The position numbers were made by a program, and so were the translations under genes. A DNA stretch of 46,812 bases. Source: Patescibacteria group bacterium (GTDB lineage Bacteria > Patescibacteriota > Minisyncoccia > Phycocordibacterales > JACZSL01). Under the pieces are notes generated by a model. That model worked only from the letters and a program-made list of their open reading frames with translations. It was not told the origin of the DNA and made no database searches. How positions within the stretch are numbered: the first letter of the stretch is position 1; the number at the start of each line of letters is the position of its first letter. Of this stretch, positions 1-46,812 are shown piece by piece. The stretch is from contig JADFRL010000005.1 in NCBI GenBank assembly GCA_022561335.1, positions 1 to 46,812 on the forward strand, written 5' to 3'.

Positions 1-1
1 T

Positions 2-454
2 TTGGTAAATCAGTGGTTAGCGGAAGGAGATAAAAACGAACCAATTAAGTTAGAACTTGATAAAGCTATAGAAGTAATTGAGTTGATAGAAAAAACCCTT
101 GAGCTTGATGGTCTATATCCATGGAGTTGGAGTACATTAAAATCAAGCCTCGAACATCTTTCCAAAAAATGTCAGAACGAAGAAGACAGAGGGATGGTTT
201 GGGTTGTGATAAAGGAGAACATGAACTTAAGCAGGCTTAAGGCTGACGGAAGACTGTCTGATGACCCGGATGGAGGTAGTGGTCGATCAGCTCGGAGCAT
301 AGCCCTTGATGTCGCAATTGATTCCCCTGCATTAATTCTGGTTCGTGAAAATGGTGATAAGAATTCTGGATGGAAAGACACACCCTTCTGGTGGCCAATT
401 TTAGTAAATCCTGAAAATATGGAAGCGGTAGTCTTTGCGGAAGTCACTATCTAA
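2..454 (+). CDS. hypothetical protein, 5'-truncated by window edge
   Basis: Open frame of about 150 codons that begins at the window edge with no stop upstream, so the true start is probably outside; the TTG at position 2 is only the first possible codon in view. The N-terminal half is helical and charged (LELDKAIEVIELIEKTLELD); the C-terminal half is Gly/Asp/Trp-rich (DDPDGGSGRSAR, WKDTPFWWPILV). No signal peptide or membrane segment is visible. I do not recognise the family and propose no function. A terminator-like hairpin follows about 40 nt after the stop, so it is probably the last gene of its transcript. Confidence 0.55.
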   Translation: MVNQWLAEGDKNEPIKLELDKAIEVIELIEKTLELDGLYPWSWSTLKSSLEHLSKKCQNEEDRGMVWVVIKENMNLSRLKADGRLSDDPDGGSGRSARSIALDVAIDSPALILVRENGDKNSGWKDTPFWWPILVNPENMEAVVFAEVTI

Positions 455-496
455 ACAGCGAAATAAAAAATCTGCCAGATTTTGACAGAGATGTTT

Positions 497-536
497 AGGC
501 CACCCCAAGGGCACTACGTGTAGGCCTCTTTTTTTA
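497..536 (+). terminator. Rho-independent terminator-like hairpin
   Basis: AGGCC (497-501) can pair with GGCCT (523-527), followed by a T-rich run (TCTTTTTTTATT). It lies just downstream of the partial first gene in the right orientation. The stem is short, so the call is moderate. Confidence 0.5.
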
Positions 537-677
537 TTCGTTTTTAGGTGGTTCTAACGATATTGGTAAAACCATTACTTTTAGTGTTTATTTCACCCTC
601 GCATACTCTGTAAGCCCACAGGGTATTACCACGAGGTAACGATTGAAAGGCTGGTATATGAATTTGGTTGTAGAAAA

Positions 678-709
678 GAGGTTCTAACGTCGTTCATTAA
701 TCTCCACAA
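678..709 (+). repeat. 32-bp dispersed repeat, copy 1
   Basis: The block GAGGTTCTAACGTCG followed by TTCATTAATCTCCACAA recurs at 4079-4110 with only two differences. Copy 1 lies in the 304-bp gap before the PH-domain gene; apart from the terminator and this repeat I see no gene there. Its TTCTAACG core resembles the 3' arms of the fold-back leaders described elsewhere in the window. Confidence 0.7.
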
Positions 710-757
710 AAATTGTTAAGAAGACTTTTTTCATTATTTGGTACATAATAAGGGTAT

Positions 758-1270
758 ATGCAAAAACTTGATTCGCGAGCCGTCTGGTTGTTTATTTTCA
801 GTTTTGGCTCGTCTACTATTTTAATAACTATTCTAGGTGCAGTTTATTTAATAATTAGCCTTCGCGATATCTTGGAAGCATCTGGAGAGCTTATCGACAC
901 GCTCGTTTCCTTGTGGTGGTTTTGGATACCATTACTGATAATTGTACACGTGATTACTGCCTATTTAAGTTATTACTTTTGGAGATTTGAGATTAGAGAA
1001 CATGAATATCGTGCAGAAAGAGGTATTATTTGGAAGCGTTATGTTTCAATTCCTTATGACCGAATACAGAATGTAGATATTCATAGAGGATTACTAGCTC
1101 GAATACTCGGACTCAGTGATATTCTTATACACACAGCAGGATATGGTGGAGTAGGTGCAAAGGGTTTTGGCAGCGAAGGGCGCTTGCCAGGACTGGATAA
1201 AGTGCACGCTGAACAAATAAGGGATCAACTCTTGGAGAAAGCCAGACAGCCTAGAAACCCATCTATTTAA
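758..1270 (+). CDS. PH domain-containing membrane protein (bPH2/YdbS-like)
   Basis: A 170-residue protein with two hydrophobic segments (about residues 8-33 and 50-74) followed by a bacterial PH-like domain (DUF304/bPH2 type). Support comes from FEIREHEYRAERGIIWKR and VSIPYDRIQNVDIHRGLLARILGL, the usual core of YdbS/YdbT-like proteins. These sit in the cytoplasmic membrane; their ligands are generally unknown. The start ATG has no SD. CATAAT lies 8 nt upstream of it, which would give a leaderless or nearly leaderless transcript. The C-terminus is short and polar. Family assignment is good; the cellular role is not known. Confidence 0.8.
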   Translation: MQKLDSRAVWLFIFSFGSSTILITILGAVYLIISLRDILEASGELIDTLVSLWWFWIPLLIIVHVITAYLSYYFWRFEIREHEYRAERGIIWKRYVSIPYDRIQNVDIHRGLLARILGLSDILIHTAGYGGVGAKGFGSEGRLPGLDKVHAEQIRDQLLEKARQPRNPSI

Positions 1271-1493
1271 TCTTGAAATATTACTTGACCTAAACATATA
1301 CTAGTTCAATACCCATATTGTGTCTCCTGCCCCCAGCCTTCACCCAGCGTCTGCAAGGGCTTTTTGAAACGTAGGACTTGTTTGGCAATACTCCCAGAAC
1401 CGAGACAAGTAGTCTTTTAGGCAGTTCGATGTTTTACACCTTATCTCCACCGTTAAAATATCATTATTTATAGGGGTATTTTGGAGTTCCTTG

Positions 1494-1727
1494 TTATTGT
1501 GATAATTGTCTTCTTAATTCTTCTTGCTCTTTCTCTAACTCCTGCTGTTTATCAATTAATGATTGACGTTCATCCTCCAGAACAGTTTCTGTAGCTCCTA
1601 AAAAGAAACCTAATACAAAAATTCCAACAAAAAACAAAATTACAATAATCAGTATGATAACGAAATACTTAAGAATTTTTTTTAACACAGTGTTGCTATC
1701 TGCTTGAATTTCTCCATTATCGTTCAT
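1494..1727 (-). CDS. small single-pass membrane protein with C-terminal coiled coil
   Basis: A 77-residue protein: polar N-terminus, one strong membrane segment (about residues 20-45, with a small-residue GIFVLGFFLGA stretch), then a charged helix (ERQSLIDKQQELEKEQEEL) likely to form a coiled coil. It is an isolated minus-strand gene. The 224-bp gap to its right-end neighbour at 1270 shows no clear gene. I do not recognise a family. The composition is plausible for a membrane-anchored scaffold, but that is inference. Confidence 0.6.
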   Translation of the reverse strand: MNDNGEIQADSNTVLKKILKYFVIILIIVILFFVGIFVLGFFLGATETVLEDERQSLIDKQQELEKEQEELRRQLSQ

Positions 1728-1947
1728 GTTAGTCTCATTGTATCATTAGGTACATTTAGGAGCTACATCCCCGCCATCTTAGGTGTGGATTCTTTATATA
1801 TACAGTTCCATTATCACTATGTGACACTAAACACAGCTAAACTCTAGCTGTTTTATCATGTTTAAGCTCAGAAATAGCCTCCTCGGCTTCAAAAACCCAA
1901 TCATGTAGGTGGTTCCAACTTTCGTGCAGCATGTCCACAAAATTAAG

Positions 1948-1976
1948 AACAGCTACCTTTTTTGGTAGCTGTTTTT
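1948..1976 (+). terminator. strong hairpin with T-run
   Basis: AACAGCTACC (1948-1957), a TTTTTT loop, and GGTAGCTGTT (1964-1973) form a perfect 10-bp stem followed by further T residues. It reads as a plus-strand terminator, but no plus-strand gene lies directly upstream. It may end a small RNA or only protect against read-through. Confidence 0.65.
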
Positions 1977-2079
1977 AAACGGCTCAACCGGTTGCACAGT
2001 TCGCTACGCTCACTTGCACTGCTACTTGCCAGCCAATCGCAAAGCTCTTGGGTAAGTCGGATGGCCGTTTAAAAACGAG
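1971..2079. repeat. small inverted-repeat-bounded segment
   Basis: GTTTTTAAACGGC (1971-1983) and GCCGTTTAAAAAC (2067-2079) are perfect 13-bp inverted arms around about 83 bp with no ORF. The left arm overlaps the end of the preceding hairpin. It may be a miniature element or a fold-back RNA. The 405-bp gap 1728-2131 otherwise holds only the neighbouring hairpins. Confidence 0.55.
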
Positions 2080-2108
2080 TTCTTTTACCAAACTTTGTAA
2101 AAAAATTA

Positions 2109-2128
2109 AATGGTACCTGACCCCCATT
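2109..2128. repeat. short palindrome containing TGGTACCTGACCCC
   Basis: AATGG (2109-2113) and CCATT (2124-2128) enclose TACCTGACCCC. From memory, TGGTACCTGACCCC-type palindromes are common in bacterial intergenic repeats of the REP/IS200-related kind. No transposase gene lies next to it, so it would be an orphan remnant. Confidence 0.35.
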
Positions 2129-2131
2129 ACC

Positions 2132-3946
2132 TCATTGTTGCTGCAAAGAAACTGCCGGCAAGTATAGACCGAGCAACTCTCGTTCCCATATTTGACCGTC
2201 GTTACTCCGCTTCTCTTTCGATGTGAAGGTATAATTATAAAGAATTGCTCGGATAAATGTCGGTGGTCTCTCGGGAAAAGGATTCTCCTCAAGAAGCGAG
2301 AGCACGGGTTTTGATCCTTCAAGAAGACGAGTTGCAAAATTAAGAATCCATGGAGCATTTTGATAATTTCCAGCAAGCGCCGCGAACCACATCTGCCAAT
2401 CAAGGCGTGGTTGATGAGGTGCAACAATCGGAAGCGTCCGATTGAGAATCCCTGGTTTATACTTAAACTCATACGCAAACCACTCCTCTCCATCATTAGA
2501 ACCTTCGATAATAATCTCAGGTCGACTCGTCGTCATGTGTGTAAAGAGTCCATAGGAGTTTGATATGTGCAGTGGGGCAATAATTTTTGATACAGAGCGC
2601 GCAGATTGAGGCATTGACCCTGTAGATTTCTCCACAATTTGAAAAACACCAACAAATATTAGAACGAATGAAATAATACCTATTATAATACGACCAAAAA
2701 TTGGCAATATTTTTTCTTTTTTGCGCTGAATATAGTTCCGTGTCGCCTGAGGTAAAACATATCTGATAAACAAAATTGCTCGATCATCAAACAAGAAAAT
2801 TATTGCGGCGATGGTCAATAAATTGAAATAATTATAATTCCCTGTCAGTAATATGAGCACCTCAAGAACAATAAACACATATCCGGCAAATATTCGAATG
2901 CGGCGTGGCGCAAAAATAAAAAAAGGAACTATAACCTGACTTACAAATATAAGCATCGTTGAAATTTCGTGAAACCATAGAGGCAGTTGGTGTGCATACC
3001 AAGAAAGTGGCATCGGCAGTGGTTGAGTCTCGTAGTGATAAGAAAGCGCAGTTAAATTCTGCCACGTTACATCACCACCAAAAAATTTACCTATTCCTGA
3101 TAAAATTACAAATTTGAATACAAGTAAGCGAAAGAGCCATATAACACTTGAAGTAAATGACAAAAGAATTGCTAAAAATCCAACCTCAAGGAGAAAAACA
3201 TCCCATTGATAAGACATGAAAAGTTGTCCAGCAGAAACGAGTGAAAGATACACAATAAAAAGAATGATGAGATTTGTACGCTGAAAAAATCCTATCAAAA
3301 GAAGGACAGAGCTGATGAGACCAATCAGAAAAACAAAATCAAGAAATACATTACTTGCAGATATCCAGAAAAGACTTGGGAGTATGAGATATGCTTGAGT
3401 ACCTATCTCCAAAAATACCGCGTCAAAAAATTGTTGTGCTGGCAGAATCCCTTCTACACCAATAAGTCCTTTCATTTGAATACCGAAAGAAAGAATTGCA
3501 AAAAGATATACTAAAGCGAGCGATCGGAAAAAAAACCACTGGACAAATTTATACGAAGACGGTTCAAGGCGTTTTCCAATGAATAGACGGGTAAACCAGT
3601 ATGCAAAATTGCGATTTACTGAAACGAACTTATAGACAAATTCGGAAAGATAACCAAATCCAGGAATGTGCTCATAGAGCCACAAAAGCAATCTCCGTCT
3701 TGGATTGTATGCCAAAGTTTTAAAAGTTGCGTAAGCGCCACTGTAAACTTTGCCTTGGGGCATAATAAGCTTTACGGATTTTTCGAATTCGTCGCGTGAT
3801 ATATTTTCATATTTGTCCGCAACCTGCTGTAATGGTTGATATTGAACTTTACCGCAGGTTACCTTCTCTGAGTATTCAACCCACATACGACAAAATCGAC
3901 ACTCACCATTATAAACAAACAGTGGTTTTTTGCTGTCAGCTTCCAT
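2132..3946 (-). CDS. DCC thiol-oxidoreductase domain fused to lipase maturation factor-like membrane protein
   Basis: A 604-residue two-part protein. Residues 1-125 look like a DCC1/DUF393 domain, with the redox-like motif YNGECRFC (Cys16, Cys19). Residues about 130-440 hold many membrane segments. The tail, about 465-590, carries the lipase maturation factor (LMF1/DUF1222) signature: EGSNDGEEWFAYEFKYKPG, then PHQPRLDWQMWFAAL and an NPFPERPP segment. In animals LMF1 helps lipases fold in the ER; in bacteria the substrate is unknown, and the fused DCC part suggests thiol chemistry at the membrane. TATAAT lies 7 nt before the ATG, so the mRNA is probably leaderless. The family call is strong, the function inferred. 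Confidence 0.85.
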   Translation of the reverse strand: MEADSKKPLFVYNGECRFCRMWVEYSEKVTCGKVQYQPLQQVADKYENISRDEFEKSVKLIMPQGKVYSGAYATFKTLAYNPRRRLLLWLYEHIPGFGYLSEFVYKFVSVNRNFAYWFTRLFIGKRLEPSSYKFVQWFFFRSLALVYLFAILSFGIQMKGLIGVEGILPAQQFFDAVFLEIGTQAYLILPSLFWISASNVFLDFVFLIGLISSVLLLIGFFQRTNLIILFIVYLSLVSAGQLFMSYQWDVFLLEVGFLAILLSFTSSVIWLFRLLVFKFVILSGIGKFFGGDVTWQNLTALSYHYETQPLPMPLSWYAHQLPLWFHEISTMLIFVSQVIVPFFIFAPRRIRIFAGYVFIVLEVLILLTGNYNYFNLLTIAAIIFLFDDRAILFIRYVLPQATRNYIQRKKEKILPIFGRIIIGIISFVLIFVGVFQIVEKSTGSMPQSARSVSKIIAPLHISNSYGLFTHMTTSRPEIIIEGSNDGEEWFAYEFKYKPGILNRTLPIVAPHQPRLDWQMWFAALAGNYQNAPWILNFATRLLEGSKPVLSLLEENPFPERPPTFIRAILYNYTFTSKEKRSNDGQIWERELLGLYLPAVSLQQQ

Positions 3947-3953
3947 TACACTT

Positions 3954-3959
3954 ATTATA
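3954..3959 (-). promoter_or_regulatory. -10 box, probably giving a leaderless mRNA
   Basis: TATAAT on the minus strand ends 7 nt before the ATG of the DCC/LMF gene, so transcription would begin at or next to the start codon. No convincing -35 was seen. Confidence 0.5.
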
Positions 3960-4078
3960 CAAAGTAAACTACTTAATAATTAATCGATTTTCGTAACTCC
4001 CTGTGGATTTTGGGAACTCAGAGACCACTACCACTGTTCAACAATGTTTAGGCCAGAACATACGCCCGTTCTAGGAAC

Positions 4079-4110
4079 GAGGTCCTAATGTCGTTCATTA
4101 ATCTCCACAA
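4079..4110 (+). repeat. 32-bp dispersed repeat, copy 2
   Basis: GAGGTCCTAATGTCG followed by TTCATTAATCTCCACAA matches 678-709 with two differences and in the same orientation. The two copies bracket about 3.4 kb containing the PH, coiled-coil and LMF genes. Confidence 0.7.
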
Positions 4111-4115
4111 TATAA

Positions 4116-4144
4116 AAAAACACCAGCTTAGTGCTGGTGTTTTT
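4116..4144. terminator. bidirectional terminator hairpin
   Basis: AAAAACACCAGC (4116-4127), loop TTAGT, GCTGGTGTTTTT (4133-4144): a perfect 12-bp stem with A- and T-runs, able to stop transcription both ways. It sits between the divergent LMF and 17-kDa-antigen genes. Confidence 0.65.
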
Positions 4145-4203
4145 CATATCATGATGTGGGAATTGAAAGACGGAAGCCCGCGTCCTGTGGACGAGGGTGG
4201 AGA

Positions 4204-4308
4204 GATTAAAGCTCTCCCAGAGCTTTAATCGAGTCGAGCGCACTTAGTATTTTGTAAGGCATTGAAACAAACTACTTAGGTAAAAGGAAGTTTAAACTTC
4301 CTTTTACC
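4204..4308. repeat. hairpin plus 30-bp perfect palindrome upstream of the lipoprotein gene
   Basis: GATTAAAGCTCT (4204-4215), loop CCC, AGAGCTTTAATC (4219-4230) is a perfect 12-bp hairpin. At 4279-4308, GGTAAAAGGAAGTTT is followed directly by its exact reverse complement, a 30-bp loop-free palindrome. A further small hairpin (CGTCC/GGACG) lies upstream near 4170. The 454-bp gap 3947-4399 therefore holds repeats and stems but no gene. Possible roles are an operator, a structured 5' leader or a recombination scar. Confidence 0.6.
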
Positions 4309-4399
4309 GTGACCAATTTCCATATCTCCAAAACTATTGACAACTCTGCTCTTTGAAGACATTCTAATTACAGATGATAACTGGATGGGAGAAGTGAAA

Positions 4400-4885
4400 A
4401 TGCCTAGACAAATAAGACGGCTGCTCATTGTCGCTCTTGTCGTGCTGGTACTTCCGCTTGGTGCTTGCGCGGGTGGAAGAGGCGGGAAGGAAGTCGGCGG
4501 CACTCTCATTGGTGCCGCTCTCGGCGGGCTCGTTGGTTCCCGGATTGGCGGTGGCTCAGGCCAGATCGTCGCTACCGTAATCGGCACCCTCCTCGGTGGT
4601 TTCATCGGTAATGAAATTGGGAAAAGACTCGATGAGCTTGACCGCAGGAAGGCCGGGCAAGCGCAATATAGTGCGCTTGAGTACCAGCCAGACAACACAA
4701 GCGTGGTATGGGATAATCCAAATACCGGTAATTACGGAAGCTTCGTACCGACAAGAACTACCGTGACGAGATCGGGACAACCTTGCCGCGAGTTTCAGCA
4801 ATCGGTCACTGTCGGAGGACAAACCGAAAGGGCATACGGAAGAGCATGCCGCGATGCCGGTGGTCAGTGGCAGATTGTCAATTGA
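4400..4885 (+). CDS. 17-kDa surface antigen-like lipoprotein with glycine-zipper 2TM domain
   Basis: I place the start at the internal ATG (MPRQIRRLL): it has GGGAGAAG about 6 nt upstream and gives a clean lipoprotein signal peptide ending in LGAC, with the lipidated Cys near residue 22. The glycine-zipper repeat follows (GGTLIGAALGGLVGSRIGGG and GTLLGGFIGNEIGKRLDE), typical of Rickettsia 17-kDa antigen/OmpA-like 2TM proteins. The C-terminal part, with PCREFQQSV, QTERAYGRACRD and GGQWQIV, matches the usual end of such proteobacterial surface antigens. In those hosts the protein belongs to the envelope. The gene is visibly richer in G+C than its neighbours and has an SD, so transfer from a proteobacterium is likely. 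Confidence 0.85.
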   Translation: MPRQIRRLLIVALVVLVLPLGACAGGRGGKEVGGTLIGAALGGLVGSRIGGGSGQIVATVIGTLLGGFIGNEIGKRLDELDRRKAGQAQYSALEYQPDNTSVVWDNPNTGNYGSFVPTRTTVTRSGQPCREFQQSVTVGGQTERAYGRACRDAGGQWQIVN

Positions 4886-4915
4886 TGTCTGGGAAAATTA
4901 CCCTGCACGTAACTG

Positions 4916-4958
4916 AGAGAGCCTTGCGCACTCAGCACGTGTGGGGTTCTCTTTTTTT
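4916..4958 (+). terminator. Rho-independent terminator after the lipoprotein gene
   Basis: AGAGAGCC (4916-4923) pairs with GGTTCTCT (4945-4952, one G-U pair), followed by TTTTTT. It starts about 30 nt after the stop codon. Confidence 0.6.
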
Positions 4959-5118
4959 GCCTAGTTCTATTAACCTACTACGTGATAACCAACCAGCTAA
5001 TTCATAGGTGTTTTTTCGTTATCAAGCCCAGAAAATCACTTCTGTCTGCCGATAGATAGATAACCCCCTACAGAGCACGCTTCCGTACAGCAATACCCTT
5101 TAGGCTTAATAAGTGATA

Positions 5119-5191
5119 GCCCCACTTGGACAACTAGTGCCCAAGTGGGGCACAAAATTGACAGTTATATTCTCAAGGGGTATAACTGTCA
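5119..5191. promoter_or_regulatory. two consecutive 11-bp-arm inverted repeats with 11-nt centres
   Basis: First unit: GCCCCACTTGG (5119-5129), 11-nt centre, CCAAGTGGGGC (5141-5151). Second unit: TGACAGTTATA (5159-5169), 11-nt centre, TATAACTGTCA (5181-5191). Both arms are perfect, both units are 33 bp, and they are 7 bp apart. They lie just upstream of the gene at 5219, so an operator pair, a leader of two hairpins or recombinase sites are all possible. The rest of the 334-bp gap 4886-5218 shows only the terminator. Confidence 0.7.
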
Positions 5192-5218
5192 CCAGTAGAA
5201 CAGCAACGGAGCTGACAG

Positions 5219-5590
5219 ATGGAAAAGAAAATTCAAATCAGTTCAGGGGGCCTCAAGAACAAAAAAACCTACGCAGCCCACGCCATGGGGAACTGGGGAC
5301 CAGAGCAAGAAAACAGTGACCACCTACAGCATCCTCTCACACTTTCAGAAGACGGGCTCTGGCTTACCTGTGATGGAAGTTTTCTCGAAGATCACGAGGA
5401 GTACAAGATTGTTGTCCCCGTCAAAGATGGGCTCGAAGCGAAACGAATCTACGGCGAAAGAAGGGTACAAGGAAAGCATGTCAATACACGCTTTGACTTT
5501 GATACCGACCACAACACCTTTTGGCTTCTTGCCCAAAGCCATCCTGTTGTCCGCCCCGGAGAATGGAACCAGAACAACATCTATGTATGA
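5219..5590 (+). CDS. hypothetical soluble protein
   Basis: A 123-residue polar protein without signal or membrane segments. GGAG lies 8 nt before the ATG. Features include a Gly/Asn-rich start (ISSGGLKNKKTYAAHAMGNWG), a central acidic stretch and an Asp/Asn-rich stretch (TRFDFDTDHNTFWLL). I recognise no family. It is flanked upstream by the twin inverted repeats and downstream by a strong terminator, so it is a single-gene transcription unit. Composition is somewhat richer in G+C than the core genes, which would fit recent acquisition. Confidence 0.6.
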   Translation: MEKKIQISSGGLKNKKTYAAHAMGNWGPEQENSDHLQHPLTLSEDGLWLTCDGSFLEDHEEYKIVVPVKDGLEAKRIYGERRVQGKHVNTRFDFDTDHNTFWLLAQSHPVVRPGEWNQNNIYV

Positions 5591-5611
5591 ACTTTTTCCG
5601 TGGCAAACTTC

Positions 5612-5648
5612 AAGACCGCATAGTTCACCCAGCGGTCTTTTTTTTTCC
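5612..5648 (+). terminator. Rho-independent terminator
   Basis: AAGACCGC (5612-5619) and GCGGTCTT (5632-5639) form an 8-bp stem followed by a long T-run. It ends the transcript of the gene at 5219. Confidence 0.8.
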
Positions 5649-5715
5649 ATGGGACGACCGCTTTTTTGTGTGTTCATCATTGTAACCCTACTGTGGTATA
5701 GTTTTAAATAACTAT

Positions 5716-6771
5716 ATGCAGTTTAAAAAAATCCAGCAGAGTTTTTTCTTTGGCCTCCTGGCACTCGTATCTCTTTCCTTCCTCTTTATCATTCACGATT
5801 TTTTAATGCCCATTTTTTGGGCTATTGTGTTTGCTATTCTTTTCAACCCGCTACAACAAAAATGGCTATCCGTTACCAAAAAACGCGCCAGTTTTTCTTC
5901 ATTCCTCACCATAGTGACTATTCTCCTTATCGTATTTGTCCCGCTTTCTATTGTAGGAAGTCTTGTGTTAAAGGAATCAGTGGATTTCTATCAACAACTT
6001 TCAACAACAAATACTGAAGGAGTACAAATAGATTTTCTTGAAAAGATAACTGTAGTTTCAAGATATCTGGAAGATTTTGGAGTGGAGGAAGCAGAATTTA
6101 AAGAAAGGGTAACCGCTTGGGGAGGACAAGCAAGCCGTTGGCTGGCATCTCAAGCTGTTGTATTCGGGCAAAGCACTTTCTCCGTGATTGTACAATTTTT
6201 CGTCATGATATATATCTTATTTTTCATGCTCCGAGACGGACCCGCTATTGAAAAATGGCTTATACATATTCTGCCCTTGGGGGACCATAAAGAGCGCAGG
6301 CTCTTTGCTCGCTTTGTTTCAACGACACGCGCTGTCATAAAAGGGACTCTTGTAATTGGCATCATACAAGGAGCTATCGGCGGTATTTTATTTTGGGTTG
6401 CCGGTATAAAAGGAGCGGTACTGTGGGCAGTTCTTATGACCCTTCTCTCCGTCATCCCCGCTGTCGGTCCGGCACTTGTGTGGCTTCCCGCCGGCATACT
6501 CCTCCTCCTCACCGGAAGCCTTTGGCAGGGTATTCTTATTTTAGCCGGCGGTGCTGTGATAATCAGTCTCATTGACAACATACTGCGCCCGCGGCTTGTG
6601 GGAAAAGATACTCAGATGCCCGACACTTTTATACTCATTTCAACACTCGGAGGTCTTTCAATATTTGGTATTACTGGTTTTGTCATTGGACCCATCGTCG
6701 CCGGCTTCTTTATTGCCATGTGGCACATGTTTGAAGAGCAGTACCGCAGAGAGCTTGAATTGCACGGTTAA
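5716..6771 (+). CDS. AI-2E family transporter (PerM/YdiK-like permease)
   Basis: A 351-residue polytopic protein with the AI-2E exporter/PerM layout: paired N-terminal membrane helices, an extracytoplasmic region (about 85-150), then a C-terminal helix bundle. The bundle has the conserved stretches PAVGPALVWLPAGI, DNILRPRLVGKDTQMP and GITGFVIGPIVAG. Members export small molecules or ions; AI-2 itself is documented only for some, so the substrate is open. An extended -10 (TGGTATAGT) ends 14 nt before the ATG. Nine bases after its stop begins a sugar-phosphate lactonase/isomerase-like gene, so the two are probably co-transcribed. Confidence 0.88.
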   Translation: MQFKKIQQSFFFGLLALVSLSFLFIIHDFLMPIFWAIVFAILFNPLQQKWLSVTKKRASFSSFLTIVTILLIVFVPLSIVGSLVLKESVDFYQQLSTTNTEGVQIDFLEKITVVSRYLEDFGVEEAEFKERVTAWGGQASRWLASQAVVFGQSTFSVIVQFFVMIYILFFMLRDGPAIEKWLIHILPLGDHKERRLFARFVSTTRAVIKGTLVIGIIQGAIGGILFWVAGIKGAVLWAVLMTLLSVIPAVGPALVWLPAGILLLLTGSLWQGILILAGGAVIISLIDNILRPRLVGKDTQMPDTFILISTLGGLSIFGITGFVIGPIVAGFFIAMWHMFEEQYRRELELHG

Positions 6772-6780
6772 ATCAACACA

Positions 6781-7491
6781 ATGAATGTCGTCCTTAAAGT
6801 AGAAAATACTCCTCAAAAAGCCGGAGAGGTTTTGTCCGATATGTTAAAGGAGGGCCAAGAAAATAACATCCTCCTGATGCTTTCGGGCGGCTCTGCGTCT
6901 GGGTTGCTTGCATTTATTGACCCTGCCTTACTTGGCAGTCGCATCACCATTTCAGTCCTCGATGAACGATTCAGCACGGACCCAGCCATAAATAACTTCG
7001 CACAATTGAAACAAACATCTTTTTACAGCAGTGCTTCAGAGCAAGGGTGCGACTTCATTGATACACAGGCTCAATCCAGTGACAATCTTGAAAACCTAAA
7101 AAACCGCTTTGAAAAAGCAATCGCGGCATGGAGAAGAAGACATGAGCACGGTTTTATAATTGCAACACTCGGAATTGGAGAGGACATGCACATAGCGGGG
7201 ACCATGCCGTATCCGGAAGACGAAACACTTTTTAAAAATCTTTTTGAAAACACTGAAAATATCTTTGTTGGATATGACACCGGAGGAAAAAATAAATACC
7301 CGCTTCGAATCACACCGACTAATCACTTTTTGAGAAATGGCATTGACTGCGCTCTTGTCTATGTTGCAGGTGAATCAAAAAAACAGCCTCTCATACGAAC
7401 ACTTATGACCAAGGAGTTTCTCCACTGTGTCCCCGCACGTATTATTCATGAAATGAAAGCCGTCACGCTTGTCACTGATATTAAACTCTAA
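6781..7491 (+). CDS. 6-phosphogluconolactonase / glucosamine-6-phosphate isomerase family protein
   Basis: A 236-residue protein of the PF01182 fold: phosphate-binding LMLSGGSASGLL near residue 33, VLDERFS near 60, and GIGEDMHIAGTMP near 137, which corresponds to the G-x-G-x-DGHTAS-x-FP block. There the usual DGH is changed to DMH, so substrate specificity is uncertain. The family hydrolyses 6-phosphogluconolactone or isomerises amino-sugar phosphates in the cytoplasm. It lies 9 nt downstream of the permease gene and is probably co-transcribed. The gene symbol is left blank because either activity is possible. Confidence 0.75.
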   Translation: MNVVLKVENTPQKAGEVLSDMLKEGQENNILLMLSGGSASGLLAFIDPALLGSRITISVLDERFSTDPAINNFAQLKQTSFYSSASEQGCDFIDTQAQSSDNLENLKNRFEKAIAAWRRRHEHGFIIATLGIGEDMHIAGTMPYPEDETLFKNLFENTENIFVGYDTGGKNKYPLRITPTNHFLRNGIDCALVYVAGESKKQPLIRTLMTKEFLHCVPARIIHEMKAVTLVTDIKL

Positions 7492-7519
7492 TGCAACCCG
7501 AGTAAATTGCAAGTAGGTA

Positions 7520-8749
7520 TTACCCAAAAGTAAAGGCAAACGCTTCAATCCCCTCGTTAAGAAATCGGACTTCGAGAACATGCTCCCCGTAGTCGCCCTT
7601 GAGATCGACAAGGTTATACAGACTGTTTGTACTAAACGTCACTATCCCTTTTGCTACATCTGAACCACTGTTTGCAGTATGTACCAATTCTCCATCTAGA
7701 TAGACCTCTGCTTTTACATTACCTCCTTTTGTCCCCGCTACTAGATTCACTTTATTTGCCGAAAAATGAATGAAAAGTGAGCCCTCGTCGCTCTCAAGCG
7801 TTGACTCTTCAAGATTAATGATCCACGTGCCGTCAAGCTCATAGGTATTAAGGGCTGTCTCGGCGGAAGCTTTATATTCACACACAACACCAAAGCAGTC
7901 TAACGAAGGAAGATTGGCAATATACTCAATGCGCGTACTACCCAAATAGACCTCTGGAGTGCGCACACGGCTAAAGTCAACCGCATCAATATCTTTCGGC
8001 CTGCTTGGGTCCATGGCAACCACCTCTTCCTTTAGCTTTAGCACATCACTTCGCTCATTTAACAGCTCAACTATTTTCTTCTCCGTTTCTTCGTAAGCAC
8101 CCTCGCCAATATGATCGTAAACAATAAATCCATCGATATCGATGAGGTATTTGCGCGGCCAATAGCGATTGCGATACGCTGTCCATGTTGAAAAATCATT
8201 ATCGAGAATTACCGGATATACAACGCCAAATTTTTCTACGGCTCGGAGAACATTTTCATATTCCTTTTCAAACTCAAATTCCGGTGTATGAATACCCAAA
8301 ATAACAAGCCCTTTGTCATTATACTTTTCGTGCCAGCTATTTAGAAACGGAAGTGTCCGCTGGCAATTGATACAGCTATAGGTCCAAAAATCAACAAGAA
8401 TTATTTTTTTGCCGATAAGCTCGGAAATCGTAATGTTATCTATATTAATAAAACCATCAGGTGTTGAAATTTCTTTCGCCGTCTCAAACAATTCTTTTTT
8501 AGATGCAATACGCTCTTCCGCTGAAATCTTACTTGAACCAGATTCCACCATTTCGCTGCCCGCACCGATTCTATCGCCTATTTCAGCACCTGAAGATTTA
8601 TTAAGCACCAATTCCTCTATATCAATATTGCCGCTCTCGGAAGAACCCACCCCGCTGCGAGACACTTTTTTCGATTCAAGATAAAAGATGCCGCCCACGA
8701 TCGAAAGCATTACTACAGCAAGAATAATGTGATGTTTGTTTATATTCAT
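7520..8749 (-). CDS. membrane-anchored TlpA/DipZ-type thioredoxin-like protein
   Basis: A 409-residue protein: an N-terminal anchor (residues about 7-24), a low-complexity acidic/serine linker, and a thioredoxin-like domain from about 100 to 235. The active site is WTYSCINCQRTLPF (Cys126, Cys129), the same CINC form as mycobacterial DipZ. A C-terminal beta-rich domain (about 265-409) resembles the DipZ thioredoxin-like C-terminal domain. It is expected to reduce or shuffle disulfides outside the membrane, receiving electrons from the CcdA homologue encoded just upstream. In DipZ the two parts are one polypeptide; here they are separate. The ATG is flush with the 3' arm of an inverted repeat. 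Confidence 0.85.
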   Translation of the reverse strand: MNINKHHIILAVVMLSIVGGIFYLESKKVSRSGVGSSESGNIDIEELVLNKSSGAEIGDRIGAGSEMVESGSSKISAEERIASKKELFETAKEISTPDGFINIDNITISELIGKKIILVDFWTYSCINCQRTLPFLNSWHEKYNDKGLVILGIHTPEFEFEKEYENVLRAVEKFGVVYPVILDNDFSTWTAYRNRYWPRKYLIDIDGFIVYDHIGEGAYEETEKKIVELLNERSDVLKLKEEVVAMDPSRPKDIDAVDFSRVRTPEVYLGSTRIEYIANLPSLDCFGVVCEYKASAETALNTYELDGTWIINLEESTLESDEGSLFIHFSANKVNLVAGTKGGNVKAEVYLDGELVHTANSGSDVAKGIVTFSTNSLYNLVDLKGDYGEHVLEVRFLNEGIEAFAFTFG

Positions 8750-8863
8750 CCCGTTAGTAGTAGGACACGGATAGTATAGTACCGTTTCCTTTGATTAGTG
8801 TATGAATAAATATCGATAATGTGTTCATAGTATTGTTGCAGTGTCCGTGACTACTAACGGGAT
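8748..8863 (-). promoter_or_regulatory. fold-back leader of the TlpA gene (CCCGTTAG element)
   Basis: The plus-strand arms ATCCCGTTAGTAGT (8748-8761) and ACTACTAACGGGAT (8850-8863) are exact complements, with an inner GGACAC/GTGTCC stem (8763-8768, 8841-8846). On mRNA read through from ccdA, the 3' arm ends in CTAACGGG followed directly by the ATG. A TATACT box (8773-8778, minus) lies inside the loop, so a transcript starting there would lack the 5' arm and could not fold this way. Confidence 0.65.
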
Positions 8864-8889
8864 TCATTGCAATAAATATTTCGCTTGCT

Positions 8890-9603
8890 CTACGTCGCTA
8901 ATAAAAATCTATTAAGAAGTTCGAAGTTTGCGATTCGATTCAGACTTTCTGTAAAAACAAGCACGCCTAGTACAATAAGAACAATACCGAATATGATATT
9001 TACGTATTTAAGAGATTTCGCATACTTGTTTATAATACCCACGGCCCCTGATGCAAATAAACCAACAACAAGAAAAGGTAGCCCAAGCCCTAATGAATAG
9101 GACATGAGAAGCGAGAAAGCCGAACCCGGATTACTTGCGGCAAGGCCTAAAATTGCGCCGAGTGCCGCCCCAACGCACGGCGTCCATCCTGCCGCAAAGG
9201 CTGACCCAAACACAAATGAGGTCACATAGCGCGATTTAAATTTCCTGGTAACCCGAAATTTATGCTCTCGCTCAAGAAAATCAATCTTGAGAAGGCCTGT
9301 GAGATAAAGACCGAAAGCTATAATCACCACACCTCCGATGCGTGCCAACCATGTTTGAGCCTCATAAGCAACTCCCGCAAGTACCGTATTAAGAAGAACA
9401 CCGAGAAGCGCAAATACAGTAGAAAATCCAAGAACAAAGAAAACACTGTTTAAAAATATTACCAATCGCTGTCTTCCTTTACTTTCTTCAAGTGAGACTC
9501 CAGAAAGATACGCGAGAAAGCCCGGAATAATCGGCAATACACACGGCGAGAGAAATGACACAATTCCCGCAATAAATGCAATTACTAAAGAAATTTCAGA
9601 CAC
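8890..9603 (-). CDS. ccdA: CcdA family thiol-disulfide electron carrier
   Basis: A 237-residue six-helix membrane protein with both conserved Cys motifs of the CcdA/DsbD transmembrane family: SFLSPCVLPIIPGF near residue 20 and GWTPCVGAALGAILG near 140. It carries reducing equivalents from cytoplasmic thioredoxin across the membrane. The next gene downstream encodes a TlpA/DipZ-like thioredoxin, the natural partner. A second, divergent CcdA-like gene lies at 33.5-34.4 kb. Length and topology are normal. Confidence 0.9.
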   Translation of the reverse strand: MSEISLVIAFIAGIVSFLSPCVLPIIPGFLAYLSGVSLEESKGRQRLVIFLNSVFFVLGFSTVFALLGVLLNTVLAGVAYEAQTWLARIGGVVIIAFGLYLTGLLKIDFLEREHKFRVTRKFKSRYVTSFVFGSAFAAGWTPCVGAALGAILGLAASNPGSAFSLLMSYSLGLGLPFLVVGLFASGAVGIINKYAKSLKYVNIIFGIVLIVLGVLVFTESLNRIANFELLNRFLLAT

Positions 9604-9621
9604 GATATATTTTTTAAATAC

Positions 9622-9888
9622 TTATTCAATTTCCTCCTCTATCGTGGTTCCGCTATCACCCATCATTTTTTCTCCCTCTTCTATCATCGCTTCGCCCCCC
9701 TTCATCATATCCTCTCCTTCTTCCATCATGACTTTGCCTTCTTCTGCCATATCTTTACCCATTTCCTTCATAATCTCTCCTTGCGGCTGACTGTTGTAAT
9801 AGATAACGCCGATAAGCACTAATAACCCAAAAGTAAGCGCAATAGCAGTCGGTATCGCAATTCCTTTTGTAACACTGTGTGTTTTCAT
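9622..9888 (-). CDS. small membrane protein with Met/Glu heptad repeats
   Basis: I use the ATG at 9888 (MKTHSVTKG) rather than the GTG at 9933, because a promoter (TTGACA-16-TATGCT) lies across the longer N-terminus. The protein has one membrane helix (IALTFGLLVLIGVIYY). Four consecutive seven-residue units follow: MAEEGKV, MMEEGED, MMKGGEA and MIEEGEK. This heptad pattern predicts an amphipathic or coiled helix outside the membrane; the many Met and acidic residues could also bind metal, which is inference only. It stands directly upstream of ccdA and tlpA and is probably co-transcribed with them. Confidence 0.65.
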   Translation of the reverse strand: MKTHSVTKGIAIPTAIALTFGLLVLIGVIYYNSQPQGEIMKEMGKDMAEEGKVMMEEGEDMMKGGEAMIEEGEKMMGDSGTTIEEEIE

Positions 9889-9916
9889 AATTAGACAGTT
9901 AACTATTATAATTACC

Positions 9917-9945
9917 AGCATAAGCCTTGACACTGCAATGTCAAG
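9917..9945 (-). promoter_or_regulatory. promoter with overlapping inverted-repeat operator
   Basis: On the minus strand, TTGACA (9939-9944), a 16-nt spacer, and TATGCT (9917-9922) precede the ccdA-tlpA group. The inverted repeat CTTGACA (9926-9932) / TGTCAAG (9939-9945) covers the -35, a suitable place for a repressor. Confidence 0.5.
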
Positions 9946-9973
9946 TAGACTTTACATCTCTTATGTGGATAAT

Positions 9974-10342
9974 TCAATGACGTGAACGGCTATAAAAAAG
10001 TCCAAAAAATTTTCCCAGTATCATTGCTGAAAGTGCAAATAGGAGCCATGGATCGACATGAGGCGACGTAAACCCCTGCACGGCGATTCCAAGCACTAAT
10101 ACTCCCATTCCAGCCAAGTAGGCAATCCTGCCCGCGATCATTTTATGCAGCTGTTCACGCTCGTCGCGAACCCTCTCTTTCCACACAAACCCCGCAAAGA
10201 GCGCAAAGAGAACAATGACCCCCGCGATCATCATATAGACAATCGTATCAGGCATCCACAGTCCAAACGGATTCAAGAAAAGCAGTACTAGAATAATAAG
10301 CACCACTGCTATAACAATTTCATTTTGAGTGTCTTCTTCCAT
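9974..10342 (-). CDS. four-helix membrane protein, DUF2178-like, paired with XRE regulator
   Basis: A 122-residue protein with four membrane helices. Between helices 2 and 3 lies a cytoplasmic charged motif, RVRDEREQLHKMIAGRIAYLAG. A DER-x-x(n)-A-G-R-x-A-Y segment at this place resembles the DUF2178 family, which is often encoded beside a short XRE regulator. Here its ATG is one base from the stop codon of the HTH gene, so translation is coupled. Function is unknown; a role as membrane sensor or target of the regulator is inference. Confidence 0.65.
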   Translation of the reverse strand: MEEDTQNEIVIAVVLIILVLLFLNPFGLWMPDTIVYMMIAGVIVLFALFAGFVWKERVRDEREQLHKMIAGRIAYLAGMGVLVLGIAVQGFTSPHVDPWLLFALSAMILGKFFGLFYSRSRH

Positions 10343-10343
10343 G

Positions 10344-10556
10344 TTACTTTTTTATACTAAAAACTTTTTCAACAGGCTGTTTGAAAAAGTGTGCTATTTT
10401 TAACGCCAAAAGCACCGAGGGCGTATAATTACCTTTTTCAATAGCAATTATTGTTTGGCGCGTTACAGAGACTGCTTCTGCAAGCTCCTCTTGAGTTGCC
10501 CCCATATTTCTCCGGAGTTTGTTAACGTCATTTGATATGATCTCTCTCATATTCAC
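10344..10556 (-). CDS. XRE-family helix-turn-helix regulator
   Basis: A 70-residue protein made almost entirely of one Cro/CI-type HTH domain: [33 protein letters not shown] is split here as recognition core [20 protein letters not shown] and flanking [14 protein letters not shown]. Its size and C-terminal KPVEKVF-like ending ([11 protein letters not shown]) match the small YozG-type regulators. The start can be GTG at 10556 or ATG at 10550. The promoter CTTACA-17-TATACT ends 8 nt before the GTG, so the mRNA has little or no leader. It is translationally coupled to the membrane gene and may regulate its own operon. Confidence 0.85.
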
Positions 10557-10564
10557 GTAATAAT

Positions 10565-10593
10565 AGTATAACTATACACACAAGAAATGTAAG
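10565..10593 (-). promoter_or_regulatory. promoter of the HTH gene
   Basis: On the minus strand CTTACA (10588-10593), 17-nt spacer, TATACT (10565-10570). The first possible start codon is 8 nt downstream, implying a leaderless or very short leader. Confidence 0.55.
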
Positions 10594-10657
10594 ATAAGTT
10601 TAACATCACCGTTTTGCCAAACTACAATTCCCCATTCTTAGGACATCATACATTCTC

Positions 10658-10686
10658 TTGCCCTTTTGGCTACACTGTGCTACATT
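10658..10686 (+). promoter_or_regulatory. promoter of infC
   Basis: TTGCCC (10658-10663), 17-nt spacer, TACATT (10681-10686). Transcription would start near 10693, about 30-48 nt before the IF-3 start. It is divergent from the HTH gene. Confidence 0.45.
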
Positions 10687-10722
10687 TTTATGGTATTTCA
10701 TGTATTTAAAACATAAGACAAT

Positions 10723-11256
10723 TTGAGAGAGAACGTACTAATCAATCAATACATCAAGGCACAGGAATTGCGAGTCATTGGCGCCGATGGCGCTAATTTA
10801 GGTGTGATATCACGGGAGGAGGCACTCAAGGCAGCTATGGAGGCAGAACTTGATCTTATTGAAATTTCTCCCAACGCAAAACCGCCGGTTGCAAAAATAA
10901 TAGATTATGGTAAGTTTCAGTACGATCAAAAGAAAAAACAACGGGACATTAAAGCGAAATCACACGTTACAGAGACAAAAACAGTTCAAGTAAAAATTGG
11001 AACCGGGGAGCATGACCTTGACTTGAAAGCTAAACGAGTAAAACAGTGGCTCAAGGAAGGTCACCGAGTCAGAATTGACCTCTTTCTAAAGGGCAGGTAC
11101 AAATACATGGAGTTCAGTTTCCTTAAAGAACGGCTGGAACGTTTTCTACACCTCATTCCTGAAGAGTACAAAGTAGCTGACGAGATTAAAAAGGGGCCTA
11201 AGGGCCTTACCACGACAATAGAGAAAACTTCAAAGAGGCCAACCACAAACATCTGA
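10723..11256 (+). CDS. infC: translation initiation factor IF-3
   Basis: A 177-residue IF-3 with both domains: the N-domain (INQYIKAQELRVIGADGANL) and the C-domain (KIGTGEHDLDLKAKRVKQWL, then GHRVRIDLFLKGRYKYM). IF-3 binds the 30S subunit and checks the initiator codon. No ATG is available at the start. The ORF opens with TTG at 10723, but an in-frame stop lies just upstream and no SD precedes the TTG. A GAGAGAG stretch sits 9 nt before an ATC codon at 10741, giving a product beginning at N-Q-Y. A rare start codon is known to let IF-3 regulate itself in E. coli (AUU), so ATC is a real alternative. First gene of infC-rpmI-rplT. Confidence 0.92.
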   Translation: MRENVLINQYIKAQELRVIGADGANLGVISREEALKAAMEAELDLIEISPNAKPPVAKIIDYGKFQYDQKKKQRDIKAKSHVTETKTVQVKIGTGEHDLDLKAKRVKQWLKEGHRVRIDLFLKGRYKYMEFSFLKERLERFLHLIPEEYKVADEIKKGPKGLTTTIEKTSKRPTTNI

Positions 11257-11326
11257 CGAAGAGCATTCTCTGCTACAAACCAATAAACGTGCTGTCAGCT
11301 GTCTTTGTTAATCAAAAGTTGTTGTC

Positions 11327-11399
11327 ATGAATCCCGTTAGAGATCCTAAATAGTATCTAATGGGTGCGTTGTGGACATAAACCAAAATTACCATATAGT
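11327..11399 (+). promoter_or_regulatory. CCCGTTAG hairpin followed by internal promoter of rpmI-rplT
   Basis: The 14-mer ATGAATCCCGTTAG (11327-11340) also occurs before the TlpA and uL24 genes. CCCGTTAGA (11333-11341) pairs with TCTAATGGG (11356-11364). Then come TGGACA (11372-11377), 16 nt, TATAGT (11394-11399), the same promoter words and spacing as before uL24. It lies in the 255-bp gap between infC and rpmI, where bL20 leader control is known in other bacteria. No other gene is seen in the gap. Confidence 0.55.
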
Positions 11400-11511
11400 A
11401 TCAGCAAGTTTACTTGAGTCAGATTTCTGACGGAATGGAAACTAACCCCCGTAGCATATCCGGCAAGATCGACAACTGCGGGACAAGTAAATCATTACAT
11501 CGAATAAAATC

Positions 11512-11694
11512 ATGAAAACAAATAAGTCGTATACGAAAAGATTGAGGGTAACCAAGAAAGGAAAGATCCTGGCACGAAAACCCGGTCAAAACCACTTCAA
11601 TGCTAAAGAACCGCGGAGGGCACGCCTTAATCGTAAACGCACGACCGAATTTTCAATGAGCAATAAAAATAAAGCTCGATTTTTATTAAGTTAG
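11512..11694 (+). CDS. rpmI: 50S ribosomal protein bL35
   Basis: A 60-residue very basic protein with the bL35 pattern: MKTNKSYTKRLRVTKKGKIL near the start, then the NHFNAKEPRRARLNRKR core. It is a component of the large subunit. Length is normal for the family. It lies 23 nt before rplT, the standard infC-rpmI-rplT order, and is separated from infC by a long leader with its own promoter candidate. The ATG has no clear SD. Confidence 0.93.
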   Translation: MKTNKSYTKRLRVTKKGKILARKPGQNHFNAKEPRRARLNRKRTTEFSMSNKNKARFLLS

Positions 11695-11717
11695 ATAACA
11701 TTTATATAAATAGTGCA

Positions 11718-12083
11718 ATGTCTAGAGTAAAACGAGGAACTACATCATTAAAACATCGCCGAAATGTTCTGAAACAAGTCAAGGGATACCGTTTTGGACG
11801 CTCAAAAAAGGAGCGGCAAGCAAAAGAAGCTATTGCGCATGCAGGTAATTACGCATTTGCACATCGCAGGGACAAGAAAAATGTGTTTAGACGACTGTGG
11901 AATATTCGTATAAATGCTGCTGTACGAAACTTAGACGCAAAAGAAAGTGCAGCTATCAATTCATACAGCAAATTTATAGATAAGCTTAAAAAGAAAGAGA
12001 TCGTCTTAGATCGAAAGATTCTTGCCTCAATTGCAAAAGATAACCCGGAGACATTCGAACGTATTATGAAAAAAGTATCATAA
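11718..12083 (+). CDS. rplT: 50S ribosomal protein bL20
   Basis: A 121-residue bL20 with the usual N-terminal helix (SRVKRGTTSLKHRRNVLKQV) and the conserved GRSKKERQAKEAI and FRRLWNIRINAAVR segments. It is an early assembly protein of the 50S subunit and represses its own operon in several bacteria by binding the leader. Last gene of infC-rpmI-rplT. Its TAA stop codon is the first three bases of an 18-bp hairpin. Confidence 0.95.
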   Translation: MSRVKRGTTSLKHRRNVLKQVKGYRFGRSKKERQAKEAIAHAGNYAFAHRRDKKNVFRRLWNIRINAAVRNLDAKESAAINSYSKFIDKLKKKEIVLDRKILASIAKDNPETFERIMKKVS

Positions 12084-12118
12084 CCTAAAACCTCCACAAA
12101 TGTGGAGGTTTTAGGTTA
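12081..12118 (+). terminator. 18-bp hairpin starting at the rplT stop codon
   Basis: TAACCTAAAACCTCCACA (12081-12098) and its exact complement (12101-12118) leave only AA between them. The stem begins at the rplT stop codon. No strong T-run follows, so it may act as an mRNA 3'-end stabiliser as much as a terminator. Confidence 0.65.
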
Positions 12119-12145
12119 ATACAGTAACTCCCATGTCTACAGGAG

Positions 12146-12775
12146 TTACTCGACAATGCTTTTCCTTTCTCCAACACCAATATAATTTTTATATACGTGC
12201 TGTTCTTTCCCCTTTCTCACAAGCTCGATGGTACGCTTGACAAGCACCTTGGGATCAGAGTCAAGGACAATCTTGTCATTATCTAAATTACTCCCCTCGA
12301 TAATGTTTTGAATTACCTCATCAGTCGTCCACTCTCCCTCAAGAATGCCTATTGGTTTACTCTCCCCATAAGCAATCCTAAATTCCTCTATGGTCCCGCC
12401 GCGTCCACATCCAATAAAAACCGCATCAGCCGAGCGTACGGTGATGAGGGAGCAGCCGGAGTGGCCCAATCCCGTATAGACTATAAAATCCGCGTATTCA
12501 ACCGTCAATCCATAGGAATGAATATGTTCCGCTTCCGTTGCCGCAGGCGAGAATCCAATTGACATACCGCCCGCTTTTTGCGCACCTATAGCAGCCCAAC
12601 AGGGAAATCCAGCCGCAGTTCCTGACAACAAGATAGCACCGGAATCTGCCACAGCACGCCCCAGCGCAAGAGCTTTTTCATATGCATCCACCCCGCAGTG
12701 ACTCGCCTCCTTGGCCCCTGAAATATACAGTTTTAACTTTTCATTTAGAAAGCTTTCTATATGAGAATCCTCCAT
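12146..12775 (-). CDS. SLOG/LOG-type Rossmann nucleotide-binding protein
   Basis: A 209-residue cytoplasmic protein of the SLOG (DprA/lysine-decarboxylase-like) superfamily. It shows an N-terminal strand-turn LKLYISGAKEASHCG, then LLSGTAAGFPCWAAIGAQ and the C-terminal phosphate-binding FIGCGRGGTIEEFRIA, where other members have PGGxGTxxE. SLOG proteins bind nucleotides or cleave nucleotide-linked glycosidic bonds (LOG enzymes); the precise ligand here is unknown. A minus-strand TATACT box ends 10 nt before the ATG, so the leader is very short. It is a single gene, convergent with rplT. Confidence 0.75.
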   Translation of the reverse strand: MEDSHIESFLNEKLKLYISGAKEASHCGVDAYEKALALGRAVADSGAILLSGTAAGFPCWAAIGAQKAGGMSIGFSPAATEAEHIHSYGLTVEYADFIVYTGLGHSGCSLITVRSADAVFIGCGRGGTIEEFRIAYGESKPIGILEGEWTTDEVIQNIIEGSNLDNDKIVLDSDPKVLVKRTIELVRKGKEQHVYKNYIGVGERKSIVE

Positions 12776-13042
12776 GGTATTAAAAAGTATAACACGAGTC
12801 CCGTTAGAGGCCCGCCTGCCACCGCTTCAAAGCAATAGAGATGAGTACTGTTACTTCTAATAATATTTCTTTCCCTGTGTTCATATACTATACACCATGG
12901 GCTTTGGCTTTGGCGGGCAGGTAGAAAGTGTTCATTGCACTTTCGTCTATTGTTAATGAAAATTTAAAGCCTCAACCGCTCTCATATTTTAAAACTGTAG
13001 GGCATACATACCATTTTAATCTCTAACGAGATGAGATTTTGC
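12776..13042 (-). promoter_or_regulatory. fold-back intergenic element upstream of the SLOG gene
   Basis: On the minus strand TCTCGTTAGAG near 13025 and CTCTAACGGGA near 12805 are complementary apart from one G-U pair. GCCCGCC/GGCGGGC and AAAGC/GCTTT stems are nested inside. The interior segment GAACACTTTCTACCTGC resembles the one upstream of the gene at 14849. A TATACT box lies next to the ATG. No gene is seen in the gap. Confidence 0.4.
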
Positions 13043-14437
13043 TTAGAATTCAAGTTCGAACCTTTCACCTTGTTTGGGCGCTATTGCATTAACGCCGACA
13101 TAATCCCGCAGCCGCTGTACGAGAAAGAGAGACGCTTTAGGTTCTCCCATTGCAACAAAAATTTGCTTTACTGTCTTGCTGGTACTTTCAACAAATGAAA
13201 CCAGTCCATCTGAATCTTTATGAGCAGAGTATCCCCTGATCGTCTCAATACGCGCACGTACAGGAATGGTTTCATCATATATAGTAACCTTTTTAGCACC
13301 GTCTTGAAGTCTGCGCCCCAAACTTCCCGCAGCTTGGTAGCCTACAAATAAGAGTGTGCTGTTTGGGTCAGGCAGATATTTTTTTTCATGTCGGATGATT
13401 CTGCCCCCATGAGACATGCCTGACCCCGCAATGATTATTTTTGGATTAGCTGTTCTGGCGATAGCTCTTGATTCTTCGGTTGTGTATGTAAACTTAAGTT
13501 GAGGAAAATCAAAAACATCATCTCCTTTCTTAATTTCTTCCTGGACTTTCAAGTTAAAATTTTGGATGCGGCTGTTATATATATCGGTGACGGCAATCGC
13601 GAGAGGAGAATCGAGATATACAGGTAAACTTTTAACACGCCCCTGTTCAATCATCGTATTCAATTCATAGAGCAATATTTGAGTTCGTTCAATTGAAAAA
13701 GCGGGAATAAGAAGCACCCCCTTTCGCGCCACAGTATCTTCAATAACAGTTTGGAACAGCCTAGTCCTTTCCTCGGCCGGTTCGTGATTACGATCACCAT
13801 ACACGCTTTCCATGACAAGATAATCAGCATCTTCGATGATTTCTGTATCACGAAGGAGAGGAGTGGGAGAATTACCCAAATCACCCGTAAAAACAATTTT
13901 CTTATCATTGTAGGTAAGTTCGATCATGGCTGATCCCAAAATATGTCCTGCATCCTTAAAGTTAAAAACAACGCCGCCTTTAAGATTAACAGAGTTATGA
14001 TAGGAAATAGTTTTCCATAAAGAGAGAGCCTCCTCTACATCTTCTTTGCTGTAGAGCGGGGAGACTCCACACTGGGCGGCTTCACGTGTAAGAATGCCCA
14101 AACTATCTTCAAGCATAACAGCTGTAATTTCAAACGTACCCGGTGTTGAATAAATAATGCCATGGAAACCATCTCGAACAAGTTTGGGTATACGTCCAAT
14201 ATGATCAAGGTGCGCATGAGTAATAAAGAGTATATCTATAGTTGAAGGGTCGTACGGAAACGTATCCAGATTGCAGTCATCACAAAATTTAAAACTTTGC
14301 TGAATGCCACAATCCACCAATATACGAATAGACTGCTGACTGCCTTTTGGCCCCTCAAATAAAAAATTGGCACCGGTAACTGTTCCTGCACCACCATGGA
14401 ATGTAAGAATGAATATATTCTTGTCGTTATGTACCAT
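13043..14437 (-). CDS. beta-CASP metallo-beta-lactamase-fold RNA-processing hydrolase
   Basis: A 464-residue protein of the beta-CASP branch (YSH1/CPSF73-like). Motif 2 HAHLDHIGR lies near residue 76, motif 3 DAGHILGSAM near 163, motif 4 FTGDLG near 180. The beta-CASP motifs include MESVYGD, IPAFSIERTQILLYEL, and the C-terminal GYSAHKDSDGL with its motif-C histidine. Such enzymes are zinc-dependent RNA endo/exonucleases. All metal ligands appear present. Its start overlaps the membrane gene upstream by 11 nt, suggesting coupled translation. Whether it acts on mRNA or on precursor rRNA cannot be told from sequence. Confidence 0.88.
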   Translation of the reverse strand: MVHNDKNIFILTFHGGAGTVTGANFLFEGPKGSQQSIRILVDCGIQQSFKFCDDCNLDTFPYDPSTIDILFITHAHLDHIGRIPKLVRDGFHGIIYSTPGTFEITAVMLEDSLGILTREAAQCGVSPLYSKEDVEEALSLWKTISYHNSVNLKGGVVFNFKDAGHILGSAMIELTYNDKKIVFTGDLGNSPTPLLRDTEIIEDADYLVMESVYGDRNHEPAEERTRLFQTVIEDTVARKGVLLIPAFSIERTQILLYELNTMIEQGRVKSLPVYLDSPLAIAVTDIYNSRIQNFNLKVQEEIKKGDDVFDFPQLKFTYTTEESRAIARTANPKIIIAGSGMSHGGRIIRHEKKYLPDPNSTLLFVGYQAAGSLGRRLQDGAKKVTIYDETIPVRARIETIRGYSAHKDSDGLVSFVESTSKTVKQIFVAMGEPKASLFLVQRLRDYVGVNAIAPKQGERFELEF

Positions 14438-14849
14438 TATATGTATCGCCAGTATTACTAACTAAATGCACCCGCACATAATAAATAAAACCCATAAGTG
14501 CTCCGAGAGCATCCATCACAAGATCGACAATTGTATCCTGCACATAGTTTTCCTCAATAGGTATGCCTATAATAATTTGATAGAACTCCCATAATACACT
14601 AATAACTATAACGGAAAATGCCGCAACTATACATGCCTGCTTAATATTTTGAACGGGTCTCTTAACATAACCGGACCTAAAATAAATCCAAAGTGACAGC
14701 AAGCTTACCCACAAGCCGGAAAGAAAATGGACAAGCACGTCAAACCACCAAAACATCCGGTATAAATAAAATTCAATCGCAAGAATATGAAGCAGTGCAA
14801 TAAAAGCAATGAGGGCAAAAAGTACAATAAAAAGTCTATCTCTGAGCAT
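14427..14849 (-). CDS. four-helix membrane protein, DUF2238/YjdF-like
   Basis: A 140-residue integral membrane protein with four hydrophobic segments. WFDVLVHFLSGLWVSLL, VLWEFYQIIIG and DTIVDLVMDALGALMGF follow the H-F-x-x-G ... W-E-x-x-[EQ] ... D-x-x-x-D-l-x-x-D-x-x-G-a pattern of YjdF/DUF2238-type proteins. The conserved charged residues within membranes hint at a small enzyme or carrier, but no activity is known. It overlaps the beta-CASP gene by 11 nt. A leader related to the one before the SLOG gene precedes it. Confidence 0.65.
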   Translation of the reverse strand: MLRDRLFIVLFALIAFIALLHILAIEFYLYRMFWWFDVLVHFLSGLWVSLLSLWIYFRSGYVKRPVQNIKQACIVAAFSVIVISVLWEFYQIIIGIPIEENYVQDTIVDLVMDALGALMGFIYYVRVHLVSNTGDTYNGT

Positions 14850-14967
14850 GAAGTCTTGTTAGAGACCCTCCCGTCATCGCCTTGAGGCCCGAGAAAGCGG
14901 CGAGCAGGTAGAAAATATTCATCACCCCTTCGTTTATGGATAATGAAAAATTTATTTCAAATCCACA

Positions 14968-15002
14968 TAGCACAACGCCCGCACGCGGCGGGCGTTGTGC
15001 TA
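14968..15002. terminator. GC-rich 15-bp perfect hairpin
   Basis: TAGCACAACGCCCGC (14968-14982), loop ACGCG, and its exact complement (14988-15002). It lies between ndk and the membrane gene, both minus strand. No T-run follows on the minus strand, so it may end the ndk mRNA in a factor-dependent way or belong to the leader. The rest of the 395-bp gap 14850-15243 holds no gene. Confidence 0.5.
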
Positions 15003-15243
15003 AAAGCAAGGACTACTAACCAACATACCCTGGTTCCCCAGGTGGGTGCCCGCAACCTACACCGATCAGATAATTAAACTAATTTTCATCACGGAAAAGT
15101 AATGTTGGGCTCCCGAGTGTATTCATTAAGTGGATATCGGTTAATAATCCTATCTAAATTATACACATCTTTCCCAGTAAACGCATGTTTATATTCAAAC
15201 ACCTGAAAAGGAAGCTTAAAATTATAGCTATTTTCGCACTATA

Positions 15244-15849
15244 TTATTCAAGAATTCCATCGAGATCAACGTCATAGAGAATTTGCTCTTGAACAAGACG
15301 ATAGTTTATGAGTTCGTCCTTCTTAAACCAATGTTTTATTTCATCACTTGCTTCCTCTACCGACCCAGATGCATGAACAAGATTTCGAACAGCGCGACCG
15401 TCTGTGTCAGACATCTGATATGAATCAAGAACAAAGTCTCCTCTTATTGTTCCAACATCTGATGTGAGTGGCTCAGTTCCACCCACTATTTTTCTGACAA
15501 GAGAAACAGCGTGTGCTCCTTTCCACACCATAAAAATTACCGGCCCGCTTGTCATATATTTCTTAAGATTTCGAAGAATTATATCCGTAAGTTCTAACGG
15601 ATCCTCAGAAGGCGGCTTGAGACTTTTACTTTTATATCCTTCGATTACTTTTTCACCGGTCATACGCCGCCATTCTGGATTTAATGTGTAAAGTTTTTCA
15701 ATCATATCTTCTGAAGGTACAGACATTTTAAGTCCGACAAGTTTTAATCCAACTCTCTCAATCCTCTTTATAATTTCCCCCACAAGAGATCGTTGTACGC
15801 CATCGGGTTTTATGATTACGAGAGTCTGCTCATCTTTGTGGTGTACCAT
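15244..15849 (-). CDS. ndk: nucleoside diphosphate kinase, enlarged form
   Basis: A 201-residue NDK; the classic enzyme has about 140. The core is clear: LVIIKPDGVQRSLVGEII, then GPVIFMVWKGAHAVSLVRKI and the catalytic-histidine block VRNLVHASGSVEEASDEI. An insertion of roughly 45 residues (from LYTLNPEWRRMTGEK to NLKKYMTSG) separates the Kpn-loop region, and a C-terminal extension (WFKKDELINYRLVQEQIL) follows. It balances NTP pools by phosphotransfer through the histidine. The long form recurs in CPR genomes as far as I know. No SD is evident. Single gene between the RNA candidate and the GC-rich hairpin. Confidence 0.9.
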   Translation of the reverse strand: MVHHKDEQTLVIIKPDGVQRSLVGEIIKRIERVGLKLVGLKMSVPSEDMIEKLYTLNPEWRRMTGEKVIEGYKSKSLKPPSEDPLELTDIILRNLKKYMTSGPVIFMVWKGAHAVSLVRKIVGGTEPLTSDVGTIRGDFVLDSYQMSDTDGRAVRNLVHASGSVEEASDEIKHWFKKDELINYRLVQEQILYDVDLDGILE

Positions 15850-16002
15850 AATAAATTTTTTATAAGCGGGTCAAAGTAATCTGCAAAAGATAATGCCTTT
15901 ATATTTTTTTTCTTCTCCCCTCGTCGATTTCTAAAAAAGTAATGCTTATTATACCCACAATTTGCAGATATTCAACATAGATAGAATGATATACAAGCCC
16001 TA

Positions 16003-16031
16003 TTGACAATAGTTGATGATTTATATAGAGT
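16003..16031 (+). promoter_or_regulatory. promoter of the structured-RNA candidate
   Basis: TTGACA (16003-16008), 17-nt spacer, TAGAGT (16026-16031). A second -10 choice, TATAAT, lies at 16054-16059. Both face the stack of hairpins that follows. Confidence 0.5.
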
Positions 16032-16065
16032 ACGGATAGAGAGAAAGATAATATATAATTGCAAA

Positions 16066-16258
16066 ACCCGACAATATTTGACCGATGGCGATACACCGCC
16101 ATCTGATTATTGACCGGCTCTCACCGGCAACGAGATTCGGGGCTAATCACCTCGGATAGGGACCTTCGGGTCCCTCGTATCAACGTCTCCCCAGACGTGA
16201 AGCCTCCCTGAATGAACTCGCCGGGCCATCTCAAAAGATGGTCCGGTTTTTTTACTTG
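16066..16258 (+). ncRNA. candidate structured non-coding RNA
   Basis: About 190 nt without an ORF but with a row of stable stems: ATGGCG/CGCCAT, CCGG/CCGG, CGAG/CTCG, AGGGACC-TTCG-GGTCCCT with a stable UUCG loop, ACGTCT-CCCC-AGACGT, and a terminator CCGGGCCATCT/AGATGGTCCGG followed by seven T residues (16221-16253). A TTGACA promoter lies upstream. I compared it from memory with tmRNA, RNase P RNA, 4.5S SRP RNA and 6S RNA and found none of their signature sequences. The family is therefore unassigned. Both boundaries are approximate. Confidence 0.6.
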
Positions 16259-16283
16259 TTTTTACTTAGTCAAAATTTCAGGA
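16183..16283 (+). repeat. about 100-bp direct repeat, copy 1 (3' half of RNA candidate plus map end)
   Basis: From ACGTCTCCCCAGACGT through the terminator to CAAAATTTCAGGA; identical to 16423-16522 except for one C in the CCCC run. It carries a copy of the last codons of map (the residues P-E-I-L-T-K read on the minus strand), so it arose by duplication of the RNA/map junction. Confidence 0.9.
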
Positions 16284-16381
16284 CTTGAATGATAAGTGGA
16301 GGTCATCCTCGAATATAAATCTAACAGATGGCATAAAGCGCTTGTATAGAGCCAGTTTTTCGCGTTCCCACTTCCTAAGCA

Positions 16382-16496
16382 TTGACATACGTAAAGCAAC
16401 CTAGTACATTCAATACGGATCCACGTCTCCCAGACGTGAAGCCTCCCTGAATGAACTCGCCGGGCCATCTCAAAAGATGGTCCGGTTTTTTTACTT
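16382..16496 (+). ncRNA. possible second short RNA made from repeat copy 2
   Basis: TTGACA (16382-16387), 17-nt spacer, TACATT (16405-16410) precede repeat copy 2, which keeps the ACGTCT/AGACGT stem and the terminator. If active, it would give an RNA of about 80 nt ending at the 3' end of map on the opposite strand. Confidence 0.4.
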
Positions 16497-16522
16497 GTTT
16501 TTACTTAGTCAAAATTTCAGGA
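16423..16522 (+). repeat. about 100-bp direct repeat, copy 2
   Basis: Matches 16183-16283 with a one-base deletion. Its last 22 bases are the genuine 3' end of map, so this copy marks the original junction. The 140 bp between the copies shows no ORF that I would call coding. Confidence 0.9.
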
Positions 16523-17265
16523 GCTCCGCCCGTAATTACAATGGTATGCTCAAAGTGCGCGCTCCGCTTCCCGTCTGCAGTTTTAAATGTATAACCGTCG
16601 TCTGCTAAAACAACATCCCCTCCGCCTTCATTAAACATCGGCTCCAATGCAAGCACCATACCGGGGACAAGTTCAACTCCCGTACCAACAGTTCCAAAAT
16701 TCGGCACATGAGGATCCTCATGTACGGCATGTCCCACGCCGTGGCCGCCGAGTTCGTGAACAATCCCATACCTTCCTCCCACAAAGGATTCAATAGCCTG
16801 GCTGATGTCCCCAATGTGACGGCCTCCCCGGGAAGCTGCAATGCCGGCGTACAATGCGCCTTTCGTAACCTCAAGTAACTTCAAAGCGTCTGCATCGACA
16901 TTTCCAACAGGAACCGTCACAGCCATATCAGTCACAAGATTTTTATGAACGAGACCGATGTCGAGTCCTACAATATCTCCCTCATGTAAGACTTTTGGGT
17001 GTTCATTCGGAATACCATGTACAATTTCATCGTTTACTGAAACACAAAGTGTAGCCGGATACGGTCGAGAAGCTCCCGTTGGCGTGTAGTTAAGAAAAGC
17101 AGGTTCATCACCTCCCTTTCGTATAAGCTGTTCCGCCAAACGGTCAAGTTCATCAGTGTGTACACCAGATTTAACTGCATCAACTATAAAAGCAAGTATA
17201 CCAGCAAGGCGTTTTCCCCCCTCTCTAAGTATTACAATTTCTTCTTTTGATTTTATAAGAGCCAT
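16501..17265 (-). CDS. map: type I methionine aminopeptidase
   Basis: A 254-residue MetAP-I that removes the initiator Met from new proteins in the cytoplasm. All five metal ligands can be seen: Asp in VGLDIGLVHKN and TDMAVTVPVG, His in HELGGHGVGHAVHEDPHVPN, Glu in ALEPMFNEGGG and Glu in HFEHTIVITGG. Length is normal. It follows adk by 2 nt, the usual secY-adk-map order of the spc operon. Its last codons and downstream sequence were duplicated into the RNA locus. The infA-rpmJ-rpsM-rpsK group that often follows map is not here. Confidence 0.95.
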   Translation of the reverse strand: MALIKSKEEIVILREGGKRLAGILAFIVDAVKSGVHTDELDRLAEQLIRKGGDEPAFLNYTPTGASRPYPATLCVSVNDEIVHGIPNEHPKVLHEGDIVGLDIGLVHKNLVTDMAVTVPVGNVDADALKLLEVTKGALYAGIAASRGGRHIGDISQAIESFVGGRYGIVHELGGHGVGHAVHEDPHVPNFGTVGTGVELVPGMVLALEPMFNEGGGDVVLADDGYTFKTADGKRSAHFEHTIVITGGAPEILTK

Positions 17266-17267
17266 AG

Positions 17268-17855
17268 TCAGTCCCGATTCTTTAGATTCCCTGTGATTTC
17301 CTTATGCACCTCTTCTGGCGCCTGTTCACTGTCGATATCAATAACAACTCCCAAGGTCCTAAAATATGCAACTGCTGGTGCCGTATGTTTATTGAATTCG
17401 TCAAAACGCACTTTAATTTTTTCACGAGCATCATCTGCACGATCCTCAGACTCTTCTCGTTTCAAAAGTCGTTTGGTCGCAACTTTCTCGGATACATTTA
17501 AAAAAAGTACTCTGTAGGGGCGCTCAAGCCACTCCATTACTGTGTGGAAAAGTCGGGCTTCGCTCTCCTTGCGAGCGACTCCTTCAAAAATAATCCCCTC
17601 GCCGTGGGATAAGGTAAGGGCCGCGCGCTGAAAGAGATGAGTGGCAAGCCAGTGCGGCATAAGATACCCAGCGTCAATGACCTCCTTTACTTTGCGGCCA
17701 GCAATAGTATTTTCTTTCGCCATTTCTCGAAATTCATAACCGGTAGAGTAGATTTTAAAGTTCAATTCCTCTGCAAGAAGTTTCGACTGTGAGCCCTTCC
17801 CTGCACCGGGATAGCCCATCATAGCAAAAGTTTTTATGTTTATATCGTTTAGCAC
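17268..17855 (-). CDS. adk: adenylate kinase
   Basis: A 195-residue nucleoside monophosphate kinase. The P-loop reads GYPGAGKGSQSKLLAEEL. The AMP-binding part has STGYEFREMAKENT and EGVARKESEARL in place of the usual DGFPRT. The lid is short (LKREESEDRADD), with the Arg/Asp residues expected to close over ATP. It converts ATP and AMP to two ADP. It lies between secY and map, which supports the name despite divergence. Translation may begin at the first Met or at the MMGYPG pair 11 codons later; the 43-bp gap to secY contains a TTTTCTAAC motif like that in the r-protein leaders. Confidence 0.88.
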   Translation of the reverse strand: MLNDINIKTFAMMGYPGAGKGSQSKLLAEELNFKIYSTGYEFREMAKENTIAGRKVKEVIDAGYLMPHWLATHLFQRAALTLSHGEGIIFEGVARKESEARLFHTVMEWLERPYRVLFLNVSEKVATKRLLKREESEDRADDAREKIKVRFDEFNKHTAPAVAYFRTLGVVIDIDSEQAPEEVHKEITGNLKNRD

Positions 17856-17898
17856 TGATGTTAGAAAACGTTATTAATTATATGGTTCTATTAATCTA

Positions 17899-19173
17899 TT
17901 AATACTCGCGAATAGAAAGCTGGGCTTCAATCCTTCGAAGTAAGTCTAGAACGACTGACACAGCGATAAGGAGTGCGGTTCCCCCTATTGCAAACGCAGT
18001 AATACCGGTTACCGCCTGCATCCCAAGCGGCAACACCGCAATGAGTCCGAGGAATACGGCTCCCACAAGCGTAAGCCTAGTCAAAATACGACCAATATAC
18101 TCAGACGTAGTCCTCCCTGGTCGTACACCGGGAATAAAAGCTCCGCTCTTTTGTAAATTGGTAGCGATGGTATTGGGATCAAAGGTGACTGCGGTGTAAA
18201 AATAGGTAAAGAGAAAGACCAAGATAAAGTAAAGTGCCGCATAAATATAAGAGTTTGAAAGAATATTTAGCATGACTGATGAAATGGCAGTCACAATAGC
18301 GTTATTTACATTTACAAGAAAACTTAAAATCATCTGAGGAAAGAGAAGTATCGAAAGTGCAAAGATGATGGGAATAACGCCCGCCTGGTTTACACGAATC
18401 GGGAGATAGGTTGAAATGCCGCCATACACTTTCATCCCCCGCACGCGGCGGGCATATGTAATGGGTATAGGACGCTCCGCTTCAGTAATAATAACAACAC
18501 CGCCAATAATAAGAGCGGCTGCCACAAGAAATCCAATATAGAGAGGAATTTGAGACACGTCAAACGTAAAGAAGAGCTGGCTTATCGTCGTAGGCAGTCC
18601 CGCAACTATACCCGCAAAAATAATGAGTGAGACACCGTTCCCAATACCAAATTCAGTTATAAGTTCCCCTATCCACATCAGGAGCACCGATCCCGCAGCG
18701 ACTATCATGACATTGGCTACAAGGTCAAAAATTTCCAACCCTGGGATAATACCCTGACGCTGAAGCAGCACTAAAAAACCAAATGCTTGAAGCAGAGCGA
18801 GCGGCACCGTAAGCATACGCGAATACTGAGTAAATTTTTTCTTCCCCAGATCCCCCTCCTCTTGATACATCGCCTTAAGTTTAGGAGACATAATTGTAAG
18901 AAGCTGCATGATAATTGACGCGGTAATATAGGGAGCAACACCAAGCATTACCACAGAGAGGTTTGATAAGCCTCCTCCTGAAAAAATATTCAGGAGCCCC
19001 AAGAATTGATTGTTTGAAAAGAATTCCGCAAGAGCGACAACGTCAATGCCTGGAATGGGAATGGCTGCAAGTGCACGAAATAAAATAAGTGCCCCCATGA
19101 CAAAAAGAAGGCGTTTGCGCAATTGTTCATCTTTTCCGATGAGGACTATTTTTTGAATGAGAGCTCCAAACAT
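17899..19173 (-). CDS. secY: protein translocase subunit SecY
   Basis: A 424-residue ten-helix channel protein. Typical segments are PIPGIDVVALAEFF, FSGGGLSNLSVVMLGVAPYI with QLLTIM after it, the GIGNGVSLIIFAGIV helix-5 region, YARRVRGMKVYGG and the C-terminal FIPGVRPGRTTSEYIGRIL. It forms the membrane pore for secreted and inserted proteins with SecE/SecG. Its start is 3 nt from the stop of rplO, so translation is coupled. The start context is ATATAACTATG with no SD, shared with other genes of the operon. Confidence 0.97.
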   Translation of the reverse strand: MFGALIQKIVLIGKDEQLRKRLLFVMGALILFRALAAIPIPGIDVVALAEFFSNNQFLGLLNIFSGGGLSNLSVVMLGVAPYITASIIMQLLTIMSPKLKAMYQEEGDLGKKKFTQYSRMLTVPLALLQAFGFLVLLQRQGIIPGLEIFDLVANVMIVAAGSVLLMWIGELITEFGIGNGVSLIIFAGIVAGLPTTISQLFFTFDVSQIPLYIGFLVAAALIIGGVVIITEAERPIPITYARRVRGMKVYGGISTYLPIRVNQAGVIPIIFALSILLFPQMILSFLVNVNNAIVTAISSVMLNILSNSYIYAALYFILVFLFTYFYTAVTFDPNTIATNLQKSGAFIPGVRPGRTTSEYIGRILTRLTLVGAVFLGLIAVLPLGMQAVTGITAFAIGGTALLIAVSVVLDLLRRIEAQLSIREY

Positions 19174-19175
19174 AG

Positions 19176-19610
19176 TTATATTGTTACACTCCCCCCTACC
19201 TTTTCAATCTGCTCCAGCGCATTCTTTGACACGCTGCATCCTGAAATGGACAGTTTTTTCGAGAGGGTCCCGTACCCAAGTATTTTTACTTTGTTACCGC
19301 GTCCTTTTGCCTTTGCAATAATTTTTCTCTGGACAAGCTTCTTAGGGGTTACGGTTGCACCCGATTCAAAAATTTCTTCAAGAAGGCCGATATTGACCGG
19401 AACAGCTTTTTGCTGAAAACTTTTAAATCGATAACCGCGCCTTTTGGGAAGCTTTTTAATGACATCTCTATGTTCAGGGCGAATACCATGTCCGCCATGC
19501 GCTTTCTGACCTTTATGTCCACGCCCAGAAGTTTTTCCGCGCTTGCCGCCACGGCCTATGCGCATTTTCGTCTTATGGGGATGACGTCTTTTGATTTCGT
19601 TGAGTTGCAT
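19176..19610 (-). CDS. rplO: 50S ribosomal protein uL15
   Basis: A 144-residue protein with the classic uL15 N-terminus (MQLNEIKRRHPHKTKMRIGR, then GGKRGKTSGRGHKGQKA) and the KILGYGTLSKKLSISGCSVSKNAL C-terminal block. It is a late-assembly protein of the 50S. It directly follows rpsE with 2 nt between them: the uL30 gene that stands at this place in most bacteria is missing. Length is normal. Confidence 0.96.
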   Translation of the reverse strand: MQLNEIKRRHPHKTKMRIGRGGKRGKTSGRGHKGQKAHGGHGIRPEHRDVIKKLPKRRGYRFKSFQQKAVPVNIGLLEEIFESGATVTPKKLVQRKIIAKAKGRGNKVKILGYGTLSKKLSISGCSVSKNALEQIEKVGGSVTI

Positions 19611-19612
19611 AA

Positions 19613-20245
19613 TTACACATTAAGTTCAGAAAGGGCTTTAACCGCAGCTCGAGCATTATTAAGACGATTTTTGCTTCGTGAATGAATTTTTGCCGTAATG
19701 TCTTTAATACCCGCTAGCTCAAGTACACTGCGCACCGAACTGCCCGCGATGAGTCCCCTGCCCCTGGAGGGAAGAATTATTACGCGAGAGGCACAATACT
19801 TTGAAGACACATCATGGCTGATACTCATATCTTTTGTTAAGTTAATTTTTACCATATTCTTTTTTGCCCGACGAACAGCCTTTTCAATAGCCAGCGCCGT
19901 ATCTCCCGCCTTTCCGACCCCGACTCCAACACGCCCCTTTTTGTCTCCGATAACTATAGCTACACTGAAACTAAAACGCCGTCCTCCCGCTACGACTCGG
20001 GTTACCCGTCTGATACTAATGATTTTCTGGTCGTATTCTTTCCGATCCTGGCGTCTCACAACACGCCGATTCCTCCGCGGGCGAGATCCTGATCTGTCAT
20101 TCATACCCCTTCGATCCTTCGACTTCTTCCCCTCCAGATCTTGTTTTACATCGGTGTGTTTGTCGACAGAAACATCCTTCGTACTGTCACCCGAAATCTT
20201 TTCTGCGCTCTCCTCTTCTTTTACTGTATCATTGCCGGTAGCCAT
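19613..20245 (-). CDS. rpsE: 30S ribosomal protein uS5 with N-terminal extension
   Basis: A 210-residue uS5. The conserved domain starts near residue 68 (KEYDQKIISIRRVTRVVAGG, RRFSFSVAIVIGDKKGRVG) and continues with RVIILPSRGRGLIAGSSVR. The first 65 residues are an extra charged tail, acidic at first (KEEESAEKISGDSTKDVSVD) and then Arg-rich (GSRPRRNRRVVRRQD), absent from standard uS5. The protein helps decoding fidelity at the mRNA entry site, so the tail may reach the ribosome surface. No SD; it lies 9 nt after rplR. Confidence 0.95.
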   Translation of the reverse strand: MATGNDTVKEEESAEKISGDSTKDVSVDKHTDVKQDLEGKKSKDRRGMNDRSGSRPRRNRRVVRRQDRKEYDQKIISIRRVTRVVAGGRRFSFSVAIVIGDKKGRVGVGVGKAGDTALAIEKAVRRAKKNMVKINLTKDMSISHDVSSKYCASRVIILPSRGRGLIAGSSVRSVLELAGIKDITAKIHSRSKNRLNNARAAVKALSELNV

Positions 20246-20254
20246 GTATTTACA

Positions 20255-20611
20255 TTAAAATTTAAGCCCCCCCTTACGCGCTCCTTCTGCAAGTTCTTTT
20301 ATCTTCCCCGTATACATATACCCACCTCGGTCAAAAACAACACGTGATATTTTATGTTTCTTTGCTTTCTTTGCAATATCTTCTCCAACAGTTTTCGCCC
20401 TCGCAATACCTCTCCCTTTTGCGCTGACTTTAGCATGAGCAGCCGCAAGAGTAATACCCAAATCATCATCAATGAGCTGCGCATAAAGAGCACGGTTAGA
20501 TTTAAATACAGAAAGACGTGGTCTATCTTTAGTCCCCGACACACGTGCTCGAATACGCTGATGCCGCCGTATACGTTTTTCTTTTTTAACTTGAGTTACA
20601 TGTCTTTTCAT
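20255..20611 (-). CDS. rplR: 50S ribosomal protein uL18
   Basis: A 118-residue uL18 with the rRNA-binding pattern RIRARVSGTKDRPRLSVFKS, NRALYAQLIDDDLGITLAAA and the C-terminal FDRGGYMYTGKIKELAEGAR. It binds 5S rRNA together with uL5. The start ATG follows TATAACT with no SD; the gap from rplF is 2 nt. Size is normal. Confidence 0.96.
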   Translation of the reverse strand: MKRHVTQVKKEKRIRRHQRIRARVSGTKDRPRLSVFKSNRALYAQLIDDDLGITLAAAHAKVSAKGRGIARAKTVGEDIAKKAKKHKISRVVFDRGGYMYTGKIKELAEGARKGGLKF

Positions 20612-20613
20612 AG

Positions 20614-21147
20614 TTATACAGATCTTTTACCCTGCTTCCTTCTCACAATCTCGCCTTCATAGCGAATACCCTTGCCTTTATACGGTTCAGGTTTTTTTGT
20701 TGCCCGTACAACAGCAGCAAATTCACCAACACTATCTTTATCAATTCCCTTGACTGTAATGGTATTTTTTTCGAGTTTTACTTCCACATCATCTGGGATA
20801 GTAAGTTTAACAGGATGCGAAAACCCAACATTGAGCGTCAGCTCCTTACCTGATACTTCTATACGATACCCGATACCTTCCACTATTAATTTCTTTTCAT
20901 ACATCTCATTGACGCCCCGCACCATATTATTAATGTGAGCTGCATATGTTCCAAAGAGAGCTTTTGCAAGTCGATTGTTCCGCACAGGCTTAATAATTAC
21001 CCGGTCATCTTTAACCAAAACATCTATATCTGATTTAATATGACGCGTCAACTCACCTAAAGGACCTTTAACGTGTACAACGCCCCCGACAACAGTTACT
21101 TCTGTAGTTTCTGGTATAACAATAGGTTGTCTGCCAATTCTACTCAT
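20614..21147 (-). CDS. rplF: 50S ribosomal protein uL6
   Basis: I start it at the internal ATG (MSRIGRQPI), the universal uL6 N-terminus, rather than at the ORF-track Met nine codons earlier, because the upstream part lies inside a predicted leader stem. The protein has 177 residues. Markers are VIPETTEVTVVGGVVHVKGP, VEGIGYRIEVSGKELTLNVG and the C-terminal KKPEPYKGKGIRYEGEIVRR. It sits near the factor-binding site of the 50S. Unlike its neighbours it is preceded by a gap of about 200 bp that holds a fold-back leader. Confidence 0.95.
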   Translation of the reverse strand: MSRIGRQPIVIPETTEVTVVGGVVHVKGPLGELTRHIKSDIDVLVKDDRVIIKPVRNNRLAKALFGTYAAHINNMVRGVNEMYEKKLIVEGIGYRIEVSGKELTLNVGFSHPVKLTIPDDVEVKLEKNTITVKGIDKDSVGEFAAVVRATKKPEPYKGKGIRYEGEIVRRKQGKRSV

Positions 21148-21345
21148 GTATTGGTTTTCTCTTCGTGAGTACAACGAACGTTAGAAAATCTTAGACCCAG
21201 CTCTCTAAGCGTTGTGTTCCTTTTTATCTGTTTTTTGTTCTTTTCTTTTAACATATTTCTCTTATGCATTATATGCTGAGTATAGATGGCTGGGTAAGTC
21301 TGCATCACTGTATTTTATTTCGCAAGTTCATAAAATACAGGTGCT
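21148..21345 (-). promoter_or_regulatory. fold-back leader of rplF
   Basis: Minus strand, 5' to 3': CTTACCCAGC, an interior of 87 nt, GCTGGGTCTAAGATTTTCTAAC, then TTCGT/ACGAA and AGAAAA 7 nt before the ATG. Arms ACCCAGC/GCTGGGT lie at 21289-21295 and 21195-21201. TTTTCT pairs with AGAAAA (21183-21188 with 21155-21160, loop 22). A TATAAT box lies in the interior. Upstream, at 21308-21340, CTGTATTTTAT and its complement enclose an 11-nt loop. Confidence 0.6.
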
Positions 21346-21348
21346 CAC

Positions 21349-21744
21349 TTACCAAATCTTGAAAAGCGCTTCGCCGCCAATATTTTGTACCCGAGCTTCC
21401 TTGTCAGTTAAAATACCCTTGGGCGTTGAAAGTATGAGTGCGCCCTTCCCATACTTAACTGGTTTAATAGACGACGCTTTCTCATACACGCGCCTGCTTG
21501 GCTTTGACACCCGACTGACTCCATTTATGCGTGTGGTGCCGTTCTCTCCGTAGAGCAGTTCAATCTCAATGCATTTGTGAGTCTTCCTGCCGCGTTTTGT
21601 AACATTTTTTATGTAACCACTTTCTTTAAGTTTACTGGCAACAGCAAATTTAAACTTAGAATACGGCACGCTGATTACCTCCTTGCCCACAGCGCCGGCA
21701 TTTTTAAGTTGGATAATCAAATCCGCCACGGGGTCAATTACCAT
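21349..21744 (-). CDS. rpsH: 30S ribosomal protein uS8
   Basis: A 131-residue uS8: [20 protein letters not shown] at the N-terminus, [20 protein letters not shown], and the C-terminal [20 protein letters not shown] with [14 protein letters not shown]. It binds the central domain of 16S rRNA and in E. coli represses the spc operon. It overlaps the end of rpsZ by 7 nt. Normal length. Confidence 0.96.
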
Positions 21745-21923
21745 GATGATTTCTTGATACCGGGGATATTGCCTTCATTGGCAAGCTCCCGAAAGCAAAT
21801 GCGGCATAAATCAAAGTCACGCATATAGCCATGTTTTCTTCCACAACGAAAACAGCGCCTTACTATTCTAGACTTAAATTTTGGTGTTTTTAAAGCTCGT
21901 GCTATGACTGATTTTTTTGCCAT
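21738..21923 (-). CDS. rpsZ: 30S ribosomal protein uS14, zinc-binding short type
   Basis: A 61-residue uS14 of the type Z form, with the four-cysteine zinc ribbon [20 protein letters not shown] and the C-terminal [18 protein letters not shown]. It belongs to the 30S head. It overlaps rpsH. Upstream in the operon rplE should adjoin it, but here the plus-strand methyltransferase gene is inserted between them. The 262-bp gap 21924-22185 to that gene contains no ORF. Confidence 0.95.
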
Positions 21924-22173
21924 AAACTAAAAAGCGCCCCGTAAAGCTTGGGCGTAATACTAGCAATTGAGCCGTCTATTGTCAAATTAGCTTTTCTGGA
22001 TGAACAACGTTCGAACATTTCGACTTCACAACGTCATCACACTGTAAGAGCAATCGAGTAGAAATTAAGATAGAGGTATATCTGTTTTGTACCTGCCTGT
22101 CGGTAGTCAGTGATGTTATCAGAACTTTGGGGTAGTACGTAGATGATGCCAAAAAAAACTCCCGTCATAGTGA

Positions 22174-22179
22174 TATACT
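22174..22179 (+). promoter_or_regulatory. extended -10 of the methyltransferase gene
   Basis: TGATATACT is an extended -10 (TG-n-TATACT) that ends 6 nt before the GTG start at 22186. The transcription start would coincide with the start codon, giving a leaderless mRNA. Confidence 0.5.
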
Positions 22180-22185
22180 GACACT

Positions 22186-22866
22186 GTGAGGCAAAAAACC
22201 AGTATATTAGAGCAATATAATGACGTGCTCTCTGATGTATATGATACCGCAACAACCAGTCCAGATTTTAATTGGAGAGCTCCAAAAAAAAGCAATAAAC
22301 TATTACTACCTTATGTGAAAGGCTGTTGCAAGGTTTTGGATCTTGGTATTGGAACAGGACAATCCTCCGAAGCTTTGTATCAAGCGGGATGTGAAATTAC
22401 TGGGGTGGATGTCTCTCAAAAAATGATTGACATTACCCAGAGTAAATTTCCCGAATGGAGATTGTACAAAGCAGACATCGATAAAGAGTTCCCAACCTTG
22501 CCGAACAATAGTTTTGACATTATAATCGCTGTTGGAATTTTAGAATTTGTGGAGAACATAAAACGAGTGCTCCAAGAGATAATCACCTTACTTAAATCAA
22601 ATGGAGTATTGTGTGTCACATTCGAAGAATATCTCCCTGAGAGTAAGACACAGCAATGGAAAGTGTCCGAATTAGGAAAAGGATTAATCGATTCAATACC
22701 AGATACACATAGTTTTTATGTATACCGTCGTAGTTTTAATGAAATGAAAGATATATTTTTGAATACAAAACTTGAAATTATTAAAGATGAACAATTTATT
22801 GCTTACTTCAAAACTAAAGAGAAAATATCAACTACATACAGAATCTTTCTGCTAAAGAAAAAATAG
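22186..22866 (+). CDS. class I SAM-dependent methyltransferase inserted in the spc operon
   Basis: A 226-residue methyltransferase. Motif I is VLDLGIGTGQSSEALYQAG, the motif II acidic end is ITGVDVSQKMID, and the following parts are LYKADIDKEFP and FDIIIAVGILEFVENIKRVL. It methylates an unknown small molecule or macromolecule. Start is GTG with an extended -10 six bases before, so probably leaderless. It lies on the plus strand inside a minus-strand ribosomal operon, between rplE and rpsZ, and would oppose transcription from rplE. A CTCACTAA/TTAGTGAG inverted repeat follows it (near 22904-22940). Its more AT-rich composition suggests recent insertion. Confidence 0.8.
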   Translation: MRQKTSILEQYNDVLSDVYDTATTSPDFNWRAPKKSNKLLLPYVKGCCKVLDLGIGTGQSSEALYQAGCEITGVDVSQKMIDITQSKFPEWRLYKADIDKEFPTLPNNSFDIIIAVGILEFVENIKRVLQEIITLLKSNGVLCVTFEEYLPESKTQQWKVSELGKGLIDSIPDTHSFYVYRRSFNEMKDIFLNTKLEIIKDEQFIAYFKTKEKISTTYRIFLLKKK

Positions 22867-22992
22867 AGACTACGTTACTATCTCCACGAACAGGATTCGG
22901 TGTCAGCTCACTAAGCTCACAAGTTCGCTAAAATTAGTGAGGATCAATATCAAATATCCTTTTGTAAATAATCTTAACTACCTGAGTAAGGA

Positions 22993-23535
22993 TTACTTTA
23001 CCTTCTTAAAGGGAAAACCAAGATGTTCTAAAAAGGCGAGTGCTTCTTTTTTGGTGGAAGCTGAAGTCACTATGGTTATAGCAAAGCTAAAAATGTCTTT
23101 TAAATCTTCATCTGCGGTCTCTGGGAAAATGGTATGTTCTTTAATGCCAATAGTACAATTACCCATTTCATCAACACTCTCGCGTTTAAGTCCTCTGAAA
23201 TCTCTTGTCCGCGGAAGTGCGGTGTGAAGCAGTCTGTCGATAAAATCATACATTCGTTTACCTCGAAGCGTAACTTGATACCCGATAATATCACCCTGCC
23301 TGGTCTTAAAAGACGCAATTGACTTTTTAGCTCCACGCGGAGCTGACTTTTGTCCGGTAATTTTAGCAAGCCTCTCCTCTACAAGCTTATTCCTTACTTT
23401 GTCTTTATTAAATCTGCCGGTGCCGACAGAAACAACCACCTTTTCAATTTTTGGCAATTGCATAGGATTGTTGTACCCAAATAAATCTTTGAGTGTACCC
23501 GCTATTTTACGCTCCTGTTCTTTTGTAAGTGACAT
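22993..23535 (-). CDS. rplE: 50S ribosomal protein uL5
   Basis: A 180-residue uL5: YNNPMQLPKIEKVVVSVGTG near residue 22, the KITGQKSAPRGAKKSIASFK block, GYQVTLRGKRMYDFIDRLL and the C-terminal FPETADEDLKDIFSFAITIV. It binds 5S rRNA and the P-site tRNA region. It follows rplX by 9 nt. In most bacteria rpsN/rpsZ comes next; here an inverted methyltransferase gene separates them, so rpsZ and the genes after it may need their own promoter. Confidence 0.96.
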   Translation of the reverse strand: MSLTKEQERKIAGTLKDLFGYNNPMQLPKIEKVVVSVGTGRFNKDKVRNKLVEERLAKITGQKSAPRGAKKSIASFKTRQGDIIGYQVTLRGKRMYDFIDRLLHTALPRTRDFRGLKRESVDEMGNCTIGIKEHTIFPETADEDLKDIFSFAITIVTSASTKKEALAFLEHLGFPFKKVK

Positions 23536-23544
23536 ACCCTGTAT

Positions 23545-23856
23545 TTAAGTATTAAGCTCAACGCCACTTCTGCGGGCAACGCGAACATTCTTTCCTTTAA
23601 CTCTTTTTATGCCTATTCGAGTTACACCACCTCCCTTTGGGTCTATAAGCTGCACGTTTGAGACATGAACGGGAAGCGTCTTGTCAATAATTTGTCCTTG
23701 TTGATTGGCTTTCTTGGGGCGTTGGTGGCGTTTGTTGATATTAACACCCTCAACGATAACTTTGAGCTCCCTTGGAAAAGCACGAATTACCTTTCCGGTG
23801 CGACCCTTGTCCTTTCCCGCAATAACTTTTACATTGTCCCCTTTCTTAATTTTCAT
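23545..23856 (-). CDS. rplX: 50S ribosomal protein uL24
   Basis: A 103-residue uL24 with the KOW motif KKGDNVKVIAGKDKGRTGKV and the VEGVNINKRHQRPKKANQQG block. It starts assembly of the 50S subunit. Length is normal. The ATG follows CTAACGGG directly; this sequence is the 3' arm of a 15-bp inverted repeat, while a promoter candidate lies inside the loop. Confidence 0.95.
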   Translation of the reverse strand: MKIKKGDNVKVIAGKDKGRTGKVIRAFPRELKVIVEGVNINKRHQRPKKANQQGQIIDKTLPVHVSNVQLIDPKGGGVTRIGIKRVKGKNVRVARRSGVELNT

Positions 23857-23958
23857 CCCGTTAGAAATTCATCACTTAAACAATGTGTTACTATACCCAA
23901 TTTAATGCTTTTGTCCATCATTGCCCCACTACAAATAGATAAAAATTTCTAACGGGAT
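23855..23958 (-). promoter_or_regulatory. fold-back leader of rplX with promoter inside the loop
   Basis: ATCCCGTTAGAAATT (23855-23869) and AATTTCTAACGGGAT (23944-23958) are perfect 15-bp arms; the first includes the start codon of rplX. Inside, on the minus strand, are TGGACA (23912-23917), 16 nt, TATAGT (23890-23895). Read-through RNA from rplN can fold and cover the start; RNA from the inner promoter lacks the 5' arm. Confidence 0.65.
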
Positions 23959-24000
23959 TCATGTCTTAGCTTTTATGATGAGCAAAGCGAATTACAATTT

Positions 24001-24372
24001 CTAAACCACCTCAGGAGCTAAAGATACAATTTTTTGATATCCGCGTTCGGCAATTTCTCGAGGAATAGGACCGAATATACGCCCCGCACGCGGTTCCTTC
24101 TTCCCCTTTTCAAGTATAACCACTGCATTCTCATCAAAACGAATATAGGATCCATCACTCCTTCGAAAAGGCTGCCTCTGCCGCACGACAACAGCTTGGA
24201 GTATATCCTTCTTCTTTACCTGCTTGCGCGGCTCAGCTATTTGCACTGACAGTATTAGCGTGTCACCAATGCGTGCATAGCGGCGCTTTGAACCTCCTAG
24301 TATCTTAAAAACACGGCCTATTTTACCACCACTATTATCAGTTATTTTTACTATAGTTTGCGGCTGTATCAT
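24001..24372 (-). CDS. rplN: 50S ribosomal protein uL14
   Basis: A 123-residue uL14: MIQPQTIVKITDNSGGKIGR, the IGDTLILSVQIAEPRKQVKK block, the conserved RSDGSYIRFDENAVVIL, and GRIFGPIPREIAERGYQKIV at the end. It forms part of the intersubunit bridge of the 50S. Preceded by a 170-bp gap with a fold-back leader rather than the usual few bases after rpsQ. No SD; an AGTAAATT stem half ends 3 nt before the ATG. Confidence 0.96.
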   Translation of the reverse strand: MIQPQTIVKITDNSGGKIGRVFKILGGSKRRYARIGDTLILSVQIAEPRKQVKKKDILQAVVVRQRQPFRRSDGSYIRFDENAVVILEKGKKEPRAGRIFGPIPREIAERGYQKIVSLAPEVV

Positions 24373-24542
24373 AATAATTTACTTAATGAGCTTCAGCGAG
24401 TTTAGTAAATCTTACACCTCTCCCTCTAAGCAACATAAACGTCGTGTATTCAAAATATATATCTATATTGTGTTTTTGAATGTTGTTTTTCATATGTATA
24501 TGCATAGAGGGCGGGGTTAAAAAAATATATTCACTGCACTCA
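24373..24542 (-). promoter_or_regulatory. fold-back leader of rplN
   Basis: Minus strand: ACCCCGCCCTCTA (24505-24517) pairs with TAGAGGGAGAGGT (24416-24428) with two mismatches, around 76 nt that include ATTCAAAA/TTTTGAAT. Then GTAAGATTTACT (8-nt stem half, 24404-24411), 20-nt loop, AGTAAATT (24376-24383) and, 3 nt later, the ATG. The same layout and loop length as in the rpsS leader, with a T-A to A-T exchange inside the stem. Confidence 0.6.
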
Positions 24543-24806
24543 TTATTTTTCTAAAACTACAAAATGTTTTCGTTTTGAAATGGGATTTGATTCTCTTATG
24601 CGTACTTTTTCACCTACGCTGTGCTTATTTCCCGCGTCGTGAGCATGATATTTCTTGACACGCTTTTGGTACTTTTTATACTTTGAATGTTTCACATACC
24701 GCGTGACCGCAACCACCACTGTGTCTTTCATTTTATCGGACACAACAATACCTGCAAGCTCGCGCTTTATACTTTTCTTCAATTCTTTCTCTGCCTTCTC
24801 AGCCAT
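24543..24806 (-). CDS. rpsQ: 30S ribosomal protein uS17
   Basis: An 87-residue uS17 with the OB-fold markers LAGIVVSDKMKDTVVVAVTR, KYHAHDAGNKHSVGEKVRIR and ESNPISKRKHFVVLEK. It binds the 5' domain of 16S rRNA. A short basic N-terminal tail (MAEKAEKELKKSIKR) precedes the core. It follows rpmC by 27 nt, with a TTCTAACG-type motif in the gap. Confidence 0.95.
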   Translation of the reverse strand: MAEKAEKELKKSIKRELAGIVVSDKMKDTVVVAVTRYVKHSKYKKYQKRVKKYHAHDAGNKHSVGEKVRIRESNPISKRKHFVVLEK

Positions 24807-24833
24807 ATATAAAAAAATAATTCTAACGTCATT

Positions 24834-25013
24834 CTACTTCAGCATATTTCGCTCAGTTAATATTCGAGCAATCTCTTTTCTCAGATTTTTCCCCTTCTTC
24901 ACATTACGCGCTTTAGTTCCCGCAACACCAAATCGAAATGCACGCAAAGCCTCCCTCTTTTCAACTAAGAGTTTTCTTAACTCTATATCACTTTTGCCTT
25001 TTAAATCAGCCAT
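24834..25013 (-). CDS. rpmC: 50S ribosomal protein uL29 (missing from the ORF track)
   Basis: Only 59 codons, so below the track cut-off. Reading the minus strand from the ATG at 25013 gives MADLKGKSDIELRKLLVEKR, then EALRAFRFGVAGTKARNVKK and ILTERNMLK at the end. The E-L-R-K-L-L ... R-F ... K-x-x-R-x-I-A-R-I-x-T pattern is that of uL29. It lies at its standard place between rplP and rpsQ, starting 8 nt after the rplP stop. The protein stands near the peptide exit tunnel, where SRP and trigger factor dock. Confidence 0.92.
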   Translation of the reverse strand: MADLKGKSDIELRKLLVEKREALRAFRFGVAGTKARNVKKGKNLRKEIARILTERNMLK

Positions 25014-25021
25014 ATTAAGTC

Positions 25022-25444
25022 CTAATGCTGCCGGGTTACCACAATACCTTTAATGGGAAGTTTCGCAGCTGCCTTACGGAGCGCTTCCCGAGCCATACTA
25101 TCGCTTACTCCGTCAATTTCAAAAATAATTCGACCGGGACGTACTATACATTCATAGCCGGCTGGATCTCCTTTTCCCTTACCCATACCCACTTCAGCCG
25201 CCTTTCGTGTAAAAGGCCTGTCCGGAAAAATACGAATCCATGTCTTACCCGTCTTTCCGAGTGAGCGAGAAATGACACGTCTGGCGGCTTCAATTTGATT
25301 TGATTTAATACGCGCAGGCGTAGTGGTTTTCAATCCATAGGAGCCGAATGAAAGATGTATGCCGCGTGTTTCTACTCCAATTTTTTTTGGGTTTGTCCGA
25401 GCTGTTTGCCACTTTCTATGCTTTACTTTCTTGGGAAATAACAT
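25022..25444 (-). CDS. rplP: 50S ribosomal protein uL16
   Basis: A 140-residue uL16: MLFPKKVKHRKWQ start, SFGSYGLKTTTPARIKSNQI, RRVISRSLGKTGKTWIRIFP and PFTRKAAEVGMGKGKGDPAG. It is needed for tRNA placement in the A site. It starts 5 nt after the stop of rpsC. Length is normal and no SD is seen. Confidence 0.96.
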   Translation of the reverse strand: MLFPKKVKHRKWQTARTNPKKIGVETRGIHLSFGSYGLKTTTPARIKSNQIEAARRVISRSLGKTGKTWIRIFPDRPFTRKAAEVGMGKGKGDPAGYECIVRPGRIIFEIDGVSDSMAREALRKAAAKLPIKGIVVTRQH

Positions 25445-25449
25445 GACAA

Positions 25450-26115
25450 TTATTTTTTATCCTCAAAAATATCCCCCCGATAAATCCAAACTTTTATACC
25501 AATGACTCCGTACGGAAGATAGGCCTTCTCACGAGCAAAGTCAATATCGGCACGAAAAGTCTGAAGAGGGATGCGCCCTTTTTTAAGCTGCTCTCGACGT
25601 GACATTTCAGCTCCTCCCAGTCGCCCTGAAACAGCAATACGAACTCCCTTTACATCACGATTGGCAATGACTTTCTCTGCTGTTTGTTTAAGTATCCTAC
25701 GAAATGGGAACCTCTTCTCAAGGCCTTCTGCAATCATTTGCCCGACAATCGCTGCATTCGATTCCGGAGAACGTACTTCTTCGATATCAATTTTAATATT
25801 GGGGACTTCGGTAAGTCTTAGCTTACCCACCACCTTAGCGACTTCCGCCTTAAGTTTGAGGGCTCCTTCACCACTCCTTCCAATAATAAGGCCGGGGCGG
25901 GATGTTTTAATAATAACCCGAAGGGTTGACGCACTACGCTCAATTTCGATGGAACTTACATAAAATCCTCGCAGACGTTTTACCAAAAATTCACGGATAA
26001 AAGTGTCGCATTTTATAAACTCTCGGTACTGTTTCGGGTCAGCACTAAACCATCGGGACTTCCAATCCTTTATGATACCAAGTCTATGTGCATAAGGGTG
26101 TACGGTATGGGTCAT
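25450..26115 (-). CDS. rpsC: 30S ribosomal protein uS3
   Basis: A 221-residue uS3 with the KH domain (TSRPGLIIGRSGEGALKLKA) and the C-terminal domain (IAVSGRLGGAEMSRREQLKK, GRIPLQTFRADIDFA, YGVIGIKVWIYRG). The N-terminus is MTHTVHPYAHRLGIIKDWKS. It lines the mRNA entry channel. Standard position between rplV and rplP. Confidence 0.96.
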   Translation of the reverse strand: MTHTVHPYAHRLGIIKDWKSRWFSADPKQYREFIKCDTFIREFLVKRLRGFYVSSIEIERSASTLRVIIKTSRPGLIIGRSGEGALKLKAEVAKVVGKLRLTEVPNIKIDIEEVRSPESNAAIVGQMIAEGLEKRFPFRRILKQTAEKVIANRDVKGVRIAVSGRLGGAEMSRREQLKKGRIPLQTFRADIDFAREKAYLPYGVIGIKVWIYRGDIFEDKK

Positions 26116-26150
26116 AAAACAAATTAAAAATCAAATATCACAAATAAAAA

Positions 26151-26630
26151 TTATAGTTTTGCCGAAGCAGACGAAGTAGGTTTCGCAATTCCTCTCTTTT
26201 TTAATTCTATCTTGTTATTTTGCATTTCGACCTTTTCCTCTTGTGTCTGGGATTGTTCCTCTAGAACAACTGAAATATGGCTGGTACGCTTGCGAATAGG
26301 CGTAGCACGCCCGCGAGAACGCGGTCGAAATCGAGTAAAGATAAATCCCTTGTCCACCCGCACTTCTTTTATAATAAGCTGCCCCCGATTAAGTCCGTGT
26401 ACTTCTTTAGCGTTTGCGGTAGCAGATTCAATAAGTTTCTTAAATGATTTCGCAGCGCGTTTATTTAGATGTGACAGATCAGTGAGTGCGCGCTCTACAC
26501 GCTTACCACGAACAAAAGAAGCTACGAGTTGAACTTTTCGTGGCGCTTGTCTGTAATTTTTAAGCCGCGCTTTCATCCCACGAGAAGCATCGGCATTAGT
26601 TGATTTCTTTGCTATTCTTGCTTTAGCCAT
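26151..26630 (-). CDS. rplV: 50S ribosomal protein uL22 with C-terminal extension
   Basis: A 159-residue uL22; the usual length is about 110-115. The core has LKNYRQAPRKVQLVASFVRG, KSFKKLIESATANAKEVHG and the tunnel-loop region GFIFTRFRPRSRGRATPIRK. After RTSHISVVLEE comes an extra tail (QSQTQEEKVEMQNNKIELKK plus RGIAKPTSSASAKL) with no counterpart in standard uL22. The core contacts the exit tunnel; the role of the tail is unknown. The leader contains ATTCCGTTAGAG, a relative of the CCCGTTAG motif. Confidence 0.95.
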   Translation of the reverse strand: MAKARIAKKSTNADASRGMKARLKNYRQAPRKVQLVASFVRGKRVERALTDLSHLNKRAAKSFKKLIESATANAKEVHGLNRGQLIIKEVRVDKGFIFTRFRPRSRGRATPIRKRTSHISVVLEEQSQTQEEKVEMQNNKIELKKRGIAKPTSSASAKL

Positions 26631-26680
26631 ACTTTTTTCTTACCCTCTTTACCCAAAAGTCACTCTAACGGAATTCCTAC

Positions 26681-27025
26681 TTATTTCTTAGCGTCCGTTG
26701 CAGCCGCCTTAGCTGCCTTTGCAGCGACAACTTCAGCTTCTTTCTTTTTCTGCTCGAGTTCTTTCTGCATTTTACCCCCATGCCGGAAGAACTTTTTAGT
26801 TGGAGAGAATTCACCCAGCCGGTGCCCAACCATGTCTTCACTTACAAATACTTCAATATGATCTTTGCCGTTGTGCACACCGAAGGTGAACCCTACCATG
26901 TCAGGGCTAATCTGGCTGCGACGAGCCCATGTCCTGACAACACCAGTTTCTCCTGGTTTTTTCCCCTGTACTTTTTTTAAGAGTTTTGGGTCAACGTAGG
27001 GTCCTTTTTTAAGTGATCTGGTCAT
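26681..27025 (-). CDS. rpsS: 30S ribosomal protein uS19 with C-terminal Lys/Ala tail
   Basis: A 114-residue uS19 (usual length about 92). Core: [59 protein letters not shown]. From about residue 92 an added charged Ala-rich tail ([20 protein letters not shown]) follows. It belongs to the 30S head, near the A site. It is separated from rplB by 175 bp with a promoter and a fold-back leader. Confidence 0.95.
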
Positions 27026-27200
27026 GATAGATTTTCTTAACGAGCAAGGTGAGTTTTAGAAAATCACTCACCCAGCACCTTGTTTGTTAAAGTACTGGGT
27101 CGAGTAAACAATAGTTAAATCATTCCTTCGTTTACTAAAAACCGCTCAGCCGAGCTTGGGCATTATAGTATTCAAAATAAAGCTCCCTGTCAAACAATTT
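27026..27200 (-). promoter_or_regulatory. promoter, attenuator-like stem and fold-back leader of rpsS
   Basis: Minus strand: TTGACA (27188-27193), 17 nt, TACTAT (27165-27170), just after rplB. Then GCTC/GAGC followed by TTTTT (near 27140), AGTAAAC/GTTTACT, ACCCAGTAC/GTGCTGGGT (27092-27100, 27070-27078), GGTGAGT/ACTCACC with an 11-nt loop (27066-27072, 27048-27054), and GATTTTCT/AGAAAATC (27058-27065, 27030-27037, loop 20) ending 4 nt before the ATG. The last two stems could form together as a pseudoknot. Confidence 0.6.
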
Positions 27201-28046
27201 CTATTTCCTACGCTTGCCAACCTTACGCCTTCGTATGATAAGGACGTTTGAATATTTCTTCGGCTTGCGCGTTTTTTGCCCCTTGCCGGTAGGCTTGCCC
27301 CACTTACTACGGGCACGTTTATGCCCGCGCCCTGCTTTTCCTTCGCCACCGCCATGAGGATGATCTACCGCATTCATAGCGGCACCACGGACCGTTGGCC
27401 TCCTTCCCAAATGCCGCGACCTTCCTGCTTTGCCAAGGACTACAAGCCTATGCTCCTCATTTGACACTTCTCCTATTGAGGCCCAACCTTTATCACTCAC
27501 CTTGCGTATTTCAGACGATGGCATTTTAAGCTGAGCAAAACCCGCGTCGTGAGCAATGACTTCTGCATAGTTGCCAGCAGAACGGGCAAATTTTGCTCCA
27601 CTGTCTGGTTTAATCTCAATATTATACACAAAGGTCCCCACGGGAATCTTGGAAAGTGGCAATCGATTGCCCGGTTTTATCTGCGCTTCGGGAGAAGTAA
27701 GAAGTGTGTCGCCGACAGCAACAGACTGCGGAGCAAGAATGTAACGACGCTCTCCATCGCTATAACAAAGAAGTGCTATAAAACCCGAACGATTCGGGTC
27801 ATATTCAATAGTCTCAACCCGCGCAGGGATACCACGCTTGTTGTATTTGAAGTCTATGTCACGGAAGCGCCGCTTGTGTCCACCGCCTTTGTGTCGAGTC
27901 GTAATACGACCGGCGTTGTTTCGACCCACACTACGTTTAAAACCGCTGGTGAGTTTCTTGTGTGGATATTTTGCGGTCAACTTTTCTTTGTATGAAACAA
28001 ATGAGCTCCCTCGCTGTCCCGGTGTTCGTGGTTTAAGTCTCCTCAT
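27201..28046 (-). CDS. rplB: 50S ribosomal protein uL2
   Basis: A 281-residue uL2: MRRLKPRTPGQRGSSFVSYK, KSVGRNNAGRITTRHKGGGH-type block (seen as RSVGRNNAGRITTRHKGGGH), FIALLCYSDGERRYILAPQ and the near-universal MNAVDHPHGGGEGKAGRGHK with the histidine implicated in peptidyl transfer assembly. The product organises domain IV of 23S rRNA. Start context is TATAACTATCATG with no SD. Normal length. Confidence 0.97.
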   Translation of the reverse strand: MRRLKPRTPGQRGSSFVSYKEKLTAKYPHKKLTSGFKRSVGRNNAGRITTRHKGGGHKRRFRDIDFKYNKRGIPARVETIEYDPNRSGFIALLCYSDGERRYILAPQSVAVGDTLLTSPEAQIKPGNRLPLSKIPVGTFVYNIEIKPDSGAKFARSAGNYAEVIAHDAGFAQLKMPSSEIRKVSDKGWASIGEVSNEEHRLVVLGKAGRSRHLGRRPTVRGAAMNAVDHPHGGGEGKAGRGHKRARSKWGKPTGKGQKTRKPKKYSNVLIIRRRKVGKRRK

Positions 28047-28051
28047 GATAG

Positions 28052-28528
28052 TTATACAATTTCTATTTGGTCTCCTTTTTTAAGATGTACGTATGCTTTT
28101 TTCCCTCCCGGTTTCACTCCGCGTGATTTTCGCCATTTGGATATACGCAGCTTTGCGGGAATCTTTACAATATTTACTTTGACAGGCGTCACTTTATAAA
28201 ACTGCTCAACAGCCTCGGTAATTGTCCTCTTAGTGGCCCTTCCTGAGACTTCAAAGACGTACACTCCCTTTTCAGATGCAAAGGTTGCCTTCTCAGTTAT
28301 ACGGGGGCGCAGTAATATCCCCGAAAGATTTTTATCTGCTGATAAGACTCTCTTCTGAGTGCTTTGCATATCTTTCTTATCCTTGGGAGATTCAAGCTTC
28401 TCCCTGGCGGAAGGTGTGCTCTTCCTTTCTAAAGTAGGTTCTTCCTTAGTACGAACCTCACCCTCTACTTTTGCAGAGGTTTTTGCCTCCTTTTCCTTTT
28501 CTTTTTTACCTATTCCAAAAAGTGCCAT
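28052..28528 (-). CDS. rplW: 50S ribosomal protein uL23 with long N-terminal extension
   Basis: A 158-residue protein whose C-terminal about 95 residues are uL23: SGILLRPRITEKATFASEKG, VYVFEVSGRATKRTITEAVE, FYKVTPVKVNIVKIP. The first about 60 residues are a hydrophilic extension rich in Lys, Glu and Ser (MALFGIGKKEKEKEAKTSAK, SPKDKKDMQSTQKR). uL23 is the docking site for SRP and trigger factor at the tunnel exit, so an extension there could alter chaperone binding; this is inference. Preceded by a 238-bp gap with a fold-back leader. Confidence 0.95.
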   Translation of the reverse strand: MALFGIGKKEKEKEAKTSAKVEGEVRTKEEPTLERKSTPSAREKLESPKDKKDMQSTQKRVLSADKNLSGILLRPRITEKATFASEKGVYVFEVSGRATKRTITEAVEQFYKVTPVKVNIVKIPAKLRISKWRKSRGVKPGGKKAYVHLKKGDQIEIV

Positions 28529-28766
28529 GATAGATTTTGTTAACCATTGCGAGCGCTAGCAAATAATGATATTACACAATCATCACCCCGCACCATTTCT
28601 GCAAAACTATAACCTTGCAACATACGAGTGTGAACAGCACTTCCCTTGCCACACGAAGTGTGTTGCTGAAACACCCCTTTAGTTGTACCTATTTTTTGTA
28701 TCATACTATTATATATATTTTGCAAAAATGGTGCTGGGTTAAGTAAGCAATAGTCACTACGTTCCC
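28529..28766 (-). promoter_or_regulatory. fold-back leader of rplW
   Basis: Arms of 22 nt with two mismatches: plus-strand ACCCCGCACCATTTCTGCAA continuing AA (28585-28606) and TTTTGCAAAAATGGTGCTGG continuing GT (28718-28739). The 111-nt interior has GCAACA/TGTTGC and ACAC-TTC-GTGT stems and a TATATATAATAG box on the minus strand. The 5' flank (minus) ACTATTGCTTACTTAACCCAG matches the rpsS leader. The 61-codon ORF in the track here is not coding. Confidence 0.6.
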
Positions 28767-29492
28767 TTATTTACCTAATCTACTTTCAAAAAATAAAATG
28801 GCATTGTTCGGTTTTGTGATGATAAGATACTTGTATGTCAGTGCCGTAACCGGATTTAAATTTCTAACTTCTTCCACATGCACATTACCAAAATTTCGAA
28901 AGCTCTTTATTATATTTTCATCCGGAGCTGGAAGAGTAAAGAGAGCCGTGTTTTTTTTCTTAGTTATAAGCTTGCCGTACCCCTTAACAGCACCGAGAGC
29001 TGAGATTACCTCCTTGGCCTGTACGGTTCTAGGCTTACCAAATGAAAGTGTGTCCACAAAAAGAATTTCTCCATCTTTAAGCTTCTTCGAGAGCACCGTG
29101 TAAAGCGCCTTGGCACGCATTTTTTTGTTTATTTTCTTGCTGTAATCCTTCTCGTTCCGCGGTCCAAAAGTAACACCGCCGCCAATCCAAATGGGAGAAC
29201 GTCTCGAGCCGTGGCGTGCACGTCCTGTGCCTTTTTGTTTCCATGGCTTTTTGCCGCCGCCGCGCACTTCGCTTCTGTCTTTCGTATGTGCTACGGGTGT
29301 ACGAGCGTTTGACTGCTGTGAGACAACTACCTGATGTACTAAATCAGCATTCCACGGAAGTCCAAAAACACTCTCGGGCAAATCTACCTTACCGCTCTCC
29401 TTTCCGCTTTGATTATAAACCGTTGCCTTCATACCACTTGGAGCTTGTACGGCAGTTTTCTTTTTTTCTTTTGTTACTTTTGCAGTCGCCAT
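28767..29492 (-). CDS. rplD: 50S ribosomal protein uL4
   Basis: A 241-residue uL4 with the conserved loop TPVAHTKDRSEVRGGGKKPW, KQKGTGRARHGSRRSPIWIG and GGVTFGPRNEKDYSKKINKK, which reaches into the peptide tunnel. A 20-25-residue basic N-terminal tail precedes the core. In E. coli uL4 represses the S10 operon by binding its leader. This gene has an SD (AAGGAG, 8 nt before the ATG), uncommon in this cluster. It starts 1 nt after rplC. Confidence 0.95.
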   Translation of the reverse strand: MATAKVTKEKKKTAVQAPSGMKATVYNQSGKESGKVDLPESVFGLPWNADLVHQVVVSQQSNARTPVAHTKDRSEVRGGGKKPWKQKGTGRARHGSRRSPIWIGGGVTFGPRNEKDYSKKINKKMRAKALYTVLSKKLKDGEILFVDTLSFGKPRTVQAKEVISALGAVKGYGKLITKKKNTALFTLPAPDENIIKSFRNFGNVHVEEVRNLNPVTALTYKYLIITKPNNAILFFESRLGK

Positions 29493-29493
29493 G

Positions 29494-30114
29494 TTATAGA
29501 CTCCTTATTTCCACAAGTGTGCCGCGCCGTCCCGGAATAGCTCCGCTAATGACAAGACGGCCTCCCTCTTTATCTATCTGAAGTACTTTTAAATTTTTAA
29601 CCGTGACACGATCACCACCCATGCGTCCTGCCATCTTAGTACCTTTAAACACGCGGTTCGGACCAGTTGCACCAATAGAACCGGGGGCACGTTCTGAATG
29701 TTTCTGGCCATGCGAGCGAGGTCCACCATGAAATCCGTGACGCTTCACAACTCCCTGAAATCCTTTACCTTTCGAAACAGACGACACTTCAATTACGTCG
29801 CCTACTTCAAATACCGATACATCGATAGTGTCTCCCTCTTTTACGGTAGTAGTATCACCTTCTTTTTTGAAACGAAACTCTTTCACATATCTAAAATCTC
29901 CTTTGCCCTTAAAATGGCCTCGCTGAGCCTTATTAATATTCTTTTTATTGCGGACTCCATATCCAACTTGGGCAGCACTGTAGCCGTCTTTCTCCTTTGA
30001 CTTAAGCTGAGTAACCACTAAAGGTCCCGCCGCAACGATAGTTGCCGGATGCACTTTACCCTCTTCGTCAAAGACTTGGGTCATATATTGTTTTGTGCCA
30101 AGGATAAACTTCAT
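29494..30114 (-). CDS. rplC: 50S ribosomal protein uL3
   Basis: A 206-residue uL3: KFILGTKQYMTQVFDEEGKV, then VSKGKGFQGVVKRHGFHGGP, SHGQKHSERAPGSIGATGPN and RVFKGTKMAGRMGGDRVTVK. It is an early-assembly protein whose central loop approaches the peptidyl-transferase centre. It heads the r-protein run here, because rpsJ is 7.7 kb upstream. It therefore needs its own promoter, for which a candidate lies at 30229-30234. Confidence 0.96.
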   Translation of the reverse strand: MKFILGTKQYMTQVFDEEGKVHPATIVAAGPLVVTQLKSKEKDGYSAAQVGYGVRNKKNINKAQRGHFKGKGDFRYVKEFRFKKEGDTTTVKEGDTIDVSVFEVGDVIEVSSVSKGKGFQGVVKRHGFHGGPRSHGQKHSERAPGSIGATGPNRVFKGTKMAGRMGGDRVTVKNLKVLQIDKEGGRLVISGAIPGRRGTLVEIRSL

Positions 30115-30120
30115 TTTTAC

Positions 30121-30234
30121 TTTCTACAAAAACACTGCAATGGACAAAACCGTTGCAGTTTACGTCCATTGCCTCTCCAACGCAAGGTCGGAGGGGATAG
30201 ATCTGTACATACCTTATATGGTTCCCAAATACTA
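30121..30234 (-). promoter_or_regulatory. leader of rplC with pseudoknot-like pairing and promoter
   Basis: On the minus strand TATAGT (30229-30234) is a -10 candidate with a weak TTGCTC -35. In the leader CAATGGAC (30164-30171) pairs with GTCCATTG (30138-30145), while ACTGCAA (30153-30159) pairs with TTGCAGT (30134-30140). The pairings cross and share three bases; with the second stem shortened to ACTG/CAGT they fit an H-type pseudoknot ending about 20 nt before the start codon. Confidence 0.5.
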
Positions 30235-30259
30235 TACACGAATTAAATAAAAGAGCAAG

Positions 30260-30286
30260 AAAAAAAACGGTCCAGAGAGTGTGACC
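30260..30286 (-). terminator. terminator of the coiled-coil/two-component operon
   Basis: Minus strand GGTC (30283-30286) and GACC (30269-30272) form a short stem followed by G and eight T residues plus C. It separates the accessory genes from rplC. Confidence 0.5.
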
Positions 30287-30329
30287 ATTTCCAAGTTTGT
30301 TTTAGTACTGGCGTTTCGTGTAACTTACT

Positions 30330-30584
30330 TTACTTCTTTGACAATCTTTCGAGTTCTCTCTGTATACTTGCCAGCTTGACCTTATTTTGTAATCTTCGTT
30401 GTTCTAATTGGTTTATTTCTGATTGAATGACCCCCACTTCAGCTTCAACTTTTTCCATTTCCAACTTTTTTTTGGTCAATTCTCTTTCTTTTGCCTGCTT
30501 TGCTATTTTCTTTTTTTCAATTTCTTGATTTTCTCTACCCATCTCTCTTTCGAGTTCTTCAAGCGCTTGAGTTGATGTTCCCAT
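30330..30584 (-). CDS. small coiled-coil protein
   Basis: An 84-residue, highly charged protein, all helix by appearance (LEREMGRENQEIEKKKIAKQ, QSEINQLEQRRLQNKVKLAS), with heptad-like Leu/Ile spacing and no membrane segment. No family recognised. It follows the response regulator by about 50 nt on the same strand and precedes a terminator, so it is probably the last gene of the two-component operon. It could be a scaffold or a partner of the kinase, but nothing in the sequence proves this. Confidence 0.6.
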   Translation of the reverse strand: MGTSTQALEELEREMGRENQEIEKKKIAKQAKERELTKKKLEMEKVEAEVGVIQSEINQLEQRRLQNKVKLASIQRELERLSKK

Positions 30585-30633
30585 AATAAAAAAGATTTAT
30601 CTTATAATATATACTCATCAATTTTTAATGGCT

Positions 30634-31008
30634 TCACTTAAGCGCTTCCTTAACTTTTCCTATAACTTCATTAAGTTCCCAGTCACTTTTCACAAGATAA
30701 CAGAAAACATCTTGTTCCATAGCCTCACTGATATTCTCTATATCTGCAGAATTAGAGAATATAATAACAGGAGTGTCTTTGTTTTTTTTATCCCCTCGCA
30801 GTTTCTTGAGAAACGTCAGCCCATCTATGCCTGGAATATCAAGGTCAAGGAGAATAAGATCTGGGTGCTCTTCTTGTGCTATTTTAAATCCTTGCAAGCC
30901 GTCTTTTGTTTCAACCACCAGAAACCCTTCACCCCTTAGTGTATTGGATAACATATGAAGTAAGTCTTCATTGTCTTCAACAATAAGAATCTTCTTTGTT
31001 GCATTCAT
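30634..31008 (-). CDS. single-domain response regulator (CheY-like)
   Basis: A 124-residue receiver domain: acidic pocket VEDNED near residue 12, phospho-acceptor Asp in LILLDLDIPGIDGL (about 55), Ser/Thr switch in VIIFSNSAD, and the conserved Lys in CYLVKSDWEL (about 109). There is no output domain, so it acts through protein contacts or is a phosphate relay. It lies 47 nt after the histidine kinase gene and is its likely partner. Confidence 0.9.
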   Translation of the reverse strand: MNATKKILIVEDNEDLLHMLSNTLRGEGFLVVETKDGLQGFKIAQEEHPDLILLDLDIPGIDGLTFLKKLRGDKKNKDTPVIIFSNSADIENISEAMEQDVFCYLVKSDWELNEVIGKVKEALK

Positions 31009-31055
31009 ATGTATAGTTTAACATAAAAAATCTATACTTTCGCTGTTGTTTTAAC

Positions 31056-32051
31056 TCATTCGCCAACCCCTGCTAGACGAGGAACATCAGCTCGTTTGAG
31101 TGAGAAGGAAAAAGTAGTGCCCTCCTCAAGTTTTGAAGTAAACCAAATGCGTCCCGACATGAGTTCGATCAAATGCTTGGTGATAAAGAGTCCAAGTCCA
31201 GTCCCCTCGGTATCATGAACCTTTCTTGACCTCCAGAATTTCCTAAATATATGTTTTTGATCTTCTTGACTTAAACCAACACCTCTATCGGCAATATGAA
31301 ATACAACAGTTGTATCTTTTACTTCAGTCGATACGGAAGCATTTGTGCCTTCTCTACCATACTTAACGGCATTGGACAAAAGATTTACGAATACCTCTTC
31401 GAGCTTCGCCGAGTCTCCCCACACGAGAGGGAGATCGTTATTAATATGACAATCGATCGTGCTATTTTGTCCCCGTACTGATTGTTGCACCTCTTCACAT
31501 GCCTTCGTTAAGACATCATCGATTGAAATCTTCTTTAAAGTAATTTTTATGGTGCCGCCTTCAATACGCGACACTTCGAGTATATCCTTCACTAAAAAGA
31601 GCAGTCGATCATTGCCTCGCTGTATAATATCAAGAAGCTTTTTTCCTTTTACCGCTAATTCAGGGTGTTCTTCACGCAAAGAGCTAAGACCCCACTTTAT
31701 GGCATTAGCGGGATTGCGGAGTTCATGTGCCGCAATAAAAACAAACTGGTCTTTTAATTTAAGAACTTCTTTTGCTTGCTCCGATTCTAGTTTTTTTGAT
31801 TTTACTACCTGTTCGAATGCTCGGATAATAATGAAGGAAATTATGAAAAGAAAAACTGTAACAAAGAGAACAATAATTGCAACAATTTGTGCATCAATGT
31901 ATCGCTGCCCTACATTGTACGAAATGAGAATCGTGCTGATAACAACCACTCCCATAATCAAGAAAATAAATTGTGGACACGACCATAAACCAACACCTAG
32001 TCTCTGGCATTGAGCCCTAATATTCAATTCATGGATTATCTTCAGTGACAT
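31056..32051 (-). CDS. membrane sensor histidine kinase
   Basis: A 331-residue kinase. Two hydrophobic segments (about 25-45 and 56-80) with little between them, so there is no large extracellular sensor. HisKA H-box FIAAHELRNPANAIKWGL (His near 110); the ATPase domain has the N-box EEVFVNLLSNAVKYGREG, the G1 box DRGVGLSQEDQ and the G2 box GTGLGLFITKHLIELMSG. It autophosphorylates on His and passes phosphate to the receiver encoded downstream. The stimulus is unknown; sensing within the membrane is plausible. Confidence 0.9.
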   Translation of the reverse strand: MSLKIIHELNIRAQCQRLGVGLWSCPQFIFLIMGVVVISTILISYNVGQRYIDAQIVAIIVLFVTVFLFIISFIIIRAFEQVVKSKKLESEQAKEVLKLKDQFVFIAAHELRNPANAIKWGLSSLREEHPELAVKGKKLLDIIQRGNDRLLFLVKDILEVSRIEGGTIKITLKKISIDDVLTKACEEVQQSVRGQNSTIDCHINNDLPLVWGDSAKLEEVFVNLLSNAVKYGREGTNASVSTEVKDTTVVFHIADRGVGLSQEDQKHIFRKFWRSRKVHDTEGTGLGLFITKHLIELMSGRIWFTSKLEEGTTFSFSLKRADVPRLAGVGE

Positions 32052-32189
32052 AGAGACAGTATGACATATAAACTTTAAAAAGTGATAGGGGACTGAGCTA
32101 AATCACCGGAGTATCCCCTCAGTTTATCGAAATGGATTTAATCCATTCGATTACACCAAGACAGTACTTCATAATTTGATAAAACTACA

Positions 32190-32309
32190 CTACTCGTACT
32201 CTAAACCTAGCTCAAGGTGACTGACACCCTCGAGCCACTTGTCCCAAGCTTGCCAAAGAAGAACCATGGTCGGCCAGCCTGCGATGCTATGCGCAGTTTT
32301 GCAGACAGA
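32190..32309 (-). pseudogene. possible gene remnant or very small ORF
   Basis: Minus-strand reading between two stops gives 39 codons that look protein-like: TAHSIAGWPTMVLLWQAWDK, then WLEGVSHLELGLEYE and a stop. The only ATG gives 24 residues. Tryptophan-rich, richer in G+C than the flanks. It may be the 3' end of a lost gene. The rest of the 274-bp gap 32052-32324 holds only a small hairpin (ATGGATT/AATCCAT). Confidence 0.3.
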
Positions 32310-32324
32310 TCAAGCCCCACAGGG

Positions 32325-32804
32325 TTACTTCAAGTCAATTTCAATACGTCGATCGACATATTGCTCGTTAACATATTCTCCCTCCTTAAGCTTTGAGATT
32401 TTTTGTGGTGTCGCTTTGTAAATTCGCCACACTCCCTCTTCCGATACTTCACCTACTTTCTTTATTCGAAATTCTTCTTGGGTAACTCGAGCACTAAGAA
32501 TAAGCATTCCTTTTTTTATCTCTTGGGTATTGTTTAATTCTACTACCCGTGCTTCAAAATAAACGCCGTCTCCTTCTCCTTCAGGGGCACTTGAGTCAAA
32601 GATTACAATTGCGACTTTATTGTTTTCACGTATAAGGTTTGAGTGGCGACTATTCCTATCAGAAACCCAGTACAGATTGTATACATCATCATACGCAAAA
32701 AACACTGGAGAGATCCACGGATTTCCATCTGGAGAAGCTGTTGCAATAGTCATGTATATATTGTCAGTAATTATTTTCTTTGCTTGTGCTTCATAATTTT
32801 CCAT
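32325..32804 (-). CDS. pyridoxamine 5'-phosphate oxidase-like flavin-binding protein
   Basis: A 159-residue split-barrel protein of the PNPOx-like superfamily: N-terminal helix, then YMTIATASPDGNPWISPVFF, NLYWVSDRNSRHSNLIRENN and KVAIVIFDSSAPEGEGDGVY, the usual FMN/F420-binding barrel. Members oxidise or reduce small substrates or bind haem/flavin; true PNPOx activity cannot be assumed from this short form. Encoded on the minus strand upstream of the histidine kinase but about 270 bp away, so probably a separate unit. Confidence 0.82.
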   Translation of the reverse strand: MENYEAQAKKIITDNIYMTIATASPDGNPWISPVFFAYDDVYNLYWVSDRNSRHSNLIRENNKVAIVIFDSSAPEGEGDGVYFEARVVELNNTQEIKKGMLILSARVTQEEFRIKKVGEVSEEGVWRIYKATPQKISKLKEGEYVNEQYVDRRIEIDLK

Positions 32805-32862
32805 AATTCAACTCTATCATTTTATAATAAATTAGCACTTTTCGGACAGAAACAAAAACTCT

Positions 32863-33279
32863 CTAATCAATTAAATTCTCTTCCTTTAGCTTAGGCAGAA
32901 CATCATGGTTAAAAATAGAGCCTACTTTAGTATTTGGCGTCAAAGAAGAGTTAACCCACAAAATTTCTTCCACTTCACCGGTAGGTATTATCTTACCACT
33001 CCATTTGTTCACCAGAAAAACATCCATTTGGAGATATTTGTCTTCATCTTCGGCAGCTGGTGCGTAGAATGTTCCAAACTTTTCTAAATCCCCAACATCA
33101 ACTTCAATACCCAACTCCTCTTTCAACTCTCGCTTTAATGCAGCTTGGACACTCTCGCCAGATTTCACTTTGCCTCCCGGAGCAACAAAAAAATCCTTAC
33201 TCTTAGCCCGGGTAATCAAAAATCGTCTATTTTTCAGCAAAACACCGCCAGCTTTATGAATATCAATTTTCTTTTCCAT
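32863..33279 (-). CDS. NUDIX hydrolase
   Basis: A 138-residue NUDIX protein. The box is GGKVKSGESVQAALKRELKE followed by ELGIEV, matching G-x5-E-x7-RE-U-x-EE-x-G-U with all catalytic Glu residues. It hydrolyses a nucleoside diphosphate linked to another group; specificity is unknown. Segments before the box (KAGGVLLKNRRFLITRAKSK) resemble the 8-oxo-dGTP/NDP-sugar type. Next upstream on the same strand is the CcdA-like gene 200 bp away. A TTGACCG/CGGTCAA inverted repeat precedes the start (near 33314-33351). Confidence 0.88.
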   Translation of the reverse strand: MEKKIDIHKAGGVLLKNRRFLITRAKSKDFFVAPGGKVKSGESVQAALKRELKEELGIEVDVGDLEKFGTFYAPAAEDEDKYLQMDVFLVNKWSGKIIPTGEVEEILWVNSSLTPNTKVGSIFNHDVLPKLKEENLID

Positions 33280-33486
33280 ACCCTCTTATTTAAATTCTTC
33301 GAGATAGCTCTATTTGACCGGCCTCGTCAAACTAGGACTATAGTCGGTCAAGCCCTGTAAGTTTATATTCAACTATTTTATTTTACCAACACGATGCTCT
33401 TCGAGTAAATAAAAAATTGTGGCTATCACATTTCAATCGCGTTAATAATTGTTTAAATAACTTGTTAATGACTATATACTATTTTA

Positions 33487-34362
33487 TTAAGGAAAAAGAA
33501 TATTGGTAAATGCTGTAACGTAAATGGATGATAACACAAGAAATGCACCAACGAGAAGTAACAATACGCCACTTATTCTTTGGATTGTAATGGTTGATTT
33601 GCGCAGATTTGTAAGAAGAGCTTCTTTAGAGAGAGCAGTTATGAACGAGATTATAATCATCAGCATTCCCATCGTCATGGAATATACTGAAAACGCAATG
33701 AGCGCGTTGGTAAACCCACCTTGCGCGAATGAAAATACGAAGAGCCCCGCCATAATGGGGCCTCCACATCCTATACCGAGTAGAGTATAGCCAAATCCAT
33801 AGCCATACATTTTTTTAATTCCGCTAATTTCTTTGGGGGGAGACTTTGGGTGCCACAGATGTGCTAGTTTTTCAAAGGGGTTGCCTTTTCCTGTAGCGTG
33901 ACTAAAACCTAGATACAGAAGTAACACTCCAACAATACCGCGCAACCACCGAACCGACAGATTGGGGTTATCTCCTGTAAGTCCCAAAGATTTTCCAAAC
34001 CCTGCTCCGAGAATACCGATAACGCCGCCAAGCAATATATTAAACGTAATGACCCCTAAAGAAGCAGCGAGACCTGATAGTAAAATACCACTCGTTGATT
34101 TTACCTCTTTACCTTCTTTTGTCGTGTAATACTGAGCAAGATAGGCTGGAAGAAGTGGAAACGCACACGGATTGAAAAAACTTGCAACTCCAGCAACCAA
34201 TGCAACGAACAGGAGACCGTAGACTACCTCACCTTTCATAATGTTTACAATAAACCACAGGAATAAGCTGTAACCACCCACCACAAGGATCAACATTACT
34301 AAAAAATATAAAGAAAGTTTTATCCATTCTCTATTCACCTTGTTAGAAATTTTATTTTCCAT
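33487..34362 (-). CDS. CcdA/DsbD-type membrane thiol transporter, second copy
   Basis: A 291-residue membrane protein with an extra N-terminal helix and the CcdA-like six-helix core. Redox Cys motifs are SFFNPCAFPLLPAYLAQ near residue 67 and LLGIGCGGPIMAGLF near 200. It is distant from the ccdA at 8.9 kb and carries a loop (HATGKGNPFEKLAHLWHPKS) that might bind metal. It likely moves electrons across the membrane to an unknown acceptor; no thioredoxin gene is adjacent. TATAAT lies 7 nt before the ATG, so it is probably leaderless. Confidence 0.82.
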   Translation of the reverse strand: MENKISNKVNREWIKLSLYFLVMLILVVGGYSLFLWFIVNIMKGEVVYGLLFVALVAGVASFFNPCAFPLLPAYLAQYYTTKEGKEVKSTSGILLSGLAASLGVITFNILLGGVIGILGAGFGKSLGLTGDNPNLSVRWLRGIVGVLLLYLGFSHATGKGNPFEKLAHLWHPKSPPKEISGIKKMYGYGFGYTLLGIGCGGPIMAGLFVFSFAQGGFTNALIAFSVYSMTMGMLMIIISFITALSKEALLTNLRKSTITIQRISGVLLLLVGAFLVLSSIYVTAFTNILFP

Positions 34363-34429
34363 AATTTTTATTATACGCCCTGTTTTTAGAATTTCTAGTA
34401 GGGTTCATATATTTGTGAAGTCCTCTTCC

Positions 34430-34515
34430 GATGATTTTATTTTACCAATTTGACGTTTACCTGCCCATCCGCCTAAATGATATAGTCGGGCAGAAAACTT
34501 TTTTGGAGGCGAGTT
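34430..34515. repeat. dispersed intergenic repeat, copy R1
   Basis: GATGATTTTATTTTACCAATTTGAC (shown in two parts: GATGATTTTATTT and TACCAATTTGAC) is identical at 37741-37765. Its second half, AACTTTTTTGGAGGCG, recurs near 37140. It lies in the 266-bp gap 34363-34627, which holds no gene. Confidence 0.75.
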
Positions 34516-34627
34516 TATTAAGCATTAATAGCAAAGAACCTCGGCACTCTTTTCTTTTCCCGATTTTCAAAACTTTTATATAAAGCCCAAATGAATACCT
34601 ACGGGCTTGTAACTTTTATTTTCACCA

Positions 34628-35761
34628 CTACCTGGTGAGCCAGAATCTTCTGTAAGCCATAGTCCCAAGCGTGCCGAAAGTGGCAAGTATAAGTATGAAT
34701 GCCACAAGATTCCCGAGAAACGGTATTAGTAATATGACTTGGAGTGCTGTAATACCCAGCAACGCCCATTTCCAATCCACAATAATCTTTTTCATGATCC
34801 ACTTCGAGAGAAGTGCTCCTGCTACAATGCCCGCATACACTTTCGCAACGGCGAGCATAAGTATGTATGCACCCAGGAGAAGAAATCCTATATAGGCACC
34901 GAGCATCGTTACCAGCAGAAGAACTGCCGCGATCGGTACAATGATAAGCGCCACAAAACCCAGAAGTGCGTGCTTCCAGAAATTAGCATACGTTTGCCCG
35001 CCCACTGTTCTCGAGAATTGTTTGAACACAAGTACCGCAAGGACACCCGTTACGAGCATGAGGAGAATCTTGCCCAAAATGAGAAATCCGACAAATTTTC
35101 CAAAGTCCTCTTTACCGAATTTGCCAAATTTCTTCATCGGCAATTCGACTCGAGTGACCTCCCCACCGATAAGTACACCTTCAGGTATTTCTACCTCTTC
35201 GAGCGCTGAGTACGTGAGATTCCCGGCAATTGATGCGTCCTCGCCTATGGTTACTTTCTTGCTAAATCTGAGTGTGACGTCTCCGTTAACCGGTCCGTTG
35301 ATCGTTACTTCCTCTCCATAAATAGTGAGGTTGCTGGCAACCGTACCATTCATGACGATTGTCCCACCTACGATAACAGCCTCGCCTGCAATGATGGAGT
35401 CCGAAAGAATTCTCACAAAACCACCTGCAACGACAAGGTCGCCTCCGATCCTGCTCGAAACAGTAACGTCGCCTCCCACAACACGTACATCATCACCAAC
35501 AGACCCAAGAAGTCTAATGGCCCCGCCTGCTGCTAAAATGTCCTCTGTTACATTACCCAAGACAGAGATATCTCCTCCGACAAGAATACCATCACCATTT
35601 ATATCGCCCGTTACGTCAATAGCACCGCCTACGATATAAAGATCATCAGCGATAACACCTCCTTTATATTCGTAGACCTCACCCACTCTAAACGTAGCAG
35701 CTGAGGCAGAAAACGCTGCTAACATAAAAAAACTGAGTAGAAGAATGAGTATCTTCTTCAT
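34628..35761 (-). CDS. exported bactofilin-like (polymer-forming) membrane protein
   Basis: A 377-residue protein: signal peptide (MKKILILLLSFFMLAAFSAS, cut after ASA), then about 190 residues of short beta-helix rungs such as DDLYIVGGAIDVTGDINGDG, VGDDVRVVGGDVTVSSRIGG and NGTVASNLTIYGEEVTINGP. This is the bactofilin/polymer-forming cytoskeletal pattern. From about residue 225 come four to five membrane helices ending in a basic tail. Unlike cytoplasmic bactofilins, the rungs here are expected outside the membrane. It may build surface or cell-wall-linked filaments. Confidence 0.82.
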   Translation of the reverse strand: MKKILILLLSFFMLAAFSASAATFRVGEVYEYKGGVIADDLYIVGGAIDVTGDINGDGILVGGDISVLGNVTEDILAAGGAIRLLGSVGDDVRVVGGDVTVSSRIGGDLVVAGGFVRILSDSIIAGEAVIVGGTIVMNGTVASNLTIYGEEVTINGPVNGDVTLRFSKKVTIGEDASIAGNLTYSALEEVEIPEGVLIGGEVTRVELPMKKFGKFGKEDFGKFVGFLILGKILLMLVTGVLAVLVFKQFSRTVGGQTYANFWKHALLGFVALIIVPIAAVLLLVTMLGAYIGFLLLGAYILMLAVAKVYAGIVAGALLSKWIMKKIIVDWKWALLGITALQVILLIPFLGNLVAFILILATFGTLGTMAYRRFWLTR

Positions 35762-35911
35762 AATATTAAATAATTAGCTGTTAAAATAAGTAGAATTTCC
35801 CTCCTTTTAATAATACACCACTTCACGCGTGCAATACTATTGCCAAAAATGTAGTCTGTTTCGTGCTGAAACCGTGTAGAGCTTTGCACCGTAAGGCTAT
35901 TTTCAATGATT

Positions 35912-36244
35912 TTATTTTTTCTGCTCTAAAACCTCTTCTGCTAATTGTACAAACTCCTCACTATTATCCATCGCCCTATCAGGAACTGACCACCAGTTTT
36001 TGATAATGACGGGGTCTTTTTTATCTTTTCTCGTGTAAGTAAATTGCTTTGAACCTTCACTTTTATACCGATTCTGGAGTGAAGCATCTGTCACTTTGAA
36101 ATATACCGTGTCCCCGAACAATACACCCAACTGTTTATCTCTCACCTTCAACAAAACACCCCCAAACATTCTCGATGTTGTTATTCCTTCAAGAGTGCCG
36201 AGTAAATCAAGAACGTATTCAACAAATTCTTTTGATGCACTCAT
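35912..36244 (-). CDS. TfoX/Sxy N-terminal domain protein
   Basis: I start it at the internal ATG (MSASKEFVEYVLDLLG), which begins the domain; the ORF-track start adds 14 residues that do not fit the family. The protein has 110 residues with TSRMFGGVLLKVRDKQLGVL, DTVYFKVTDAS and YTRKDKKDPVIIKNWWSVPD, the TfoX_N pattern. In some gammaproteobacteria Sxy/TfoX promotes competence with CRP; stand-alone N-domains have no settled function. A ComEC-type domain is encoded at the window end, but no link is shown. Confidence 0.8.
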   Translation of the reverse strand: MSASKEFVEYVLDLLGTLEGITTSRMFGGVLLKVRDKQLGVLFGDTVYFKVTDASLQNRYKSEGSKQFTYTRKDKKDPVIIKNWWSVPDRAMDNSEEFVQLAEEVLEQKK

Positions 36245-36300
36245 GGGGATACATACTACACCATTACATACTGCTAACGTCCTCACTTTCCAACAACATT

Positions 36301-36330
36301 CCCACTACTCCAGTATACTGGAGTAGTGGG
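36301..36330. repeat. 30-bp perfect palindrome
   Basis: CCCACTACTCCAGTA followed directly by its exact complement TACTGGAGTAGTGGG, with no loop and ending sharply on both sides. It lies between two minus-strand genes and has no T-run. The same length and perfection as the palindrome at 4279-4308, with a different sequence. Confidence 0.8.
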
Positions 36331-36385
36331 GGAAAAATTCGAGACTCCTTAGTCGTATGGAGTGGAAGAGTTACTTTAAGTAGTT

Positions 36386-36718
36386 TTATTCAGCAATTTC
36401 TTCCGAATCAGATTCACTCTCCACTTCAGAATCAGACATTGCTTTACTTTTAATGAGCTGCTTTTTTAAGAGAACTCTTTCAAACATTTCCTTATTAAAC
36501 GTGCCTCTCTTATAATTGAATATTGCACCTCTTTGATGACCAAATACGGTGCTGTGGATAGTGCGGTGATACGCAGCGCCATATCCATGTGAAAAGTTTG
36601 CTTTTTTGTAGCCATGAAGAACGCCTAGCTTAAAAACAAGAAGGAGTGCAAAAATAACTAATAGAACAAACATGCCTGTTTTGAATGTCTGTGACTTTAA
36701 AAAATTATCCATATCCAT
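36386..36718 (-). CDS. hypothetical single-pass membrane protein
   Basis: A 110-residue protein: short polar N-terminus, one membrane helix (TGMFVLLVIFALLLVFKLGV), a middle region with His/Tyr/Gly (YKKANFSHGYGAAYHRTIHS) and an acidic serine tail (SDSEVESESDSEEIAE). I have no family for it. The last part is low complexity. It is preceded by the long repeat-rich gap. Membrane location is the only safe statement. Confidence 0.6.
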   Translation of the reverse strand: MDMDNFLKSQTFKTGMFVLLVIFALLLVFKLGVLHGYKKANFSHGYGAAYHRTIHSTVFGHQRGAIFNYKRGTFNKEMFERVLLKKQLIKSKAMSDSEVESESDSEEIAE

Positions 36719-37252
36719 AATTTTATCACTGCTTAATATGATTACTAATAGTCTATTTTATACTTAATCGTAGCAATACTTTTCTATTTTGGCAATTTGA
36801 AAATGCATACCCTACTGCAAGCCCGTGATTTAAATCATACGATATATCGTATGATTTTGGATTTGAGTTTCAATGATTTTACCTGTAGTGAGCTTGTCGA
36901 ACTATTTTATCACTTCGGCTAGCTCAGTGCAGGCAATACCCTCCTACTTATTTTTAAAAAAAGTCAGAGTGTGAGTTTACCAATTTGAATACTACGATAT
37001 GTCGTAGCATTGGAGAAAGGAGTTAGAGATCCTACAGTCTTAAACAACTCATTTAAGGCTCAATTTTGAAATTATAGTTTTTGCTCACTTTTAAAAAAAT
37101 CTGTGTAGAGGTTTATCAATTCGATGTTTGTCCGTCCGAAACTTTTTTTGGAGGCGGATCCTTCAAGTATATTTATTTAAATTTTGCTTTTTATTTTATC
37201 AATTCAACATTTACCCGTCCGTAGTTTTGTGCGGAGGCAGACTCTTCAAACA
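36719..37252. repeat. 534-bp repeat-rich gap with perfect palindrome and repeats R2, R3, R5
   Basis: No gene seen. It holds a 26-bp perfect palindrome, AAATCATACGATA plus its complement (36832-36857). A second stem, CTACGA/TCGTAG (near 36990), stands inside CCAAT/ATTGG beside a TTTACCAATTTGA copy (R5). R2 is at 37111-37166 (GTTTATCAATTCGATG ... AACTTTTTTTGGAGGCGGA) and R3 at 37190-37250 (TTTATTTTATCAATTCAACA ... GTGCGGAGGCAGAC). R3 ends directly at the stop codon of the deaminase gene. Confidence 0.65.
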
Positions 37253-37726
37253 CTATGTATCATGAAATAGCTTGCGACATTCTGCTCGCATAAACTCCTC
37301 AGTCATTCCAACTTTTGGTTCTCCTTTTTCTAACACTTCGCGAGCGGAGATACGAATCGCTCTCCATTGCCAATCATCATTACCATTTTTAAAACTGTAA
37401 CCAGCTATATCCCCCATACGCGCTCCGAATACTATACGTGATAGTTTTGCCCAAACTGTAGCAGCGGCACACATAGGACAAGGTTCGTGTGTAGTGTAGA
37501 GAATACAGCCAGTAAGATAACGAGTTTTTAGTTTTTTCGACGCTTTCTGAATCGCGACCATTTCAGCATGTTTCGTGACATCATTATCAATTTTTGATCG
37601 ATTAGATGCTCGTGCAATAATCTGTCCATCTTTAACAATAACAGCTCCAATTGCATAATCGCCTTTTTCTCGCGCTTTCACTGCCTCCTTAATCGCGACT
37701 CTCATAAATTTTTTATCTTCTAACAT
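37253..37726 (-). CDS. nucleoside/tRNA deaminase family protein
   Basis: A 157-residue zinc deaminase of the cytidine/guanine/tRNA-adenosine deaminase superfamily: zinc and proton-shuttle motif KHAEMVAIQKASKK near residue 52 and THEPCPMCAAATVWAKLSRI near 82. It could be TadA-like (A34 to inosine in tRNA) or a guanine deaminase. The 3' region has GYSFKNGNDDWQWRAIRISA, which differs from TadA and makes a free-base or nucleoside substrate as likely. It is not part of the str operon: a terminator and repeat R4 separate it from rpsJ. Confidence 0.78.
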   Translation of the reverse strand: MLEDKKFMRVAIKEAVKAREKGDYAIGAVIVKDGQIIARASNRSKIDNDVTKHAEMVAIQKASKKLKTRYLTGCILYTTHEPCPMCAAATVWAKLSRIVFGARMGDIAGYSFKNGNDDWQWRAIRISAREVLEKGEPKVGMTEEFMRAECRKLFHDT

Positions 37727-37740
37727 AGTTTGTGATATTA

Positions 37741-37765
37741 GATGATTTTATTTTACCAATTTGAC
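37741..37765. repeat. dispersed intergenic repeat, copy R4
   Basis: An exact 25-bp copy of the first part of R1 (GATGATTTTATTT, TACCAATTTGAC), located 14 nt before the start of the deaminase gene on the opposite side of R3. Confidence 0.8.
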
Positions 37766-37789
37766 ACTCTTTAAGCTAGATCTAATTAA

Positions 37790-37827
37790 CCAACCCCCCG
37801 CGAGACTCGTGGGGGGTTGGGCATTTT
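37790..37827. terminator. terminator downstream of rpsJ
   Basis: CCAACCCCCC (near 37790-37799) pairs with GGGGGGTTGG (37811-37820), with an inner CGA/TCG stem. The stretch GCATTTTTACC follows on the plus strand. It is strong in GC but without a good T-run on the minus strand, where rpsJ is read. It marks the end of the str-rpsJ transcript. Confidence 0.6.
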
Positions 37828-37857
37828 TACCTCTTGATTTTTGAATTTTGGTTTACT

Positions 37858-38319
37858 CTACATCATCTTAACATCAATATTGACGCCCGATGGAAGATTT
37901 AAGTTTGTCAGCGCTTCAATTACCTTGGGGGACGGATTTAAGATATCAATCAGTCGCTTGTGTACTCTCATCTCAAATTGTTCTCGCGCATTTTTGAAGA
38001 TGAAAGGTGAACGATTAACCGTATACTTCTTCATTTCAGTTGGAAGCGGTATCGGTCCAAGAATGTGTGCATCGTAGCGAATAGCCGTATCAATGATCTG
38101 CTTTACCGATGCATCAAGAATTTTATGCTCGTACGCACGCACCTTGATACGAAGCTTCTGAACTGATTCCGCTTTCTTTTTTGATGCTGCAGTCTTAGTT
38201 TTTGCTACAGGTGCAGTTTTAGTCTTTGCTGCAGGTGTTTTCGCCGCTACTTTCTTTCGCGGCGCGGCCTTTTTTACAGCCGTTTTCGCTTCTTTGGTCA
38301 TCTTTTTGACTGCCATCAT
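37858..38319 (-). CDS. rpsJ: 30S ribosomal protein uS10 with histone-like N-terminal extension
   Basis: A 153-residue protein; standard uS10 has about 103. The core begins near residue 55: [60 protein letters not shown]. The first about 50 residues are almost only Lys, Ala, Pro and Thr ([20 protein letters not shown]), like the tail of histone H1. uS10 belongs to the 30S head and acts with NusB in antitermination. It follows tuf by 11 nt. Start can be either of two adjacent ATG codons. It is cut off from rplC by the accessory insertion. Confidence 0.95.
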
Positions 38320-38330
38320 TAAACCATCTT

Positions 38331-39524
38331 TTAGGCTACTACCTTGGTAACGACTCCGGCTCCAACGGTCTTGCCGCCTTCTCTGATTGCAAAGCGCTGC
38401 TTTTCTTCAAGAGCAATAGGTGCCACAAGCTTTACCTTGAACGTGACCGTGTCTCCGGGCATTACCATCTCTGTTCCTTTATCAAGAGTGACGTCACCCG
38501 TTACATCAGTAGTCCTCAGATAAAACTGAGGTTTGTAACCCGTAAAAAACGGAGTATGCCGTCCACCTTCTTCCTTGGAAAGAATGTACACTTCTGCTTC
38601 AAATTCCGTATGCGGCGTCACTGAACCCGGTTTGGCAAGAACTTGTCCGCGATGAACGTCTTCCTTCTTGGTACCGCGAAGTAAAATCCCTGCATTGTCA
38701 CCCGCCTGGCCTGAATCGAGACTCTTGTTGAACATTTCAACTCCGGTAACCGTCGACTTGGTGGTGTCATTAATCCCCACAATCTCAACTTCTTCGCCCA
38801 CTTTTACAACCCCACGCTCAATTCGTCCGGTAACGACGGTGCCGCGTCCTTCAATTGAAAAGATATCTTCAATGGGCATCAAAAACGGTTTGTCCATTTC
38901 TCGAACCGGAATAGGAATGTACTCGTCGAGTGCTTTGGTGAGTTCAAGAATGGGCTTAGCCGCCTCATCATCTGCTGATTTTGCATCAAGCGCTTTAAGT
39001 GCCGAACCGCGAATCACGGGTGCATTTTCACCGTCGTATTCGTACTTGGTGAGAAGCTCGCGTACCTCTTCTTCAACCAGATCAACAAGGTCCTCATCAT
39101 CCACTGTATCCACCTTGTTGAGAAAAACAATAATCTTCGGTACGCCTACTTGCTTGGCAAGCAAAATGTGCTCACGCGTCTGAGGCATTACTCCGTCACT
39201 TGCGGCAACCACAAGAATAGCACCGTCCATCTGCGCGGCGCCGGTGATCATATTCTTGATATAGTCGGCATGTCCGGGAGCATCGATGTGCGCGTAGTGG
39301 CGTTCATCTGTTGCGTACTCGTTGTGAGAAAGCGCAATGGTAATACCGCGCTCTTTTTCTTCCGGAGCACTGTCGATTTCATCGACTCTTCTCAACTTCA
39401 CGGTCTTGCCCGCAAGGTTCAAGACATGAAGGATAGCGGCAGTAAGCGTTGTTTTCCCATGGTCGACATGACCGATGGTTCCAACGTTTACGTGTGGCTT
39501 TGACCTATCAAATTTTTCTGCCAT
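38331..39524 (-). CDS. tuf: elongation factor Tu
   Basis: A full-length 397-residue EF-Tu. G-domain motifs: [14 protein letters not shown] (G1), the switch region [27 protein letters not shown] (G3) and [12 protein letters not shown] (G4). Domain 2 has [20 protein letters not shown] and domain 3 [20 protein letters not shown]. It delivers aminoacyl-tRNA to the ribosome. It lies between fusA (with one small gene in between) and rpsJ. It has its own promoter candidate and a leader of about 165 nt with no SD. Confidence 0.98.
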
Positions 39525-39695
39525 GTTTTTATTGCTACTTGCAAAAGTTTAGGGCGCGAGAACTCAGCTTAAACTCAAGCAACTAGACTTCTCCTAATAA
39601 TTAATAATAGACTTGCGTACTATACAGCCGAAAGTCCGGCTGAAAAACCTGTTGCCCCACTAAAACAAAAAGAGCGCAACGCTGCGGTACGCACT

Positions 39696-39724
39696 ATAGT
39701 AAGCAAAACATCGGCAGTAGTCAA
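39696..39724 (-). promoter_or_regulatory. promoter of tuf
   Basis: Minus strand TTGACT (39719-39724), 17-nt spacer, TACTAT (39696-39701), the same -10 word and spacing as before rpsS. A CAGCCG/CGGCTG stem lies downstream in the leader (near 39626-39643). Confidence 0.5.
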
Positions 39725-39756
39725 GCCCCGACGCGGTATCATCCGCGTCGGGGCTT
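39723..39756 (-). terminator. 14-bp GC-rich hairpin at the gene end
   Basis: AAGCCCCGACGCGG (39723-39736), loop TATCAT, and its exact complement (39743-39756). The stop codon of the gene at 39755 overlaps the stem, and the tuf -35 begins at its other end. No T-run follows. Confidence 0.6.
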
Positions 39757-40252
39757 ACGCGCGACCGACAACACGTGCACAGGCCAGCTCCAGGACTTGG
39801 TCCATATCTCTCCCCGACTCAACCTCTAGGAGAGCCAGGTACATGTTGCTGCACATGTCACATATTTCCTCTGCAAAGACATTGATGTCCTCTATTGTGA
39901 TCAGGAACAGCTCTTCAAACATCGCGCCAAGAGGAACAGAAAACAGAACATGACTCCGGTTATCGATTTCAAACTGACCGAAGCCGCCTTCAAATTCATC
40001 GATGTGGTTATTTAAGGAGTCTATCGTCTGTTCGTACAATGTGCGAACATTGGAAGGAACCTGGAGCTGAGGGTCCCATATGAAAAACAGTTCCCCAAAT
40101 TCATCATTATAGTCGAGCAAGAGGAGAGCACTTTCCTCTTGAGGCCTAAATTCTCCTTTACTTACGACCACGTGAGGATCGCCATATGAAATCCAACCCC
40201 CGCTGTCACACAGCCGTTTAAAAAGTATGGGAATCCAATCTTCTGTAACCAT
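39755..40252 (-). CDS. YbjN-like small acidic protein
   Basis: I start at the ATG at 40252 (MVTEDWIPIL) since AGGGAGG lies 5 nt upstream; the longer ORF start has no SD. The 165-residue acidic protein has EESALLLLDYNDEFGELFFI, NNHIDEFEGGFGQFEIDNRS and EELFLITIEDINVFAEEICD. The order of a strand pair, the N-x-x-x-x-x-x-G-x-F-x-I-D segment and a C-terminal helix resembles YbjN/type III chaperone-like proteins. Function is unknown. G+C is higher than in tuf leader and repeats around it, and it is an unusual guest between fusA and tuf, so it may be acquired. Confidence 0.5.
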   Translation of the reverse strand: MVTEDWIPILFKRLCDSGGWISYGDPHVVVSKGEFRPQEESALLLLDYNDEFGELFFIWDPQLQVPSNVRTLYEQTIDSLNNHIDEFEGGFGQFEIDNRSHVLFSVPLGAMFEELFLITIEDINVFAEEICDMCSNMYLALLEVESGRDMDQVLELACARVVGRA

Positions 40253-40443
40253 AGCGACCTCCCTAGGCGGCATGAGTTGACACAAGCTCTATAGTCACTA
40301 TAGAAATAAGTCGCACAAAAGTCAAAGTGTCCTTAATCATCTAAAAGCTACAACGAAATTGGATAAATTACAATAAAATACGCAACCGTTTATTTTATCG
40401 CAATTCAATTAGTTACTTTTCTGTCTAATCTAAACTGAACTTT

Positions 40444-40468
40444 CGAAAAAAAGGGTTTACGCACCCTT
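40444..40468 (-). terminator. Rho-independent terminator of fusA
   Basis: Minus strand AAGGGT (40463-40468), loop GCGTAA, ACCCTT (40451-40456) and then a T-run to 40446. It lies about 85 nt after the fusA stop in the right orientation. Confidence 0.7.
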
Positions 40469-40490
40469 ACTCGCCTCGGTGATTTCGAGA

Positions 40491-40533
40491 GCAGTCCCCG
40501 TAGTTTCGCCGTAGGCGAAACTACGGGGACTGC
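40491..40533. repeat. 20-bp perfect hairpin with a 3-nt loop after fusA
   Basis: GCAGTCCCCGTAGTTTCGCC (40491-40510), GTA, and its exact complement (40514-40533). It begins 20 nt after the fusA stop and is separate from the T-run terminator next to it. Such a long perfect stem would strongly protect the mRNA 3' end. Confidence 0.8.
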
Positions 40534-40552
40534 ATTCTTAAGAGAAGGCGAA

Positions 40553-42700
40553 TTAAGATCGGGTTGAGATAATTTCCTGGGCTACGTTGGCAGGCACGAC
40601 GGCATAGTGACTAAACTCCATCGTTGAACTGGCACGCCCCTCAGTCATTGAGCGGAGAGATGTCGTGTAGCCAAACATTTCAGAGAGGGGCACTTTAGCA
40701 TTTATAACTCTGTTCATGCCACGCTCTTCCATGCTTTCAATCTGCCCTCGCTTTGAATTCAAATTTCCGGTAATGTCACCCATGAATTTCTCCGGCGTAA
40801 CCACTTCAACTTTCATAATCGGCTCAAGTATTACCGGCGTTGCCCGTTTTGCCGCATCCTGAAACGCAAGCGAAGCGGCAATCTTAAATGCAATCTCAGA
40901 CGAGTCGACGTCATGGTAAGAACCATCGTACACTTCAGCTGATATATCAACTATTTTATAACCTGCCACTATTCCACGATCCATCGCCTCTTTTATCCCC
41001 TTCTCAACGGCAGGGATAAATTCAGCAGGGATAACTCCTCCCTTTATAGAGTTGATAAACTCAAATCCATCTTCACGCTTGACGTTTTTAGGAATCTTTG
41101 CGCCTTCCACGATCGGTTCGAGCGGCTTGATCCTGATCTTGACATGCCCGTACTGACCGCGGCCGCCTGTTTGTTTGATATATTTATGTTCAGCTTCAGC
41201 CTCCTTTTGAATCGTCTCCTTATATGCCACTTGTGGTTTGCCTACATCGGCTTCTACATTAAATTCACGTCTCATGCGCTCAACAATAATATCCAGATGA
41301 AGTTCGCCCATGCCGGCAATAATAGTTTCAAGTGTTTCCCCGTCGGTTGAAATCTTAAAGGTGGGATCCTCATCCGAAAGTTTTTTGAGTGCAATGCCCA
41401 TCTTCTCCTGATCAGCTTTTGTCTTGGGTTCAATGCGAAGCTGAATTACAGGATCGGGAAATTTAATTCTCTCCAATAGTATTGGATGGTTTTCATCACA
41501 GAGCGTATCTGACGTCGTTGTGTCTTTGAGACCAACCGCTGCTGCAATTTCTCCCGCAAACACTTTTTTTACCTCTTCACGCTGGTTTGCATGCATACGC
41601 ACAATACGGCCTACGCGCTCTTTGGAATCTTTAGTCGCATTGTAAATATAAGAGCCAGCTTCAAGCGTCCCTGAATAAACACGGAAAAAAGTCAACTGCC
41701 CGACAAAAGGATCGGTTGCAACCTTAAAGGCAAGGGCCGCAAAAGGCTCATCGTCAGATGTCTTCCGCTCGATTTCTTCCCCTGTTTTTGGATCAATGCC
41801 TTTAACCGGAGGAATATCAATCGGTGATGGAAGATAATCTACCACTGCATCAAGTACGAGTTGCACTCCTTTATTCTTAAGCGCCGAGCCTGCAAAAACC
41901 GGCACGATTTCATTTGCGATCACCGCCTTACGTAAAATCTTCTTCAGTTCATCGAGTGGAGGTTCATTGCCCTCAAGAAATACTTCCATTGCTGCCTCGT
42001 CATTCTCAATTATTTTTTCAATGAGTTCACTGCGAAGTTTTTCTGCTTCTGCTTTCACATCATCGGGAACCTCCCCGACGCGCACCTGCTCGCCCATATC
42101 ACCGTCGAAGTAGTATGCTTTCATGGTCAACAGATCAACCACACCAACGTGTTTGTCTTCCTCTCCAATAGGAATTTGCATTCGAACGGCATTTTTGGTG
42201 AGACGATCAAGAATGGTTTTGAAAGAGCGTTCAAAACTCGCCCCCGTCCGGTCGAGTTTGTTTATGAAACAAATGCGCGGAACCTTGTACTTGTCTGCTT
42301 GCCTCCATACGGTCTCACTTTGAGGTTCGACTCCAGCAACGCCGTCAAAAACAACCACTCCTCCATCAAGTACTTTAAGAGAGCGCTCCACTTCAACGGT
42401 AAAGTCAACGTGCCCCGGCGTATCAATAATGTTAAACCGATACTTTTTTTCTTTGTCCTCTTTGTCTTTTTCATAGGTAGGCGTCCAAAAAGCCGTCGTT
42501 GCGGCTGATGTAATCGTAATACCCCGCTCTTGCTCCTGCTCCATCCAGTCCATGATAGCCTCTCCTTTATGCACTTCTCCCATTTTGTGCGACATACCCG
42601 TGTAAAACAGCACACGTTCGGTTGTCGTGGTTTTCCCGGCATCAATATGCGCAATGATGCCTATGTTTCTAACTCTTTCTAACGGATAATCTCGTTCCAT
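40553..42700 (-). CDS. fusA: elongation factor G
   Basis: A 715-residue EF-G. GTPase motifs: [57 protein letters not shown] and [13 protein letters not shown]. Later domains: [20 protein letters not shown] (domain II), [20 protein letters not shown] (III), [16 protein letters not shown] (IV) and [20 protein letters not shown] (V). It moves tRNA and mRNA after peptide bond formation. An insertion near the switch ([18 protein letters not shown]) is slightly longer than usual. It follows rpsG with one small membrane gene between. Confidence 0.98.
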
Positions 42701-42702
42701 AA

Positions 42703-42888
42703 TTATTTGCTATGTCTCAGTAAATTCGCGTATATAGTTTCTGATAAAATTAAAATGGCAAGCAATATAATAGTAAGAATTACAAAAAAATCAACAGACA
42801 AAGCAATGATGTTGAAATAGACGAGTGCCACTGCACTCAGTACAACAATAAATCCAAGCTGGTTAAATATAAAATTTAATATTTTCAT
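42703..42888 (-). CDS. small two-helix membrane protein between rpsG and fusA
   Basis: I prefer the ATG at 42888 ([20 protein letters not shown]); the longer ORF start adds a Cys/Ala-rich stretch that looks noncoding. The 61-residue product has two hydrophobic helices (about 8-25 and 30-50) and a short basic end. I recognise no family. Its stop is 2 nt before the fusA start, so it may be coupled to fusA translation. A membrane protein at this place in the str operon is unusual. Confidence 0.5.
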
Positions 42889-43007
42889 ACATAGTCTACA
42901 AAGCGAATAAACCTTTTGAAATGCCACGGGCAACGCGACGGCGCGAGCAGAGCACATATTTCAGGAGAAAATTACGCGTGCATTTAAAAAGCGGTTGTGA
43001 GCGACCC

Positions 43008-43478
43008 TTACCAAGCAAAATGGGCAAAAGCTCGATTGGCTTCTGCCATCTTGTGCATATTTTCTTTCTTTTTTACTGCCTCTCCTTCTTTTTTGCTTGC
43101 GGCAATGAGTTCATTTGCAAGCCTCTTCTGCATTGAAGTGCCGCTCTTTGCATTTGCGGCGTCGATTATCCACCGCATGGCAAGCGCCAGACGGCGCTCG
43201 GGACGAACCTCACGCGGCACTTGGTAATTTGCGCCACCAACGCGTCTGGACCGCACCTCCATAAGGGGACCCACATTAACAAGCGCCTCTTCAAACACCT
43301 CAAAGGGATTTAAATTTTTATCAATCGATGTAATCTCATCAAAGGCTCCGTACACAATGGTACGGGCCGTGTTTTTCTTCCCACCTTTCATGACAAAGTT
43401 AATAAACCGTGAAAGCGTCACGGAATTGTGAACTCTGTCTGGTAGGGTCTGAAACTTAACTTTAACTTTTCTTCGCAT
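43008..43478 (-). CDS. rpsG: 30S ribosomal protein uS7
   Basis: A 156-residue uS7: MRRKVKVKFQTLPDRVHNSV, LSRFINFVMKGGKKNTARTI, VGPLMEVRSRRVGGANYQVP and the C-terminal KKENMHKMAEANRAFAHFAW. It starts assembly of the 30S head and lies next to the E site. It lies 30 nt after rpsL. Normal length. Confidence 0.97.
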   Translation of the reverse strand: MRRKVKVKFQTLPDRVHNSVTLSRFINFVMKGGKKNTARTIVYGAFDEITSIDKNLNPFEVFEEALVNVGPLMEVRSRRVGGANYQVPREVRPERRLALAMRWIIDAANAKSGTSMQKRLANELIAASKKEGEAVKKKENMHKMAEANRAFAHFAW

Positions 43479-43508
43479 GAGCTCTAATATATTTTGCTGG
43501 CGATATTA

Positions 43509-43916
43509 TTATTTTGGTTTTTTGGCTCCATATTTACTCCTCCCTTGTTTACGGTTTGCCACCCCTTCGGTGTCGAGACGACCCCTTACGATAGTATAGC
43601 GAACGTTGATATCCTTCACACGGCCGCCGCGCACGAGCACTACTGAGTGCTCCTGCAGATTATGCCCCTCACCGGGAATATACGCGGTAATTTCCATACC
43701 ATTGGTTAGCCGTACTCGAGCAATTTTTCTGATAGCCGAGTTTGGCTTCCTTGGTGTTTTGGTTGTTACCTTAATGCATACTCCGCGCTTAAAGGGGGAC
43801 GGATAGTTCGTGGGTCGGTTCTTAAGTGTATTAAAACCACGAGTCAAGGCTACCGCCTTCGACTTTTTGATTGACCTTTTTCGTTTTCGTCTTACTAACT
43901 GATTAATAGTTGGCAT
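43509..43916 (-). CDS. rpsL: 30S ribosomal protein uS12
   Basis: A 135-residue uS12. I use the ATG giving [20 protein letters not shown], the universal start, 18 codons inside the track ORF. Other markers are [40 protein letters not shown] and [20 protein letters not shown], with the Lys residues where streptomycin-resistance changes occur in other bacteria. It monitors codon pairing. The start context is AAAATTTATCATG, as before rpsS and rplW. It heads the str group. Confidence 0.97.
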
Positions 43917-44106
43917 GATAAATTTTCTCAGCAATAAACAAGGCTGCTCCGTCAGGTAAAACACACCCATCCCGCGACAAGCTCAAGACTCGTTACTTTA
44001 CTTAAAAAAAATACGAGCAAACCGCCGTAAGTACGCATTACTTTACTATGGAGCCCTCAAAAATGCAACACCTTCAGAGAACTCTCCCGATCTGTATGAT
44101 ACCTGC

Positions 44107-44754
44107 CTAAAAAAAAGAAAATCCTACAATAATCGTAAAGAGGAATGAGACAAAGGCGCTAAAGAAAGGCCAAAGGAAAAAGATAAAAGCAAAGAGAAAG
44201 AGTAATCCCCCAATCATCCCATAGCGAAGCATAAATTCCTGAAGCCTGTTGTACTTATAGGCAAGTTCATAAGGGAGAATAGACGCGAGTACTTTTGATC
44301 CGTCGAGTGGCGGAATAGGGATCATGTTGAAAAGAGCAAGAAGAATATTAATGAAAACAACATAACTTGCAATCTCAACAAAAGATGGGGTCAAAAACTC
44401 AAATGCTATACCAAATCGAATAAGAATGCCAAATATTATGGCTATAAAAATATTCACAAGCGGACCCGCCCCGGCAACTAAGGCTTCTCCCCACTTTTGG
44501 TTAGATAAGTTGTAAGGATTATAGGGTACCGGTTTCGCCCAACCGATAAGAAATCCTGCGTTTGAAAGCACCAACAGCGCAGGAATGATAATCGACCCAA
44601 GTGGGTCAAGGTGTTTGAGCGGATTTAGTGTGAGCCTGCCCGCAAGACGTGCCGTTGGGTCTCCGAGCATATCCGCAACATAGCCGTGTGATACTTCATG
44701 GATAACCACGGACATAAGAAGTATGGCGATAATAAAGATAAAATCTGGTTGCAT
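44107..44754 (-). CDS. M50-family intramembrane zinc metalloprotease
   Basis: I start at the ATG giving MQPDFIFIIAILLMSVVIHE; the track ORF would overlap rpmB and its promoter. The 215-residue protein has the zinc motif HEVSH in helix 1, TARLAGRLTLNPLKHLDPLG, GWAKPVPYNPYNL, and the third ligand region NIFIAIIFG with NMIPIPPLDGSKV. This is the compact SREBP-site-2-protease group. It cleaves within membrane proteins; its substrate is unknown. It is divergent from rpmB. Confidence 0.88.
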   Translation of the reverse strand: MQPDFIFIIAILLMSVVIHEVSHGYVADMLGDPTARLAGRLTLNPLKHLDPLGSIIIPALLVLSNAGFLIGWAKPVPYNPYNLSNQKWGEALVAGAGPLVNIFIAIIFGILIRFGIAFEFLTPSFVEIASYVVFINILLALFNMIPIPPLDGSKVLASILPYELAYKYNRLQEFMLRYGMIGGLLFLFAFIFFLWPFFSAFVSFLFTIIVGFSFF

Positions 44755-44797
44755 ATTGAGATTTTTATGGTAGCATAAAAACTTCAAATAAAGAATC

Positions 44798-45040
44798 ATG
44801 GCTAAAGAATGTCCCATCACACATAAGAGTTCAAAAATTGCTGGAAGATACAGCAACCGTGTGCGTGCTACGCAATTTAATCCAACCGGAAAAGTCCGCC
44901 GTAAGGCAAACCTCCAAAAAAAGCGCATTTATATTCCTGAACTCAAAAAATATATAACGCTGACACTTTCAACTAAGGCCATTAAAACTATCAACAAAAA
45001 CGGCGCTTACGCGACACTCAAAAAAGCCGGTATTATTTAG
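44798..45040 (+). CDS. rpmB: 50S ribosomal protein bL28
   Basis: An 80-residue basic protein: MAKECPITHKSSKIAGRYSN, then FNPTGKVRRKANLQKKRIYI and LTLSTKAIKTINKNG. The C-P-x-T(-x)-K start, N-x-R, and T-K-A-x-K-T-I pattern are of bL28. It is a large-subunit protein. Single gene, followed 20 nt later by a T-run terminator. The purC promoter begins at the end of that terminator. Confidence 0.9.
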   Translation: MAKECPITHKSSKIAGRYSNRVRATQFNPTGKVRRKANLQKKRIYIPELKKYITLTLSTKAIKTINKNGAYATLKKAGII

Positions 45041-45060
45041 TTTTCCTATCAATACTTTCA

Positions 45061-45086
45061 AAAAAATCGGTGCCGCCGGTTTTTTT
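45061..45086 (+). terminator. Rho-independent terminator of rpmB
   Basis: AAAAAATCGG (45061-45070), loop TGCCG, CCGGTTTTTT (45076-45085): a 10-bp stem with one T-G pair and flanking A- and T-runs. Confidence 0.75.
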
Positions 45087-45113
45087 GACAATTACACCTA
45101 TTAAGAGCATTAT
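45085..45113 (+). promoter_or_regulatory. promoter of purC
   Basis: TTGACA (45085-45090), 17-nt spacer, CATTAT (45108-45113). The -35 begins on the last T residues of the rpmB terminator. The start codon is about 31 nt after the expected transcription start, with a strong SD (GAAGGAGGG). Confidence 0.55.
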
Positions 45114-45150
45114 GCTCACAGTTTAAGCTCGTTAACAGAAGGAGGGTCTC

Positions 45151-46074
45151 ATGGCTCCGCCATACCTATCGAATCTTCCTTTATTCCATCAAGGAAAAGT
45201 TCGTGATACTTTTGTCATCCCCGAAAGACCCGAACTTCTACTCGTTGTGTCGACCAACCGGCTGAGCACCCATAATGTGGTGCACGAAAGTCTGATTCCG
45301 GGGAAAGGGTGTGTGTTAAATGCGCTCTCCATCCTCTGGACCACCGTTCTTGATTTTTGGGACACCCCGCACCATATCCATGCACACGGGGAGAACATCT
45401 ACAACCATCTTCCCGAACAAACTTACTCCAAAGATCTTCACTTGCGCGCGGTTGTAGTGAAAAAACTTTCCATGGAGCCGACTGAATTAATCTGGCGAGA
45501 CTATCTCACAGGAAGTTTGTGGAAGGCCTACCAAGATGGTAACGATCCGTATGGTTTGAACCTCCCCCGAGGCCTCAAATTTATGAGTCCTTTTCCAAAT
45601 AGCCCAGTGTTTACACCGACGGAGAAATCAGTGACTGACGACCCTTTAAATCACGAAAAAATACGTGAAGCTTTCCCGGAAGAGGTCGCCGCAACGAAAC
45701 AGCTCTTTCTCGCTGGTCGTGACCATGCACTCGGTTGTGGACTTCGACTTATCGACGCGAAGTTCGAGGTCGGCCGTGACAAAAACGGCATCCTTCACAT
45801 CGCGGATGAATGGTTGACGAGCGATAGTTCGCGCTATGTACGTGTCACTGAGGTTGTTGAGGGTCAAAATGCTCCCTGGTTTGATAAGCAAATCTTTCGG
45901 GATAAAGCTGAGAAAATTTGGGGATCGGGTCAAAAGGTACCGCTGGTATTTCCTCCGGACATTATCAACAAAGGAATCCGAGCGCACGAAGAGCTTTTCT
46001 GGCTCCTTACAGGTAGACAGATGTCTCTTCAGGAGTTCCAAAAAAAACACCTGGTTAACCAAAAAATACACTAG
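45151..46074 (+). CDS. purC: phosphoribosylaminoimidazole-succinocarboxamide synthase (SAICAR synthetase)
   Basis: A 307-residue PurC that joins aspartate to CAIR in purine synthesis. Markers: FHQGKVRDTFVIPERPELLL (the GKVRD motif), VSTNRLSTHNVVHESLIPGK, ELIWRDYLTGSLWKAYQDGN, FTPTEKSVTDDPLN, and GLRLIDAKFEVGRDKNGILH with its substrate-binding Asp. The long form matches the eukaryote/bacterial type. No other pur gene is in view, and many CPR members lack full purine synthesis, so it may act alone or on salvaged intermediates. SD is strong and base composition richer in G+C, both unlike core genes here; transfer is possible. Confidence 0.92.
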   Translation: MAPPYLSNLPLFHQGKVRDTFVIPERPELLLVVSTNRLSTHNVVHESLIPGKGCVLNALSILWTTVLDFWDTPHHIHAHGENIYNHLPEQTYSKDLHLRAVVVKKLSMEPTELIWRDYLTGSLWKAYQDGNDPYGLNLPRGLKFMSPFPNSPVFTPTEKSVTDDPLNHEKIREAFPEEVAATKQLFLAGRDHALGCGLRLIDAKFEVGRDKNGILHIADEWLTSDSSRYVRVTEVVEGQNAPWFDKQIFRDKAEKIWGSGQKVPLVFPPDIINKGIRAHEELFWLLTGRQMSLQEFQKKHLVNQKIH

Positions 46075-46110
46075 AGTCATCCTTCCCCCGATCGGTGACT
46101 CTATTTTTTT
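46072..46110 (+). terminator. Rho-independent terminator starting at the purC stop codon
   Basis: TAGAGTCA (46072-46079, the first three bases are the stop codon), 16-nt loop, TGACTCTA (46096-46103), then seven T residues. It also overlaps the end of the convergent ComEC-type gene. Confidence 0.8.
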
Positions 46111-46812
46111 ATACCAACACTTCTTCCGTCTGACGTAAAAACTATTCTGCCACTTTCGGCAGTGTTAATTGTTTCAACCTCAAATTGTTTTAGTATGTCT
46201 ATAACTTCCTCGTGTGGATGCCCGTAGCGATTGTCCTTGCCTGCAGAGATAACTGCATACTGCGGCGACGTGATACCGATGAATGATTCATCGCTTGAAG
46301 TTTTGGAGCCGTGATGACCTACTTTTAGAACATCACTTTCCAGACTCTTCCCCATTACGGAAAATAAATATTTCTCAATGCTTTTTGGTGAATCTCCCAT
46401 TAGAAGAAATTTAGTGTCACCATATACTAATTGAGCAACAATTGACGCCGTGTTGCTTTCTACCTCAGCCACATCCCTATCAGGAAACAAAATAGTTAAA
46501 TATACGCCGCCTCCAAGCATTAATTTCATTCCCCGCCGCGCAAGAACTATTTTTATATCTTGCTCGGCAGTTATTTCTTCAAGTGCTCTGTACGCTCCTG
46601 TATCGTTTGCATTCCCCGATTCAAGAAACATATCAACGGCGTAATTGTTGAGTACGTCAGGAAGTCCTCCAATATGATCCTTATCCGGGTGCGTTGCGAT
46701 AACTACATCAATTGAACGGTCGTAAAATGGCATCACTTTTGAAAGTTCCCTGAGTACTCCTCTCCCCGAACCTCCATCGATAAGTACCTGGTTGCCGCTC
46801 GGCGCCTCAATG
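46101..46812 (-). CDS. ComEC/Rec2-type metallo-beta-lactamase domain, 5' part outside window
   Basis: The reading frame runs past the window edge: before the track Met are codons for IEAPSGNQVLIDGGSGRGVL, a standard start of the ComEC C-terminal domain. The metal motif is THPDKDHIGGLPDVL, followed by FLMGDSPKSIEKYLF and VLKVGHHGSKTSSDE. No membrane segments are in the part seen. ComEC draws one DNA strand into the cell during transformation, and its C-terminal domain may act as nuclease; stand-alone domains of this type also exist, so the full gene must be seen. Confidence 0.85.
   Translation of the reverse strand, partial: IEAPSGNQVLIDGGSGRGVLRELSKVMPFYDRSIDVVIATHPDKDHIGGLPDVLNNYAVDMFLESGNANDTGAYRALEEITAEQDIKIVLARRGMKLMLGGGVYLTILFPDRDVAEVESNTASIVAQLVYGDTKFLLMGDSPKSIEKYLFSVMGKSLESDVLKVGHHGSKTSSDESFIGITSPQYAVISAGKDNRYGHPHEEVIDILKQFEVETINTAESGRIVFTSDGRSVGIKK

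Follow-up and report, generated by a model that had tools for sequence, protein, structure and literature searches.

A 17-kDa surface-antigen-like protein with a retained lipobox cysteine in an order of Patescibacteria without detected Lgt

The gene at positions 4400-4885 of the window, which is the whole 46,812-nucleotide stretch analysed here (contig C32 of a Patescibacteria, or CPR, genome), is a genuine chromosomal gene of a CPR bacterium, and its product carries a lipobox whose cysteine is kept in all CPR copies found, in an order where Lgt was not detected. The explanation that best covers the whole, with a probability of about 0.6, is that of a chromosomal CPR gene, probably of alphaproteobacterial origin and then inherited vertically in several families, encoding what would be a Sec-exported SlyB-like oligomer with a disulfide domain outside, anchored without Lgt or by an uncleaved signal. 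The gene and its surroundings comprise the following features:

4068-4110, plus strand: dispersed intergenic repeat, also present at 667-709 and on contig C24
4116-4144, no strand: terminator-like inverted repeat (by sequence) between the LMF1-like gene and the lipobox gene
4279-4308, no strand: perfect 30-bp palindrome (by sequence) upstream of the gene
about 4386-4393 (approximate), plus strand: Shine-Dalgarno-like GGGAGAAG
4400-4885, plus strand: 17-kDa surface-antigen-like gene with glycine zipper and lipobox, 161 aa (PF05433 and PF16998 over curated cut-offs)
4400-4468, plus strand: signal peptide MPRQIRRLLIVALVVLVLPLGA and lipobox cysteine C23 (sequence, hydropathy)
4490-4621, plus strand: glycine zipper with two predicted membrane helices, residues ~31-74 (PF05433 at residues 33-74; profile match to SlyB 7ojf)
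4652-4882, plus strand: C-terminal 17kDa_Anti_2 domain, a beta sheet with C129 opposite C150 on a hairpin (PF16998, model)
4927-4953, plus strand: weak terminator-like stem and T-rich tail (by sequence) downstream of the gene

The original prediction had described a proteobacterial-type envelope lipoprotein with the lipobox LGAC, a glycine zipper, a C-terminal surface-antigen block and a strong Shine-Dalgarno sequence, and all of these were recovered. The Pfam search placed PF05433 at 3.8e-11 (43.2 bits versus a cut-off of 24.2), and PF16998 at residues 85-161 with 2.2e-11 (44 bits versus a cut-off of 26.6), the latter domain with both of its conserved cysteines. By this architecture the protein is assigned to the RT0821/Lpp0805-type 17-kDa surface antigens, and a location at the cell surface is plausible. 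A type II signal peptide with lipobox (LGA|C, the cysteine being residue 23) could be read from the sequence, preceded by a hydrophobic h-region at residues 7-22; the strict G+LPP lipoprotein pattern does not match this copy, since a proline precedes the lipobox. The Shine-Dalgarno-like GGGAGAAG lies 5' of the ATG at 4400, and alternative in-frame starts are found upstream at 4337, 4385 and 4394.

Palindromes were reported to flank the gene, and this holds for those at 4279-4308 and 4116-4144 and for a further stem at 5119-5151. The repeat beside it, previously given as 32 bp, does exist, albeit with a size of 43 bp: 4068-4110 and 667-709 are 88% identical. Related repeats, including 4158-4200 and 4233-4280, are dispersed over intergenic parts of 4068-4280 and recur on contigs C24, C4, C18 and C21 of the source genome, and the upstream flank of the gene is therefore native. 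An Rfam search of the window gave no match, dispersed repeats included. Elsewhere in the window, a perfect 94-bp direct repeat (16190-16283 and 16429-16522) has a terminator-like palindrome within its sequence. Two thiol-related loci lie on the minus strand: a 604-aa fusion of a DCC1-like thiol oxidoreductase with LMF1 and LMF1_C lipase maturation factor domains (2132-3946) adjoins the gene, and a thioredoxin-fold protein stands beside a DsbD/CcdA-like membrane protein (7520-9603), a pair that is possibly an extracytoplasmic thiol system.

The source genome (667 kb in 36 contigs, 89.7% complete, contamination estimate 4.27%) has one copy of the gene. A search with the protein alone matched 12 of 148 genomes, and a family profile at 1e-8 matched 20 of the 397 genomes examined from the same order, the source genome being included in both counts. 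Full-length copies were present in 17 of the 397 (about 1 in 20, source genome included), belonging to families f1, f20, f22, f30, f44, f52, f64, f71 and f81, while the other three profile-matching genomes had the zipper half only. The presence of the gene in related CPR genomes, proposed earlier as a check, is thus established within the order, and in a phylum sample of 380 genomes no match was obtained apart from the window's own copy. Outside CPR a genome-wide scan, which picks up close relatives only, returned ten loci with 41-52% identity, nine of them labelled alphaproteobacterial and one merely 'Proteobacteria'. Plasmid matches came mainly from Azospirillum and were annotated as 'RT0821/Lpp0805 family surface protein'. 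A phage as vector was rejected, as no relative was found among viral contigs and the only 'phage' match looks rhizobial; this sequence (MW462191.1), labelled bacteriophage, has its homologue beside ccm and phoP-like genes, resembles a piece of a rhizobial chromosome and is probably a mislabelled rhizobial contig.

Vertical inheritance could be followed from the gene neighbourhoods. In six genomes of families f44 and f22 the gene adjoins polA-tsaE, and in five of these six loci it is followed by a PilB-type ATPase, ruvB, yebC, ruvC, tyrS and a penicillin-binding protein (in G595 the contig ends). The f71 copies have common surroundings at two sites, and the f81 copies have common surroundings near ATP synthase genes. 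The conserved polA-tsaE-gene-PilB locus of f22 and f44, together with the shared surroundings in f71 and f81, therefore indicates vertical inheritance there, and the gene is old in some families. In f1, the family of the source genome, the gene was absent from the two other sampled genera, and a recent arrival in the source lineage is therefore possible. The phylogeny with alphaproteobacterial homologues, which the original prediction had called for, fixed no donor, and a single CPR clade was not rejected by the AU test (p 0.196 and 0.168). The trees leave the order of events unsettled, and the transfers are neither dated nor counted by phylogeny. Acquisition by CPR is plausible, as the closest non-CPR relatives are alphaproteobacterial and the gene is absent from the other sampled CPR orders, patchy within its own order and missing from the two other sampled f1 genera. 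The earlier claim of an acquired gene stands to this extent, whereas at the level of the family the evidence does not support a gain that was both recent and isolated.

High G+C had been taken as a further sign of foreign origin. The gene is indeed above its neighbours (0.561 versus a window gene mean of 0.432, sd 0.039), but a G+C of 0.524 is expected for this protein under the codon usage of the window, and the high value is thus mostly due to a protein rich in Gly and Ala. G+C was accordingly rejected as proof of foreign origin. The excess at third codon positions (GC3 0.522 versus an expected 0.402±0.039) is real but modest.

Two readings would remove the gene from the biology of the order altogether. 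Contamination, or a chimeric contig, could be invoked from the higher G+C, the proteobacterial character of the family and the 4.27% contamination estimate; we consider it scarcely credible, given the native repeats on the upstream flank, the position of the gene inside a contig with ribosomal-protein genes, the copies of relatives on long contigs (some of 150-412 kb) and the one locus conserved in two families, and the concern about an assembly error was not borne out. Alternatively, the source genome might have received the gene lately from an alphaproteobacterial host as a passenger, functionless so far and with the lipobox as a relic. The GC3 excess, the two f1 genera without the gene and the highest identity of the window copy, to an alphaproteobacterial sequence (L014, 57% over 138 trimmed columns), point in this direction. 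On the other hand, the end branch of the window copy measures 0.8 substitutions per site, its frame, Shine-Dalgarno sequence and domains are intact, and the same kind of gene is inherited vertically elsewhere in the order with an intact lipobox, so that a recent passenger appears distinctly improbable.

Lgt is the enzyme that lipidates lipobox proteins. With PF01790, Lgt was not found in any of the 27 genomes searched in the order, which included the 17 carriers, and none of 80 genomes of the order had a TIGR00544 match over the cut-off; a single one of the 80 gave a match of 14.6 bits, far below the cut-off, and the carriers gave none. In the phylum-wide search TIGR00544 detected Lgt in 221 of 362 CPR genomes, none of them listed as belonging to the same order, which shows that the method works in CPR, while the lack of a match in the B. 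subtilis control means that its sensitivity is incomplete and that a very divergent Lgt could escape. Lgt was present in only three listed genomes of the class to which the source order belongs. LspA, searched by PF01252, exceeded the cut-off in only one of the 27 genomes (L075, on contig C5 of G101). A 19-bit LspA match in the source genome was rejected, being a short frame in what reads from the sequence as a PilM/N/O-like pilus cluster. The LspA of G101 excepted, no lipidation machinery (Lgt, LspA) was found over the cut-offs in the genomes of the order that were tested; this weakens the case for conventional lipidation of the 17-kDa antigen but leaves its assignment to the protein family untouched.

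The lipobox cysteine itself was retained in all 19 CPR copies (17 genomes, two of them with a second copy), where it ends a hydrophobic stretch and is preceded at position -1 by Gly, Ala or Ser in each case; the C-terminal cysteine pair was likewise present in 19 of 19. Among the six syntenic orthologues, which are 34-75% identical with a tree length of 4.7 substitutions per site, no column of the N-terminal signal part other than the cysteine is invariant, and an average site would be retained over that length with an estimated chance of about 1% (exp(-4.7)). Other lipobox-like proteins in genomes of the order include an M48 peptidase near the gene (G031) and trypsin-like peptidases near the gene (G116, G595), and lipobox proteins besides this family are L059, L060, L067, L121 and L199. 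Lipobox frequencies in CPR stretches with and without Lgt were 7 of 1137 and 3 of 1062 genes, respectively (p 0.35, few cases).

A kept cysteine without a recognisable Lgt implies either another way of lipidation in some bacteria or another use of the lipobox cysteine, and this small protein (161 aa) lends itself to testing both options. It is conceivable, if somewhat doubtful, that the entire order has lost Lgt and LspA and that its lipobox cysteines are still modified, by an enzyme with little or no relationship to Lgt and with the acquired surface protein as one substrate; if true, bacteria would have a second route to lipoproteins, much as archaea have a separate one of their own. That the lipidation is conventional, and the Lgt and LspA of the order too divergent for the HMMs, strikes us as unlikely: the complete retention of the lipobox, the presence of a few other lipobox proteins in these genomes and the unmatched B. 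subtilis control are in its favour, but the same search that detects Lgt in CPR genomes of other groups finds none over the cut-off here, and the two models (PF01790 and TIGR00544) agree. A very improbable alternative is a protein that acts on the host: after transfer to a diderm host, it would be lipidated and inserted into the host outer membrane by the Lgt, LspA and Lol of that host. This would account for a lipobox kept without enzymes of its own, and CPR are often epibionts, many with a type IV secretion system (PMC12102498); against it, an unsystematic look revealed neither a transfer signal nor a T4SS gene nearby, and the idea is pure inference.

The chromosomal, vertically inherited gene with a SlyB-like product is thus the reading that we favour. 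SlyB (7ojf) was found by sequence profile at positions 4-80 (E 9.6e-7) and weakly by fold (E 0.021). The zipper region was modelled with low confidence (block pLDDT ~47-68), whereas the C-terminal half shows strands 128-138 and 141-151 with pLDDT ~95; C129 and C150 lie on facing strands in the model, which is consistent with a disulfide between them. According to the proposed mechanism, the gene was probably taken from an alphaproteobacterium and has since been inherited vertically by several families within one CPR order. Export of the product would be by Sec, its glycine-zipper helices would pack into oligomers in the single membrane of the cell, as those of SlyB do in the outer membrane of E. 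coli, and the disulfide-stapled beta domain would face outwards. Anchoring would depend on the hydrophobic N-terminus together with the lipobox cysteine. Either this cysteine would be modified by a pathway that does not resemble Lgt, or the uncleaved signal would hold the protein in place; both options are suggested by an order without detected Lgt and almost without LspA.

The closest known counterparts are the alphaproteobacterial RT0821/Lpp0805 proteins (PF05433 and PF16998), which share with the window protein their length, lipobox, glycine zipper and a C-terminal domain with the conserved CREFQ...ACR cysteines, at 41-52% identity. They differ in setting, as the CPR order has no detected Lgt and CPR are generally described as lacking an outer membrane, the latter being a proposal in the literature for Patescibacteria (PMC12102498). 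SlyB of E. coli (PDB 7ojf/7ojg) has a similar lipobox and glycine-zipper membrane part, but a different C-terminal half: the profile match stops at position 80, no SlyB-type C-terminal half was found in the window protein, and its C-terminus is PF16998. SlyB oligomerises into ring-shaped transmembrane complexes and works around outer-membrane proteins in the outer membrane (PMC13067283), unlike the single-membrane setting considered here, and a similar ring is conceivable for the window protein, which resembles SlyB in sequence and, weakly, in fold. Haloarchaeal lipobox proteins, although unrelated and from another domain of life, offer the parallel of a conserved lipobox cysteine in cells without homologues of the bacterial lipid-modification enzymes (PMC2945643); the archaeal enzymes are reported to be non-homologous to the bacterial ones (PMC13251419). 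In the present case, a protein family from the envelope of diderms has been retained by vertical inheritance in bacteria presumed to have a single membrane.
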